Shown piece by piece: positions 1-40,773 of a DNA stretch of 40,773 nucleotides. Origin of the DNA: Planctomycetota bacterium. Its GTDB lineage: Bacteria > Planctomycetota > Phycisphaerae > Phycisphaerales > SM1A02. The notes under the pieces were generated by a model. It searched no databases, was not told where the DNA came from, and saw only the letters and a list, made by a program, of their open reading frames with translations. Each line of letters opens with the position of its first letter. Position 1 is the first letter of the stretch. The translations under genes were made by a program, and so were the position numbers. The DNA lies in assembly GCA_016873255.1 (NCBI GenBank), contig VGXR01000020.1:1-40773 (forward strand), read 5' to 3'.

Positions 1-228
1 GGACCATTGCAGCGCGGCGGCGCCGTACGGGTTGAGGTCCCAACCCGCGACGGCCGATCCGGCGGTGCCCGTGGCGCCCGTCTGGACGTTGATGTAGATA
101 CCGTCGGAATTGGCCGGGACGGGCAAGAACGTGGGCGTGTACTGGACGCCTGCCGTCGCCGAAGCGGCGACCGCGGTCGTGAGGGCGGCCGCGAAGTGGC
201 GCCCGAGGCGGGAAGGACGATTCATCAT
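1..228 (-). CDS. Exported protein of unknown function, N-terminal part (cut by window edge)
   Basis: The reading frame is open from the start codon to the left edge, giving 76 codons with no stop. Two adjacent ATG codons (228 and 225) could start it. A GGAG sequence lies about 9 nt upstream, so this gene has a normal ribosome-binding site. The protein begins MNRPSRLGRHFAAALTT and continues through an Ala-rich hydrophobic stretch ending ASATAG, a typical Sec signal peptide. The mature part starts VQYTPTFLPVPANSDG and is rich in Gly, Thr and Ala, which fits a secreted or cell-surface protein, but I recognise no family. It is transcribed in the same direction as the module protein upstream at 419-2761 and is separated from it by a terminator hairpin, so it probably has its own promoter. 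Confidence 0.7.
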   Translation of the reverse strand, partial: MMNRPSRLGRHFAAALTTAVAASATAGVQYTPTFLPVPANSDGIYINVQTGATGTAGSAVAGWDLNPYGAAALQWS

Positions 229-335
229 TGTTCCGATCTCCGAGTGTGATATGGGCGCGGCGACATCCGTCGCGCAGGGGTTGCTCTCAAGAGTACGGCG
301 TAACCGGGATGGTGCCAGTATCACCCTTTGAAACG

Positions 336-375
336 CAAATAAAACACGACGCCCGCAGCCGAAGTTGCGGGCGTC
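336..375 (-). terminator. Rho-independent terminator of the 419-2761 gene
   Basis: A perfect 10-bp stem (GACGCCCGCA at 348-357 pairing with TGCGGGCGTC at 366-375) encloses an 8-nt loop. Read on the minus strand it is followed by GTGTTTTATTT. It lies 44 nt past the stop codon of the modular secreted protein, and its orientation fits termination of that gene. Confidence 0.85.
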
Positions 376-418
376 GGAAGTTCTCGGTCATTCCCGGGCG
401 GGGGCCCGGCAGCCGCAC

Positions 419-2761
419 TCAGGCGCACGGCCCCCAGGCGCCCAGCATCAGGCCCAGGTCGAACCCGTTGACGGTGCCGTCGTCGTTGACGTCACCGGTG
501 CCGCTGAAGCCCCAGTTGCCCAGCAGCAGGCCCACATCGAAGCCGTTGACCACGCCGTCGGCGTTCACGTCCGCCGGGCATGCGGGGCCCTGCGGGGCCA
601 CGATCTCGATGTTGAAGGGACCCGTGGCCAGCACACTGAAGCCGCCCACCGCGAAGTAGTACGTGGTGCCCGCGTTGAGCGTCCACTCGACCTTCGAGGT
701 GAAGGGCGCCGTGCCGCCCGTGCAGCCGTCGTCGTCGCACACCTCGTTGGTGGAGGCATCGCCGCAGGCCGTCAGGATGGAGATGCGCGCATCGACCGTG
801 GTGCCGGTGTCGCTGCAGTTGCCGATGACGTACACGCCGGTCACCGTGGGGGTAAAGCGGATGTACTTGGCGTCCGTGATGGTGGGATCGCCGATCGGGA
901 AGGTGCAGTAGCCGGTCAGGTCGAGGTTGGGGTACGCCGGGTCAGGGATGACCTGATTGATGCCCACCACGCCGTTGATGATGTTGGCGGGGTCGCACGG
1001 GTTCGGGGGGGGAGCCGACGGGGTGATGGTGACCGCCACGCCTTCCGGCGGCGCGGTGCTCGCGGGATCCCACAGGCCCACCGCGAGGAACACCGGCACG
1101 CCGGCGGTTGCCTCGAAGTTGAGCGACGAGTTGAAGGGCGCCCCGCCCGTGCAGCCGTCGTCGTCGCACGCAAAGACGGTGCTGCTGTCGCCGCACGTGG
1201 TCATGGCCGCCATGACGGTGTCCACGTTCACGTCGCAGTTGCTCAGCGTGTAGAAGCCCGAGGTGGGGGGCACGAAGCGGAGGTATCCCGGCGCGCTGGC
1301 CGGGTTGCCGTTGAAGGCGCACGTCACGGCCAGCGGGGCCGCGGCGGGGTCAAGGCCCACCACGTTGGCGCCCACCACGGCGTTCACCGGGTTGTCGCAG
1401 GTGTTGGGGCTGATCGGCGCGCCAATGGTCACCGTGAGGCCGTCCGCGGGCGCGGCAGCCGTGGTCGACCACAGGCCCACGGCGATGAAGATCACGTCGC
1501 CTTGGTTGGCCGAGAAGTTGAGGAGCGACGTGAACGGCGGGTTGCCGCCGGTGCAGCCGTCGTCATCGCAGGCGATGACGGTAGCGGAGTCGCCGCACAC
1601 CGTCATGGCTGCCATGACGGTGTCGGTGGCGCCGTTGCAGAAGCTGCAGAAGAAGTTGCCGGTGCTCGGGGCCACGAAGCGGATGTAACCGGGCTTGCTG
1701 ATGGGGTTCCCGCCGAAGGCGCAGTCCACCGGGAGCGGGGCGCCCGCGGCGTCGAGGCCCACCGTGTTCTCGCCGACGACGCCAGCGAGCGGGTTGCTGC
1801 AGGTGTTCGGCGTGATCGGACCCTGCGACGTGGCGATGACCAGGTCGCCGCTCGGGAGATCCGCAGCGGCGAAACCACCGACCACCACGAAGTAGGTGGT
1901 GCCGGCGGTCAGCTGGCTCGTGAGCGGGGCGCCGGCGTTCGAGAGGTTGAGGCCGCTCGAATAGTTGCCGGCGCAGCCTGAGCTGCAGGCGCAGTTGTCA
2001 TCGTTGTAGGCCAAGGACGACATCGCGGTGCCAGCGGGCGGGCAGGCCGCGCCGATGGCGAGCTTGGTGTCGCCCACCGAGCCGCAGGTGCTCAGGGTGT
2101 AGAAGCCCGTGGTCGTGGGCGTGAACTTGAACACCTTGGCGTTGTTGATGATCGTCGTCGCGGTGCCCGCGGTGTTCGAGGTCACGGTCTGCGCGAGCGT
2201 CGAGCTCGAGCAGTCGAAGGCGGTGGTGCCGACCGCGGCCGACGGGGCGTCGGTGAAGTCGGGCAGGCACGGCGGCGGGGCGCCGAAGGTGATGGTCAGC
2301 GTGCCGGCATCGATCGCGGCATCCTGGGTGGCGCCGCCGCCGTCATCGAAGGACTCGTAGGCGAAGACCTTGAGCTGCGTGGCACCCGCCGGGATGGGGA
2401 AGGGGCCGCCCGCGGCGATGGTGCCGGGGCCCGCCTCCGTGAACGGACCGGCCGCCGCGGGGGCGCCAGTCACGCGCAGGGTGTAGGAGCTGCCGGTGGC
2501 GCCGACCACCTCGACACGCATGCGAAGCTCGCTGTTCCAGCTGCCTCCGAGCGAGGTGTACGAGATGTTGGCGTAGACCATGGCCTGGAGGCCCGTGGCG
2601 CCCGAGGGGATGTCGACCGTCGTGGACGAGTTGGACGGGTCGGCAATGCCGCCCCAGGTCTGCCAGCCGGCCATGTCCACCGACACCTGTGCGCTGGCAG
2701 CGGTGGCAAGGCACAGGGCCGCAGCTGCGGCCGTGGTCATGCGCGTGAGAGAGATCTTCAT
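419..2761 (-). CDS. Large secreted modular protein with C-terminal dockerin-like calcium loops
   Basis: This 780-residue protein starts at the ATG at 2761, which has GGAG about 12 nt upstream and is followed directly by a signal peptide (MKISLTRMTT, then an Ala-rich core ending ASAQ). An earlier in-frame ATG at 2848 would add 29 residues before the signal and is unlikely. A roughly 140-residue N-terminal domain is followed by four related modules of about 130-140 residues. Each has a GYIRFVAPSTG-like strand and paired cysteines, and three share an acidic CDDDGCTGG motif; the layout resembles bacterial pre-peptidase C-terminal type beta-sandwiches. The last 55 residues carry two EF-hand-like loops (DVNADGVVNGFDVGLLLG and DVNDDGTVNGFDLGLMLG), a tail seen on many planctomycete secreted proteins. 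The modules also repeat at DNA level: a CCGTGCAGCCGTCGTC-like block recurs near 717, 1149 and 1551. It is probably an extracellular structural or adhesive protein; no catalytic motif is visible. Confidence 0.82.
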   Translation of the reverse strand: MKISLTRMTTAAAAALCLATAASAQVSVDMAGWQTWGGIADPSNSSTTVDIPSGATGLQAMVYANISYTSLGGSWNSELRMRVEVVGATGSSYTLRVTGAPAAAGPFTEAGPGTIAAGGPFPIPAGATQLKVFAYESFDDGGGATQDAAIDAGTLTITFGAPPPCLPDFTDAPSAAVGTTAFDCSSSTLAQTVTSNTAGTATTIINNAKVFKFTPTTTGFYTLSTCGSVGDTKLAIGAACPPAGTAMSSLAYNDDNCACSSGCAGNYSSGLNLSNAGAPLTSQLTAGTTYFVVVGGFAAADLPSGDLVIATSQGPITPNTCSNPLAGVVGENTVGLDAAGAPLPVDCAFGGNPISKPGYIRFVAPSTGNFFCSFCNGATDTVMAAMTVCGDSATVIACDDDGCTGGNPPFTSLLNFSANQGDVIFIAVGLWSTTAAAPADGLTVTIGAPISPNTCDNPVNAVVGANVVGLDPAAAPLAVTCAFNGNPASAPGYLRFVPPTSGFYTLSNCDVNVDTVMAAMTTCGDSSTVFACDDDGCTGGAPFNSSLNFEATAGVPVFLAVGLWDPASTAPPEGVAVTITPSAPPPNPCDPANIINGVVGINQVIPDPAYPNLDLTGYCTFPIGDPTITDAKYIRFTPTVTGVYVIGNCSDTGTTVDARISILTACGDASTNEVCDDDGCTGGTAPFTSKVEWTLNAGTTYYFAVGGFSVLATGPFNIEIVAPQGPACPADVNADGVVNGFDVGLLLGNWGFSGTGDVNDDGTVNGFDLGLMLGAWGPCA

Positions 2762-3065
2762 GACGGACGTTCTCCGAGTCTGAAAAGAGCGGATCGCAGG
2801 TTTCGGCGGGGCGATCGATCGCGTCGCCCAGTCGCTCCACACGGACAAGGGACGCCTTGGCGCAAAAAGCGATCGCCAAAGCCTCCGGGTGGTAGACGGA
2901 AAGTAGCCCGGCCTCAGGATGGTTCAAGTTTTGGTTATCTCGAAATGTCTTGAATCCGCCGCGCCGCGCGAGGCGCGGATCGGGGTTTCTCGCGTGGGGG
3001 GGAAGTGCGGGGCGCGGCGGTTTGCGGTAACATTGGCCTTCCTGGCCCCCGCGAGGGGGTGTTGG
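2762..3065. other. Intergenic stretch between the modular protein gene and tRNA-Pro
   Basis: No convincing gene is present. The left part is the promoter and leader of the 419-2761 gene. The right part holds a possible tRNA-Pro -10 box, TAACAT at 3028-3033, without a good -35. It also has two small GC-rich hairpins, CCGCGCC...GGCGCGG near 2960-2985 and CCCCCGCGAGGGGG near 3046-3059. Confidence 0.5.
2900..2927 (-). promoter_or_regulatory. Sigma70-type promoter of the modular secreted protein
   Basis: On the minus strand TTGAAC (2922-2927) and TACTTT (2900-2905) are 16 nt apart. The predicted start near 2893 gives a leader of about 130 nt. The leader contains a TTGGCG/CGCCAA hairpin (2857-2862 with 2874-2879) around an A/T-rich loop. 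This contrasts with the leaderless-looking promoters elsewhere in the window. Confidence 0.6.
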
Positions 3066-3140
3066 CGGGGTGTAGCTCAGCTTGGCTAGAGCGCTTGCTT
3101 CGGGAGCAAGAGGCCGCAGGTTCGAATCCTGTCACCCCGA
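3066..3140 (+). tRNA. tRNA-Pro (anticodon CGG)
   Basis: A complete 75-nt cloverleaf is visible. The acceptor arms CGGGGTG (3066-3072) and CACCCCG (3133-3139) pair, with discriminator A at 3140. The anticodon stem CTTGC/GCAAG carries the loop TTCGGGA, giving anticodon CGG, and the T arm contains GGTTCGAATCC. The 3' CCA is not encoded. The anticodon reads CCG, which should be a common proline codon in this GC-rich genome. Confidence 0.95.
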
Positions 3141-3149
3141 CTCCTCACT

Positions 3150-3183
3150 CGAGAACCGAAGGCCCAGGGCCTTCGGTTTCTCG
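3150..3183 (+). terminator. Hairpin after tRNA-Pro, possibly bidirectional terminator
   Basis: CGAGAACCGAAGGCCC (3150-3165) pairs with GGGCCTTCGGTTTCTCG (3167-3183) apart from one bulged T. It starts 9 nt after the tRNA and lies just past the stop of the convergent sulfotransferase gene, so it could end transcription from both sides. The T tract is interrupted (TTTCTCGTT). Confidence 0.65.
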
Positions 3184-3227
3184 TTCCGGGGCCGGTGTGT
3201 GCGTCCCGGCTGCGCCGGTCCGCGGCG

Positions 3228-3797
3228 TCAGGCGCGGTTGCGGTGCAGGGAGGGGTCCACGGAGGCCAGCATTGCCTGTTCGTTGAGGGTGCCGCCGAGG
3301 AAGGCGTTTAGCTGGGGCACCCAGGTGCCCGGGGCGGCGACGAGGTCGGCATATGGCACGTCGAGCCGCCGGAAGTTCGGGCGCGCGGCGAGCCACGCGT
3401 CCACGGACTTGAGCTGCTGCTCGTACACGGCCATCAGCCGCTCGGGGGGCAGGCCGCCGCCGGCCCGGCCGGAGCGGGACAGCATGGTCGACTGGCTCTT
3501 CACCACCTCGCGCAGGTCACGGCGCATGAACACCACCCGGTAGGGCCGGTCGTCGGGGAGTTCAGCAAGCAGGAGGTGGATGACCTTGACCACCTTCCCG
3601 GCCGCCTCGTCAAGCCACGCCTTGTCGTTCCGGAGCTGCTTGACCCGCTCGAACTCGAAGTAGCCGCGCGGATTGTCGTCGTCGCTCGTGCGTTGGCCAT
3701 CGGTGACCGCCGGCAGCCCGCCCGCGTGGATCATCTGCATGGCCAGGCTTGTGCCGGAGCGGGGCAGGCCGGAGACGACGGTCACGGGTTCGGGCAT
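3228..3797 (-). CDS. Sulfotransferase family protein
   Basis: This 189-residue protein starts MPEPVTVVSGLPRSGTS. The LPRSGTS loop near residues 11-17 is the 5'-phosphosulfate-binding P-loop-like motif of PAPS-dependent sulfotransferases. A second motif around VVFMRRDLREVVKSQ matches the 3'-phosphate-binding region with its Arg and Ser. Such enzymes move sulfate from PAPS to a hydroxyl or amine acceptor; the acceptor cannot be inferred. Upstream in-frame ATGs exist but precede low-complexity Pro/Arg sequence, and 3797 puts the start right at the conserved strand. No Shine-Dalgarno is visible; a TACATT -10-like box lies 10 nt upstream. At 189 residues it is shorter than typical family members (250-300), so it may be a compact form. 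It is divergent from the cyclophilin gene across 38 bp. Confidence 0.8.
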   Translation of the reverse strand: MPEPVTVVSGLPRSGTSLAMQMIHAGGLPAVTDGQRTSDDDNPRGYFEFERVKQLRNDKAWLDEAAGKVVKVIHLLLAELPDDRPYRVVFMRRDLREVVKSQSTMLSRSGRAGGGLPPERLMAVYEQQLKSVDAWLAARPNFRRLDVPYADLVAAPGTWVPQLNAFLGGTLNEQAMLASVDPSLHRNRA

Positions 3798-3807
3798 CGG
3801 TGGCGGG

Positions 3808-3829
3808 AATGTACGGCAGGGGACATACT
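3808..3829. promoter_or_regulatory. Paired divergent -10 boxes for sulfotransferase and cyclophilin
   Basis: On the minus strand TACATT (3808-3813) lies 10 nt before the sulfotransferase ATG. On the plus strand CATACT (3824-3829) lies 6 nt before the cyclophilin ATG. Only 10 bp separate the boxes, so each -35 region falls inside or beyond the other promoter. Confidence 0.45.
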
Positions 3830-3835
3830 GCGGGC

Positions 3836-4861
3836 ATGCCTGCCGCACTCGTTCCCGCGATGATGGCGCTCGCACTCCAGGCCGAGCCCGTGCCGGGGCG
3901 GCCGTTCGCGCGGGCGGATGGTCCCATCGAGGTGCGCGTGACGACGTCGTGCGAGCTGGTGGCGATGGATGCCGCCGGCCGCCAACTCGCTCGCGCGGCG
4001 GCGGCGGCGGGCGAGCAGGACCTGGCACGCCTGGTGCCCGGGCTTCGCGACATTCCGTGCGCCGTGCGCGTGCAGGCCGTCGTCGCAGGCCAGCCCACGG
4101 GCGCTCCGCTCGTGGTCACGCCCCTCGAGGTGCGACCGACGATCCGCACGATGAACGACCTGCGCCCCGACGGCACCACCCGCTTCACCCGCATCATCGG
4201 ATGGGGCGACCGGCTGCTCGACCCTTCCAATCCTGCGCACGTCAGGGCATCGAAGGCCTGGGAGAAGGCCGATCCGTCGCCGCGCTCGGGCTTCCGCGTC
4301 GACGTGGACATGGACGTGGTGTTCGAGACCACCGCGGGCCGCATCCGCTTCGCGATGCGCCCGGACATGGCGCCCTCCACCGCACGGAACTTCGTGCAGC
4401 TTGCGGCAAGCGGCTTCTACGACGGCACCATCGTCCACCGCGTGGTGCCGAAGGGGCGCGGCGGCAAGCCCTTCGTGATCCAGGGCGGCGACCCGACGGG
4501 CACCGGCGACGGCGGCCCCGGCTACGACATCGCCCTCGAGCCATCCGCGCTGCCGCACGACTTCGGCGTGCTCTCGATGGCACGCAACGACTGGCCCGAC
4601 AGTGCCGGCAGCCAGTGGTTCGTGGCCCTGACGCGCGAGGAGACCGCGCGGCTCGACGGCCAGTACTGCGCGTTCGGCGAGGCCGTCGAGGGCGCCGACG
4701 CAATCCTGGCAATCGAGCGGGGCGAGATCGCCGACGAGGCGACCGGTCGCCCGCGTGCGCCCGTGACGGTCACGCGCGCGTTCGTGCAGCCTGCCGCGCC
4801 ATGGGTACCGGGCCGCGGCCGGGCCGAGGCACGCGTCGTGCGGCCGGGGACGCCGCGGTGA
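3836..4861 (+). CDS. Cyclophilin-type peptidyl-prolyl isomerase with N-terminal extension
   Basis: The 341-residue protein has a cyclophilin domain in its second half. VFETTAGRIRFAMRPDMAPS opens the fold, and TARNFVQLAASGFYDGTIVHRV carries the HR pair of the active site. FVIQGGDPTGTGDGGPGY and SMARN...GSQWFVAL are the other hallmark strands. The insert PKGRGGKP lies between the HR and QGGD motifs. The first ~140 residues do not match the fold; the extreme N-terminus (MPAALVPAMMALALQAEP) is a weak signal-like hydrophobic segment, so export is possible but unproven. I chose ATG 3836 because it follows a -10-like box by 6 nt; ATG 3809 and an upstream start at 3749 are alternatives. The stop overlaps the next gene's GTG (GTGA), implying coupled translation with the MFS gene. 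Confidence 0.85.
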   Translation: MPAALVPAMMALALQAEPVPGRPFARADGPIEVRVTTSCELVAMDAAGRQLARAAAAAGEQDLARLVPGLRDIPCAVRVQAVVAGQPTGAPLVVTPLEVRPTIRTMNDLRPDGTTRFTRIIGWGDRLLDPSNPAHVRASKAWEKADPSPRSGFRVDVDMDVVFETTAGRIRFAMRPDMAPSTARNFVQLAASGFYDGTIVHRVVPKGRGGKPFVIQGGDPTGTGDGGPGYDIALEPSALPHDFGVLSMARNDWPDSAGSQWFVALTREETARLDGQYCAFGEAVEGADAILAIERGEIADEATGRPRAPVTVTRAFVQPAAPWVPGRGRAEARVVRPGTPR

Positions 4862-6120
4862 ACGGCACCCCGCCGCGCGGACTCTGGAACCGCGGGTTTC
4901 TCTCGCTGGTGGCCACGCAGTTCTTCGAGGCCGCGAGCGACAACATCATCAAGGGAACGCTGTCCTTCGCCGTGGCGCTTGGCGCGCCGTGGGAGCAGGT
5001 GTTCGGCGAGGGCGGCAACGGGTTCGTCGGGCTGGTGTTCACCGCGCCCTTCGTCCTACTGAGCGCCTTCGGCGGCAGGATCGCGGACCGTCACTCAAAG
5101 TCGCGCGTGACCGTGCTGCTCAAGGCGGTGTCGCTGGCTGTGGCGGCATTCACGGCGCTGGAGTTCGCGCGCGGGTCCGCGTGGGGCGCACTCTCGGCGC
5201 TCGCGATGTTCGCGGTCGTGAGCGCGTTCTTCGGCCCGGTCAAGTACGGGATGATCGCCGAGCTGGTCGAGCCCGGAAAGCTGGCACGAGCCAACGGCAT
5301 CATCAACATGTCGACCAACGTCGCGGTGATCGTCGGCATGCTGGTGGCCGGCCTGGTTGCGCAGCGGTGGAAGTCCGGGTTCGTCGACGGCCAGCCGTCC
5401 GGTGCGTCCGCATGGCTCCCGGGAATCGCCATGGGCATCGCTGTGACGCTCGGGTTCGTCACGTGCCTGACGCTCCCGCGGCTGGTGCCGCAGAGCCCGG
5501 GGCTGCCGGTCGACCTGAACCCCTTCTCGACGTACGTCTCCACCCTGCGTGACATGGCACGCGGGCCGCTCCTGCTGACGGCGCTGGCGTGGACGTTCTT
5601 CTACTTCGTCGCCGCCGTGGTGCTCCTCGTGCTTCCCGACTACTCGGCGTTCCTCGGCATCGACGACGACCGCACGTCGCTCCTGATGGCCGTGCTCGCG
5701 GTGGCGATCGGGCTGGGCTGCGTCGCCGCCGCGTACCTCGATGCGCCGGCGCGGCGCGCGCGGTTCGTGCTGGTCGGCGCCGCCGGGCTTGCGGCTGGCT
5801 TCGCGGCGCTGGGCGTCGCGCCCGCCGACTTCGCGGTCACCATGGCGCTGCTTGCCGCGTCCGGGTTCGTGGCCGGCTTCTACATCATCCCGCTGCAGTC
5901 CAACCTGCAGGCACTGGCGCCCGACGACGCGCGCGGCCGCGTGCTGGGAACCGCGAACGGGCTCAGCTTCGTGATGGCGGGCGTGGGCAACGGGATGTTC
6001 CTGGCGCTGCGCCGAGGCGGCATGCCGAGCAACCGCGTCTTCCTGGTGCTCGGCGGCTGCTGCGCGCTGATGGCCGTGCTTGCGTTCCGCAACGCGCGGC
6101 GCACCGCCGCGCCTGCGTGA
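4858..6120 (+). CDS. MFS transporter, LplT-like
   Basis: This 420-residue membrane protein starts at a GTG that overlaps the cyclophilin stop codon (GTGA). It has about twelve hydrophobic segments and the MFS loop GGRIADRHSKSR between helices 2 and 3. The segment FFGPVKYGMIAELVEPGKL and the following ARANGIINMSTNVAVIVG closely resemble the lysophospholipid flippase LplT and the MFS half of LplT-acyltransferase fusions. In enterobacteria LplT works with the acyltransferase Aas; no acyltransferase is encoded nearby. A lysophospholipid-flipping role is therefore a family-based suggestion. The gene converges with the ClC gene, with only 6 bp between stops. Confidence 0.8.
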   Translation: MNGTPPRGLWNRGFLSLVATQFFEAASDNIIKGTLSFAVALGAPWEQVFGEGGNGFVGLVFTAPFVLLSAFGGRIADRHSKSRVTVLLKAVSLAVAAFTALEFARGSAWGALSALAMFAVVSAFFGPVKYGMIAELVEPGKLARANGIINMSTNVAVIVGMLVAGLVAQRWKSGFVDGQPSGASAWLPGIAMGIAVTLGFVTCLTLPRLVPQSPGLPVDLNPFSTYVSTLRDMARGPLLLTALAWTFFYFVAAVVLLVLPDYSAFLGIDDDRTSLLMAVLAVAIGLGCVAAAYLDAPARRARFVLVGAAGLAAGFAALGVAPADFAVTMALLAASGFVAGFYIIPLQSNLQALAPDDARGRVLGTANGLSFVMAGVGNGMFLALRRGGMPSNRVFLVLGGCCALMAVLAFRNARRTAAPA

Positions 6121-6126
6121 GCGGAC

Positions 6127-7947
6127 TCAGGCTTCCTTGGCCAGCTCGTCCGCATACGCCTGCATCAGGCGCTCGCGGGTGAGCACGCCGAGCAGCCGGC
6201 GGCTCCCCGGCTCCACCACCGGGATGGCATCGACATCGCGCGCGGTGAGCTTGTGGAAGGCGATCTCGAGCGACTCGTCCTCGGTGGTCACGGGCACGTC
6301 CGTCCGCATCAGGTCCGCGGCCAGCGTCACGCCGAGCGCCTCGCGCGCAAGCAGCGCCGACTGCAGCTCGCGTGCGGTGATCATGCCGCGGTAGCGGCCC
6401 TCGCCGTCGATGACCACCGCGTCGCGCGCACCGTGGCGCTCGACCAATTCCACCAGCGCATCGCCCGCCGCGCCCTCGTGCAGCACCGCGCCGGGCAGGT
6501 GGCCAACCTGGCGCACGGAGAGCCGGCGCATGGCCGCGAAGTCCGCCAGCGCGCCCTGGCGCACGCCGAGCGCCACAAGCCCCGACGTGTACATGCTGAG
6601 CGGATGGATGGAGCGGCAGACGAGCGTCGAGACGACGGTGGCAAGGAGCACGGGCAGGATCACCGACTCCTGCCCGCAGAGCTCGTACACCAGCATGGCA
6701 CCGGCGAGCGGCGCGTGCGTGGTGGCCGCCACCATGCAGCCCATGCCCGCGAGCACCAGCTCCGGCGCCGGCGTCGACTGCACCCCCGCCCACCGGAGGC
6801 CCTCGGCGAGCGCGCCGCCGAGCATCGCGCCGCACACGAGGCTCGGCGCGAACAGGCCGCCCGCGGACCCGGAGCCGAGCGTGGTGCCGGTGGCGAACAC
6901 CTTCGACACGAACCACACGAGGAGCACGAGCGACGGCATGATCAGGGCCTCGCCGGTGCCCGAATGCTCGAGCAGGTCCTTGACCACCCAGTAGCCGCTC
7001 CCGAAGAACGGCGGCAGCGGCGACTCCTGGTGCGTCCACACCCACGCCGCGCCGCCCGCGCCGAGGATCGCCGCGCCGAGGATCGGCTTGGTCCACCGCG
7101 GCACCGGCAGCAGCGCGAAGGTGCGCTCGATCACCTCGAGCGAACGCATGAAGAACACCGCACCGACCGCGGCCAGCACCGCCACGAGGCCGAAGAGCGG
7201 CACCAGGCCGACGGTCATGCCCGAGAGGCGCGGGCCGATTTCGCGCGCGGCCGCGCCGAAGAGCGAGTCCACCGGCCCGAGCACGCTCTGCACGGTGGCG
7301 AACGCCAGCACGGAGGACACCACGATGGGCGCGAGCGTCCGCGCGGAGAAGTCGCGCAGCACCACCTCCATGGCGAAGAAGATCCCGGTGAGCGGCGCCG
7401 CGAACACCGCCGAGAGGCCTGCCGCCGCGCCGCAGCCGAGCAGCGTGCTCGTGGTGCCAGGGGTCGGCCGCCCCACGAGGCGCGCCGCGTTCGATCCGAC
7501 GGTGGCGCCGATGGTGACGATGGGGCCCTCGGGGCCCGCGCTGCCGCCCGACACGATGGTGAGCGTGGCCGCCAGCCACTGCCGCACGGCGAGCATCGCG
7601 GGAAGCCGGGAGTTCATCCGCTGCACCGCGTAGAGCACCTGCGTCACGCCGTGCCCGCGGGCACGCATGGGGATGAGCGCGTACACGATGACCGTGCCGA
7701 TGGCGCCCGCCACGGGTGCCAGTGCAGCGACCAGCGAGGCCGCATCGCGCCCGCCGCGCAGCGCGCCCTCGAGCGCGTGCTCCGCCCAGCGGATGGGGAG
7801 GATGAACCCCAGCGCGACGAACGCCACCGCCACGCCGATGGCGGCGCCCGCCAGGAGAATGGTCCACTCGGCATCGAGGCGCCGGAGCGCCGCCGCGCGC
7901 TGCGCGGCCGAGGTGCGGCCAGCGAGGAACGGGTTGCGTTGGTCCAT
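6127..7947 (-). CDS. ClC-family anion transporter with C-terminal CBS domains
   Basis: The 606-residue protein has a ClC core of about 420 residues followed by two CBS domains. Core motifs are GHGVT (98-102, at the GSGIP position), SGGSAGPEGP (133-142, containing the gating glutamate Glu140 of the GREGP motif) and SAGGLFAPSL (the GxFxP motif). The CBS part begins around VGHLPGAVLHEG and ends LGVLTRERLMQAYADEL. ClC proteins conduct chloride or exchange it for protons; retention of the gating glutamate is compatible with exchange. The anion-site motifs differ from the consensus (GHGVT not GHGVP; PEGP not REGP). ATG 7947 was chosen because the membrane domain begins shortly after it; ATG 7995 is possible. 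A TATCCT -10-like box lies at 7976-7981. Confidence 0.88.
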   Translation of the reverse strand: MDQRNPFLAGRTSAAQRAAALRRLDAEWTILLAGAAIGVAVAFVALGFILPIRWAEHALEGALRGGRDAASLVAALAPVAGAIGTVIVYALIPMRARGHGVTQVLYAVQRMNSRLPAMLAVRQWLAATLTIVSGGSAGPEGPIVTIGATVGSNAARLVGRPTPGTTSTLLGCGAAAGLSAVFAAPLTGIFFAMEVVLRDFSARTLAPIVVSSVLAFATVQSVLGPVDSLFGAAAREIGPRLSGMTVGLVPLFGLVAVLAAVGAVFFMRSLEVIERTFALLPVPRWTKPILGAAILGAGGAAWVWTHQESPLPPFFGSGYWVVKDLLEHSGTGEALIMPSLVLLVWFVSKVFATGTTLGSGSAGGLFAPSLVCGAMLGGALAEGLRWAGVQSTPAPELVLAGMGCMVAATTHAPLAGAMLVYELCGQESVILPVLLATVVSTLVCRSIHPLSMYTSGLVALGVRQGALADFAAMRRLSVRQVGHLPGAVLHEGAAGDALVELVERHGARDAVVIDGEGRYRGMITARELQSALLAREALGVTLAADLMRTDVPVTTEDESLEIAFHKLTARDVDAIPVVEPGSRRLLGVLTRERLMQAYADELAKEA

Positions 7948-7975
7948 GTGCGGGCGGCGCCTGCCGCGTTCGGCA

Positions 7976-8021
7976 AGGATATTCCGCCGCGGCATCCCTT
8001 GACCTGCGGCCGTGCTAGCCT
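7976..8021. promoter_or_regulatory. Divergent -10 boxes for ClC and MFS genes
   Basis: TATCCT on the minus strand (7976-7981) lies 28 nt before the ClC ATG. TAGCCT on the plus strand (8016-8021) lies 11 nt before the MFS GTG at 8033. No Shine-Dalgarno sequence precedes the MFS start. Confidence 0.4.
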
Positions 8022-8032
8022 CGCCGATCCCC

Positions 8033-9301
8033 GTGAGCAAGACCACGTCCACATCGCCGCGCACCGGGCACGACCCGCTGGCGGCGCTCCGGCTGCCCGA
8101 CTACCGGAAGTTCGCGATCGGGTTCTGCTTCGGGTCGACCGGGCTTCAGGTGATGAACACCGCGGTGCAGTGGGAGGTCTGGCAGCGCACGCACGACCCG
8201 ATGGCGCTGGCGTGGATGGGCATCTGCCGTGCGCTCCCGGTGGTGCTGCTTGCGCTGTACGCGGGGCACTTCGCCGACACGCGCGACCGCCGCAGCATCG
8301 TGGTGGCCACGCAGGCGGGGTTCGCGGCGGTTGCCGCCGGGTTCGCCTACCTCTCGTACTCGAGCGCACCGGTGTGGTGGTGGTACCTGCTGCTGGTGGC
8401 GAGCGCGTGCGTGCGTGCGTTCAACGGCCCGGCGCGGCAGAGCTACCTGCCGCTGATCGCGCCAAACTCGGTGTTCCAGAACGTGGTCACCTACAACAGC
8501 GGCATCTTCCAGTTCGCGGCCGTCGCGGGCCCGCTGCTCGCGGGCCAGCTGATCGACCTGCTGCCTGCGATGTGGCCGGTGTACCTGGTGACGGCGGCAG
8601 GCTGTGCGGTGTTCGCGGTGGCGGTGGCAGCCACGCGCCCGCGCGCCGCGCCGCGGGCCGCGCAGGCGCCCACCACGGAGGCGATGCTTGCCGGCATCCG
8701 CCACATGTGGCACGAACGCCCGGTGTTCGGCGCCATCCTGCTCGACATGCTCGCGGTGATCTTCGGCGGCGCCACCGCGCTCCTTCCGCAGATCACCACC
8801 GAGGTGCTCGGGGGCGGACCGGTGCTCCTGGGAGTGCTGCGCGCCTCGCCCTACGTCGGCGCGCTCCTGATGGCGGGCGTGCTCGCGTTCCGCCCCGACT
8901 TCCGGCGCGCCGGCCCGCTCCTCCTCTGGAGCGTGGCCGTGTTCGCGGCGGCGACCATCTGGTTCGGGCTGTCCACCTCCCCGGTCATGGCCGCGGTTGC
9001 GCTGGCCGTGGCCGGCGCCGCGGACAACGTGAGCGTGGTGATCCGCCACGTGCTGGTGCAGATGCGCACGCCCGACGCGCTGCGCGGGCGGGTGGGCGCG
9101 GTGAACACCATGTTCATCGAGTGCTCCAACGAGCTCGGCGGCTTCGAGAGCGGCGTGGTGGCCAAGTTCTTCGGGCCCGTGGCGAGCGTGGTCAGCGGCG
9201 GTGTCGGCACGCTGGTGGTGCTGGCCGGGATCGCTGTCGCCGTGCCGCAGCTGCGCCGCCTGCGCGGCATCGAGCCGCTGCGCGAACCCGATCCGGGCTG
9301 A
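8033..9301 (+). CDS. MFS exporter (MFS_3 / EntS-like group)
   Basis: The 422-residue protein has twelve predicted membrane segments and the helix 2-3 loop GHFADTRDRRS. Its opening (LRLPDYRKFAIGFCFGSTG), the QSYLPLIAPNSVFQNVVTYNS segment and the C-terminal DALRGRVGAVNTMFIECSNE match the MFS_3 group that includes enterobactin exporter EntS and related drug or siderophore exporters. The substrate cannot be deduced. GTG 8033 is preferred; GTG 8012 would add seven residues (VLASPIP). A TAGCCT box 11 nt before 8033 suggests a very short leader. The gene stands alone between the divergent ClC gene and the lipoprotein gene 33 nt downstream, which has its own -10 box. Confidence 0.82.
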   Translation: MSKTTSTSPRTGHDPLAALRLPDYRKFAIGFCFGSTGLQVMNTAVQWEVWQRTHDPMALAWMGICRALPVVLLALYAGHFADTRDRRSIVVATQAGFAAVAAGFAYLSYSSAPVWWWYLLLVASACVRAFNGPARQSYLPLIAPNSVFQNVVTYNSGIFQFAAVAGPLLAGQLIDLLPAMWPVYLVTAAGCAVFAVAVAATRPRAAPRAAQAPTTEAMLAGIRHMWHERPVFGAILLDMLAVIFGGATALLPQITTEVLGGGPVLLGVLRASPYVGALLMAGVLAFRPDFRRAGPLLLWSVAVFAAATIWFGLSTSPVMAAVALAVAGAADNVSVVIRHVLVQMRTPDALRGRVGAVNTMFIECSNELGGFESGVVAKFFGPVASVVSGGVGTLVVLAGIAVAVPQLRRLRGIEPLREPDPG

Positions 9302-9321
9302 CGGGCGCGGCGTCGTGGGCA

Positions 9322-9327
9322 TAGGAT
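9322..9327 (+). promoter_or_regulatory. -10 box TAGGAT, leaderless-type
   Basis: TAGGAT is followed by 7 nt (CCCTCGG) and then the ATG of the lipoprotein gene, placing the predicted transcription start on the start codon. A CTGACG sequence 18 nt upstream could serve as a weak -35. Confidence 0.5.
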
Positions 9328-9334
9328 CCCTCGG

Positions 9335-10102
9335 ATGCGCCTTTCCGCCTGCACCGTGTTCGTCGCCGCCCTCGCCGCGGTCCTTGCCTCGTGCGGGGAC
9401 GGGTCGTCGCCCTCGGGCGCCGCCGCGCCGGCGGCCGGGCAGCGCAAGGGCGGCTTCCTCGCATCGCTGCCACTGCAGCCCGTCGACGGCAAGGTGTCCT
9501 TCGGCAGCGTCAGCCCGTGCGGCCCCGCCCTCGAGCGCACCGTCAAGGTGCGAAACCAGTCAGACGCGCCCGTCGAGGTCAAGGCCTACGCGTCCAACTG
9601 CGCGTGCGTGGAGGCGAAGCTCGTGGGGAGCAAGACGTTCGGCCCCGGCGAGGAACGCGAGCTCAGGCTCACCCTGCGCCCGAATGGCCATGGCGACCGG
9701 TCCGTGTCCGTGGAGTTCGGCGGCAACGGCGGCATGCTGGGGAGGGTGCGCGTGGACTACAGCCTGGGCGAGGGCGTGGTTGCGCTGCCGGCCGCGCTCG
9801 AGGTGCACGACGACGGGCGCGAGGCAGTGGAGGACATCGAGGTGCTTGCCGGCGACATGAAGGAGATCCGCATCCTCCGCATGGACCCGGAGGTGGGTTC
9901 GCTGGAGGTGGCGGGCGGCGTGCGATGCAAGGCGGCCGTGTCCATGTTCGAGGCGCGCCGGTTCGCGGAGTCTCCCGAGGGCGCCAGGCACCCGGGCGTG
10001 CGGCGCGATGCCGCAGGGCGCGTCACCGGCCTGACCGTGACCTTCGTCACCGACCACGGCGAGTGCCCGGACGCGAAGCTCGACATCTCGTTCGCGCGCT
10101 GA
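9335..10102 (+). CDS. DUF1573-like lipoprotein
   Basis: The 255-residue protein starts MRLSACTVFVAALAAVLASC; LASC is a lipobox, so it should be acylated at Cys20 and anchored in a membrane. After a Ser/Gly/Ala linker, residues about 50-130 read VSFGSVSPCGPALERTVKVRNQSDAPVEV and continue with SNCACVEAKL. This is the pattern of DUF1573-type Ig-like beta-sandwiches (F-G-x-V...V-x-N, then a Cys-x-Cys strand). A second, less clear beta-domain follows. No enzyme motif is visible. The stop is 21 bp from the stop of the convergent DedA gene. Confidence 0.75.
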   Translation: MRLSACTVFVAALAAVLASCGDGSSPSGAAAPAAGQRKGGFLASLPLQPVDGKVSFGSVSPCGPALERTVKVRNQSDAPVEVKAYASNCACVEAKLVGSKTFGPGEERELRLTLRPNGHGDRSVSVEFGGNGGMLGRVRVDYSLGEGVVALPAALEVHDDGREAVEDIEVLAGDMKEIRILRMDPEVGSLEVAGGVRCKAAVSMFEARRFAESPEGARHPGVRRDAAGRVTGLTVTFVTDHGECPDAKLDISFAR

Positions 10103-10123
10103 CGGGCGCGGGAGCCGCGTCGC

Positions 10124-10957
10124 TCAGTCGCGGGCGATGCCGGGGAGCGGGACCTTGGAGATGGCGCGGCGCGCGAAGCCCGTGAGCCAGCGCACCGGCG
10201 CGCGCGGCGGGCGGCGCTTTCCCTTGCGGCGCGAGATGGCCACGTGCGCCACGCCCATGAGCGCCACCACCGCGAGCGTGGCGCCGATGTAGAGCATCCA
10301 CCGGTGCGCGGCGCTCTCGAACTGGCTGCCGATCTTCGCCACGCCCACGCCGATCCCGATCTGGAGCGGTGCCGTGACGAGGACGCCGGCGGCCTCCACC
10401 GCAAGGATCTTCCACCACGAGAGCTGCATCACGCCCGACATGGTGACCATCGGTGTCCGGGCGCCCGGGATGAAGCGCGCGATCAGGAGCGCCCACGCGC
10501 CGCGGCGGTCCATCTCGTACTTCACCTCCAGCAGCGTGCGCGGGCCGATCAGCTTCCGGAAGGCCCGCCAGCCGAGGAGCTTGCCGCCGAAGTGCCGGCA
10601 GATCCAGATCCAGCCGGCATCGCCCACGACGATCCCCAGCCATGCGGCGGCCGAGGCCTCGATGAACCACTGCCAGGTGCCGGTGGCCACGTACTGCTCG
10701 TAGGCGAAGATGCCGGCCGGCACGAGGATGAAGTCCTCGCTGAGGTGCAGCCCGATCCCGCTGATGACGAAGGCGCCGAAGATGGCGATCGGGCCGTACT
10801 CGACGAGGCGCGTTCCCCATTCGCGCAGCATGCCGGACTCGGGGGCGGCTGCCGCGGCCCCGGTGGCCGCATCGCCCGCCGCCTGCACAGCCGCGGGGTC
10901 CTGCGCTGCCGCCAGGGCAAGCAGTGCGGCGGTGACGATCGCGGCGTGGGCCATCAT
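10124..10957 (-). CDS. DedA family membrane protein
   Basis: This 277-residue protein (276 if the second of two adjacent ATGs is used) has a signal-like N-terminus and several membrane segments. GIGLHLSEDFILVPAGIFAYEQ corresponds to the conserved E-x-hydrophobic-P-x-E-like re-entrant segment of DedA proteins. ARFIPGARTPMVTMSGV matches the F-x-R-hydrophobic-x-PGAR motif. DedA proteins are undecaprenyl-phosphate or phospholipid flippases and affect membrane energetics. The C-terminus is Arg/Lys-rich (SRRKGKRRPPRAP). A TATACT box 11 nt upstream and no Shine-Dalgarno suggest a very short leader. Confidence 0.85.
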   Translation of the reverse strand: MMAHAAIVTAALLALAAAQDPAAVQAAGDAATGAAAAAPESGMLREWGTRLVEYGPIAIFGAFVISGIGLHLSEDFILVPAGIFAYEQYVATGTWQWFIEASAAAWLGIVVGDAGWIWICRHFGGKLLGWRAFRKLIGPRTLLEVKYEMDRRGAWALLIARFIPGARTPMVTMSGVMQLSWWKILAVEAAGVLVTAPLQIGIGVGVAKIGSQFESAAHRWMLYIGATLAVVALMGVAHVAISRRKGKRRPPRAPVRWLTGFARRAISKVPLPGIARD

Positions 10958-10968
10958 GGGGGAGTTTG

Positions 10969-10974
10969 AGTATA
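10969..10974 (-). promoter_or_regulatory. -10 box TATACT of the DedA gene
   Basis: Minus-strand TATACT ends 11 nt before the first ATG, predicting a leader of about 4 nt. No ribosome-binding site lies between. Confidence 0.5.
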
Positions 10975-10980
10975 GGCCTC

Positions 10981-11015
10981 GAAGAAAGCGGCCCGCCCCG
11001 GACGGGGCGGGCCGC
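10981..11015 (-). terminator. Terminator of the membrane pyrophosphatase gene
   Basis: GCGGCCCGCCCCG (10988-11000) pairs perfectly with CGGGGCGGGCCGC (11003-11015). On the minus strand the stem is followed by CTTTCTTC. It begins 26 nt past the pyrophosphatase stop codon. Confidence 0.8.
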
Positions 11016-11041
11016 GATGGCTTCGGGCTGCCGCTTGCGAC

Positions 11042-13579
<2,538 letters not shown>

Positions 13580-13633
13580 GTGTGCGTCCTGAGTGCGGTT
13601 TCGGGGCCGGAGGGGCGTCCGAAGAAGGGGAAG

Positions 13634-13639
13634 AGTGTA
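13634..13639 (-). promoter_or_regulatory. -10 box TACACT of hppA
   Basis: Minus-strand TACACT lies 54 nt before the ATG. The leader carries AGGA near the start codon, so this gene looks conventionally leadered. No clear -35 is seen. Confidence 0.4.
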
Positions 13640-13726
13640 GCGGAACCCCCGAAGGGGCACGATGACCGCTCAGGCCTTCCACGGTGCCTGAACCGGATGT
13701 TTATCGGCTGTTTGGGGTTGTCCGCT

Positions 13727-16456
13727 TCAGAGGACCGACAGTCGCACGCCCGCGGCATCGAACTCCAGCGGGAAGCACCGTGCGTGCGGGTGCGGGGGAA
13801 GGTCCGTCAGGCGTGCTCGGACCCGGGCCGCCGCGGCCGGTGATCGTGCCACCGCCAGAAGGAAGCCACCGCCGCCGGCCCCGGCGAAGCTCCACGCGGA
13901 CAACTCCCGGGCCAGGGCCGACATCGGGCCCTCCAGCGCCGGGGTGACGGACGCCGGGTCGACCGCGCGCTTCAGGTCCCGGTACTCGGCGAGCCGGACC
14001 GTGAACTCGTCGAGGTCGCCTGCCTCCACGGCCGCCGCCATGAGCCGCGCGCCCGCGACCAGCCGCTGCCGGGCCTCGAGCACCTGCGGATCACCGCGGA
14101 GGTAGCGCAGCACGACGGTCTCGAGGATGTTGCGGGCCATCCGGCGGTGGCCGCTGTAGAAGAGGATGGACCGTTCCCGGAGCGCGCGCGTGAACGCGGG
14201 CGGTGGCGCGAGCGCGACCGCCTCCGGTGCCTGCTCGGCGCCGGGAGCCGAGGTGCAGAGCTTCAGCCCGCCCCAGAGTCCCCCGGCCTGGTCCTGCCAG
14301 CCTCCGCGGGTGCGGATCATCTGCTCGAGGAGCGATGCTCCGCGCGCGAGGCGCGCGCGATCGGGCGTGCGCCCGGCGACGCGTTCGAGCGTCGCGAGGA
14401 GCGTGGCGCCGAGGATGCTGCTCGTGCCGAGCCCGCTGCCGCGCGGAACGGCGCTGAAGAGCGTGATGGCGAGGCCGCCGCCCGCGCGCTCGAGGTGCGA
14501 GCGAAGGCTCGTGCGGGGTTCGCGCGGCACCAGGCCGCTGAGGACCAGCGCGGCGCGCGGCAGCGCGTCCCAGGCGCGGGGATCGTGGTGATCGAGCAGC
14601 GTGCGGACGTGCGCGTAGCGCGCCGTGCGGCCGGCGTCCACGGAGTGGAGCGTGATGGCGGGCTCCTCGGTCACGCGCACCATCGCCTGCAGCGGCAGCG
14701 TGCCGCCGAGCGTGATCGCGGCGTTGACCACCGCGCCCCCGTGCTCGATGCAGAGCGGCGGCGTGTCGCTCCACCCGCCGGCGAGGTCGATGCGGACGGG
14801 CGCGCTCGCCCACACGGCCTGGTCCGGGCGGACCGCGAAGCGGCGGACGACGGCCGGGAGCGCGAGGTCGGCGGAGGCTGATTCGCCGACGGCAGCGAGC
14901 GCAGAGGCCCGTGCCCGTGCACGCGAGGCGGCGCTGGTCGCAAGGGCCTCCATCTCCGCGGCGATGCGCGCGCGCTCGAGCGGCGTGCGCGCCCGGCGCG
15001 TCAGTCGGTGGTCGGCGTGGTCCTCGCGCGCCGTTCGGTCCGCGTCCGCAAGCCGCATCAGGTCTGCGAACGACAGCCGGCGTGCGCGCTTCCAGCCGGC
15101 CGGCGCGCGCGCACCGTCCATCATCCATCGCACGTGCAGCAGGCGCCCATCCGCATCGACCGGGTGGATGCGCGCATGCCAGAGCGTGTGCGGGCTGCGT
15201 CCCCAGATGGCACCTGCGTCCATGCCCGTGCGCAAGGGCAGGTCCGCGAGCGGCAGGCCGCAGAGGGTGCCGCCGTGCGCCGCATCGGTCTTGCAGTCGT
15301 CGTCGATCCCGTGCGCGGCGGTGCAGATGCCGCCGCGCACTCGCACCCGGCTGATGCAGCAGCCGTTCGGCATGCCGGGCCCGTGGGCGATGCGCGGTTC
15401 GTGCGGCCGCAGGTGGGTGCGCGCGCGATCCAGCCGGTCGGGGAACAGGCGCTCGGGCTCGCGGGATGCGAGGCGTTCGATCAGCTCGCGGGTGGACCCG
15501 AGGTGGAGGAAGCTGCCGGACGAGAGCATCGCCACGCGCAGCGGAACGCCGCGGGCGGCACGGAAGAAGGCACGCAATGCGCGCGCGCGGGCGGGGTCTG
15601 CCGCGCCGAACCGCGCGACGTAGCCGGCGGGCGTTGCATCGCGCGCCAGCGCATCGGCGATCTCCTGGTAGAGGTCGAGCGACGCCGTTCCCCGGCGGAA
15701 GCCCGGCAGCATGGTCGATGCACCGCGCAGCAGCGCGCGGCACGCCGACGGCGGGAAGTGGAAGATGCCGCCGTCGATCGCGGCGACTCCGCGCCGGTCA
15801 AGCGCTCCCGCCGCGCGGAGTTCGGCGCGGCTCGCCTTCTGCAGAGTGCGGCGGACGTGGCCGTCGCGTCCGGTGACGAAGACGCCGTGGCGCGCGGCGC
15901 GGGCCGCGGGGCCGGGGAAGGCCAGCGCCGTTGCCGCGCGTGCGTCGAACACCACGCGCTCCCCGGTGAGGCGTAGCGCGGCATCTCCGCTCGCCACCAC
16001 CACGCCGCCTGCCGCCGGCAGCGCGAGCGTCCCGAGTTCGGCAAGGACCAGGTCGAAGAGCGCCGGCGCGTTCATCGGCCCCAGCCCGCGGCCCATGCGC
16101 CCGAGCGGCACCCAGATCTTGCCGAACGGGCTCCACGCGGGCAGCCGCCGCGAATCGCCGCCGGAGTGCAGGATCAGCACGCGATGGGAGCCCAGCAGCC
16201 CTGCGCGCCGCAGCATTCCCATGCAGAGCAGCGTGCTGCCGCCGCTCCCGATGCGCTTGCCTGCGGGGTCTGCGACGACGATCGTGCGGAGCCCGGCCGG
16301 CAGCGCGCCGAGGCGCCTGCGGATCTCGAGCATGCGTTCCGCGTACCGCTTCTGCACGCGGTTGGCGACCGTCAGCACCAGCACGTCGAAGCCGGGTCCG
16401 CGCGGGTGTGCCGCCGGGGCTGCCTTCGGTCCAAGCCTGCTGCGTGCACACGCCAT
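13727..16456 (-). CDS. fkp: Bifunctional fucokinase / fucose-1-phosphate guanylyltransferase
   Basis: The 909-residue protein has the layout of Bacteroides Fkp. The N-terminal half is a nucleotidyltransferase-like domain with GSGGSTL (70-76) and HSGGDSRRLPAW (97-108) and a beta-helix-like continuation (MLSSGSFLHLGSTRELIERL). The C-terminal third is a GHMP kinase, with RIDLAGGWSDTPP (555-567), the ATP loop PRGSGLGTSS (671-680) and the glycine-rich GAGGGGFLL near the end. In characterised Fkp the kinase makes L-fucose 1-phosphate and the transferase makes GDP-L-fucose from GTP. Substrate specificity here is inferred; heptose kinase relatives share the GHMP motif. The divergent neighbour is a RhaM-like sugar mutarotase, which supports a deoxysugar salvage role. 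A TACACT box lies 10 nt before the ATG with no Shine-Dalgarno. Confidence 0.85.
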   Translation of the reverse strand: MACARSRLGPKAAPAAHPRGPGFDVLVLTVANRVQKRYAERMLEIRRRLGALPAGLRTIVVADPAGKRIGSGGSTLLCMGMLRRAGLLGSHRVLILHSGGDSRRLPAWSPFGKIWVPLGRMGRGLGPMNAPALFDLVLAELGTLALPAAGGVVVASGDAALRLTGERVVFDARAATALAFPGPAARAARHGVFVTGRDGHVRRTLQKASRAELRAAGALDRRGVAAIDGGIFHFPPSACRALLRGASTMLPGFRRGTASLDLYQEIADALARDATPAGYVARFGAADPARARALRAFFRAARGVPLRVAMLSSGSFLHLGSTRELIERLASREPERLFPDRLDRARTHLRPHEPRIAHGPGMPNGCCISRVRVRGGICTAAHGIDDDCKTDAAHGGTLCGLPLADLPLRTGMDAGAIWGRSPHTLWHARIHPVDADGRLLHVRWMMDGARAPAGWKRARRLSFADLMRLADADRTAREDHADHRLTRRARTPLERARIAAEMEALATSAASRARARASALAAVGESASADLALPAVVRRFAVRPDQAVWASAPVRIDLAGGWSDTPPLCIEHGGAVVNAAITLGGTLPLQAMVRVTEEPAITLHSVDAGRTARYAHVRTLLDHHDPRAWDALPRAALVLSGLVPREPRTSLRSHLERAGGGLAITLFSAVPRGSGLGTSSILGATLLATLERVAGRTPDRARLARGASLLEQMIRTRGGWQDQAGGLWGGLKLCTSAPGAEQAPEAVALAPPPAFTRALRERSILFYSGHRRMARNILETVVLRYLRGDPQVLEARQRLVAGARLMAAAVEAGDLDEFTVRLAEYRDLKRAVDPASVTPALEGPMSALARELSAWSFAGAGGGGFLLAVARSPAAAARVRARLTDLPPHPHARCFPLEFDAAGVRLSVL

Positions 16457-16466
16457 GCGGGGCGCG

Positions 16467-16491
16467 AGTGTACGAGCGGCGCGGGTAGCCT
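16467..16491. promoter_or_regulatory. Divergent -10 boxes for fkp and the mutarotase gene
   Basis: Minus-strand TACACT (16467-16472) lies 10 nt before the fkp ATG. Plus-strand TAGCCT (16486-16491) lies 6 nt before the mutarotase ATG. The boxes are 13 bp apart, so the two promoters overlap and the two genes could be reciprocally or jointly controlled. Confidence 0.5.
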
Positions 16492-16497
16492 CACCGC

Positions 16498-16866
16498 ATG
16501 CGTTGCTTCGCGCAGGCCATCGACCTCGTGGACGATCCGGAGCTGATCCGCGCCTACGAGGAGAACCACCGTGCCGTATGGCCGCGCGTGGCGGCGGCGC
16601 TGCGCACGGCGGGCATCGCGCGGATGCGCATCTTCCGGCATGGCACGCGGCTCTTCATGTACTGCGAGGGTCCGGACGGGTTCGACCCGGCCCGCGACTA
16701 CCAGGAGTACGCGCGCGACCCGGAGTGCAGGAAGTGGGACGAGCTGATGCGTCGCTTCCAGCGCCCCGTGCCGGGCGCGCCCGACGGCGCGTGGTGGACG
16801 CCGATGGACCTCGTGTTCGACCTGGAGGCATGCCCGTGCTCGGGAACCGACTCGCGAAGCAGCTGA
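16498..16866 (+). CDS. L-rhamnose/L-fucose mutarotase-like protein (RhaM family)
   Basis: The 122-residue protein matches the L-rhamnose mutarotase family (PF05336) in length and motifs. It opens with MRCFAQAIDLVDDPELIRAY, and YEENHRAVWPRVAAALR carries the conserved Tyr and His of the active site. MRIFRHGTRLFMYCE is the next strand, and the expected tryptophans are present (KWDELM, DGAWWTPM). Family enzymes interconvert alpha and beta anomers of L-rhamnose or L-fucose. Divergent placement next to fkp favours L-fucose, but that is inference. The start follows TAGCCT by 6 nt with no Shine-Dalgarno, so the mRNA is probably leaderless. Its last 37 nt overlap the rlmK-like gene in another frame. 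Confidence 0.85.
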   Translation: MRCFAQAIDLVDDPELIRAYEENHRAVWPRVAAALRTAGIARMRIFRHGTRLFMYCEGPDGFDPARDYQEYARDPECRKWDELMRRFQRPVPGAPDGAWWTPMDLVFDLEACPCSGTDSRSS

Positions 16867-17789
16867 AGCACCTGCGCGGCTGGGCAAGGGCAGGCGGCAT
16901 CACGTGCTTCCGCCTGTACGAGCGGGACATCCCGGAGTTCCCGGCGATCGTGGACTGGTACGACGGCGACGTGGTGGCGTGGGTCTACCAGCGCACGCGC
17001 GACGATGCGCCCGAGAAGGTGCGCGCCTTCGAGGACCGCTGCGAGGAGGAGATCCTCGACGGCCTGCAGGTGGCGGGCGCGCGGCTCCACATGAAGTACC
17101 GCGGTCGCATCCGCGACCGCGCCGAGCAGTACGACCGAGTGGACGACCGCGGCGTGGTCAAGGTGGTGGAGGAGCAGGGGCTCCGCTTCGAGGTGAACCT
17201 CAGCGACTACCTCGACACCGGGCTGTTCCTCGATCACCGCAAGACGCGCTCGATCATCCGTCACTACGCGAAGGGCAAGCGCGTGCTGAACCTCTTTGCG
17301 TACACGGGCAGCTTCACGGTGTACGCGCGCGCGGGCGGCGCGGCGGCCACCACCACGGTGGACATGTCGAAGACCTACCAGGAGTGGACGCGCCGGAACC
17401 TCGAGCTGAACGGGTTCGCGGTCGATGGCGATGCGCATCGGCTCGTGCACTCGGACTGCCTGCAGTTCCTGTCCGAGGGCCCGCGGCCGGGCGAGCAGTA
17501 CGACTACATCGTGCTCGACCCGCCCACGTTCTCCAATTCCAAGCGCATGGACGCCGGGAGCTTCGCGGTGGACCGCGACTGGCCGCGGCTGGTGGAGCTC
17601 GCCGTGCGCTGGCTGGCGGACGGCGGCTATCTCTACTTCAGCACCAACTCGCGCCAGCTGAAGTGGCTCGATGAGCTGGTTCCCGCCGGCCACGTCGCCC
17701 GCGAGATCAGCGAACGCACCGTGCCCGACGACTTCCGCAACCGCCGCATCCACCGCTGCTGGACAGTCACGAAGTCCGTTTCTGGTTAG
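16830..17789 (+). CDS. rlmK: RlmK-like 23S rRNA (guanine-N7) methyltransferase
   Basis: The 319-residue protein aligns by eye with the C-terminal (RlmK) half of E. coli RlmKL, which makes m7G2069. The match begins at the N-terminus (NRLAKQLKHLRGWARAGGIT, then CFRLYERDIPEF). This supports ATG 16830 although it lies inside the mutarotase gene; GGAGG sits just before it. The SAM-binding motif I is LNLFAYTGSFTVYARAGGA and the catalytic motif is VLDPPTFSNSKRM. The end (FRNRRIHRCWTVT) corresponds to the RlmKL end, but five more residues (KSVSG) and the stop codon fall within the left arm of the inverted-repeat element at 17772. The RlmL half (m2G2445) is not encoded here. Confidence 0.85.
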   Translation: MPVLGNRLAKQLKHLRGWARAGGITCFRLYERDIPEFPAIVDWYDGDVVAWVYQRTRDDAPEKVRAFEDRCEEEILDGLQVAGARLHMKYRGRIRDRAEQYDRVDDRGVVKVVEEQGLRFEVNLSDYLDTGLFLDHRKTRSIIRHYAKGKRVLNLFAYTGSFTVYARAGGAAATTTVDMSKTYQEWTRRNLELNGFAVDGDAHRLVHSDCLQFLSEGPRPGEQYDYIVLDPPTFSNSKRMDAGSFAVDRDWPRLVELAVRWLADGGYLYFSTNSRQLKWLDELVPAGHVAREISERTVPDDFRNRRIHRCWTVTKSVSG

Positions 17790-18248
17790 CTTGGCACCAA
17801 TTGCTTTCTCCGGAGAAGTCGGGTGGGTGGGTCGGTTGCGTGGTGGGGTTGGCCGCGTGCGTGGTGCGCGGCGGGCGTGGACGCCTCGGCGACCGGCGGT
17901 GGCCTCAGTCGCTCGGACAAGTTGCACGCGGCGGGCGGGGCAAGCGGCGAGGAGCGCGCGACCGGGGCGCGCAACGACTCGCTTGATGAGGCCACCACCG
18001 TTCGCTGTCGGCTCGGGGCGCCGAATGTCGGGAGGCGATCGAACGCTGGCTGTCGATCATCCGGAGCCGGCCGAACCGGGGGCGCCTTCCGTCATTCGGC
18101 GCGCGCCCCGCAGTGAGCAGGGGATCTCCCGGCGCAACGAAGGGGCGCGGCCGCCGTCGGAACCACCGCAACCCGTCAGCCAACCGCCACCCGCTCCCAG
18201 ATTTCTCCGAAGAAAGCAATTGGTGCCAACCGAACCAGGATCGGACTT
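17772..18248. mobile_element. MITE-like element with 46-bp terminal inverted repeats
   Basis: The left arm (17772-17817) and the reverse complement of the right arm (18203-18248) match at 41 of 46 positions without gaps. Shared blocks are AAGTCCG, CTGGTT and then TTGGCACCAATTGCTTTC with a 12-bp palindrome TTCTCCGGAGAA (one mismatch on the right). The 385-bp interior has no plausible gene. The left part of the interior is G-rich and the right part C-rich, and a nested 10-bp inverted repeat is present (GCGCCGAATG at 18018-18027 with CATTCGGCGC at 18093-18102). The outer ends overlap the last codons of rlmK and the stop codon of the beta-propeller gene. No target duplication or transposase is visible, so this is either a non-autonomous transposon or an unusual long inverted-repeat structure between convergent genes. 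Confidence 0.6.
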
Positions 18249-19392
18249 ACTGCTGCTCGACCGGCACGAGGAACTCGGGGTTCGACGGGAGCTCGGCAAA
18301 CACCCCGAGCGATCGCCCGGACTTGGAGTCGAACTTCAGGATCTGCTTGCCGAGCCGGCTGCCGACGTAGAGGACCTGGTCCCGAAGGGCGATCGAGCTC
18401 GGCGCGTTGAGGCCGCCGTCGCCCGGCGCGACGAGTTGGCGCGTCTCGCCCGTGCCGAGCTGCTGGCTCCACACGCAGTTGGCCTTGTTGTCCGTGACCA
18501 GCATGCGCGCGCCGTCCGGCGTGAACATCACCTGGATGGGGTGCTCGAGGCCCTCACGCGCGTCCATCGCCACGCGTACCAGCCGGCCCGTGTCCGGGTC
18601 GTGCGCGGCCACGCGCGAGCGGCCGCGATCGCAGACGTAGAGCAGCCCGTCCGGCCCGAACGCGAACCCGCGCACCAGGCCGAGCCCCTCGGGCGACTGC
18701 TGGTCGTTCGGCACCACGGTGCCCGGGGCGAGCGTGCCGAACGCCGCAAGGCCCGACGCCACCGGCATGGGCTTCCCCGCGTCCTTGGTTCCCAGGCCGT
18801 TGTACCGGGTGATGGTGTTCGTGTCCTGGTTCGACGCATACAGCGCGCCGCTTGGCCCAACCGCCACCTGATAGGCATGGACCATGGCTGGATTGGACGG
18901 CCCGCCCGCGACCCACGTGGCGCGAAAGGGCCGCACGCCCGTTGCGGCGTCCGGGCGCCCGAACGCGAGGACCCGCGTGGCATCGTGCTTGGCGCTCACC
19001 ACCGCAAGGTCGCCGTTGCCGAGCACCGCCATGCTGCGAAGCTCGGCGAGCGGCGGCTCGGACGCGGGGAGGGGGCCGAGCACCGGGCCGAGCACCTTTC
19101 CGCTTCCGTCGAGCGCAAACACCTGCGCCAGCGCGCCCTCGTCGCCGTGCACGGTGACGTACCAGTGCGGTGCGCTGATCGGCAGCGCGTGCGCGTGCGC
19201 CCGGTCGCCCGGGGCCACTTCCACGCCATCCGATCGCTCGCCTGCCCGTTCCGCCTGCGCCATCCCCTGCGCCTCGGCGGCCTGGCTCAGGTCCCGAGCC
19301 TGCTGCATCATGGGAAACACGAACGGGATGGCCAGCATCGCCAGCAGGGCGACGGCGGCCGCAGCGACGCCGATCGGAGTTTCCCGACGCAT
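18247..19392 (-). CDS. Secreted or anchored NHL/SMP-30-type beta-propeller protein
   Basis: The 381-residue protein starts MRRETPIGVAAAAVALLAML, a positively charged N-terminus plus hydrophobic segment (signal anchor or signal peptide). A linker rich in Gln, Ala and Glu follows. The rest has repeated blade motifs such as VAVGPSGALYASNQDTNTIT, FAFGPDGLLYVCDRGRSRV, VMFTPDGARMLVTDNKANCV and IALRDQVLYVGSRLGKQIL. These resemble NHL or SMP-30/gluconolactonase-like six-bladed propellers. No metal-binding or lactonase catalytic set can be assigned. Upstream in-frame ATGs precede low-complexity sequence; ATG 19392 is chosen. A TAGGCT box lies 11 nt upstream and there is no Shine-Dalgarno. Its stop codon lies at the edge of the inverted-repeat element. 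Confidence 0.75.
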   Translation of the reverse strand: MRRETPIGVAAAAVALLAMLAIPFVFPMMQQARDLSQAAEAQGMAQAERAGERSDGVEVAPGDRAHAHALPISAPHWYVTVHGDEGALAQVFALDGSGKVLGPVLGPLPASEPPLAELRSMAVLGNGDLAVVSAKHDATRVLAFGRPDAATGVRPFRATWVAGGPSNPAMVHAYQVAVGPSGALYASNQDTNTITRYNGLGTKDAGKPMPVASGLAAFGTLAPGTVVPNDQQSPEGLGLVRGFAFGPDGLLYVCDRGRSRVAAHDPDTGRLVRVAMDAREGLEHPIQVMFTPDGARMLVTDNKANCVWSQQLGTGETRQLVAPGDGGLNAPSSIALRDQVLYVGSRLGKQILKFDSKSGRSLGVFAELPSNPEFLVPVEQQ

Positions 19393-19403
19393 TTTCGGTT
19401 GCA

Positions 19404-19409
19404 AGCCTA
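19404..19409 (-). promoter_or_regulatory. -10 box TAGGCT of the beta-propeller gene
   Basis: Minus-strand TAGGCT lies 11 nt before the ATG, predicting a leader of about 4 nt. Confidence 0.4.
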
Positions 19410-19451
19410 CCGGGAAACGGGGACGATGCACGCTCGTACATGGAGGTACGC

Positions 19452-20435
19452 ATGCAGGACAGGACGATCCACGCGCGCGCAACTCGAACCATCCGGGCGA
19501 CGGGAGGCATCGCGGCCCTGGCGCTCGCGGTGGCCTCGCTGCTCTGGGCGTCGGCATGCGCCTCGCCGCACGAGGGTTCGCGCGCCGCCGCGGTGCGCGA
19601 CGCGGCGGTGGACACGGCCGCCGACGCGGGCCTCGAGCTCGGGCCGCGCCGCCGCGAGATCTCCGCTTCGGCCATGGGCAGCGGCAAGCATGACGCCGAG
19701 AAGGAACTCGACGCGCTCACGGGCGGCAGCCACTCCCAGCACGGGAAGATCCCGCCCGGCCCGGATGACTGGCGCATCATCACCAATTCGCTCGGCCTGT
19801 TCCGGCACGCGCCCTACGTGGCCGACCTGGTGCTGGGGCTGGGCTGCTCCGTGCTGGTGGCGCTGGCGCTCACTTCCACGCCGCGCCGCGGCGCGCGCTT
19901 CGACCCCGTGTCCCGCGCGGAGCAGCGGCGTGCCACCGTGGTCTGCGCGCTCATCGGCTGCATCGCGGCGGAGCTGGTGCAGGCGAGCGAGCAGTTCCTC
20001 CTCGGCGCGGAGATCGCGCTGGTGCTCTTCGGCATCGGCGGGCTCGTCCGCTTCCGCACGCTCTTCGACGATGCCGGCCAGACGGGCGTGGCCATCGTGG
20101 CGACGGTGCTCGGGCTCGCGTGCGGCATGAGCGAGTACTCGCTCGTGGCGCTCTCGCTTGCGGTTGTCTTCCTGATCATGTGGTGGATGAGCAGCATCGC
20201 CGTCGTGCAGGTGCGCATCAAGGTGCGCAAGAACACCGACCTCGCGCAGGTGCAGGCGGCGGTGACGTCCATCCTGCAGGAACGCGGATTCGCCATGCTG
20301 CACGAGTCGCCGAACCTGGTGGAACGCACCCTCGAGGTGCACGCGCGCACCGGCGGCGAGTTCGACTCCGATGCGCTCGCGCGGGCAGTCCAGGACGCGG
20401 TTCCCGGGGCGCGCGTGCGCGTGAAGGCGGCCTGA
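19452..20435 (+). CDS. DUF4956/MgtC-like membrane protein with lipobox-like N-terminus
   Basis: I chose ATG 19452 because GGAGG lies 7 nt upstream; ATG 19440 would include that site in the coding region. The 327-residue protein has a hydrophobic N-terminus ending ASAC, compatible with a lipobox. An Ala/Gly/His linker follows, then about four membrane helices. The segment LFGIGGLVRFRTLFDDAGQT plus GVAIVATVLGLACGMSEYS resembles DUF4956 and MgtC-type membrane cores (G-x-x-VRFRT). A soluble C-terminal domain of about 80 residues (VQVRIKVRKNTDLAQVQAAV onward) looks like a ferredoxin-like or ACT-like fold. The next gene starts 6 nt after its stop, so it probably forms an operon with the ABC transporter. 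Function is unknown. Confidence 0.65.
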   Translation: MQDRTIHARATRTIRATGGIAALALAVASLLWASACASPHEGSRAAAVRDAAVDTAADAGLELGPRRREISASAMGSGKHDAEKELDALTGGSHSQHGKIPPGPDDWRIITNSLGLFRHAPYVADLVLGLGCSVLVALALTSTPRRGARFDPVSRAEQRRATVVCALIGCIAAELVQASEQFLLGAEIALVLFGIGGLVRFRTLFDDAGQTGVAIVATVLGLACGMSEYSLVALSLAVVFLIMWWMSSIAVVQVRIKVRKNTDLAQVQAAVTSILQERGFAMLHESPNLVERTLEVHARTGGEFDSDALARAVQDAVPGARVRVKAA

Positions 20436-20441
20436 CGCCCG

Positions 20442-21212
20442 GTGGCCGCCCCCGCACCGCCGCTCATCGAGGTGACGGACGTGGGGCGCACGTTCGCGGA
20501 CGGGACGCGTGCGCTCGCGGGCGCATCGCTCATGGTGCCCGCCGGCGCCATCACGGCGCTCGTCGGCCCCTCCGGGTGCGGCAAGACCACGCTGCTGCGG
20601 ATGATGGGCGGCCTGGACGCACCCACCTCCGGTGCCGTGCGATTCGCGGGCGGCGCGCGCCCGCGCGCGGCGTTCGCCTTCCAGGAACCGCGCCTGCTGC
20701 CGTGGCGCAGCGTCGTCTCGAACGTGGCGCTTCCGCTCGAGCTCGCGGGCGTGCCGCGCGGCGAGCGGCGCGCGCGGGCCGAGCGCATCCTGGATCGCGT
20801 GCAGCTTGCGGGCGCGGGGCGAAAGCTCCCGGGGCAGCTCTCGGGCGGCATGCGCATGCGCGCGAGCATCGCGCGGGCCCTCGTGACCGAGCCGGAGCTC
20901 CTGCTCCTCGACGAGCCGTTCGGCGCGCTCGACGAGATCACGCGCCAGGCGCTCGATGACCTGCTGCTTGCGCTCTGGGGCGAGTTCGGCATGACGGTGG
21001 TGGTGGTGACGCACTCGATCGTCGAGGCGGCGTACCTCGGCCGCCAGGTCGTGGTGATGGCGCCCGCGCCCGGTCGGGTGGTGGGTTGCATCAAGCCGGG
21101 CTTCGCATCGCGCACGCCCGCCCTGCGCGCCACGCCTGAGTTCGCCGCCTCCACGGCATCGCTGCTGCAGATGCTCGCGCAGTCGATGGTGCGCGAGAAG
21201 GGGGCGGCATGA
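20442..21212 (+). CDS. ABC transporter ATP-binding protein (NitT/TauT/ThiZ-type)
   Basis: The 256-residue ATPase has Walker A GPSGCGKTTLLRMMGG, a Q-loop in FQEPRLLPW, signature LSGGMRMRASIARAL, Walker B LLLLDEPFGALD and the H-loop VVVVTHSIVEAAYL. The Q-loop sequence and the GMTVVVVTHSIVEA style are typical of nitrate/sulfonate/taurine and HMP-thiamine precursor importers. The start is GTG, 6 nt after the previous stop. The stop overlaps the permease start (ATGA). Together with the permease and binding protein downstream it forms a complete importer. Confidence 0.92.
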   Translation: MAAPAPPLIEVTDVGRTFADGTRALAGASLMVPAGAITALVGPSGCGKTTLLRMMGGLDAPTSGAVRFAGGARPRAAFAFQEPRLLPWRSVVSNVALPLELAGVPRGERRARAERILDRVQLAGAGRKLPGQLSGGMRMRASIARALVTEPELLLLDEPFGALDEITRQALDDLLLALWGEFGMTVVVVTHSIVEAAYLGRQVVVMAPAPGRVVGCIKPGFASRTPALRATPEFAASTASLLQMLAQSMVREKGAA

Positions 21213-21985
21213 TCGCGCGCCTCCTCCGTGCCGCGCTCCCGCCGGCCATCGTGGTCATCGCGCTCGTCGCAGCCTGGGACATCGCCGTGCGGCTCATGCA
21301 GCCGAGCGAGTACCTCGTGCCGGCGCCGCTTGCCGTGGCACGCGCCTTCTTGGAGCAGCGCGCCGAGCTTGTCCCTGCCGCGCTCCGCACCGCGGGCAGC
21401 GCGGCCGCCGGCTTCGCGATCGCCGCGGCGGCCGGGGTGCTCGCGGGCAGCGTGCTTGCCGCAAGCCGGTTCCTCATGCGCGGTCTCTACCCGCTGGCCA
21501 CGCTGCTGCAGATGGTGCCGCTCGTGGCCATCGCGCCGATCCTCGTCATCTGGTGCGGCTACGGCCCGCGCACGTCGGTCGCCAGCGCGGCCATCGTCTC
21601 GGTGTTCCCGGTGCTCGCGGCGACTCTCGACGGCATGCGGTCGACCGACCCAGGGCTTGCCGAGCTCTTCGGCGTGTGCCGCGCGTCGCGGCTGCAGCGC
21701 TGGTGGAAGCTCGAGCTGCCATGGGCGTTGCCGTCCATCGTCACGGGCCTGCGCATCGCCGCGGGGCTCTCGGTGATCGGGGCCATCGTGGGCGAGTTCG
21801 TGGGGGCGTTTGCCGGCGACGCTTCCCCCATCGGCATCATCATCCTGTCGGCGATGCGCGAGAACCGCACGGACCTGGTGTTCGCGTCGGTGGCACTTGC
21901 GGCGGCGGCCGGATTCGCGCTGTTCGGGCTGGTCAGCCTGCTCGGCTGGGCGCTCCTGCGCCGGTGGCACGCCTCCGCGGGCTGA
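21209..21985 (+). CDS. ABC transporter permease
   Basis: The 258-residue protein has about six membrane helices. Its EAA-type cytoplasmic loop reads ELFGVCRASRLQRWWKLELP, the contact site for the ATPase. Its opening (LLRAALPPAIVVIALVAAWD) and overall length match SsuC/ThiX-type permeases. It overlaps the ATPase gene by four bases (ATGA). It should assemble as a homodimer with the ATPase at the inner membrane. Confidence 0.9.
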   Translation: MIARLLRAALPPAIVVIALVAAWDIAVRLMQPSEYLVPAPLAVARAFLEQRAELVPAALRTAGSAAAGFAIAAAAGVLAGSVLAASRFLMRGLYPLATLLQMVPLVAIAPILVIWCGYGPRTSVASAAIVSVFPVLAATLDGMRSTDPGLAELFGVCRASRLQRWWKLELPWALPSIVTGLRIAAGLSVIGAIVGEFVGAFAGDASPIGIIILSAMRENRTDLVFASVALAAAAGFALFGLVSLLGWALLRRWHASAG

Positions 21986-22031
21986 CTCGGGCCGCGCTCG
22001 GGGCGCCGTTCGATGCGGCGAGCGTTCCCGC

Positions 22032-22037
22032 TAGGCT
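22032..22037 (+). promoter_or_regulatory. -10 box TAGGCT, leaderless-type
   Basis: TAGGCT is followed by 6 nt (CCGCGC) and the ATG of the binding-protein gene. This suggests the binding protein is also expressed from its own leaderless promoter in addition to any read-through from the permease gene 58 nt upstream. Confidence 0.5.
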
Positions 22038-22043
22038 CCGCGC

Positions 22044-23030
22044 ATGGTCACCTCGATCCCCCGGCGTGCGGCATGCGTCCTGGCTGCCACCCTCTGCGGT
22101 GCGCTTGCGCTTGCGATCCCGGCCGGCGCGCAGGACGCGAAGCCTGCCCTTCGCAAGGTGCGCCTGCAGCTCAACTGGGTGCCGGAACCGGAGTTCGGCG
22201 GCATCTACGCAGCGAGGCAGGACGGCCTGTTCGCTGCCGAGGGCCTCGACGTCGAGGTGATCTCGGGCGCGGCCGGGACGCCGGTCCCGCAGATGACCGC
22301 GAGCGGGCAGGTGGAGTTCGGCGTGGTGAGCGGCGACCAGGTGCTGACGCTTCGCGAGCGCGGTGGGTCGCTCGTGGCGCTGTTCACGGTGTTCCATACC
22401 AGCCCGATGGGCGTGATGGTGCCGGAGGCCAGCCCGCACCGCAGCCTCGAGTCGCTCTGGAAGAGCGATGCCACCGTGGCCATGGAGGCGGGCCTTCCGT
22501 TCGTCCGCTACCTGAACAAGCGCTTCCCGGGCGGCAAGGTGAAGCTCGTGCCCACGGGCGCCGGATTGGCCGCGTTCGAGCGCGGCACCGTGCAGGCGCA
22601 GCAGTGCTTCATCACCGCGGAACCCGTGCAGCTTGAGCTGCGCAAGGTGCCGGTGCGCGTGTTCTCGCTGGCGGAGGGCGGCTACGACCCCTACACCGTG
22701 AGCATCGCGACGAGCGAGGCGTTCCTCGCGAAGGACCGCGCCGCGTGCGCCGCGTTCGTGCGCGCGCTGCGCAAGGGCTGGGCGAGCTATCTGAAGGAGC
22801 CGGGCAAGTACAACCCGTCCATCCACAAGCTCAACCCCGCCATGAGCCTCGAGGCGATGGACCTCGCGGCCAGGAAGCAGCACGACCTCGTCGCCCCGCG
22901 GACGGGAGACGAGGTCGGCTGGATGGAGCGTGATCGGTGGGTGACCCTCGCAGGCCAGCTCAAGGAGCTGGGAACCCTGAAGGAACCACCGGCCGTCATC
23001 GACGCCGTGTTCTGGAACGCGCCGAGGTGA
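22044..23030 (+). CDS. Periplasmic substrate-binding protein of the ABC importer (NMT1/THI5-like)
   Basis: The 328-residue protein has a signal peptide ending PAGAQ. The mature start VRLQLNWVPEPEFGGIYAAR and GLFAAEGLDVEVISGAAGT match the NMT1/THI5-like family (ThiY, RibY and relatives). Features of the family that follow include VEFGVVSGDQVLTLRERG and AQQCFITAEPVQLELRK. Family members bind pyrimidine thiamine precursors, riboflavin or related ring compounds; sulfonate and nitrate binders are more distant. The specific ligand is not certain, and I found no TPP or FMN riboswitch upstream. The 3' end overlaps the convergent PEP-CTERM gene by 35 nt. Confidence 0.87.
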   Translation: MVTSIPRRAACVLAATLCGALALAIPAGAQDAKPALRKVRLQLNWVPEPEFGGIYAARQDGLFAAEGLDVEVISGAAGTPVPQMTASGQVEFGVVSGDQVLTLRERGGSLVALFTVFHTSPMGVMVPEASPHRSLESLWKSDATVAMEAGLPFVRYLNKRFPGGKVKLVPTGAGLAAFERGTVQAQQCFITAEPVQLELRKVPVRVFSLAEGGYDPYTVSIATSEAFLAKDRAACAAFVRALRKGWASYLKEPGKYNPSIHKLNPAMSLEAMDLAARKQHDLVAPRTGDEVGWMERDRWVTLAGQLKELGTLKEPPAVIDAVFWNAPR

Positions 23031-23670
23031 GGCCCGCGATCGCCGCCGCCGCGAGAATTCCCGGTGCCGGCACCAGGTTCGCCTCCGCCCACTCCACAGC
23101 GGCTTCGTGATCGGCCTCTGCCATCCCGAGGTTGAACACCACCCAGAAGGTGTCGCTCACAGCGTTGCTTCCCGCGGCCACGGTGAATGCCGCAAGGTAG
23201 ATGCCGTTGTCAGGATCCCCCGACTGCGCGGACAGCGTGTACTCGGGGTGCAGGTCGAGCCCCTGGGTCACCAGGAACGAAAATGAGCCGCCCGTGGCCG
23301 AAGATGCGTCCTGCCCGCCGTAGCTGGCGAGCAGCGCGTAGGTGCTTGCCGAGAATCCGCTGCCGTTCCACGCGCCGAGCCCCTGCAGCAGGTTCATGGT
23401 GATGCTGCTGCCGACGAGGTTGGAGCCGATGCCCGGCTCGTCGCCCGAGAAGGGAAACGTCGCATCGAGGCCGAGTTCGGCATCGAACACGCGCTGAAAC
23501 GGGTTGACCACGTTGCCCGTGTCGTGGTCCCAGCCGCCGGTGACGGTGACGCCGTCGATGGCGGTCACCCAGAGATCGAGGTGTACCTCCTTTTCGTCAG
23601 CTGCCGCGGGCAGGGCGATCGAGAGCATGGTGATGGCGAGGATCGACGCGTACAAAGGTGAGTGTCTCAT
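22996..23670 (-). CDS. PEP-CTERM-type exported protein
   Basis: The 224-residue protein starts MRHSPLYASILAITMLSIAL with a signal peptide ending PAAAD. ATG 23670 has CTGGAG 5-10 nt upstream. The C-terminus has the three-part PEP-CTERM layout: VPAPG, a hydrophobic stretch (ILAAAAIAGLTS) and a basic tail (RSRTRRR). It should be processed and sorted by an exosortase/archaeosortase-type system. The body contains Gly/Ser-rich beta-type sequence (LLASYGGQDASSATGGSFSF) without a recognised fold. It lies 139 nt downstream of the dockerin-like gene on the same strand; a possible -10, TAGGGT, is at 23711-23716. Its 3' end overlaps the binding-protein gene by 35 nt. Confidence 0.75.
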   Translation of the reverse strand: MRHSPLYASILAITMLSIALPAAADEKEVHLDLWVTAIDGVTVTGGWDHDTGNVVNPFQRVFDAELGLDATFPFSGDEPGIGSNLVGSSITMNLLQGLGAWNGSGFSASTYALLASYGGQDASSATGGSFSFLVTQGLDLHPEYTLSAQSGDPDNGIYLAAFTVAAGSNAVSDTFWVVFNLGMAEADHEAAVEWAEANLVPAPGILAAAAIAGLTSARSRTRRR

Positions 23671-23809
23671 GAGAACTCCAGACAGGATGAAAGGAAAAGT
23701 GAAGTGGGAAACCCTACGAGGGCACGAGAGTGAGGGACGAGGAGTGAGGCGCACCGGCGCAGGCGTACCGCCCCGACGGGCCGTGCCACGGTGGTCGATT
23801 GACGAGCAT

Positions 23810-24607
23810 TCATGGGCAGGCCCCCCAGCGGCCGAGGAGCAGCCCGAGGTCGGACCCGGTGACGGTGCCGCTGCCGTCGAGGTCGCCTGGGCCGGCCGTG
23901 CCCCATGCCCCCAGCAGCAGCCCGAGGTCGGCGCCGCCCACCGTTCCGTCGCCGTCGAGGTCGGCAGGGCAGGTGGGCGGGTTGGCCATGGCCTCCGCGG
24001 CAGCCACGGCATCGGCCCATCGCTCGGGCGTGTCGCCGCCGTTGAGCACCAGCCAGTAGCGGGCACTTGCCGAGACTCCCGCGGCGGTCGAGTACGCCTC
24101 CAGCGCCACGAGGTACACGCCGACGTCAGGGGCGGCGGCGCCCGGAGCCGGAAGGAGCGTCATGTTGAAGTGGCGGTGCCATCCGCCATCGGCCTGCACG
24201 GCAAGGTCGATGCCTGCGGCCGGGCCCGCGGCGCTGGTCGCGCTTGCCGTGAGGAACGAGAGCCGCAGCCGCTCGCCTGCAAGCGCACCGGATGGCGATG
24301 TCGGCACGAACGCGCTTCCGTTCCACGCAAGCACCGCGTTCGCGAAGCGCACGCCCACTCGCGTGCCCGAGGCAAACGTCCCCTGCGCGGCGTCATATCC
24401 GGGGTTCGCGGTGAACCATGCCACGCCGGTGTCGCCGAAGGCCCCCGCGAACACGCGCCGTGGCGCCCCGTAGCCGCTGGCCGTGATCTCGGTGGTCTCG
24501 ATGGTGCCCGAGGTGATGCGCAGCCCGACATCACCGATGTGCAGTGCGGAGGCGGCGGACGCCATGGCGAGGGTCATCGCCGCGCAGATGGATCGAAGCG
24601 TGCTCAC
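23810..24607 (-). CDS. Secreted protein with C-terminal dockerin-like calcium loops
   Basis: The 265-residue protein starts at a GTG overlapping the stop of the upstream prepilin-type gene (GTGA), so the two are translationally coupled. The signal peptide is MSTLRSICAAMTLAMASAAS. The middle region is beta-rich and shares style with the PEP-CTERM protein downstream (an AWNGSAF segment in both). The end carries CPADLDGDGTVGGADLGLLL and DLDGSGTVTGSDLGLLLG, two EF-hand-like calcium loops with the GxWG tail. Such tails in planctomycetes resemble dockerin type I repeats but need not bind cohesins. Function is unknown. Confidence 0.78.
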   Translation of the reverse strand: MSTLRSICAAMTLAMASAASALHIGDVGLRITSGTIETTEITASGYGAPRRVFAGAFGDTGVAWFTANPGYDAAQGTFASGTRVGVRFANAVLAWNGSAFVPTSPSGALAGERLRLSFLTASATSAAGPAAGIDLAVQADGGWHRHFNMTLLPAPGAAAPDVGVYLVALEAYSTAAGVSASARYWLVLNGGDTPERWADAVAAAEAMANPPTCPADLDGDGTVGGADLGLLLGAWGTAGPGDLDGSGTVTGSDLGLLLGRWGACP

Positions 24608-25389
24608 TGGTCACCTCCCGGGACGATGTCCGGGTCAAAGCGGTTGTCCTGCATGGATCGATACACGTCCTCGAACGCCGAGGTCGCCACGCGTCCGTCG
24701 AGGAACGACCAGTTGGACTGGCTGCCCTGCTGAGGCGCAGCGCGGTCCACTGCGTTGACCTGCACCTGCGATGCGGCGACCGACCACGGTGCGGCAACGC
24801 CGGCCCACTCCTCCACATGCGGGTGGTCCGCCGATGCGTAGCTGCCGGTCTCGGTCATCAGCAGGAAGCACGCGGTGCGCTCGGGGCGCGCCACCTGCTG
24901 CATCCGGTCCACGCCTTCGCCGGGGCCGAGGAGCGCAGCCGTGGGCGAGTAGTTGCGGGACAGGAAGTTGTTCATGCCGTAGCTGGTCTGGCGCCAGGTC
25001 GGAACGGGTCCGTCGATCACCGGCATGCCCTCGCCGCCGGCCTCCGGCGACCAGTGGGGGCTCTGGTCGAGCGGGCTGCGGTAGGCAACGGGCGACTGCC
25101 CGACGTACGGGCGCAGCCGTGCGACGAAGGAGGCCTCCGGGTTGGCGATGGTGCCGTGCGGGAGCCCGACATCCACGAATCGCTCTTCGTTGGATGTCAT
25201 GTACGACGCGTGCGCCATGGCCAGGCCGCGCAGGTTGGCCAGGTCGGCCGTGGCTAGGGCGGTGCGCCGGGTGCGGCCGAGCGCGGGCAGCAGGAGCCCC
25301 ACGAGGAGGGCCACGATGCCGAGCGTCACGAGGAGCTCGATGAGCGTGAATCCGGGGCGCAAGCCACCGCGGGTGCAGGTTGTCTTCAT
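24604..25389 (-). CDS. Prepilin-type protein, DUF1559-like (type II pseudopilin family)
   Basis: The 261-residue protein starts MKTTCTRGGLRPGFTLIELL. GFTLIE is the prepilin peptidase cleavage and methylation site, followed by the usual ~20-residue hydrophobic helix (VTLGIVALLVGLLLPAL). The remaining 220 residues include the features of the planctomycete prepilin-type family with an H-x-G-like processed C-terminal motif (NWSFLDGRVAT). A GTG start at 25413 would add eight residues. No pilus assembly ATPase or secretin is encoded nearby. The gene overlaps the dockerin-like gene by four bases. Confidence 0.82.
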   Translation of the reverse strand: MKTTCTRGGLRPGFTLIELLVTLGIVALLVGLLLPALGRTRRTALATADLANLRGLAMAHASYMTSNEERFVDVGLPHGTIANPEASFVARLRPYVGQSPVAYRSPLDQSPHWSPEAGGEGMPVIDGPVPTWRQTSYGMNNFLSRNYSPTAALLGPGEGVDRMQQVARPERTACFLLMTETGSYASADHPHVEEWAGVAAPWSVAASQVQVNAVDRAAPQQGSQSNWSFLDGRVATSAFEDVYRSMQDNRFDPDIVPGGDQ

Positions 25390-25404
25390 GATGGATGCTG
25401 ACTT

Positions 25405-25461
25405 GCGGCCCACGCAGGGCGTGGCCGCGAGATGCGTGCGAAAGGGGTGGACGGATCCACC
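25405..25461 (-). other. Two hairpins between the His-rich gene and the prepilin gene
   Basis: GGTGGA (25446-25451) pairs with TCCACC (25456-25461), followed on the minus strand by CCTTTCG; it may be a weak terminator of the His-rich gene. A second stem, GCGGCCCACGC (25405-25415) with GCGTGGCCGC (25419-25428), one bulged base, lies just before the prepilin start. Confidence 0.4.
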
Positions 25462-25502
25462 TCGCCGCGAGCCTGGGCCCGCAGCGTCACGATCGGTTCA
25501 TG

Positions 25503-26018
25503 TCAGCAGGCTGGCGGCGGACGCGCAGCCAGCGCGCGAAGCGGCAGGGGCGCTGGCAGTCGCGCGGGAGCGTCGTCACCGCACGCGGCGACGAGTGCGT
25601 GGAAAGCCGGGACCTCGATCCCGGCGGGGGCCGTGCCGGCAAGCGAGAGCAGCAGCTCGCAGGTGGCACAGGCCAGTTCATCGTGCGGGGCGCGGGCATC
25701 GTCCGCGCCGGGGGAATCGTGCGGCGCCTCGCCATCGTGCCCCTCGCCATGGCAGTCGTGATCGCCCGCGCCGGGATGGTGCGCGTGGCCCTCGTTTCCA
25801 TGGCCCTCATGTCCATGGCCCTCATGTCCATGGCCCTCATGTCCATGGCCCTCATGTCCATGGCCCTCATGTCCATGGCCGCATCGAGCGTCGGACGCGT
25901 GCAAGCCAGGCGCGTGGGCCGCGTCGTGGCTCAGGTGCAGCGATCGCAGCCCACCGCTGCCCGGCGCAATGAGCGCCGCCGCGCAGAGGACGAGGGTGGC
26001 GTGCAGGAGTCGATGCAC
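25503..26018 (-). CDS. Histidine-rich exported protein with HGHEG repeats
   Basis: The 171-residue protein is read from GTG 26018. It has a signal-like N-terminus (VHRLLHATLVLCAAALIAPG). A run of five-residue HGHEG units follows (about residues 48-78), then more His/Asp/Glu-rich sequence (GDHDCHGEGHDGE). Near the C-terminus is ELACATCELLLSL, a CxxC motif. The layout (His-rich stretch, CxxC, Pro-rich end) is reminiscent of DUF2946-type metal-associated proteins, but that is only a resemblance. Binding of Zn, Cu or Ni in the periplasm is likely on composition alone. The start follows TATACT by 7 nt with no Shine-Dalgarno, which is why I prefer GTG 26018 over the in-frame start at 26048 that lies upstream of the -10 box. 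Confidence 0.65.
   Translation of the reverse strand: MHRLLHATLVLCAAALIAPGSGGLRSLHLSHDAAHAPGLHASDARCGHGHEGHGHEGHGHEGHGHEGHGHEGHGNEGHAHHPGAGDHDCHGEGHDGEAPHDSPGADDARAPHDELACATCELLLSLAGTAPAGIEVPAFHALVAACGDDAPARLPAPLPLRALAARPPPAC
25787..25876. repeat. 15-bp tandem repeat encoding HGHEG units
   Basis: Five identical copies of GGCCCTCATGTCCAT (25802-25876) follow one variant copy (25787-25801, two differences). The period is a multiple of three, so copy-number change would add or remove five residues without a frameshift. Confidence 0.95.
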
Positions 26019-26025
26019 AGCGAAC

Positions 26026-26055
26026 AGTATAGCCCCGTGAGTCAGCACCTAGACT
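26026..26055. promoter_or_regulatory. Divergent leaderless-type -10 boxes (His-rich gene and DNA methyltransferase)
   Basis: Minus-strand TATACT (26026-26031) is 7 nt before GTG 26018. Plus-strand TAGACT (26050-26055) is 7 nt before ATG 26063. The boxes are 18 bp apart, so the plus-strand -35 position coincides with the minus-strand -10. Confidence 0.55.
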
Positions 26056-26062
26056 CGTCTGG

Positions 26063-26914
26063 ATGCCTCGCCCGGAACGCCCGCCGCTCCGCGTCTTCCC
26101 GACCACCCTCTGGGAGTACCCGAGCCAGCACTACGACTGGGTCGACGAGCACGGCCGCCGGCACTCGATGCAGGGCGATAAAAACTACGCCGGCGCGACG
26201 CCCTCTTGGGTGATCTGGCAGCTCCTGATGCGCTATACGCGCGAGACCGATCGCGTGATCGACCCATTCTGCGGGAGCGGCACCACCATCGACGTGTGCC
26301 GCAGCCTCGGTCGGCCGGTGAAGGGGTTCGACCTGGTGCCGCGCCGGCCGGACATCCAGCAGGCCGATGCGCGCAGGCTGCCGCTCGAGGACCAGAGCGT
26401 CGACTTCGTGTTCATGGACCCGCCGTACTCGACGCACATCGACTACTCCGACTCGCCAGACTGCATCGGCAGGCTCGACGCGGGCAGCGACGACGGCGGC
26501 CGCGCGTACTACGACGCGATGGGCAAGGTCATCGCCGAGGCGCACCGCGTCCTCAAGAACCGTCGCTACATGGCGCTCTACGCGAGCGACAGCTGGCGCA
26601 AGAAGAAGGGCGCTCCCTCGGGCAGCGGCGCGGGCAGCTTCATGCCGATCGGCTTCGACCTGTTCGCCATCATGCGCAGGCTATTGGTGCCGGTCGACAT
26701 GGTGTGCGTTGTCCGGCAGAACCAGAAGCTCGAGAAGGGCAACTGGCGCAAGACCGCCGTGGAGGAGAACTTCTTCCTGCGCGGCTTCAACTACCTCATG
26801 ATCTTCAAGAAGGTGGATGACGTGGTGCAGGGCGCGGGTGCGCACGGCCGGCGCGCCGACGGGGCATCAGTCCGCCGTCCACCGGGTGGGTCGGGGAAGC
26901 ACGGAGCCCGTTGA
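26063..26914 (+). CDS. DNA methyltransferase (N4-cytosine/N6-adenine type), orphan
   Basis: The 283-residue protein has the SAM-binding motif DPFCGSGTT (67-75) before the catalytic DPPY (119-122), the order expected when motif X and I precede IV. HRVLKNRRYMALYASDSW is the strand after the catalytic motif. Such enzymes methylate the exocyclic amino group of adenine or cytosine in DNA. No restriction endonuclease or specificity subunit is adjacent, so it may be a solitary regulatory methyltransferase or act on an unknown substrate. The start follows TAGACT by 7 nt. Its last 48 nt overlap the convergent lipoprotein gene. Confidence 0.85.
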   Translation: MPRPERPPLRVFPTTLWEYPSQHYDWVDEHGRRHSMQGDKNYAGATPSWVIWQLLMRYTRETDRVIDPFCGSGTTIDVCRSLGRPVKGFDLVPRRPDIQQADARRLPLEDQSVDFVFMDPPYSTHIDYSDSPDCIGRLDAGSDDGGRAYYDAMGKVIAEAHRVLKNRRYMALYASDSWRKKKGAPSGSGAGSFMPIGFDLFAIMRRLLVPVDMVCVVRQNQKLEKGNWRKTAVEENFFLRGFNYLMIFKKVDDVVQGAGAHGRRADGASVRRPPGGSGKHGAR

Positions 26915-29449
26915 GTCGCCGGGCATGAGCGCGTCCGGCGAATCGCCGGAGACGGTGGCCCGCAGCCGCATGAGACGCCATGCGTTCTCGTCGCGCAGCG
27001 TGCGCAGCGCGGCAAGCCGGGGATCCAGCTGCGCGCTCGACCGCAGCTCCGAAGGCGTGGCCGCAGGCGGCTGCGCGCGGTTGCCGTCGAGCCACTCGTG
27101 CGCGGCGCGGACCATGTCGTCGTTCACGAGCTGCCAGCGCTCGATGGCGCCCCCGATGACGGCGGCCGCGGCGTCGCCCGCGCCCTGCGGTGCGCCGGCG
27201 GCCGCAAGGTCGGATGCCGCGCGCCACGAGGCGCCGTCGGCGAGGAACTCCGGGCACGTGGCCCGGAGCCAGTCCTGCATGAAGCGGCGTCCGAGTTCCG
27301 GGTCCACCGTCGCGACCGCATCGATGGCGGACCGTTGCGCGGCCCGGCGCTCCAGCGCGGCCGAGCGCACGCGCTGGATCGCGCGGCGGACCTCGGCATC
27401 GTCCTTGAGTTCCTCCGGACCGGCACCCTCGCGTCCCTCGCGCTGCGCGCGCAGGCCGGCGAGAAGCAGGTCGCGGAGCGCCTCCAGGCCAGCCTGGCGC
27501 GCGTCGTCGGCGGTGGCGCGGAGCCGTTCGGCGTACCCGGCCACCGCCACCAGGGCCGCCGTGCGCCGGACCTCGCCGTCGACACCGAGCGCCGCGGAAA
27601 CCGGGTCGGCGTCCGATTCCCACAGCGGCCCCACGAGCCATTGCTGGCGGAACCGCCTCCACGGAAGCGATGCGCGCCTCGCCGCCGAAACCGTCCGCGC
27701 AAGCACGAACCGAGGGTCGCCCTGCGGGAGGTCGATGGCGATGGCGACCTCCTGGAACGTGACGTCGTCCGCCTCGCGCCGCTGACCGTCGGCGGCGATC
27801 AGCGCGGAGAGGTACTGCGCGATGGTGCGCTCGAGCTCGGCCGGGTCGCCCTTGTCCTGCGCGAGCTTGATGCCGCGCTCCTCGAGGAGGCGCATCTGCT
27901 CGCGCTGCTGCGCCTCCAGCGCCGACATGCGCGCACGGTGGCGCTCCCAGATCTGCTCCACGAGCGGGTCGTCATCGCGTGCGCCGAGGCCGCGCGCCGC
28001 GCGCCGGTACGCGTCGTGGTCCATGCCGGGGGCGAGCAGGAGCTGCTCGGCGATGGAGAGGTCCTGCTGCCAGGGCTCGTCGGGCTGCTCCTCGGACCGG
28101 AGCGCCGAGGATGCGGTGGCGCCGACCAGTCGCTCCGCGGTGCGTGGCCCGAGCAACGGCGCGAGCTGGGTGACCAGGGCTTGTGGCGATGTCGAGGGTG
28201 CGTTCGCAAGGATGGAGGCGAACGACTGTCCCAGCTCGGCCTCGGCCGCGGCCGCGAGCGCCTTCGCCGCCGGGTCGATCCGTCCATATCCGCGCTTGAG
28301 GACCTCGCGAATGTCGGGTCGCGGCGTGGCCGGCGGTGACTCGACCGCCGCGTCCTCCATCCGCAGGCGGAACTCGCGGTGGCGTTCCTCCGAAACCTCC
28401 GCGATCGCCCTGCGCAGGAGCGCGGCGGCCTCGGCACTGCGCGGCGCGCGGCCTTCACGCACCTCCGGGTGCGCGAGCACCGCCGCGGCCCACAGTCGCC
28501 GGTGCTCCATCCACGGGTCCAAGGATGACCGCGCGCGCTCGTCCATCGCGCGCAGCACCTCCGCGGCCTGCGGCGGGAGCGCTTCGCACAGTGCATCCAG
28601 CCCGCGGCGGTTCACGTCGTCGAGCGCGAGGTAGGCGCGCGCCCGCGGCGCGCCGGCCCTGCGGAGCACCGCGGCAAGTTCCTGCTTGGCGGCGTCCACG
28701 GCGGCGCGTCCTTCCGGCGAGGTGCCCGAGCGCTGCTCGAGTTCCTGCATCTGCTGCTCCGTCAGACCGGCGGCGGTCCGGGCGGCGAGCGCCGCGGCGG
28801 GGAACTCCACCGATTCCTCGGCCACCCGCCTCACCGCCCGCGACAGATCGTTGCGGTACGCGGCAAGTGCCGGTTCCGCGGCCGTGCGTCCCTCGGCGGT
28901 GAGTTCCATGCGGTGCACGAGCTGGTCGAGGTCGAGGATGTCGGGCGCGCGCCCGGAGTCGTCGCGAGCGCCGCGGATGACCAGCGCGTTGCGCGCGACG
29001 GAGCGCCTCGTCCCCACGCGCTCCGCGAACGCAGCCCTGTCCGCGAACTCGGTCACGATGTCCGCCACCAGCCGATCGTCGAGCGCCTGGATTCGCGACA
29101 TGGCGGCTGCATGCCGGCGCGCGAGCCGCGACATGGCGTTCGCGTCCTGCGCCAGCTGGTCCGCGGGCACGGCGCGCACCTCGCGCGACAGCGGGACGAG
29201 CGTCTCCTCCCGGAGGCGGTCGAACTCCGTGAGGTAGCGGTCGTGCATCGCCTCGAGCGAGGCCCACTCGTCCTCGGAGAGGGGGCGCTGGTCCTCGCCG
29301 GCGGCCATCGCGAGGTCCACGGTGCGGACGGGGCCGGGAAGGGCGTCGTAGCGCTGCTCGGCCCCGGAGCCGCACGCGGCGAGGGCGGCGATGCCGGTCG
29401 CCAGGAGCGACCCAAGAAGCAGCCGGGCAGCCAGCCGGACGGCGTCCAT
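26867..29449 (-). CDS. Large alpha-helical lipoprotein of unknown function
   Basis: This 860-residue protein starts MDAVRLAARLLLGSLLATGI and has the lipobox LAAC, so it should be membrane-anchored. The rest is strongly helical, rich in Ala, Arg, Glu and Leu, with long stretches likely to form helical bundles or coiled coils. Examples are ALEAQQREQMRLLEERGIKL and AGLTEQQMQELEQRSG. I see no catalytic motif and recognise no family. The reading frame is open further upstream, but ATG 29449 has a TACACT box exactly 6 nt upstream and begins the signal peptide. It overlaps the methyltransferase gene by 48 nt at its 3' end. Confidence 0.72.
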   Translation of the reverse strand: MDAVRLAARLLLGSLLATGIAALAACGSGAEQRYDALPGPVRTVDLAMAAGEDQRPLSEDEWASLEAMHDRYLTEFDRLREETLVPLSREVRAVPADQLAQDANAMSRLARRHAAAMSRIQALDDRLVADIVTEFADRAAFAERVGTRRSVARNALVIRGARDDSGRAPDILDLDQLVHRMELTAEGRTAAEPALAAYRNDLSRAVRRVAEESVEFPAAALAARTAAGLTEQQMQELEQRSGTSPEGRAAVDAAKQELAAVLRRAGAPRARAYLALDDVNRRGLDALCEALPPQAAEVLRAMDERARSSLDPWMEHRRLWAAAVLAHPEVREGRAPRSAEAAALLRRAIAEVSEERHREFRLRMEDAAVESPPATPRPDIREVLKRGYGRIDPAAKALAAAAEAELGQSFASILANAPSTSPQALVTQLAPLLGPRTAERLVGATASSALRSEEQPDEPWQQDLSIAEQLLLAPGMDHDAYRRAARGLGARDDDPLVEQIWERHRARMSALEAQQREQMRLLEERGIKLAQDKGDPAELERTIAQYLSALIAADGQRREADDVTFQEVAIAIDLPQGDPRFVLARTVSAARRASLPWRRFRQQWLVGPLWESDADPVSAALGVDGEVRRTAALVAVAGYAERLRATADDARQAGLEALRDLLLAGLRAQREGREGAGPEELKDDAEVRRAIQRVRSAALERRAAQRSAIDAVATVDPELGRRFMQDWLRATCPEFLADGASWRAASDLAAAGAPQGAGDAAAAVIGGAIERWQLVNDDMVRAAHEWLDGNRAQPPAATPSELRSSAQLDPRLAALRTLRDENAWRLMRLRATVSGDSPDALMPGDSTGSVLPRPTRWTAD

Positions 29450-29455
29450 GGTCCG

Positions 29456-29461
29456 AGTGTA
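29456..29461 (-). promoter_or_regulatory. -10 box TACACT, leaderless-type
   Basis: Minus-strand TACACT is followed by CGGACC and the ATG of the lipoprotein gene, a 6-nt spacing with no room for a Shine-Dalgarno sequence. Confidence 0.5.
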
Positions 29462-29627
29462 GGGGGGCGGTAATGGGGCCGCGCCGGCGCGCATTTTCGG
29501 GCGCAACGGCGCTCCCCCGGGCTCAATTGCGGGTTTCCGCGCCATTCCGCGGACGTTCGCTCTTGCGCCCCCCATGGCGAATCCGACCTTCAGGCTGCGC
29601 GCTGTCACGGCGTGCAGGGAGCCAAGG

Positions 29628-31067
29628 ATGAACCGACCCAACCAGCGAAGTTCCAGCGGCAGGATCGGGCTCGGCGCCTTCACCGGCGCGGGCATCGGCA
29701 CGGCGGCCATCGCCGTCGCGGCGTTCGTGTCCCTGCGCGGCGGCTTCTTTACGCGCGGCGCGAAGGCAGAGTTCACCCGCCCCGAGGTTGCGTTCGATTG
29801 CCTCGAGGATGGGGTGATCGAGGTGCCGGAGGAGGCCCGGTCGCTGCAGGCGGCGGTCGACTTCGCCCCCGATGGCGCGGTGATCCGCGTGTCTCTGGGA
29901 ACGTTCGTGGGCCCGGTGGCGTGCGACGGCAAGTCGATCGTCATCGAGGGCCAGGGGCCCGACGCGACCGTGCTCCGCGGCTTCGGCGTGCGTCCGGTGC
30001 TCTCGTTCCGGGGCAGCGGCGAGAGCATGGTGGTGGTGCGCGGCATGTCGGTGGTGGGCGGCCGCGGCGCGGAGGGCGCGGGGCTCGTGCTCGAGGGCGT
30101 CCGCTTCGATGCGCGTGACCTGCGCATCGCCGGCAACCAGGGCTGCGGCGCGCTGGTGCGCGGCGGCTCGGGCGAGTTCGATGCCTGCACGTTCGAGGGG
30201 AACCGGTCGCCCGGATCAGGCGGCGGCTTCCGCAACGAGGGCGGGCGCGTCCAGTTCGTGGGCTGCACCTTCCGGCACAACGTCTCGACCGCGTTCGGCG
30301 GCGCGGTGGCAAGCAAGGGCGGGCGCGTCGAGCTGCTCGCATGCACGCTCGAGGAAAACTCGACCCATAGCGGTGCGTGGGGCGGGGCGGTGTTCGGGAG
30401 CGACGCAGTGGTGGAGCTGCACGGCAGCGAGTTCGCGCGAAACCGCGCCATCAACGCGGGCGGCGCGGTCTACCTCGCCGGCGGCGTGGCGGACATCTCG
30501 AAGTGCTCGTTCACCGGCAACCTCAGCGACGAGGCGCGCAGCCTCTACAGCCGGGGGGCAGGCGTGCGCATCGCCTCGAGCCACCTCTGCGGCATCGAGG
30601 CGGTGGCGCTCGGCGGCGACTTCGCGTTCGGCGACGGCAACGTGTTCGACGCATCGTGCTTCGGCGACTGCAACCAGAACGGCGTGTCCGACACGGAGGA
30701 GCTGGAGCTCGGCTGGGTGGCCGACCGCGACGGCAACGGCGTGCCGGATGCGTGCGACCCCGACTGCAACTCCAACGGCCTGCCCGACGGCTACGAGATC
30801 GCCGGCGGCTTCGCGCAGGACATGAACGCGAACGGGCTGATCGACATCTGCGAGATCCGCTCGGGCCTGGCGCTCGACGTGGACAACGACTGGATCCCAG
30901 ACGACGCGCAGGTGCCCGCGATGGACGCTGTCGCGCCCCCGCCGCAGCCGGCGGTGCAGCGGCCGTCGATGCCGTCGGCCCCGCCGGACTTCGACCCGTG
31001 GGTCAACGGAAGCCCGATGTCGATGGAGCGCATGGGCGCGGGCTACGGCCCGGGCGCGCAGCCCTGA
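29628..31067 (+). CDS. Exported right-handed beta-helix protein with DxNxNG calcium-type repeats
   Basis: The 479-residue protein starts at ATG 29628, preceded by GGGAG and AAGG. An ATG at 29574 would add 18 residues and is not preferred. After a basic N-terminus there is one membrane or signal segment (LGAFTGAGIGTAAIAVAAFV). Residues about 65-340 are a parallel beta-helix of the pectate-lyase or right-handed helix type. It starts with the lipid-A-like rung IEVPEEARSLQAAVDFAPDG and has repeated C-T-F-x-x-N turns (CTFEGNRSPGSGGGF, CTFRHNVSTAFGGAV). Then come DCNQNGVSD, DRDGNGVPD, DCNSNGLPD and DMNANGLID, a planctomycete-type thrombospondin-3-like calcium region. The end is Pro-rich. It is likely cell-surface or secreted; no active site is evident. 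Confidence 0.82.
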   Translation: MNRPNQRSSSGRIGLGAFTGAGIGTAAIAVAAFVSLRGGFFTRGAKAEFTRPEVAFDCLEDGVIEVPEEARSLQAAVDFAPDGAVIRVSLGTFVGPVACDGKSIVIEGQGPDATVLRGFGVRPVLSFRGSGESMVVVRGMSVVGGRGAEGAGLVLEGVRFDARDLRIAGNQGCGALVRGGSGEFDACTFEGNRSPGSGGGFRNEGGRVQFVGCTFRHNVSTAFGGAVASKGGRVELLACTLEENSTHSGAWGGAVFGSDAVVELHGSEFARNRAINAGGAVYLAGGVADISKCSFTGNLSDEARSLYSRGAGVRIASSHLCGIEAVALGGDFAFGDGNVFDASCFGDCNQNGVSDTEELELGWVADRDGNGVPDACDPDCNSNGLPDGYEIAGGFAQDMNANGLIDICEIRSGLALDVDNDWIPDDAQVPAMDAVAPPPQPAVQRPSMPSAPPDFDPWVNGSPMSMERMGAGYGPGAQP

Positions 31068-31115
31068 CCGGGCATGGCGGCGTGAACGGCCGCCGCGCAC
31101 CGGTGGGCGGACAAG

Positions 31116-31188
31116 CGCACGCGGAAGGATTCGAACCTTCAACCCTCGGTTCCGAAGACCGATGCTCTATCCGTTGAGCTACGCGTGC
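31116..31188 (-). tRNA. tRNA-Arg (anticodon TCG)
   Basis: On the minus strand the acceptor arms GCACGCG (31188-31182) and CGCGTGC (31123-31117) pair, with discriminator G at 31116. The anticodon stem TCGGT/ACCGA carries the loop CTTCGGA, giving anticodon TCG, and the T arm contains GGTTCGAATCC. CCA is not encoded. Confidence 0.94.
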
Positions 31189-31198
31189 GGAAACTGCT

Positions 31199-31251
31199 CC
31201 CGTTCCTCCCGGGCCATTTTAGCGGCGGGAAAAGGGTCCGGGAGGAACGGG
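31199..31251. repeat. 14-bp perfect inverted repeat around the tRNA-Arg promoter
   Basis: CCCGTTCCTCCCGG (31199-31212) is the exact reverse complement of CCGGGAGGAACGGG (31238-31251). The 25-nt spacer holds a minus-strand TAAAAT (31216-31221), a good -10 for tRNA-Arg about 28 nt downstream. The repeat could be a terminator-like stem for fabI, whose stop is 7 nt away, or a binding site controlling the tRNA. Confidence 0.75.
31216..31221 (-). promoter_or_regulatory. -10 box TAAAAT of tRNA-Arg
   Basis: TAAAAT on the minus strand predicts a start near 31209, about 20 nt before the mature tRNA. No clear -35 is visible. It sits in the loop of the 14-bp inverted repeat. Confidence 0.5.
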
Positions 31252-31257
31252 TCGAGT

Positions 31258-32046
31258 TTACAGCCCGATGATCGAGTACCCCGCGTCCACGTAGACGCAC
31301 TGGCCGGTGACGCCCTTGGAGAGGTCGCTCAAGAGGAAGAGGGCGGTGTCGCCCACCTCCTCGCCGGTGATGTTGCGGCGCAGCGGCGCCTTCTGCTCGA
31401 CCCAGCCGAGGATATCGCCGAAGCCGCCCACGGCCATCGCGCTGAGGGTCTTGAGCGGGCCGCCGCTGATGACGTTGGCGCGGATCTGCCTCTGGCCGAG
31501 CTCCATGGCGATGTAGCGGTTGGTGGCCTCGAGCGCGGCCTTCGCGACGCCCATCACGTTGTAGCCGGGCACGGCCTTCTCGGCACCGTAGTAGCTGAGC
31601 GCGATCATCGATCCGCCGTTCGGCATGAGCGGGGCGGCGCGCACGGCCATGGCCTGGTAGGTGAACGCGCTGATGTCCATCGCCTGCGTGAACACGGCAC
31701 GCGGCGTGGCGCAGTACTTGCCCTTCTCGAGCCAGCTCTTGTCGGCGAACGCGATCGAGTGCACCACGAAGTCGATGGTCCCGAAGTCGGCCTGCAGCTT
31801 CGCGAAAACCGCATCGAGATCGGCGTCGCTGCCCGCATCCATGGGCATGAGCCACGGGTCCTTCACGCCCAGCTCGTCGAGCGCGTTGCGGCAGCGCCGC
31901 TCCATCTTCTCGCCCGGCAGGTGCGTGAACATGCACTGCGCGCCCGCCTTCAGGAGGCTCTGCGTGATGTACGTGGCGTAGCTGCGGTCGTTGGCGATGC
32001 CGACGACCAGCCCGCGCTTGCCCTGCATCAATCCTGCGGTGTTCAT
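31258..32046 (-). CDS. fabI: Enoyl-[acyl-carrier-protein] reductase (NADH), FabI
   Basis: The 262-residue protein is a full-length FabI, catalysing the last reduction of each fatty-acid elongation cycle. The nucleotide-binding start is GKRGLVVGIANDRSYA. The active-site region LSYYGAEKAVPGYNVMGVAK has Tyr152, Tyr162 and Lys169, equivalent to E. coli Tyr146, Tyr156 and Lys163. RQIRANVISGGPLKTLSAM is the substrate-binding loop, and GVTGQCVYVDAGYSI ends the fold. It lies 12 nt after the GTPase stop on the same strand. A TAGGAT -10 box overlaps that stop codon and is 9 nt from the ATG. Confidence 0.95.
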   Translation of the reverse strand: MNTAGLMQGKRGLVVGIANDRSYATYITQSLLKAGAQCMFTHLPGEKMERRCRNALDELGVKDPWLMPMDAGSDADLDAVFAKLQADFGTIDFVVHSIAFADKSWLEKGKYCATPRAVFTQAMDISAFTYQAMAVRAAPLMPNGGSMIALSYYGAEKAVPGYNVMGVAKAALEATNRYIAMELGQRQIRANVISGGPLKTLSAMAVGGFGDILGWVEQKAPLRRNITGEEVGDTALFLLSDLSKGVTGQCVYVDAGYSIIGL

Positions 32047-32055
32047 GGGGGCGAA

Positions 32056-32061
32056 ATCCTA
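32056..32061 (-). promoter_or_regulatory. -10 box TAGGAT of fabI, overlapping the upstream stop codon
   Basis: Minus-strand TAGGAT contains the TAG stop of the MnmE-like gene and lies 9 nt before the fabI ATG. It would let fabI be transcribed alone with a leader of about 2 nt. Confidence 0.45.
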
Positions 32062-33033
32062 CGCGAAGCGCCACGGGCGCGGGTCGGCGAGGTCCCCGGG
32101 CGTCACCAGCGCGTTGCGCACGAGCGCCACGAGCGGCTCGATCCCCGCGCCGCGGAGCGCGCTGACGGCAAGGGCGGCGTCCGCGCGCTCGGGGCACGCC
32201 GCGGCATCGGCGCGGTCGCACTGGTTCAGGACGCGCAGGCGCATCGCGCCGGGCGCCGCGTCCAGCGAGTGCCACCCGAGCCCCGGCGCCGTCAGCTCGA
32301 TGACGAGGTCCGCGTGCGCGAGCGCGCGCTCGGCGAGCCGCGCGGCGGCCGCTTCCACGGCATCCATTCCTGGCCGCACGCCCGGCGTGTCGAACCAGTC
32401 GACCACCACGCCCGCAAGGTCGAGGCGCGCGCACACCGCGTCGCGCGTCGTGCCCGGCTGCGCATGCGCGATGGCCACCTCGCGTCCGGCAAGCGCGTTG
32501 AGGAGCGTCGACTTTCCCGCATTGGCCGGGCCGGTCACGCAGACGCGCGCCGGGTCGATGAGCCGCCGCAGCCGGCGGTCGCGATCGTCCGGCTCACCTG
32601 CCGGCGCGCCATGCTCGCGCCATCGCGCCGGCTGCGCCGCAAGCAGGTCGATGGCAAGCGGGCTTGCCGCGCGCGCGAGCGTCGCGAGCATCGCCCGCTC
32701 CACCGGGTCCGCTGCCTCGGGCCACGAAAGCGCATCCCGCTCGGCATCCACCGGGGAGTGCGCACGCAGCTCGTCGGCACGCGCATCGAGCAACGCGCGG
32801 ATGCGCGGCCCGCCGTGCGGCATCACCAGCGCGTGCCGCGCGCTCACGCGGGCGACCACGCCGTCGTCGACCGCGCCGAACCGGCGCCAGGCGACCTCGC
32901 CGCGGCGCGGGGCCGGAGCGCCGCACAGCGCGTGCAGGAACCGCTCCACGCCCTCGGGGTACCCGCAGACGTTTGCCACCGCGATCGCCCCGGGCGACGG
33001 CGCCGTCGACCACCACCAGAGCGGCCTTCGCAC
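32059..33033 (-). CDS. MnmE-like GTPase, shortened
   Basis: The 324-residue protein starts at GTG 33033, which has GAGG 5 nt upstream and follows the coaX stop by 5 nt. STAPSPGAIAVANVCG (9-24) corresponds to the N-terminal TPPGxGAIxVxRxSG strand of the tRNA-modification GTPase MnmE, and MPHGGPRIR (71-79) to its CHGG region. The G domain has G1 GPANAGKST (168-176), G2 PGTTRD, G3 DTPG (215-218) and an altered G4, NQCD (270-273) for NKxD. MnmE is normally about 450 residues and ends in a C-x-G-K motif needed for tRNA modification. This protein stops after the G domain (DPRPWRFA), so it is probably not a working MnmE but a paralogue of unknown role. Confidence 0.75.
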   Translation of the reverse strand: MRRPLWWWSTAPSPGAIAVANVCGYPEGVERFLHALCGAPAPRRGEVAWRRFGAVDDGVVARVSARHALVMPHGGPRIRALLDARADELRAHSPVDAERDALSWPEAADPVERAMLATLARAASPLAIDLLAAQPARWREHGAPAGEPDDRDRRLRRLIDPARVCVTGPANAGKSTLLNALAGREVAIAHAQPGTTRDAVCARLDLAGVVVDWFDTPGVRPGMDAVEAAAARLAERALAHADLVIELTAPGLGWHSLDAAPGAMRLRVLNQCDRADAAACPERADAALAVSALRGAGIEPLVALVRNALVTPGDLADPRPWRFA

Positions 33034-33038
33034 GCGCC

Positions 33039-33806
33039 TCACTCGGCCTCGGCAGCCGATCGCACGGCCTGCAGGATGCCGCGCAGCACCAGGTCGGGCA
33101 CGACGCGCGTCACCAGCTCGCTGTCGGAGAAGATGGCCTCGGCATCTCCGCCCGTGGCGATCACCAGCGGGAACGCGCGGTAGCTCGACGCATAGCGCTC
33201 GACGAGCGCCTGGGTGAGCCCGCGGATCCCCTCGAACACGCCGAGCTGCATTGCAGCCTCGGTGTTGCGGCCGAAGGCCTCGTCGTCGGACGGGCGCGCG
33301 AACCGCAGCTGCGGGAGCTGCGCGGTCCGGCCGTGCAGCGCGTCGAGCTGCATCTGCGCGCCCGGTGCGATGGCGCCGCCGTGGAACACGCCCTCGCCGT
33401 CGATGAAGTCCACGGTCACCGCGGTGCCGGCGTCCACCACGATCACCGCCTGCTTGAACATGCCGAACGCCGCCGCCGCCACCAGCAGGCGGTCCTGGCC
33501 GGGCGTCGCGCCCTCGTCGAGGCAGCGGCCGATCGGCACCTCGATGTCGCGCCCGAGGCGCCAGATGTCGGTGTGCAGCTCGGAGGCGAGCCTTGCCTCG
33601 ACCGCGGTGGCCACGGGATCGTTGACGCTGGCGATGACCACCTCGGCCTCGTCGTCGCCGCGATGCTCCCACTGCGCGGCCGCGGCCTTCACGATGGCCG
33701 CGACGTCGTCGTTGGGCAGGTGCTGCGTGACATGCAGGTCGTCGCCATGGAAGCTGCCGACCGCGGTTCGCGTATTGCCGACGCTGATGGCAAGCAGGAA
33801 GGGCAT
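33039..33806 (-). CDS. coaX: Type III pantothenate kinase, CoaX
   Basis: The 255-residue protein has the ASKHA fold motifs of CoaX: GQDRLLVAAAAFG (GxDR), VVDAGTAVTVDFID, GGAIAPGAQMQ and GRNTEAAMQLGVFEG. CoaX carries out the first step of coenzyme A synthesis. The first phosphate motif, normally DxGNT, reads SVGNTR (Ser8 in place of Asp), which is unusual. ATG 33806 follows TATACT by 7 nt without a Shine-Dalgarno. The aminotransferase stop is 50 nt upstream, so the gene may be both read through and independently transcribed. Confidence 0.88.
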   Translation of the reverse strand: MPFLLAISVGNTRTAVGSFHGDDLHVTQHLPNDDVAAIVKAAAAQWEHRGDDEAEVVIASVNDPVATAVEARLASELHTDIWRLGRDIEVPIGRCLDEGATPGQDRLLVAAAAFGMFKQAVIVVDAGTAVTVDFIDGEGVFHGGAIAPGAQMQLDALHGRTAQLPQLRFARPSDDEAFGRNTEAAMQLGVFEGIRGLTQALVERYASSYRAFPLVIATGGDAEAIFSDSELVTRVVPDLVLRGILQAVRSAAEAE

Positions 33807-33813
33807 CCGTGCG

Positions 33814-33819
33814 AGTATA
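33814..33819 (-). promoter_or_regulatory. -10 box TATACT of coaX, leaderless-type
   Basis: Minus-strand TATACT, then CGCACGG, then the coaX ATG: 7-nt spacing, placing the predicted transcript start on the start codon. Confidence 0.55.
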
Positions 33820-33856
33820 GGAGGATGGGGCGGCAAGGCTTCGCGACGCGGCCCGC

Positions 33857-34741
33857 TCACCCGGCTGCGCGCGCCTCGCGCACCTCGCGCGCCACGCGCC
33901 TGCGCATCGCCGCGAACAGCGCGCGGCACGCGGGCCCGGCCTTCGCGTCCCCGACCGGCGCGCCGTCGAGGTGCGTGACCGCCGCGACCAGGCGGCGGCT
34001 CGACTGCACGAGCACCTCGTCGGCCGTGCGCAGCTCGTCCTCGCGGACGCGGCGCACCTCGGCTGGGACGCCGGCCTCGCGCGCGGCGTCGAGCACCCAG
34101 TGGCGCATCGTGCCGTGCAGCACCGGCGCGGCGCCGTCGTCGACGGGCGGCGTGACCAGCCTGCCGCCGTGCACGACCGCCGCGTTCGTGTACGCGCCCT
34201 CGCCCACGAACCCGCCGCGCACCAGGATGCACTCGTCCGCGCCCGCGGCCTGCGCCTCGATGAGCGCGAGCACGTTCCCGGCGAGCGCGATGGTCTTGAT
34301 CTCGCAGCGGTGCCAGCGCATGTCGGGCCGCACGATCGCGCGCATCTCCTCGGGCTCGGTGAACGCCTCGAGCGGCGCGCTCGGCGTCGCGAATGCGAAC
34401 ACCGTGGGGACCGGCCCGGGCGCGGGCATGTGCGACCGCGTGGTGCCGGCGCCGCGCGTCACCTGCAGGTAGACGCCCGCGTCGCGCAGGCCGTTCGCCT
34501 CGAGCAGCTCGCGGGCAATGCTCCCGAGCCTCCGCGCGTCGAAGCCGCGGATCCCGGTGAGATCCAAGCTGCGCGCGAGCCGCGCCTCGTGCAGGCCGAG
34601 CGCGACGCCCACCCCCGCGAAGTAGCGGACGTACTCGTACACGCCGTCGCCGAACAGGAAGCCCCGGTCCCACGCGCTCACGCGCGCCTCGTCGCCGCGG
34701 ACGAGCCTGCCGTCGAGGTGCACGAGCGCTGCGTCGGGCAT
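33857..34741 (-). CDS. Class IV aminotransferase, D-amino-acid-transaminase-like
   Basis: The 294-residue protein is a fold-type IV PLP enzyme. The PLP lysine is Lys149 in RCEIKTIALAGNVLA. The N-terminal DRGFLFGDGVYEYVRY and the GGFVGEGAYTNAAVVHGG block match D-alanine aminotransferase and its relatives. Branched-chain aminotransferase and aminodeoxychorismate lyase belong to the same fold; the CEIK...NVLA sequence favours the D-amino-acid group. The start ATG has GAGGGA 6 nt upstream and lies 8 nt after the BtpA stop. Position in the operon after a receptor-like channel and BtpA is unusual. Confidence 0.82.
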   Translation of the reverse strand: MPDAALVHLDGRLVRGDEARVSAWDRGFLFGDGVYEYVRYFAGVGVALGLHEARLARSLDLTGIRGFDARRLGSIARELLEANGLRDAGVYLQVTRGAGTTRSHMPAPGPVPTVFAFATPSAPLEAFTEPEEMRAIVRPDMRWHRCEIKTIALAGNVLALIEAQAAGADECILVRGGFVGEGAYTNAAVVHGGRLVTPPVDDGAAPVLHGTMRHWVLDAAREAGVPAEVRRVREDELRTADEVLVQSSRRLVAAVTHLDGAPVGDAKAGPACRALFAAMRRRVAREVREARAAG

Positions 34742-34748
34742 GCGTCCC

Positions 34749-35609
34749 TCAGCGCGAGCCCATCACGGCGCGCACGGCGTCCATCCCGGGCGCCTGGCCC
34801 GCCGCGCGCGCCCGCGCCGCCTGCGCGAACTCGCCCGCGCGCCGCGGGCACACCGCGTTCTCCCAGCGGCCGCCTTCCTTGATCCAGCTGCCCACGATGA
34901 CCGCGTCGGCCACGGCGAGGAGCCGCGCCACGCCGGAGGCGTCCGCGCCGCTCCCGGTGAGCACGGGCAGGCGCGTCGCGGCGCGCACGGCGGCCAGCTC
35001 GCGCTCGTCCACCGCGGCGCCGGTCTCGGTGCCGGTGACGATGACGCCGTCCGCCAGGAAGAACTCCGCCGCGCGCGCGAACGCGGCGATGTCGGCGTCG
35101 GAGGTGATCGCGTGCGACGCGTGCTTCTTCTTGATGTCGGCGAGCACCAGCACGCGTTCCGCGCCGATCGAGCGACGGAAGCGGAGCAGCGGCCCCGCGG
35201 CGGCCTCGGCCATCAGGCCCTCGTCCGCCACGTGCGCGAACACGAAGTTCTCCGCCCGCACGAAGTCGAGCCCCGCGGCGTGCGCCACCGCGACGGCCTC
35301 GCGCGCACCGCCGCCGAGCACCTGCACGCCCACCGGCGCGTCGGCCACCGCCGCCCGCACCCCCGCGGCCACGGCCGACATGCACGCCGTGACCTCTGGC
35401 CCGATGTCGCCGCCGAGGTACGGCCGGTCATGCATGTTCTCGATCATCACGGCGTCGAAGCCGGCCTCGCGCAGGACGCGCGCCTCGTGCACGGCCTGCG
35501 CCACCAGCTCGCGCGGGGCGAGCAGGGCGCGCGGCGTGCCGGGCAGCGCGCCCACGTGCACCATGCCGACGATCCCGCGCGGGGCGTTGCGTGCGTGCGT
35601 GTTGGTCAT
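34749..35609 (-). CDS. BtpA/SgcQ family protein
   Basis: The 286-residue protein opens MTNTHARNAPRGIVGMVHVG and then GALPGTPRALLAPRELVAQA. With FDAVMIENMHDRPYLG, VLADIKKKHA and ADAVIVGSWIKEGG this matches the BtpA/SgcQ family, a TIM-barrel group. BtpA was linked to photosystem I stability in cyanobacteria; SgcQ is a putative sugar operon enzyme. The reaction is unknown. The start overlaps the channel stop (ATGA), indicating tight co-translation. A TACGAT sequence 6 nt upstream resembles a -10 but lies within the channel gene. Confidence 0.85.
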   Translation of the reverse strand: MTNTHARNAPRGIVGMVHVGALPGTPRALLAPRELVAQAVHEARVLREAGFDAVMIENMHDRPYLGGDIGPEVTACMSAVAAGVRAAVADAPVGVQVLGGGAREAVAVAHAAGLDFVRAENFVFAHVADEGLMAEAAAGPLLRFRRSIGAERVLVLADIKKKHASHAITSDADIAAFARAAEFFLADGVIVTGTETGAAVDERELAAVRAATRLPVLTGSGADASGVARLLAVADAVIVGSWIKEGGRWENAVCPRRAGEFAQAARARAAGQAPGMDAVRAVMGSR

Positions 35610-36883
35610 GGCCGCATCGTACGGCCCGGGGCGGTGTAGATCAGCTGACGCGTGTCGCTGTCCCCGGTCTCCCCCGCGACGGTGTCTGTCTGTCCCATCA
35701 TGGTCGCGCGCAGCGCGCGGTACTCGGGCGACTGCGCGGCCTTGAGCACCGCGAGGTCGATCCGCTTCTCCAGTGCAGGGTCGAGCCCGAAGCGCATGGC
35801 GATCCCGACGAAGTCCCGCACGAGCGGCCGCGGCAGCACCGTCACGTGCCGGCCGCCGGATCGCTCGGCCAGGAAGACGAGCGTGGTCGTGGATCCGACC
35901 ACCGCGTCGAGGCGTTCGGCGGCGAGCTCGCGCATGGCCTCCTCGAAGCTTTCGAAGCGAAGCGACTTCAGCTCCGTGCGCTGCAGGTAGGCCTCGCCGG
36001 TACTGCCCTTCATCGTCCCGATCTTCGCGCGCGCGAGGCCTGTCGCCCCGGTGACCACCGGCTGGAGGCTCGCCACCGTCAGCGTGGAGGTCACGACGCC
36101 CGCGCTCACCGTGATGAGCACGAACCCCACGGCCATCCAGACCATCGCGACGATGCGGCCAGAGCGCGTCACCGGCACCCGGTCGCCGTAGCCCACCGTG
36201 GTCAGCGTGACCGCGCTCCACCAGAAACTCTCGCGGATACCTCGCGCGGCGGGTCCTTCGATCGGCGGGTTTCGCCTTCGCTCGGCGGCCCAGAAGAGGC
36301 AGCCAAACACGAAGGTGGATCCCACGAGCATCAGAAGCCATGACGCCAGCTCGACGCTCGCCACCCGGTTGATCACCGAGCGGAACGAGAGATTGCTGTG
36401 GATGCGGGTGGCGATCGAGATGCCGCTCAGGTCGAAGGGCGGCGTCATCGTGAACCGCACGAGGTTCTCGGGATGGATCGCGAGCCCCGTGACCAACACG
36501 TCGACCTGTCCCTTTGCGAGCGCGTCGGTGGCGTCGTCGAGAGAAAGCTGGACCACCTCGTAGTCGAGCTTGAGCTCCGTGGTCACGTCCTTCCAGGCCT
36601 GCGCCGCGAGCCCCGACCAGTACGGCACCTTCTCGCTCGGCGGGATGGTCCAGGGCGGCAGGTCCGCGATGCCGACGCGCAGGCGCACGGAGGGGTCGAT
36701 GACTGGCAGCGCGTCGCCGATGCGAAGCACGGGCGCGCGCTCGCCGAAGTGCGCGGTGTCGGCGGCGGGCGCGGGCGTCGGTTCGGCGGCACTCGCCTGG
36801 GGTGGTGCACCCGGTGCCTGCCGGTGCGCCCCGGCGCTGGCGAGAGCGGCGATCATGGCGGTAAGTCCGGCGGCGATGCTCAT
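35606..36883 (-). CDS. Glutamate-receptor-like (GluR0-type) potassium channel
   Basis: The 425-residue protein has the split arrangement of prokaryotic ionotropic receptors: signal peptide and Pro/Ala linker (1-50), ligand-binding lobe S1 (about 65-165), TM1 (178-199), pore, TM2 (243-262) and lobe S2 (283-395). The pore is FWWSAVTLTTVGYGDRVP with the K+ filter TVGYGD at 229-234. S1 contains LRVGIADLPPW and S2 contains KGSTGEAYL, both typical of SBP_bac_3 domains. Usual amino-acid ligand residues look lost: HPENLVRF replaces the TxER pattern (Asn140 for Arg), and DAVVGS has Ser331 at the Asp position. A TATCCT box lies 7 nt before the ATG. It heads the run channel-btpA-aminotransferase-coaX-GTPase. 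Confidence 0.9.
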   Translation of the reverse strand: MSIAAGLTAMIAALASAGAHRQAPGAPPQASAAEPTPAPAADTAHFGERAPVLRIGDALPVIDPSVRLRVGIADLPPWTIPPSEKVPYWSGLAAQAWKDVTTELKLDYEVVQLSLDDATDALAKGQVDVLVTGLAIHPENLVRFTMTPPFDLSGISIATRIHSNLSFRSVINRVASVELASWLLMLVGSTFVFGCLFWAAERRRNPPIEGPAARGIRESFWWSAVTLTTVGYGDRVPVTRSGRIVAMVWMAVGFVLITVSAGVVTSTLTVASLQPVVTGATGLARAKIGTMKGSTGEAYLQRTELKSLRFESFEEAMRELAAERLDAVVGSTTTLVFLAERSGGRHVTVLPRPLVRDFVGIAMRFGLDPALEKRIDLAVLKAAQSPEYRALRATMMGQTDTVAGETGDSDTRQLIYTAPGRTMRP

Positions 36884-36890
36884 CGCGCGG

Positions 36891-36915
36891 AGGATAATCA
36901 ACGGATTGGTATCGT
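36891..36915. promoter_or_regulatory. Divergent -10 boxes for the channel operon and SDR gene
   Basis: Minus-strand TATCCT (36891-36896) is 7 nt before the channel ATG. Plus-strand TATCGT (36910-36915) is 12 nt before the SDR ATG. The boxes are 13 bp apart within a 44-bp gap. Confidence 0.5.
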
Positions 36916-36927
36916 CTGCCGGCGAGA

Positions 36928-37830
36928 ATGGCCGCTCCCGAGCATGCCTCCCGCCAAGACGCCGCCGACCGCCCCGCGGCCCCGGCGCCCGCCGCGCCCC
37001 GCCACCCACGCCCGGTCGCGGTGATCACGGGCGCGAGCGCGGGGATCGGCGCCGCCACCGCGGTGGAACTCGCCCGCTCGGGCCACGACCTGCTGCTCGT
37101 CGCGCGCCGCCGCGGGCGCCTGGCCGACGTCGCCGCGCGCGCTTCCGATGCCGCTGGTCGTCCGGTGCGCGCCGAGCTGCTGCAGCTCGACGTGGCGGAG
37201 CCGTCGAGCGCGGCGCGCATCCTCGACGCCGCCGAGCACGCCTTCGGCCGCTTCGACGTCGTGTACGCGAACGCCGGCTACGGCATGGAGCGCTCGATGC
37301 ACGCCATGGGGATCGGCGAGCTCCGCGCGATGTTCGAGACGAACTTCTTCTCCTCGGTGGAGCTGTGCAACGAGGCCGCCCGGCGCCTGCTTGCGGCGCG
37401 GCGCACGGGCCACCTGGTCATGTGCTCCTCGTGCGTGGCCAAGTTCACGCTGCCGGACTTCGGCGCCTACAGCGCGAGCAAGGCCGCGCAGGCGCACGTG
37501 GCCCGCGCCATGGCGTACGAGCTTCGTCCCCACGGCATCATGGTCTCGAGCGTGCACCCGGTCACCACCGCCACCGAGTTCTTCGACGTGGTGCGCGACG
37601 GGCTGCCCGCCGGCGCCCGGCAGCAGTACGCCATCCACGACATGAGCAAGTTCTTCGTGCAGCGCCCCGAGAAGGTTGCGCGCGCCATCGCGCGCTCGAT
37701 CGGCAAGCCGCGCACGGAGATCTGGACCAGCCTGCCGACGCGCATCGCGGCCGGTGCGATCACCGCGTTCCCGTGGCTCCTCGACGTGGCGGTGGCCCTC
37801 TCCGCGCGGAAGCAGCCGCGGGCCCGGTAG
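36928..37830 (+). CDS. Short-chain dehydrogenase/reductase
   Basis: The 300-residue protein has a 29-residue Ala/Pro-rich lead before the Rossmann start VAVITGASAGIGAAT (TGxxxGIG). YANAGYG matches the NAG motif. The active site is YSASKAAQ (YxxxK), with the Ser in VMCSSCVAKF. The C-terminal stretch (ITAFPWLLDVAVALSA) is hydrophobic and may associate with membrane. Cofactor is probably NADP(H), because ARRRGR follows the second beta strand. Substrate unknown. Confidence 0.88.
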   Translation: MAAPEHASRQDAADRPAAPAPAAPRHPRPVAVITGASAGIGAATAVELARSGHDLLLVARRRGRLADVAARASDAAGRPVRAELLQLDVAEPSSAARILDAAEHAFGRFDVVYANAGYGMERSMHAMGIGELRAMFETNFFSSVELCNEAARRLLAARRTGHLVMCSSCVAKFTLPDFGAYSASKAAQAHVARAMAYELRPHGIMVSSVHPVTTATEFFDVVRDGLPAGARQQYAIHDMSKFFVQRPEKVARAIARSIGKPRTEIWTSLPTRIAAGAITAFPWLLDVAVALSARKQPRAR

Positions 37831-37842
37831 GAGCATCCCGGC

Positions 37843-37848
37843 TATCCT
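37843..37848 (+). promoter_or_regulatory. -10 box TATCCT of the GAPDH gene
   Basis: TATCCT lies 57 nt before the GAPDH ATG, giving a leader of about 50 nt that contains AGAGGA. No clear -35 is seen. Confidence 0.45.
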
Positions 37849-37905
37849 TTGCCCCCTTCCCGCCGGGTGCCGGCGGGGCCCGCCCCGCAGAGGACTGGAA
37901 CGCCC

Positions 37906-38919
<1,014 letters not shown>

Positions 38920-38934
38920 CCGCACTGGCCCCTG

Positions 38935-40008
38935 ATGACCCTGACCCTCGCGGAATCGCTCCTCTTCCCCTTCGCGGAGTACTGGGGCTTCTACGCGGGC
39001 TTCACGGCGTTCGTGTTCGTGCTGCTGGCGCTCGACCTCGGCGTGTTCCATCGCAAGGCGCGCGCGGTCTCCATGAAGGGGGCGACCGGGTGGACCATCG
39101 CATGGATGGTGCTCGCCGTGCTGTTCTGCGGCGGCCTGTGGCTGTACTGCGACCACCGGCTCCCGGAGCGCATGGACGCGGTGCAGGCGGCCGGCTACCT
39201 GGGCGCGCGCGACGCGGCCAACCAGGTGGCGCTGCAGTTCCTCACGGGCTACGTGGTGGAGCAGAGCCTGTCCGTGGACAACATGTTCGTGTTCGTGGTG
39301 ATCTTCGGGTTCTTCGCGATCCCGTCGGCCCTGCAGCACCGCGTGCTCTTCTACGGCATCCTGGGGGCACTGGCCTTCCGCGCCGTCTTCATCGCGCTTG
39401 GCGCGGCGCTCATCCAGTACGCGTGGGTGGTGGTGGTCTTCGGGGCGTTCCTGATCTTCACCGGCGTGAAGATCATCTTCGCCCCCGAGCGCGAGGCAGA
39501 TCCCGAGAAGAACCCCGTCCTGAGGCTGCTGCGCAGGTTCGTGCCGCTCACGCACGAGATGCACGGCCAGCGCTTCTTCGTGAAGGCCGAGGCCCCGGCC
39601 GCGGGCGGCGGCGCCACGGCGCTGCGCTGGGTCGGCACGCCGCTCTTCGTGGCGCTGTGCATGATCGAGGTGAGCGACGTGGTCTTCGCGGTCGACAGCG
39701 TGCCCGCGATCTTCGCGGTGACGCGCGAGCCGTTCATCGTCTTCACGAGCAACGTGTTCGCCATCCTTGGCCTAAGGAGCCTGTACTTCCTGCTGGCCGG
39801 GGCGCACGACAGGTTCCACCTGCTGAAGTACGGCCTCGGCATCGTGCTGGTGTTCGTGGGCATCAAGATGACGATGCCCGTGGGCTGGTACCCCGAGGCC
39901 TGGAAGGGCCACTTCCCCATGGGCTGGTCGCTTGCCTTCATCGTCTCGATGATCGGCGGCAGCATGGTGGCCAGCGTCGTTTGGCCGAAGCGGCATGCCG
40001 CGCATTGA
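38935..40008 (+). CDS. TerC family integral membrane protein (Alx-like)
   Basis: The 357-residue protein has about nine membrane segments and the paired TerC acidic motifs: EQSLSVDNMFVFVVIFGFF in the first half and EVSDVVFAVDSVPAIFAV in the second. ILGLRSLYFLLAGA and GIKMTMPVGWY complete the family pattern. TerC/Alx proteins handle metal ions, notably Mn2+ export or metalation of exported proteins. The gene starts 15 nt after the GAPDH stop, so the two may be co-transcribed. Confidence 0.9.
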   Translation: MTLTLAESLLFPFAEYWGFYAGFTAFVFVLLALDLGVFHRKARAVSMKGATGWTIAWMVLAVLFCGGLWLYCDHRLPERMDAVQAAGYLGARDAANQVALQFLTGYVVEQSLSVDNMFVFVVIFGFFAIPSALQHRVLFYGILGALAFRAVFIALGAALIQYAWVVVVFGAFLIFTGVKIIFAPEREADPEKNPVLRLLRRFVPLTHEMHGQRFFVKAEAPAAGGGATALRWVGTPLFVALCMIEVSDVVFAVDSVPAIFAVTREPFIVFTSNVFAILGLRSLYFLLAGAHDRFHLLKYGLGIVLVFVGIKMTMPVGWYPEAWKGHFPMGWSLAFIVSMIGGSMVASVVWPKRHAAH

Positions 40009-40023
40009 GCGGGATTCCCCCGC

Positions 40024-40051
40024 TTGACAGCGCCGGCGTTTCCGCTACCAT
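40024..40051 (+). promoter_or_regulatory. Promoter of initiator tRNA-Met
   Basis: TTGACA (40024-40029) and TACCAT (40046-40051) are 16 nt apart. The predicted start near 40058 is about 7 nt before the mature tRNA. This is the best -35 match in the window. Confidence 0.75.
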
Positions 40052-40064
40052 TCGCAGTTCGCAT

Positions 40065-40138
<74 letters not shown>

Positions 40139-40183
40139 CTTCAAGAGGCGCGCGCGAAACTGGCGCGCCCGTTGGTAAAGAGT

Positions 40184-40220
40184 GAACGCCCCGGCTACAC
40201 GGCCGGGGCGTTCGCGTTTT
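40184..40220 (+). terminator. Terminator after initiator tRNA-Met
   Basis: GAACGCCCCGGC (40184-40195) pairs with GCCGGGGCGTTC (40202-40213), followed by GCGTTTT. A smaller stem GGCGCGC/GCGCGCC (40147-40169) lies between it and the tRNA. Confidence 0.85.
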
Positions 40221-40572
40221 GCGGCGTTCGTACGCCGTTTTGCGACAAGGGGTTGCGGGCGCGGAGGTCTCTCGCGGTGGGCCAGCGGGGTGGCGTGGCC
40301 GAGTGCCTGGCCGACCGCCGCGGGCGTACTCGGGGAGTGTCTCTCCGCGCATCGAGAGACCCCGCGCACCGAAAAGTCTCTGGTTCACGGTTCCCGAGGC
40401 CGAAATGCACGAACTCATAAGCAACCGAGGCGTTCCGGGCAAAATCCGGACAGCGCGGAGGCCGCGGGCCGCGGAAGTCTCGGGTGATGAGTCGGGGTCT
40501 CTCTGTGCCTTCGACATCCACCGCGAGCCGACACTCACGCCGAGACGCTTGATGCAGCTGCGGTCGAAGGCT
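40221..40572. other. Intergenic region with repeated GTCTCT motifs, no gene seen
   Basis: No convincing reading frame is present; frames here are short and one runs antisense through the tRNA. GTCTCT-type words recur near 40267, 40339, 40376 and 40496, with GTCTCG near 40478. GTCTCTC (40339-40345) and GAGAGAC (40354-40360) form a 7-bp inverted repeat. Confidence 0.4.
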
Positions 40573-40773
40573 TCACGCCTTCGTCTGCGCCCAACGAATG
40601 GACTTTCTGATCAATCCTCCGACGCCGAGACCCACCGCGATGACCAGAGCGATGATTGGCGCTGCCACGAGCAGCGTGCTTCGAATGTCGATCTCGAGGC
40701 TACTGATCGGAACCCCTCGCCACAATTGGTCGATTGCGACCGCGAGCGTCCCCCAGCCTACGAAAGTCCAGCT
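40573..40773 (-). CDS. C-terminal end of a membrane protein (cut by window edge)
   Basis: A minus-strand frame is open from the right edge to TGA at 40573-40575, giving 66 residues. It contains SWTFVGWGTLAVAIDQLWRG, then a hydrophobic helix LLVAAPIIALVIAVGLGVGG and a basic cytoplasmic-type end (LIRKSIRWAQTKA). Codons such as TTG, GTA, CGA, AGT and ATT, rare in neighbouring genes, are frequent, and GC is visibly lower than in the rest of the window. No family can be named. The stop lies in the loop of a CGAAGGC/GCCTTCG hairpin (40565-40583). Confidence 0.6.
   Translation of the reverse strand, partial: SWTFVGWGTLAVAIDQLWRGVPISSLEIDIRSTLLVAAPIIALVIAVGLGVGGLIRKSIRWAQTKA

Follow-up and report, generated by a model that had tools for sequence, protein, structure and literature searches.

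Recurrent replacement of both amino-acid anchors in one syntenic lineage of predicted GluR0-type potassium channels from planctomycetes

A gene on the minus strand of the 40,773-nucleotide stretch of planctomycete DNA analysed here (the window) encodes a predicted GluR0-type K+ channel (35606..36883, stop included; 425 aa) in which both residues that canonically grip an α-amino acid are replaced, and comparison with its relatives indicates that this loss is not peculiar to the gene but recurs across one lineage of orthologs that share a genomic site. Because the amino-acid-gripping residues have been replaced several times in this clade, the channel is probably no longer gated by amino acids in the usual way. 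The reading that we favour, with somewhat better than even confidence, is that of a K+-selective channel of GluR0 topology without the canonical amino-acid pose, acting as a leak or turgor/volume channel whose clamshell would be ligand-independent, inversely gated or otherwise set.

Results

The channel has an intact GluR0-like architecture

The open reading frame runs from an ATG at 36883-36881 to a TGA at 35608-35606 on the minus strand, and its product matches the Pfam domains SBP_bac_3 (residues 68-393), Ion_trans_2 (217-269, E 2.6e-13) and Lig_chan (180-287). The AlphaFold2 model, computed from a 71-row alignment (mean pLDDT 85.9), places an N-terminal helix, S1, TM1, a pore helix, TM2 and S2 in that order. 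Combining sequence, Pfam and model, we assign, all on the minus strand, an N-terminal hydrophobic helix to residues 1-20 (36824..36883; helix 2-16 in the model), a probable signal peptide; the S1 half of the ligand-binding domain to residues 66-161 (36401..36688; Pfam and model); TM1 to the modelled helix 177-201 (36281..36355); the K+ selectivity filter TVGYGD to residues 229-234 (36182..36199; sequence and Pfam); TM2 to the modelled helix 240-271 (36071..36166); and the S2 half to residues 284-396 (35696..36034; Pfam and model).

In a Foldseek search with the model, ionotropic glutamate receptors (iGluRs) rank first. VIA-align returns as its top match 1ii5, the GluR0-glutamate core (Z 24.6, rmsd 2.4 over 217 residues), with engineered glutamine-binding proteins and Nostoc GluR0 at most 1 Z unit behind. 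The S1-TM1-TVGYGD pore-TM2-S2 layout that an earlier note had read from the sequence is thus borne out by domains, model and both structural searches, and the comparison with GluR0 that it proposed yields GluR0 itself as the best structural match. Since the K+ filter, both transmembrane helices and the clamshell are intact, the protein most probably functions as a K+ channel with the inverted topology of GluR0, a topology reported as experimentally determined for GluR0 (PMC13099474).

Upstream of S1, residues 43-66 form an N-terminal extension (36686..36757, minus strand) that is conserved in the genus, with a mean pairwise identity of 0.57 (residues 1-42, 0.26; S1, 0.68); it is far shorter in the relative L011. 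This segment is a candidate tether, or could even be inserted into the cleft.

Both canonical anchors are replaced

The earlier note had also read the segments HPENLVRF (H137-P-E-N140-L-V-R143-F) and DAVVGS (ending in S331) as the sites of the lost anchors, and this holds by three routes: phmmer, a family profile and predicted secondary structure. Profile alignments place the codon for Asn140 (36464..36466, minus strand) at the canonical position of the Arg that binds the α-carboxylate and that for Ser331 (35891..35893, minus strand) at the position of the Asp/Glu that binds the α-amino group. Against reconstructed amino-acid binders, phmmer aligns the Arg of 'PER' to N140 and the Asp of 'VVxD' to S331; the family profile brings the TPERAA Arg and FDRPAL Asp of GluR0 (1ii5/1iit), as well as the Arg and Asp of the Nostoc protein (2pyy), to the same columns 140 and 331. 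Finally, strand 129-135, helix 138-141 and strand 327-331 of our model correspond in register, with offsets of 33 and 32, to strand 96-102, helix 105-108 and strand 295-299 in a second model (mean pLDDT 92.9), that of the syntenic relative L012, which carries Arg107 and Asp299. With Asn in place of the S1 Arg and Ser in place of the S2 Asp/Glu, the channel falls, by the residues tested, outside the amino-acid-gated receptors.

All eight sequences of the genus in the alignment, ours included, lack the Arg (N in six, H in two at column 140), so the replacement is not a local sequence error; column 331 is S in seven and E in one (L007), and two partial copies add an N at 140 (L010) and an S at 331 (L013). 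The seven orthologs are 46-60% identical to our channel. Named copies come from planctomycete metagenome-assembled genomes (MAGs), two of them labelled Phycisphaerales, and the isolate names (Baikal, Pavin and 'pond' among them) hint at a fresh-water origin. Close ortholog pairs are under purifying selection: dN/dS is 0.08-0.25 in four such pairs and 0.14 for L004/L008, with values of 0.51 and 0.68 in two distant pairs, where the simple method is less dependable.

Further pocket positions have settled within the genus. Column 78 is Trp in 8/8 genus sequences and in none of the remainder of the 92 K+-filter sequences, column 135 is P or A (Pro in 6/8) and column 359 is V or I; we take these columns to be the positions of GluA2 Tyr450, Thr480 and Tyr732, respectively. 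G133, G293 and S/T294 are each fixed in 8/8.

The channel occupies a conserved genomic site

The gene order at the site is GAPDH and a short-chain dehydrogenase (SDR) on one side and, on the other, the channel followed by BtpA, a class IV aminotransferase and coaX. In the window, the divergent SDR gene, kept in part of the family, lies at 36928..37830 on the plus strand; the BtpA family gene (34749..35609), the aminotransferase (33857..34741) and the type III pantothenate kinase gene coaX (33039..33812), the latter two also conserved neighbours, lie on the minus strand. The BtpA ATG overlaps the channel TGA by four bases (ATGA, 35606-35609). The same overlap is found in 29 of the 52 syntenic loci that have a BtpA match, a count that took the in-frame start nearest the channel stop and so favours short distances, and it suggests translational coupling of channel and BtpA. 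The best-scoring models for the class IV aminotransferase are those of D-amino-acid transaminase, although its scores stay below their cut-offs.

Of the 181 family genomes searched, 53 yielded a near-full-length syntenic channel, each locus having at least two of the listed neighbours and some missing others (contig ends, SDR absent); the L024 locus has no BtpA match. BtpA itself is present in 100 of the 111 family genomes that are 90% or more complete, and with so much wider a distribution the neighbours make a poor guide to the ligand.

Among the K+-filter channels examined, anchor loss is confined to the syntenic ones

We scored as K+-filter channels those with GYG in the alignment; 92 such sequences, from loci taken from the better search matches with several weak second matches left out, form the basis of the counts and trees. 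Among the 53 near-full-length syntenic channels of the GTDB family (the partial L010, L013 and L103 being excluded here and from the trees), 41 lack the Arg and 28 the acidic residue: nine keep both, three the Arg only, 16 the acid only and 25 neither, so that the Arg is kept in 12/53 and Asp/Glu in 25/53. By contrast, Arg and Asp are both present in all K+-filter channels at other sites in the family (17/17) and elsewhere in the phylum (22/22). Six further K+-filter channels from the order, none beside a BtpA match, also keep both (6/6; three more loci repeated channels already counted), which brings the non-syntenic channels to 45, all with Arg and Asp.

Where the Arg is absent from the family's K+-filter channels, eleven different residues take its column. 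An R or K lies between columns 136 and 142 in seven of the 41 rows without the Arg, and L054 and L037 may be misaligned by one or two residues. Among the loci examined we saw no syntenic channel without the GYG filter. Family channels without GYG keep the Arg in 15/19 and the acid in 19/19; one of them, L088, shows Lys for the Arg and Glu for the Asp, and its near relative L089 keeps the Arg. A scan of the genome contigs with the channel protein alone returned no relatives, and a control scan with PF00060 had no match in any of 14 well-known genomes and so supplied no positive control.

Seven syntenic channels (L030, L032-L034, L036, L039 and L040) carry Phe at 140, Asp/Asn at 135, Glu at 331 and Arg at 334, a pocket remodelled, by its residues, differently from ours; the syntenic L023 has Tyr and Asp where these have Phe and Glu.

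The 53 syntenic channels form exactly one side of a branch with 100/97 bootstrap/SH-aLRT support in a tree built without the pocket columns, and the two non-syntenic sets (family and elsewhere in the phylum) interleave. On the best tree we count seven changes of the Arg and five of the acid, and on a quick tree seven and four. The exact number of losses is uncertain, as backbone branches within the syntenic clade are weak, several with less than 60% bootstrap, and only four of the pairs that differ in the Arg are placed on branches with good support. For a coupled loss of Arg and acid, these four independent pairs yield no significance.

Constraint is lost mainly at the canonical pocket

To follow constraint we compared mean pairwise identity at 12 pocket positions, which we take to be the GluA2 and GlnBP contacts, with that in the rest of the ligand domain, and obtained p values by permutation; residue counts at several pocket columns had already been seen before the pocket list was fixed. 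Between 38 non-syntenic and 43 syntenic channels, near-duplicates removed and groups set by synteny alone, conservation drops by 0.318 in the pocket and by 0.043 elsewhere in the domain (0/20,000 permutations). The difference persists without positions 140 and 331 (0.218 against 0.051; 162/20,000). Similarly, of 28 domain positions with high conservation in the non-syntenic channels, the five in the pocket, which include 140 and 331, retain 0.21 and the others 0.51 (44/20,000). A first comparison, grouped by column 140 ('Arg-less'), was circular for that column. The anchor-neighbouring positions 145, 146 and 155 lost conservation too. On these comparisons, loss of constraint centres on the canonical pocket, whereas the domain overall has kept nearly ordinary constraint, a pattern that fits a loss of amino-acid gating.

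The same measure was applied subclade by subclade, leaving out L024, L028, L037 and L056/L071/L073. Where Arg and Asp are kept, pocket identity exceeds that of the rest of the domain: 0.68 against 0.35 outside the family (0/5,000 permutations), 0.73 against 0.48 in the syntenic Arg+Asp subclade (p 0.006), and 0.62 and 0.67, each against 0.48, in two Arg+Asp subclades at other sites (p 0.10 and 0.08, respectively). Five subclades with complete or partial loss of the Arg were tested, and four of them have a pocket within 0.05 of background: our channel's genus (0.70 against 0.65, p 0.27), the F140 subclade (0.77 against 0.79, p 0.61), the S140 subclade (0.44 against 0.49, p 0.70) and the P331 subclade, with Arg in 3/7 (0.46 against 0.48, p 0.59). 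In the fifth, with Q/L/E/A at 140, the pocket is somewhat above background (0.65 against 0.51, p 0.10), and all members (7/7) carry a P-T-x-E motif at 331-334. For all syntenic channels together the pocket stands at 0.22 and the remainder at 0.28 (p 0.89).

With the pocket close to background in four of the five subclades, loss of amino-acid gating is favoured over a single new fixed ligand, and relaxed constraint, hence a ligand-independent or otherwise gated function, is at least as likely as gating by a new ligand. Within the genus, the pocket replacements are non-random (W78, G133, G293, S/T294, S331); these genus-fixed residues and the P-T-x-E motif fit specialisation as well as relaxation.

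Discussion

The loss of Arg and Asp, common to the orthologs, makes the canonical α-amino-acid pose unlikely in this clamshell. In the sequence of events that we favour, ancestral channels carried the amino-acid anchors and the lineage of our channel left the canonical pose, whereupon clamshell movement would have been uncoupled from amino-acid binding; the channel would then act as a K+ leak or turgor/volume channel, its clamshell state being ligand-independent, inversely gated or driven by another signal. We favour a leak or turgor role because an animal iGluR without the Asp, placozoan AKDF1, is reported to carry a constitutive leak current that ligands block (PMC12226733), and because GluR0 is reported to contribute to the response of cell volume to KCl (PMC13099474).

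The earlier note had gone further, proposing a ligand that is not a simple α-amino acid and a channel gated by a new small molecule. The first part stands to the extent that the canonical pose is unlikely; for the second, the conservation pattern gives no support. That the channel is opened by a small molecule other than an α-amino acid, bound in a remodelled pocket that is lined with Trp and largely without charge, is a possibility that we rate as less likely. It would account for the consistent change, within the genus, of the anchors and of the Thr480-type, Tyr732-type and aromatic positions (W78, A/P135, N/H140, S/E331, V/I359) in an intact fold under purifying selection in close pairs. 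Proteins of the same fold with other ligands, SocA with glucopine and cyclohexadienyl dehydratase, are among the structural matches of the model, and insect ionotropic receptors (IRs) without the glutamate-contact residues are described as still acting as receptors (PMC2924276). However, the pocket is not significantly above background in either the genus or the clade, and none of its 12 positions is charged in all eight genus sequences. Since some replacements are fixed within subclades, a variant deserves mention: a bacterial counterpart of the IRs, in which a syntenic K+ channel in much of this planctomycete family would have been adapted on several occasions to ligands other than amino acids, a different one in each subclade (N/H140-S331; F140-E331; Q/L140 with P-T-x-E; S140-D331). 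On the sequences at hand we regard this as rather doubtful.

It is improbable that an α-amino acid is still bound through other groups, such as Arg143, the N-terminus of the S2 helix (G293-S294) or Asn140. Gly293-Ser/Thr294 and Arg143 are indeed invariant in the genus (8/8 each), but position 135, whose backbone NH we take to help bind the carboxylate in canonical receptors, is Pro in 6/8. Arg143 as an alternative ligand Arg had been set beforehand as the case that would overturn the anchor loss, and the counts lend it no support: among the 92 K+-filter sequences, R/K occupies column 143 in 11/41 of those without Arg140, no more often than in those with it (16/51). Despite its invariance in the genus, Arg143 was therefore rejected as a substitute anchor. 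A precedent for binding through other groups is the animal clade GluE2α, which lacks Arg485 and is still predicted to bind glutamate (PMC12226733). A decaying gene or assembly artefact, to which the eleven residues at the Arg column and the cut MAG copies (L010, L013) might point, is scarcely credible given that orthologs of 46-60% identity have open frames in other genomes, beside the same neighbours, that every syntenic channel seen has a GYG filter and that dN/dS is low in the close pairs; a pseudogene is ruled out by the neighbours, the dN/dS of 0.08-0.25 and the ortholog set.

The S1 Arg and S2 Asp were reported as totally conserved in 22 prokaryotic channels of Groups 1 and 2 (Ger et al. 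2010, PMC2950845), and the clade described here breaks that pattern. A literature search covering titles and the starts of abstracts, with few subscription journals, retrieved no account of prokaryotic channels that lack the Arg or the Asp. One syntenic lineage with both anchor states at the same site amounts to a natural experiment on ligand loss or change, and it supplies matched proteins for side-by-side comparison: L012, with Arg and Asp, against our channel and the F140 and Q140 types, which lack the Arg.

By architecture and descent our channel belongs, on sequence and model, with the Group 1 (GluR0-type) channels of Ger et al.: the halves of its ligand domain flank two transmembrane helices and a P loop, it has the TVGYGD filter, and full-length alignability and the trees of 92 sequences point to common descent with the Arg+Asp K+-filter channels. 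With GluR0 of Synechocystis it shares the S1-TM1-P-TM2-S2 order, the K+ filter and the SBP_bac_3 fold; unlike GluR0 and Group 1 as described there, it has both anchors replaced. L002, a Group 2-type protein from the same genome whose relatives recur in the genus, likewise has its SBP_bac_3 domain split by a two-TM pore, but lacks the GYG filter (TGKTSYKG) and keeps Arg and Asp. The nearest parallels to our channel are the insect IRs and placozoan AKDF1. The IRs, however, are proteins of a protostome animal clade, whereas our channel is a bacterial K+-filter channel with planctomycete orthologs at one conserved site, and each family genome has at most three matches among those listed, pore-only ones included. 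AKDF1 resembles our channel in lacking the Asp that binds the α-amino group; it is eukaryotic, and its description names the Asp alone as missing (PMC12226733), whereas our channel has lost both anchors.
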